From Sphingomonadales bacterium (GTDB lineage: Bacteria > Pseudomonadota > Alphaproteobacteria > Sphingomonadales > Sphingomonadaceae): a DNA stretch of 5,741 nucleotides. The notes under the pieces are model-generated. The model had not been told where the DNA came from and made no database searches. It saw nothing but the letters and a program-made list of their open reading frames with translations. The position numbers and the translations under genes are program-made. Shown in pieces: positions 1 to 5,741 of the stretch; position 1 is the first letter of the stretch; every line of letters begins with the position of its first letter. The stretch covers positions 1 through 5,741 of the forward strand of contig JAIXPM010000266.1 in NCBI GenBank assembly GCA_027486275.1, in the 5' to 3' direction.

Positions 1-116
1 CGCGCGGCGCCCACCACAGCCTGGTGCCCGGCGTGAAATCCATCGAAATTGCCCAGCGCCACGATGCCGCCACGCAAATGGCCAGGCAGGGCGGCGCCCC
101 CAGAAATCAGGTCCAC
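1..116 (-). CDS. ribF: Bifunctional riboflavin kinase / FAD synthetase, N-terminal fragment (runs off left edge)
   Basis: This is the first 38 codons of a gene that continues beyond the left edge. The translation begins MDLISGGAALPG and contains the block ALGNFDGFHAGHQ (residues 20-32). That is the nucleotide-binding signature of the FMN adenylyltransferase domain of RibF, where the GNFDG and HxGH elements bind ATP. Family knowledge: RibF phosphorylates riboflavin to FMN and then adenylates it to FAD in the cytoplasm. I chose the GTG start at 116-114 because a GGAG ribosome-binding site sits 8 nt upstream. The ATG at 130-128 is out of frame and reaches a stop within a few codons. The gene lies 25 nt after the dipeptidase stop on the same strand, so it is probably the distal part of the same transcript. 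The C-terminal riboflavin kinase domain is not in view. Confidence 0.85.
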   Translation of the reverse strand, partial: MDLISGGAALPGHLRGGIVALGNFDGFHAGHQAVVGAA

Positions 117-124
117 GCGATCAG

Positions 125-128
125 CTCC
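125..128 (-). promoter_or_regulatory. Ribosome-binding site of ribF
   Basis: Read on the minus strand, GGAG lies 8 nt before the GTG at 116-114. It is the main reason for choosing this non-ATG start. Confidence 0.6.
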
Positions 129-141
129 ATGGGCAGGCGGC

Positions 142-1305
142 TTAGCGGGGAGCCAGCCCGGCGGCAAGCAGCCGTGCCGTATTGCCGCCCATCACCTTGG
201 CGATGTCGGCCGCGTTCATGCCCGCCTGCATCAGGGCCTGAGTGACGACATCGAGATGCGCGGTATCGAAACCCACCGTGGTGGCGCCATCATAATCGCT
301 GCCCAGCCCGACATGATCGATGCCGGCCACCTTCACCGCGTGCAGGATCGCCTTGGCGGTAGCCTCCGGTGTCGGCTGGCAGATGGCGGCATCCCAATAG
401 CCGATGCCCACCACGCCACCATTGGCAGCCAGCGCGCGCAACTGATCATCGGAAAGGTTGCGCGGCGTGTCGCACGTGCCTTTCACGCCGCCATGGCTCA
501 CCACCACGGGCCGCGTGGCAATCTTCAGCACGTCGGCATAGGCGGCGGGGCTGCTGTGGGCGACATCGATGATCATGCCGCGCTTCTCCGCCTCGCGCAC
601 CACTTCGGCGCCCAGTACGGTGAGCCCGCCCTTCTTCTCCCCCGCCATCGAACCGGCCAGTTCTGTATCGAAAAAATGCGCCAGCCCCAGCATGCGGAAA
701 CCCGCGTCGTGCAGTCGCTTCACATTGGCCAAATTGCCTTCCAGATTCTGCCCGCCTTCGGTGGAGAGCAGCGCGCCGGTCACGCGCTTGCCCGCCGCAC
801 GGTCCGCCAGCAGGCTGGCGAGATCATCCGGCGTCTTGATGATGCGCAGACGGCCATCGGCGCGTTTCTGCACATCGTGCAGCTTTTCGGCGTGCCAGAG
901 CGAGCGTTCCAGCAGGCTGCCCCACGTGCGGACGGGCTGCCCCTGTGCGATTACCAGCGGGGTGATATTGTCGGTCTCGCCCGAATTTTTCTCGTAATTC
1001 TGCCCGCGCGGCGTCTTCGTGACGCTGGAAAACACCTGCAATGCGACATTGCCGGTCTCCAGCCTTTTCAGATCGACATGGCCATCACTGGATTCCGACA
1101 GCAGATCGCGTTTCCACATCAGCGTATCGCTGTGCAGATCGATCACGGTCAGCGTCTTGTGCAGCGCCTGGGCCTTGGCGCTTACCGGCCACGTCGCGCC
1201 CGTCTGCTTGTTCATTCCACGCTCGGCGATGCCCGGGGCAAAGCCGAACAAGCCCACCGCCGCCACGCCGAGCAGCGCCGCCGTTCCCCACACCAGCTTC
1301 TTCAT
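142..1305 (-). CDS. Membrane-anchored or exported M19 (renal-type) metallodipeptidase
   Basis: The protein has 387 residues. It starts MKKLVWGTAALLG, with a lysine pair followed by a hydrophobic stretch (about residues 4-23). This is a signal peptide or membrane anchor, so the enzyme probably acts in the periplasm. The zinc-site pattern of peptidase family M19 is complete: HSD at residues 58-60 (H58, D60), STEGG with bridging E183, DVAH with H250, VSHGG with H271, and GLGSDYDG with the catalytic-site D337. Known members cleave dipeptides, and some cleave D-amino-acid dipeptides; the substrate here is unknown. The start at 1305 is favoured because AGGGG lies 6 nt upstream. The longer frame to 1371 would run into folA and adds only charged residues before the signal peptide. 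It follows folA by 10 nt and precedes ribF by 25 nt, which suggests co-transcription. Family assignment is firm; the physiological role is not. Confidence 0.92.
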   Translation of the reverse strand: MKKLVWGTAALLGVAAVGLFGFAPGIAERGMNKQTGATWPVSAKAQALHKTLTVIDLHSDTLMWKRDLLSESSDGHVDLKRLETGNVALQVFSSVTKTPRGQNYEKNSGETDNITPLVIAQGQPVRTWGSLLERSLWHAEKLHDVQKRADGRLRIIKTPDDLASLLADRAAGKRVTGALLSTEGGQNLEGNLANVKRLHDAGFRMLGLAHFFDTELAGSMAGEKKGGLTVLGAEVVREAEKRGMIIDVAHSSPAAYADVLKIATRPVVVSHGGVKGTCDTPRNLSDDQLRALAANGGVVGIGYWDAAICQPTPEATAKAILHAVKVAGIDHVGLGSDYDGATTVGFDTAHLDVVTQALMQAGMNAADIAKVMGGNTARLLAAGLAPR

Positions 1306-1311
1306 CGGATT

Positions 1312-1316
1312 CCCCT
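1312..1316 (-). promoter_or_regulatory. Ribosome-binding site of the dipeptidase gene
   Basis: AGGGG on the minus strand, with its A shared with the last base of the folA TAA stop, lies 6 nt before the ATG at 1305. It supports this start over the upstream in-frame ATG at 1371. Confidence 0.65.
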
Positions 1317-1816
1317 TATCGCCGTTCCAGCGTGATGAACGCATATCCCGGCTTGTCGCCCTCCGGTTCATGCGTCACCCGCGCCACTTCTTCCCAGCGC
1401 GCCGGATCGAAGGCGGGCAGGAACGTGTCGCCCTCAGGCTCCGCGTCGATCTCAGTCAATTCCACCCGCGTCGCGATGGGGAGTGCGAGCGCATAGATCT
1501 CCGCCCCGCCGATGATCATGATGTGGCCCCGGATGCGAGGGTCAAGGCCCGCCGCCGCAACCGCTTCGGCCAGGCTGGGCACCACCGTCACCCCGTCCGC
1601 CGCCCAACTCGCATCACGGGTGAGCACGATATTCTGGCGGCCGGGCAGGGGCTTGCCGATCGATTCGAACGTCTTGCGGCCCATCACGACGGGCTTGCCG
1701 ACCGTGATCGCCTTGAAGCGCTTCAGGTCCGCCGGAAGGTGCCAGGGCATGGCGCCCTTGTTGCCGATCACGCCGTTTCGGGCGCGGGCAACCACCATGG
1801 TGACATCAAGGCTCAT
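1316..1816 (-). CDS. folA: Dihydrofolate reductase
   Basis: The protein has 166 residues, a normal length for bacterial chromosomal DHFR. It reduces dihydrofolate to tetrahydrofolate with NADPH in the cytoplasm and is the usual target of trimethoprim. Visible landmarks run in order. The N-terminal strand and Met20-type loop read VVARARNGVIGNKGAMPWHLP (split here as residues 8-21 and 22-28). D30 in PADLKRFK is the catalytic acid equivalent to E. coli D27. VVMGRKTFESIG at 43-54 and LPGRQNIVLTRD at 57-68 bind NADPH, and the IIGGAEIY block has its Gly pair at 103-104. The start ATG at 1816-1814 overlaps the thyA stop as ATGA, so translation is probably coupled; no strong Shine-Dalgarno is seen. 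A longer frame reaching 2035 lies inside thyA and lacks DHFR similarity. Substrate cycling with ThyA makes the pairing functionally obvious. Confidence 0.96.
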   Translation of the reverse strand: MSLDVTMVVARARNGVIGNKGAMPWHLPADLKRFKAITVGKPVVMGRKTFESIGKPLPGRQNIVLTRDASWAADGVTVVPSLAEAVAAAGLDPRIRGHIMIIGGAEIYALALPIATRVELTEIDAEPEGDTFLPAFDPARWEEVARVTHEPEGDKPGYAFITLERR

Positions 1817-2736
1817 ACCGCCACCGGCGCGGCGATATGCGGATGCGGGTCGTAGCCGGTGATCAGGAAGTCCTCCAGCCGATAGGAGAATAGATCCTCC
1901 GGCTGTTGCGCGAAGTCCAAACGCGGGAAGGGGCGGGGCGTGCGGGACAACTGCTCCGTCACCAGATGCTCGTGGTTGGAATAGAGGTGACAATCCGCCC
2001 CCATCCAGGTGAGCACACCCGGTTCCAGTCCGCACTGCTGCGCCAGCATGCGGATCAGCACGGCAGCTTCGAAGATGTTGAACGGGAAGCCCAGCCCCAG
2101 ATCGCAGCTGCGCTGATAAAGGATGCCGGATAGGCGACCATCAGCGACGAAATACTGATAGGTCATGTGGCACGGCGGCAGCGCCATGCGGTGCAGTTCG
2201 GGCACGTTCCAGCCGGTGAAGATATGCCGGCGGCTGGCGGGATTGTGTTTCAGGCCGTTCACCAGTTCGATCATCTGGTCGAACGGCGTATCGGCGCGGA
2301 AACTGCCGTCTTCATTGGCTGCGTAACGCGGCCAGCGCCGCCACTGCACGCCATAGACCGGCCCCAGATCACCCCATTTCGCGGCAAAATCATCGTCTGC
2401 GATGATGCGCGCTTCGAAATCATCGCGGCTGATCGCTTCGCCGGTGGCCTTGCGATAGGCATCGAGCGGCCAGTCGGTCCAGATGTGCACGCCCTGTTCC
2501 ACAAGCGGGCGGATGTTCGATTCGCCGTTCAGGAACCAGATCAGCTCCTTCACCGCCGATTTCCAGAACACGCGCTTGGTGGTGAGCAGCGGCACCGTAC
2601 CATCGGAAAGATCGAATTTCAGCGTCTCGCCAAACAGAGCGCGCGTTCCCGTGCCGGTGCGATCGCCACGCGTGACGCCCGTGCGCCACACACGGTCCAT
2701 CAGAGAGAGATACTGCTGTTCGCCGCTTGAAGTCAT
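1813..2736 (-). CDS. thyA: Thymidylate synthase (long form)
   Basis: The protein has 307 residues. It converts dUMP to dTMP using 5,10-methylene-tetrahydrofolate, releasing dihydrofolate that the overlapping folA product recycles. The active-site cysteine is C189 in ALPPCHMTYQYF. Other dUMP-binding elements are R26 in GDRTGTGT, R169-R170 in ASRRHIF, the QRSCDLGLGFPFN block at 208-220 (R209, S210, D212, N220), and H250 and Y252 in CHLYSNH. The enzyme is longer than the 264-residue E. coli form. The extra length lies mostly between about residues 85 and 125, as in the Lactobacillus-type long ThyA, so it is normal variation. The start at 2736 is preceded by AAGGGG at short spacing. This appears to be the first gene of the minus-strand block, since a divergent gene begins 76 bp away. 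Confidence 0.97.
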   Translation of the reverse strand: MTSSGEQQYLSLMDRVWRTGVTRGDRTGTGTRALFGETLKFDLSDGTVPLLTTKRVFWKSAVKELIWFLNGESNIRPLVEQGVHIWTDWPLDAYRKATGEAISRDDFEARIIADDDFAAKWGDLGPVYGVQWRRWPRYAANEDGSFRADTPFDQMIELVNGLKHNPASRRHIFTGWNVPELHRMALPPCHMTYQYFVADGRLSGILYQRSCDLGLGFPFNIFEAAVLIRMLAQQCGLEPGVLTWMGADCHLYSNHEHLVTEQLSRTPRPFPRLDFAQQPEDLFSYRLEDFLITGYDPHPHIAAPVAV

Positions 2737-2738
2737 TG

Positions 2739-2744
2739 CCCCTT
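2739..2744 (-). promoter_or_regulatory. Ribosome-binding site of thyA (short spacing)
   Basis: AAGGGG on the minus strand ends only 2 nt before the ATG at 2736. If pairing uses just AAGG, the gap is 4 nt. The spacing is tighter than usual, but no better start is seen nearby. Confidence 0.4.
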
Positions 2745-2800
2745 GTCAGGGATATGGCGCGCCCGCGTCAACCATTGCCACAACGCTTGCGAACCCCAGC

Positions 2801-2806
2801 AGGGAG
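2801..2806 (+). promoter_or_regulatory. Ribosome-binding site of the luxI-family gene
   Basis: AGGGAG lies 6 nt before the ATG at 2813. It fixes this start against the much longer upstream in-frame reading, which would run through thyA on the opposite strand. Confidence 0.65.
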
Positions 2807-2812
2807 CAGGCG

Positions 2813-3520
2813 ATGTTCGGCACAGCCACGACAGGCACCAGCCACGATATCCAGGCCATTCCCGGCCTGTGGCGCGACGCGCACGGTGAGGCGGCGGCCT
2901 TGTCGAGCCGGGGGCGGGACCATGCCGCCTTGCGATTCGCCATGCTGAAGGATCGCAAGATCGTGCTGATGGACCGGCTGGGCTGGGATCTGCAATCGCC
3001 CGATGGCCTGCATGAGCTGGACGAATATGATGGCGACGACACGCTCTACCTGATCGTTCATCAGCCCGAAACCGGCCGGCACCTGGGCTCGGTGCGGCTG
3101 CTGCCCTCCACCGGCGCGCATCTGCTGGGCGACAAGTTCGCGCATCTGTGCGCCGATGGTGTGCCGGTGGGCCCCGATGTGTGGGAGATCACCCGGCTGG
3201 TCACTGCGCCTGGTCTGTCGCGGGCCGAGGCACTTCAGGTGCGCCGACAATTGGCAATTGCCCTGCTAGAACATGCACTTGCAAACAGAATTCAATATTA
3301 TATCATGGTCACACATCTGCCGTGGTTGCCGAGCTTGCTGTCCATCGGCTGGGATGCTGAACCACTGGGCCTGCCGCACGGAGAGGGCGTGAATGCCGTC
3401 GCCGCGCTGCGGATCCATATTGATGAGACTACTTTGCAGCGCCTGCGCGCAGCCTGGGCGATTGCCCAGCCTGTGCTGGTGCCGCCCGCTATCGGCCGGG
3501 AGAATGAACAGGCGTTTTGA
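2813..3520 (+). CDS. luxI: LuxI-family acyl-homoserine-lactone (AHL) synthase
   Basis: The protein has 235 residues. Family members make N-acyl-homoserine lactone quorum-sensing signals in the cytoplasm from S-adenosylmethionine and an acyl carrier (usually acyl-ACP). Aligned by eye to Vibrio fischeri LuxI, nearly all the family's invariant residues are present: R48 and W58 in RKIVLMDRLGW (LuxI R25, W35), E68, D70 and D73 in HELDEYDG (E44, D46, D49), R95 in SVRLLPST (R70), F109 in DKFAHL (F84), and E125 and R128 in WEITRLV (E101, R104). The position of LuxI F29 is L52. The N-terminus is about 23 residues longer than in LuxI. The start is set by AGGGAG 6 nt upstream. Part of the C-terminal half (3247-3306) is strikingly AT-rich against its surroundings. 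No luxR gene is visible. The downstream neighbours are surface-glycan genes on the same strand. Family assignment is strong; acyl-chain specificity cannot be read. Confidence 0.9.
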   Translation: MFGTATTGTSHDIQAIPGLWRDAHGEAAALSSRGRDHAALRFAMLKDRKIVLMDRLGWDLQSPDGLHELDEYDGDDTLYLIVHQPETGRHLGSVRLLPSTGAHLLGDKFAHLCADGVPVGPDVWEITRLVTAPGLSRAEALQVRRQLAIALLEHALANRIQYYIMVTHLPWLPSLLSIGWDAEPLGLPHGEGVNAVAALRIHIDETTLQRLRAAWAIAQPVLVPPAIGRENEQAF

Positions 3521-3546
3521 CCCTGCGTCTGTCGCTTTCCTGCCGA

Positions 3547-3621
3547 GGATGCCCCGGCCTGCTGAATCCACCTGCAAACGGCCCTCCCCGTGCGCAGAAT
3601 TTGGTGCAGGCCGGGGCATCC
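3547..3621. repeat. Perfect 16-bp inverted repeat with 43-nt loop between the luxI and nfrB-like genes
   Basis: The arm GGATGCCCCGGCCTGC at 3547-3562 is the exact reverse complement of 3606-3621. The loop spans 3563-3605. The stem is very GC-rich and would be stable in RNA, but no T-run follows, so it is not an ordinary intrinsic terminator. A second pairing is possible: CCTGCA at 3571-3576, inside the loop, is complementary to TGCAGG at 3605-3610, which overlaps the second arm. The element fills most of the 123-nt gap between the two genes. It could act as an RNA switch, a processing or stability element, or a dyad-shaped protein site. The repeat is certain; the function is unknown. Confidence 0.75.
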
Positions 3622-3643
3622 ACCCTGTAATGAACCTCCGGCC

Positions 3644-5002
3644 ATGATGCAGCCTGAACTGCTTGCCCTGTGGCATGTCGCGCTGGCAGAGGCCTTGTTG
3701 CTGGTGGCTTTGCTGGTGACCATCAACGGGCTGGATGATCTGGCCATCGATGTGCTGTGGCTGATGATGCCGCGCCACCGCCGGCAGCCACAACCGCTGC
3801 CGCCCGCACCGCCACCAGCACGTTTTGCCATACTGATCCCGGCTTGGGATGAATCGGCGGTGATCGGTGCCATGCTGCAGCGCCTGCTGGCCACGCTGGA
3901 CTGGCCGGATTATGCCGTGTTCGTTGGCCTTTATCCCAATGATCCCAAAGGTCAGGCGGCGGTGGCGGCGCTCGACGACCCGCGGCTGCACGTGGTAGTT
4001 GGTGCTGCACCCGGCCCCACCACCAAGGCCGATTGCCTGAACAGCTTGTGGCGGGCGGTTTTGGCAGAGGAGGCGGCCAGCGGCCGGGCGTTTGCGGCCA
4101 TCGTGCTGCACGATGCCGAAGATCTGGTGCACGCCTGCGAACTGCAGGTGTTTGCCGCCCATCTGCCCAAATATGCCATGGTGCAACTGCCGGTTCTGCC
4201 GCTGCCCGATGCTGGCAGCCCATTGATTTCCGGTCATTATATCGATGAATTTGCAGAAGCGCATGCCAAGGATCTGCTGGTGCGGCAGTGGCTGGACGCG
4301 GCGGTGCCGGCGGCCGGCGTGGGCGTTGCCATCGATCGGGCCATGATGGGCCGCATTGCCGATGCCCGCGACGGCGCCCCCTTTGATGCCGCCAGCCTGA
4401 CCGAGGATTATGAACTGGGCCAGCATGTTCACGCACTGGGTGGGCGCGGTCGGCTGGTGTGGGTGCTGGCCGAAGGCCAGCCGGTGGCAACGCGGGAGCA
4501 TTTTCCGGCCAGCTTTGATGCGGCCGTGCGGCAGAAAGCGCGCTGGCTCACCGGTATCGCGCTGGCCGGCTGGGATCGGATCGGGTGGCGCGGTGGGCTG
4601 GTCAATCGCTGGATGCTGCTGCGCGATCGCAAGGCGCCGTTGATGGCGCTGCTGACGCTGGCTGCCTATGGCATTGCCTTGCTGCTCGGCATCGATAGCC
4701 TGCTGCGGCTGGCGTTGCCAGCGGCGGCGCGGCTGCCGCCAGTGGCGGGCGACGTCACGCGGGCGCTGCTGTGGCTGAACTGGACACTGCTGTGCTGGCG
4801 GCTGCTGGTGCGGGCGCTGTTCACCTTGCGCGTGCATGACCTGAACCAAGCGATATTGACGCCGCCACGTGCGCTGATCGGCAATTTCATCAACGCCATG
4901 GCGGCACTGCGCGCACTGTCGCGCTATGCCCAGGCGGTGCGAACAGGCCGGCGCCTCGCGTGGGACAAGACGATCCACCGTTTCCCCGGCTTTTCTCCAT
5001 GA
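3644..5002 (+). CDS. nfrB: NfrB-like inner-membrane family 2 glycosyltransferase (short form)
   Basis: The protein has 452 residues. A hydrophobic N-terminal segment (about 8-28) is followed by a GT-A glycosyltransferase domain (about 61-310). It opens with FAILIPAWDE and carries the acidic metal/nucleotide-sugar motif HDAED at 156-160, the TED catalytic motif at 253-255 and the QxxRW motif QKARW at 297-301. Two or more membrane segments follow (about 331-358 and 370-395). The end carries WDKTIHRFP at 440-448, a block I recognise from NfrB proteins. In E. coli, NfrB polymerises the surface glycan that phage N4 uses, together with outer-membrane NfrA, and a C-terminal domain binds c-di-GMP. 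Here the protein stops four residues after WDKTIHRFP, so that extension is missing. Starts at 3644 or 3647 are near-equivalent; no clear ribosome-binding site is seen, and a GTG at 3590 is a weaker alternative. The stop overlaps the next start as ATGA. Confidence 0.88.
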   Translation: MMQPELLALWHVALAEALLLVALLVTINGLDDLAIDVLWLMMPRHRRQPQPLPPAPPPARFAILIPAWDESAVIGAMLQRLLATLDWPDYAVFVGLYPNDPKGQAAVAALDDPRLHVVVGAAPGPTTKADCLNSLWRAVLAEEAASGRAFAAIVLHDAEDLVHACELQVFAAHLPKYAMVQLPVLPLPDAGSPLISGHYIDEFAEAHAKDLLVRQWLDAAVPAAGVGVAIDRAMMGRIADARDGAPFDAASLTEDYELGQHVHALGGRGRLVWVLAEGQPVATREHFPASFDAAVRQKARWLTGIALAGWDRIGWRGGLVNRWMLLRDRKAPLMALLTLAAYGIALLLGIDSLLRLALPAAARLPPVAGDVTRALLWLNWTLLCWRLLVRALFTLRVHDLNQAILTPPRALIGNFINAMAALRALSRYAQAVRTGRRLAWDKTIHRFPGFSP

Positions 5003-5741
5003 AGGCTGTGGGCCTGACTGGCCGGCCGCTGCGGGCCTTCACCGGGCTGGGGCTGCTGCTGGCACTGTGGATCGGCATGCGGCTGCCGGCGATGCAGCAC
5101 GATCTGCAGGCGCTGGCACGGCTGGCGACGGGTACAGCCCGGCCGCCGCCGCGACGAACTCCGGCTCCGATCATGACGGCGCAGTTGTCGCCTTTGCCGG
5201 CCGCGTTGCAGCGGCCGGTGACGCCGCCCTTGCTGGCGCTGCCCGCGGCGCTGCGGCTGCCACCTACGGCCAGCCAATCCCTGCTACAGCTCACGCCGCA
5301 ACAGCCAGCCCGATTGCAGCCGGCAACACCGCCATCGGTACATCTCGCCGTTCCGCCCGCCAGCGTGCCGCCATCTGATTCGGCTTTCACCCTGGCAAGT
5401 GCTGCCTATGATCGCTCGCGCGCTGGTCAGCGCCGCCAGGCCGCCGCGCTGTTCGATGCGGCGCTGGCCCTGCAGCCGGGCAATCGCCAATGGCGGGCTG
5501 AACGTTCTGCGCTGGGCCGGCGCTGGCAGTTGGGCAGCTTTGCCCTGCTGCGCGATAGCGGGCCGCTGCCCAATCAGCCGGGCAATGGCTTGCCCGGTGC
5601 CGCCGCGTCACCCGTGCTGGGCGGCGGGCAGGTGGGGGGCAGCCTCGCCTTTGTCACCGATCCCTATGCGCGCCGGCCGCTGGCACTGGTGGCGCGGACC
5701 AATGTCGCTGCCGATCCAAAGGGCGTGCGCGGTGAGACCGC
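4999..5741 (+). CDS. NfrA-like glycan export / phage-adsorption protein, N-terminal part (runs off right edge)
   Basis: The open frame of 247 full codons runs to the window end without a stop. Residues 13-30 form a hydrophobic segment (FTGLGLLLALWIGM core), a signal peptide or membrane anchor with no clear cleavage site. Residues about 48-127 are a low-complexity stretch rich in Pro, Ala, Leu and Gln, probably a flexible periplasmic linker. Residues about 134-165 look like one TPR-type helix pair (AYDRSRAG, AAALFDAALALQPGN). From about 205, VLGGGQVGGSLAF followed by DPYARRPLALVART resembles the start of the C-terminal domain of phage N4 adsorption protein NfrA. The gene begins inside the stop of the nfrB-like gene (ATGA at 4999-5002) with no Shine-Dalgarno, so translation is probably coupled. 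E. coli NfrA is about 990 residues with a long TPR region; this one reaches the NfrA_C-like part after roughly 200. The remainder is unseen, so its outer-membrane fate is inferred. Confidence 0.75.
   Translation, partial: MKAVGLTGRPLRAFTGLGLLLALWIGMRLPAMQHDLQALARLATGTARPPPRRTPAPIMTAQLSPLPAALQRPVTPPLLALPAALRLPPTASQSLLQLTPQQPARLQPATPPSVHLAVPPASVPPSDSAFTLASAAYDRSRAGQRRQAAALFDAALALQPGNRQWRAERSALGRRWQLGSFALLRDSGPLPNQPGNGLPGAAASPVLGGGQVGGSLAFVTDPYARRPLALVARTNVAADPKGVRGET

Follow-up and report, generated by a model that had tools for sequence, protein, structure and literature searches.

Comparative analysis of a 5,741-nucleotide stretch of DNA from a Sphingomonadales bacterium (hereafter the window) revealed a structured RNA at about 3511-3621, between a luxI homologue and a short nfrB-like glycosyltransferase gene. 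Judged from sequence comparison, this RNA probably acts in cis as the 5' leader of the nfrBA glycan operon, with luxI as a dispensable upstream neighbour. It comprises a short hairpin followed by a long stem with a CCCUCC cap, was previously unlisted, and matches no Rfam family.

Gene organization and encoded proteins

The gene calls of an earlier sequence-only reading, namely luxI, an nfrB-like gene, and an nfrA-like gene joined to it by an ATGA overlap, were borne out by open reading frames and profile matches (Table 1). The nfrA-like gene starts at 4999, its ATG running into the nfrB stop codon (ATGA, 4999-5002), and luxI lies between thyA and nfrB. The host group of this luxI-nfrBA layout is freshwater sphingomonad bacteria. 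The conserved RNA between luxI and nfrB was absent from the earlier reading.

Table 1. Features of the window
Feature	Coordinates	Strand	Basis
thyA (thymidylate synthase), divergent neighbour	1813..2736	-	PF00303, 339.7 bits
luxI homologue (AHL synthase family)	2813..3520	+	PF00765, solved relatives, dN/dS
RNA hairpin P1: stem 3511-3514/3526-3529, loop UUUUGACCCUG	3511..3529	+	100% of cells paired
RNA stem P2: conserved arms 3547-3557/3611-3621, perfect to 3562/3606 in the window	3547..3621	+	Inverted repeat, covariation
RNA terminal hairpin P3: ACGG 3578-3581, loop CCCUCC 3582-3587, CCGU 3588-3591	3574..3595	+	Conserved core
Short nfrB-like glycosyltransferase, 452 aa	3644..5002	+	NF011307 over cut-off
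N-terminal portion of the nfrA-like outer-membrane partner, truncated where the window ends	4999..5741	+	ATGA overlap, full-length relatives, predicted barrel

The LuxI product scored 59.1 bits against PF00765 (cut-off 24) and is, by family membership, a predicted AHL synthase. Ten residues are usually called invariant in LuxI proteins. Nine (R48, W58, E68, D70, D73, R95, F109, E125, and R128) aligned with the solved AHL synthase 3p2f, and the tenth position (F28) is Leu52 in the window and likewise in its closest relatives. Comparison with nine relatives gave dN/dS values of 0.11-0.25, indicating purifying selection on the coding sequence of luxI. A plasmid-borne LuxI was considered and rejected, with all 485 matching plasmid records showing less than 60% identity.

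The NfrB-like protein scored 473.4 bits against the short glycosyltransferase model NF011307 (cut-off 431) and 339 bits against the E. coli NfrB model NF008411 (cut-off 1170). Its glycosyltransferase domain matched PF13641 and PF13632 over their cut-offs, and TED and QxxRW (QKARW) motifs were visible in the translation. No MshEN c-di-GMP domain was matched in the window NfrB at E values up to 1; the protein ends at 452 aa, and the MshEN construct described for E. coli NfrB spans 414-745 (PMC8669469). The idea that c-di-GMP regulates the system as in E. coli is unsupported because the window NfrB ends without this domain. Full-length relatives of the NfrA-like protein measure 377-452 aa and have a predicted 12-strand C-terminal barrel. 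Three of six matched NfrA_C (PF13283), all below threshold (the highest, in L011, reaching 17.7 bits with a threshold of 25), and the cut copy in the window gave no match to this family. Sequence searches at the limits used returned no solved relatives of the NfrA-like or NfrB-like proteins.

Structure and conservation of the RNA

Across 18 loci, 97.4% of cells in the fold were paired and 10 pairs showed two-sided changes. Of 500 shuffles, none equalled this alignment in paired percentage, two-sided changes, or covariation score, and 20 had at least as many further pair types; slid controls were 37-54% paired. A fold over 19 loci, five of them without luxI, was 98.3% paired with 6 two-sided pairs (reached by 1/500 shuffles), a covariation score reached by 0/500, and further pair types reached by 72/500. 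The stems covary beyond shuffled and slid controls, and the loops hardly change. One of the four P1 pairs showed two-sided changes over the 19 loci, and the P1 loop UGACCC was unchanged in 19/19 aligned rows, reading CGACCC in loci with a long P1. An exact copy of the 14-nt P3 core occurs in the window and in each of the 19 luxI-nfrB loci but is missing from all 16 other luxI loci; three of the five luxI-less loci differ from it by one to two bases. The folding z-score of the window RNA was -4.6.

The strand test counted 16 G-U cells versus 6 A-C cells, which disfavours an RNA on the opposite strand, although 8 of 36 model matches were weak antisense ones. At the gathering score, Rfam, including its c-di-GMP riboswitches, gave no match in the window, nor any over the RNA at six other loci; the best sub-threshold match was mir-504 (25.3 bits against 57). 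None of the four terminator-like sites in the window lies after P2, at 3600-3650. Pairing of the loops with a cis site was rejected: in 22 loci, neither the 900 nt on the 5' side nor the 1500 nt on the 3' side held a conserved complement.

In the window, luxI terminates within the P1 loop (stop codon 3518-3520), and there and in eight further loci (L001, L003, L004, and L006-L010) this stop codon forms part of the loop motif; a transcript reading through luxI would therefore run on into the proposed leader.

Distribution of the RNA and history of luxI

In the genus of G005 (24 genomes), 17 genomes matched the RNA model at E < 1e-6, 12 with luxI and five without. Each carried one such match, and all 17 matches adjoined nfrB, just upstream and on the same strand. 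G416 had a weaker match (E = 0.034), likewise directly 5' of nfrB. At E <= 0.01, 8 of 346 genomes of the order matched, all eight at nfrB, and the only match among 385 genomes of the class was G007 itself, at nfrB. Weak matches away from nfrB in G417, G006, and G411 (E 0.03-0.08) and in G351, G245, and G267 (E 0.19-0.81) were taken as chance. Although 66 viral stretches contain the 14-nt core, the RNA model gave no match in them better than E = 0.017, and carriage of the RNA by phages was rejected.

The RNA was present in 12/12 luxI genomes versus 5/12 others (Fisher p 0.0046, uncorrected for kinship), an association with luxI that counts against a pure nfrBA leader. The five genomes carrying it without luxI led us to reject a 3'-UTR element of luxI, and in the nfrB tree the RNA occurred without luxI on several separate branches. 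Because it stays with nfrBA where luxI is missing, the RNA is probably a control element of nfrBA. G115 has luxI and nfrB and lacks the RNA, which is therefore dispensable.

Recurrence of the luxI-nfrB adjacency extended far beyond one strain. In 19 of the 35 fetched luxI loci, nfrB lay directly 3' of luxI, a position kept down to approximately 45% LuxI identity (L020); of the remaining 16, one contig ended just past luxI (L005) and 15 had no nfrB in the fetched flank. Within the genus, nfrB was found in 24/24 genomes and luxI in 12/24, and across the order (346 genomes) nfrB relatives occurred in 274 and luxI relatives in 107. In all 12 luxI-less genomes of the genus, thyA faces nfrB, as it does in G267 (locus L168), where thyA is 46% identical and no luxI intervenes; the loci in which thyA adjoins nfrB without luxI are L162, L168, L200-L206, L208, L209, L212, and L213.

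The best luxI tree needs three changes for nfrB linkage, one origin is compatible with the supported branches, and 1% of 200 bootstrap trees need one change. No luxI remnants were recognised in six luxI-less RNA-bearing loci, where only a thyA-side element gave a clear match, so the losses of luxI were deduced from the tree. In the best reading, luxI is a long-standing yet dispensable gene upstream of RNA-nfrBA that appears to have been lost repeatedly rather than gained repeatedly.

Proposed role of the RNA and alternative explanations

The nfrB start codon follows P2 by 22 nt and has no Shine-Dalgarno sequence in the window; the RNA therefore most likely governs translation of nfrB (or read-through into it). 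Predicted Shine-Dalgarno pairing 5' of nfrB had a median of -1.8 kcal/mol at 26 loci with the RNA versus -8.0 at 19 loci without it (p = 1.4e-4); nfrB genes with the RNA upstream usually lack this sequence. Two loci of the same clade without the RNA (L162 and L202) also had no good Shine-Dalgarno sequence; among loci with the RNA, L205 had a strong candidate and L013, L014, L022, and L210 had moderate ones.

We infer that the RNA is transcribed within the nfrB mRNA and is regulatory. The leader would consist of the P1 hairpin and the long P2 stem ending in P3, with the C-rich loops GACCCUG and CCCUCC as a conserved recognition surface. A putative trans factor (protein, RNA, or ligand) would bind these loops, and the bound leader would control nfrB translation or read-through into nfrB. 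luxI may have arrived between thyA and the leader early in the lineage, would probably be read on the same transcript, and would have been lost repeatedly with the leader retained. A bolder version, which we put forward tentatively, is that an undescribed class of leader RNA controls the glycan operon, has taken the place of the Shine-Dalgarno sequence at nfrB, and adds a control layer for a synthase without a c-di-GMP domain; luxI would be part of the same transcript, its stop codon placed in the first loop.

Sequence comparison establishes the conserved fold, its place at nfrB also where luxI is missing, and the LuxI-LuxR co-occurrence; an nfrB leader and a free sRNA would look alike at this level. 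In the latter case, processing or termination of the luxI-nfrB transcript would release a trans-acting sRNA whose C-rich loops base-pair with the Shine-Dalgarno regions of other messages. In its favour, both C-rich loops are single-stranded, nearly invariant, and carried by covarying stems; CCCUCC is complementary to the Shine-Dalgarno-like GGAGGG; and no conserved cis partner of the loops was found. Precedents are described for UpsM of Rhodobacter, an sRNA made inside an operon leader (PMC5089854), and for CcsR1-4 and PcrX, processed from 3' UTRs (PMC8307010). However, no terminator-like site follows P2 within the window, and at E < 1e-6 the RNA is restricted to a single copy per genome, always at nfrB. 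Both findings count against it, as does the weakness of the Shine-Dalgarno sequences at nfrB, which suggests a local role; we consider a free sRNA rather improbable.

For luxI, a somewhat better prospect, though still short of an even chance, is that it is a passive neighbour that landed between thyA and nfrBA with its own signals and no functional share with the glycan genes. This accords with thyA facing nfrB directly in G267 and in the 12 members of the genus that lack luxI, and with the absence of luxI from half of a genus in which nfrB is universal. It accords less well with the retention of the luxI position at low LuxI identity, or with the luxI stop within the P1 loop motif in the window and the eight loci named above.

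The earlier reading proposed that LuxI-made AHL controls nfrBA, such that the glycan, and possibly phage adsorption, track cell density. The recurrent same-strand adjacency and the purifying selection on LuxI support it in part; an obligatory link was weakened by the excess of nfrB over luxI in genus and order and by the thyA-nfrB arrangement of G267. No luxR was seen beside luxI, which speaks against this model, but a LuxR ortholog on another contig occurred in 12/12 luxI genomes of the genus (one copy broken) versus 1/12 luxI-less ones (Fisher p = 9.6e-6, in a test that ignores kinship), and LuxI most likely works with this LuxR encoded elsewhere in the genome. On supported tree branches, luxI and LuxR went together in two independent pairs, apart in none, and showed no difference in one, pairs too few for a tree-aware test. 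A hint in favour of the model comes from DSM 17366, where a frame-shifted nfrB, an apparently broken nfrA, and a LuxR gene with a stop occur all together, but this is one strain and its luxI is intact. Moreover, 11/24 genomes keep nfrB without luxI and without this LuxR ortholog class. The quorum-glycan link is therefore weak, and we regard AHL control of nfrBA as unlikely.

Comparison with known systems

In E. coli, the NfrB/NfrA system makes the phage N4 receptor glycan (NGR) and is described as a membrane glycosyltransferase with an outer-membrane barrel partner (PMC8669469, PMC8669472). The present locus resembles that description in that the end of its glycosyltransferase gene is overlapped by a gene for a predicted outer-membrane barrel protein. 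It differs in the missing MshEN domain of the window NfrB, in the 377-452 aa partner with its sub-threshold NfrA_C match, and in the RNA, often with luxI, upstream. In Rhodobacteraceae, the 5' leader of the dcw cluster contains the sRNA UpsM, whose 3' end is a Rho-independent terminator (PMC5089854). Both are lineage-restricted structured RNAs in envelope-operon leaders (a proposed one in the present case) of Alphaproteobacteria, a likeness by description rather than alignment, but no Rho-independent terminator was seen in the window at the 3' end of the RNA reported here.

Among the papers searched, none had Sandarakinorhabdus together with luxI. Among titles and abstract starts, nothing on the luxI-RNA-nfrBA locus appeared for Sandarakinorhabdus quorum sensing or Polymorphobacter homoserine lactone, nor among the matches listed for sphingomonad small RNAs and Sphingomonadaceae luxI, and no nfrB appeared among the matches listed for nfrB with riboswitch or leader. 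The main text of Gan et al. 2015 (PMC4288048), which describes luxI solos in sphingomonads (luxI genes without adjacent luxR), contains no occurrence of Sandara- or thymidylate. The luxI gene reported here likewise has no luxR beside it and belongs to the same bacterial group, but, unlike those solos as described, it is accompanied by a LuxR ortholog encoded at another place in the genome.

If the leader reading is true, it provides a new lineage-restricted regulatory RNA for a glycan export system known in E. coli as a phage receptor route, and it shows possible control of such a system where the synthase has no c-di-GMP domain. The signal-glycan question is directly testable because natural genomes occur with and without luxI, and with and without the RNA.

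Genes and recurrence of the luxI–nfrB neighbourhood

Profile matches and alignments confirmed the genes named in the sequence-only reading: a LuxI, an NfrB-like and an NfrA-like protein, the last two together called nfrBA here. Sandarakinorhabdus species are the nearest named relatives of the window, and genome-wide statements are drawn from the genomes of its relatives (G-numbers; L-numbers denote their fetched loci).

Features of the window
Feature	Position	Strand	Remark
M19 dipeptidase	142–1305	−	
folA	1316–1816	−	
thyA	1813–2736	−	
luxI	2813–3520	+	PF00765, 59.1 bits (cut-off 24)
RNA element	about 3511–3621	+ (likelier)	
P1, short hairpin	3511–3529		
P2, long stem	3547–3621		
P3, terminal hairpin	3574–3595		
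Short NfrB-like glycosyltransferase gene	3644–5002	+	passes NF011307
NfrA-like gene, first part	from 4999	+	

The LuxI core aligned with a solved AHL synthase and carried nine of the ten usual LuxI signature residues; luxI dN/dS was 0.11 to 0.25 against nine relatives. An AT-rich patch within luxI (3266–3310; 60-base GC 0.48 versus 0.64 for the whole gene), with a sigma-70-like match at 3279–3306, is common to L001–L003 and absent from L004, L006, and L010. The NfrA-like partner had a sub-threshold NfrA_C match (17.7 bits versus 25, in L011), and its C terminus is predicted to form a 12-strand barrel matching outer-membrane channels. Because the window NfrB passed the short equivalog but failed the E. 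coli NfrB model, and Pfam found no MshEN domain in it, the E. coli c-di-GMP control cited in the sequence-only reading does not carry over. The excerpted text of PMC8669469 gives residues 414–745 for the E. coli NfrB MshEN construct and describes the domain as present in the large majority of homologs (1,705/1,841).

The adjacency of luxI and nfrB was real and widespread. In one scan of genome contigs, nfrB lay directly 3' of luxI at 19 of 35 luxI loci. Sandarakinorhabdus, Polymorphobacter, and Thermaurantiacus are represented among these 19, where LuxI identity falls to about 45%; 15 further loci had no nfrB in the fetched flank, and at the remaining one (L005) the contig stops just past luxI. 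Of the 346 genomes searched across the order, 274 had nfrB relatives (E ≤ 1e-20) and 107 had luxI relatives (E ≤ 1e-8), with luxI less than 1 kb from nfrB in at least nine (G001, G002, G003, G005, G007, G009, G115, G240, and G245). The best luxI tree needs three changes for nfrB linkage, and one origin of the nfrB-linked luxI genes would be compatible with its supported branches. Since thyA directly faces nfrB in G267 and in all 12 luxI-less genomes of the genus set (24 genomes, genus of G005), luxI sits between genes that are otherwise neighbours, a difference due either to insertion of luxI at this place or to its loss.

On the minus strand, thyA and folA share an ATGA overlap at 1813–1816, the same arrangement as that of nfrB and nfrA on the plus strand. 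A conserved palindrome-like element at 2737–2760, which reads CCCCTTTTCAGGGATAT in Sandarakinorhabdus and CCCCGATCGGGGATAT in Thermaurantiacus-like genomes, lies shortly upstream of the thyA start codon and is perhaps a thyA control site. L019, a proteobacterial contig of other context, carries two luxI homologues (994–1527 and 3450–3980) about 2 kb apart.

Fold and conservation of the RNA

The 123-base luxI–nfrB spacer of the window contains a perfect 16-bp inverted repeat, and relatives' spacers share a pattern of a short hairpin (loop UUUUGACCCUG, or UUUCCGACCCUG in six longer-P1 loci) followed by a long stem around an ACGG-CCCUCC-CCGU hairpin. The 14-nt core of this terminal hairpin was exact in the window and all 19 luxI–nfrB loci, and in none of the 16 other scan loci. 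The first alignment (18 of 20 sequences; L002 and L003 omitted as near copies) had 97.4% of cells paired and 10 pairs changed on both sides. None of 500 shuffles reached its paired percentage, two-sided changes, or covariation score, 20/500 matched its further pair types, and slid controls were 37–54% paired. The second alignment comprised 19 of 28 sense-strand matches, five from luxI-less genomes, and omitted L002, L003, divergent L206, and long-P1 L016, L017, L020, L021, L022, and L164. It was 98.3% paired with two-sided changes at six pairs; shuffles reached the percentage and covariation score in 0/500 each, the six pairs in 1/500, and the further types in 72/500. Fold and position are well supported, and the plus strand is likelier as the RNA because G-U cells exceed A-C cells (16 versus 6). 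Neither the window nor the RNA region of six other loci gave an Rfam match at the gathering score, the best sub-threshold match being a microRNA family (25.3 bits versus 57). A cobalamin riboswitch lies near the cluster of Thermaurantiacus tibetensis (L022, 8689–8892).

Distribution of the RNA

In the genus set, nfrB was present in 24/24 genomes, luxI in 12/24, and the RNA (E < 1e-6) in 17/24; the link between signal and glycan proposed from gene order is thus not obligatory. The RNA occurred in all 12 luxI genomes and, 17 to 53 nt 5' of the nfrB match, in five without luxI (G409, G410, G414, G415, and G420). A sixth, G416, had a weak match directly upstream (E = 0.034), and G344, G412, G413, G418, G423, and G424 lacked both luxI and the RNA. 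The luxI–RNA association (12/12 versus 5/12) gave a Fisher p of 0.0046, which ignores kinship; independent pairs on supported branches averaged 1.5 together, 0 apart, and 1.5 with no difference. Mapped onto the nfrB tree, luxI requires seven changes and so does the RNA, which is kept without luxI on several separate branches; no luxI remnants were recognised in six RNA-bearing luxI-less loci. The RNA accompanies nfrB more than luxI.

Under strict filters, the RNA model (E ≤ 0.01) matched 8/346 order genomes, always at nfrB, and, among 385 class genomes, G007 itself and none besides. Weak matches elsewhere in laxer searches (G417, G006, and G411, E 0.03–0.08; G351, G245, and G267, E 0.19–0.81) were taken as chance. 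The RNA model gave no match at 19 luxI loci from other gene contexts (L018, L019, L023–L035, L182–L185), at eight nfrB loci of other sphingomonads (L166–L173), or at seven loci from the clade and neighbouring groups (L162, L163, L202, L203, L208, L212, and L213). G115 (L163), outside the genus set, lacks the RNA although its luxI and nfrB matches are separated by 126 nt, and its nfrB is preceded by a strong Shine-Dalgarno sequence.

Possible action of the RNA

Median Shine-Dalgarno pairing of nfrB was −1.8 kcal/mol at 26 RNA loci versus −8.0 kcal/mol at 19 RNA-less loci (p = 1.4e-4, ignoring kinship), with start codons set by rule and L003 and L012 (nfrB damaged or cut) left out. Exceptions were RNA-bearing L205, with a strong candidate, and L013, L014, L022, and L210, with moderate ones, and RNA-less L162 and L202, without an appreciable Shine-Dalgarno sequence. 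Since nfrB mostly lacks this sequence where the RNA is present, and the RNA is fixed just upstream of nfrB, the evidence points to a cis-acting leader of nfrBA, a stronger result than the quorum–glycan link. Such a leader may govern translation of nfrB or read-through into it, and its two C-rich loops could form a recognition surface. No conserved complement of the loops was found nearby, so their partner would be expected to act in trans. The main rival is a free sRNA, for which the excerpted text of PMC5089854 offers a parallel in UpsM of Rhodobacter, made within an operon leader; no terminator was seen for the window RNA, which counts against an UpsM-like origin.

LuxR genes

Genomes G001–G009, which carry the luxI–nfrB pair, have one strong LuxR-type gene each, and in every case it lies on a different contig from the luxI–nfrB RNA. 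Because its ortholog (at least 61% identical to that of G001) occurs in 12/12 luxI genomes of the genus set, broken in G002, versus 1/12 luxI-less ones (G420, 66%), a LuxI–LuxR pair split across the chromosome is suggested (Fisher p 9.6e-6, ignoring kinship; tree-aware test, two pairs for, none against, one without difference). The better LuxR matches of luxI-less G410, G414, and G416 were 25–31% identical, no closer than two Novosphingobium LuxRs (33–35%), and further matches in luxI-less genomes were weak (22–27 bits). One strain, in which assembly error is possible, hints at a connection between LuxR and nfrBA: the type strain Sandarakinorhabdus limnophila DSM 17366 (L003, L176) has a frameshift in nfrB, a shortened and out-of-frame nfrA, an in-frame stop in the LuxR gene, and a mismatch that costs P2 one pair, alongside an intact luxI.
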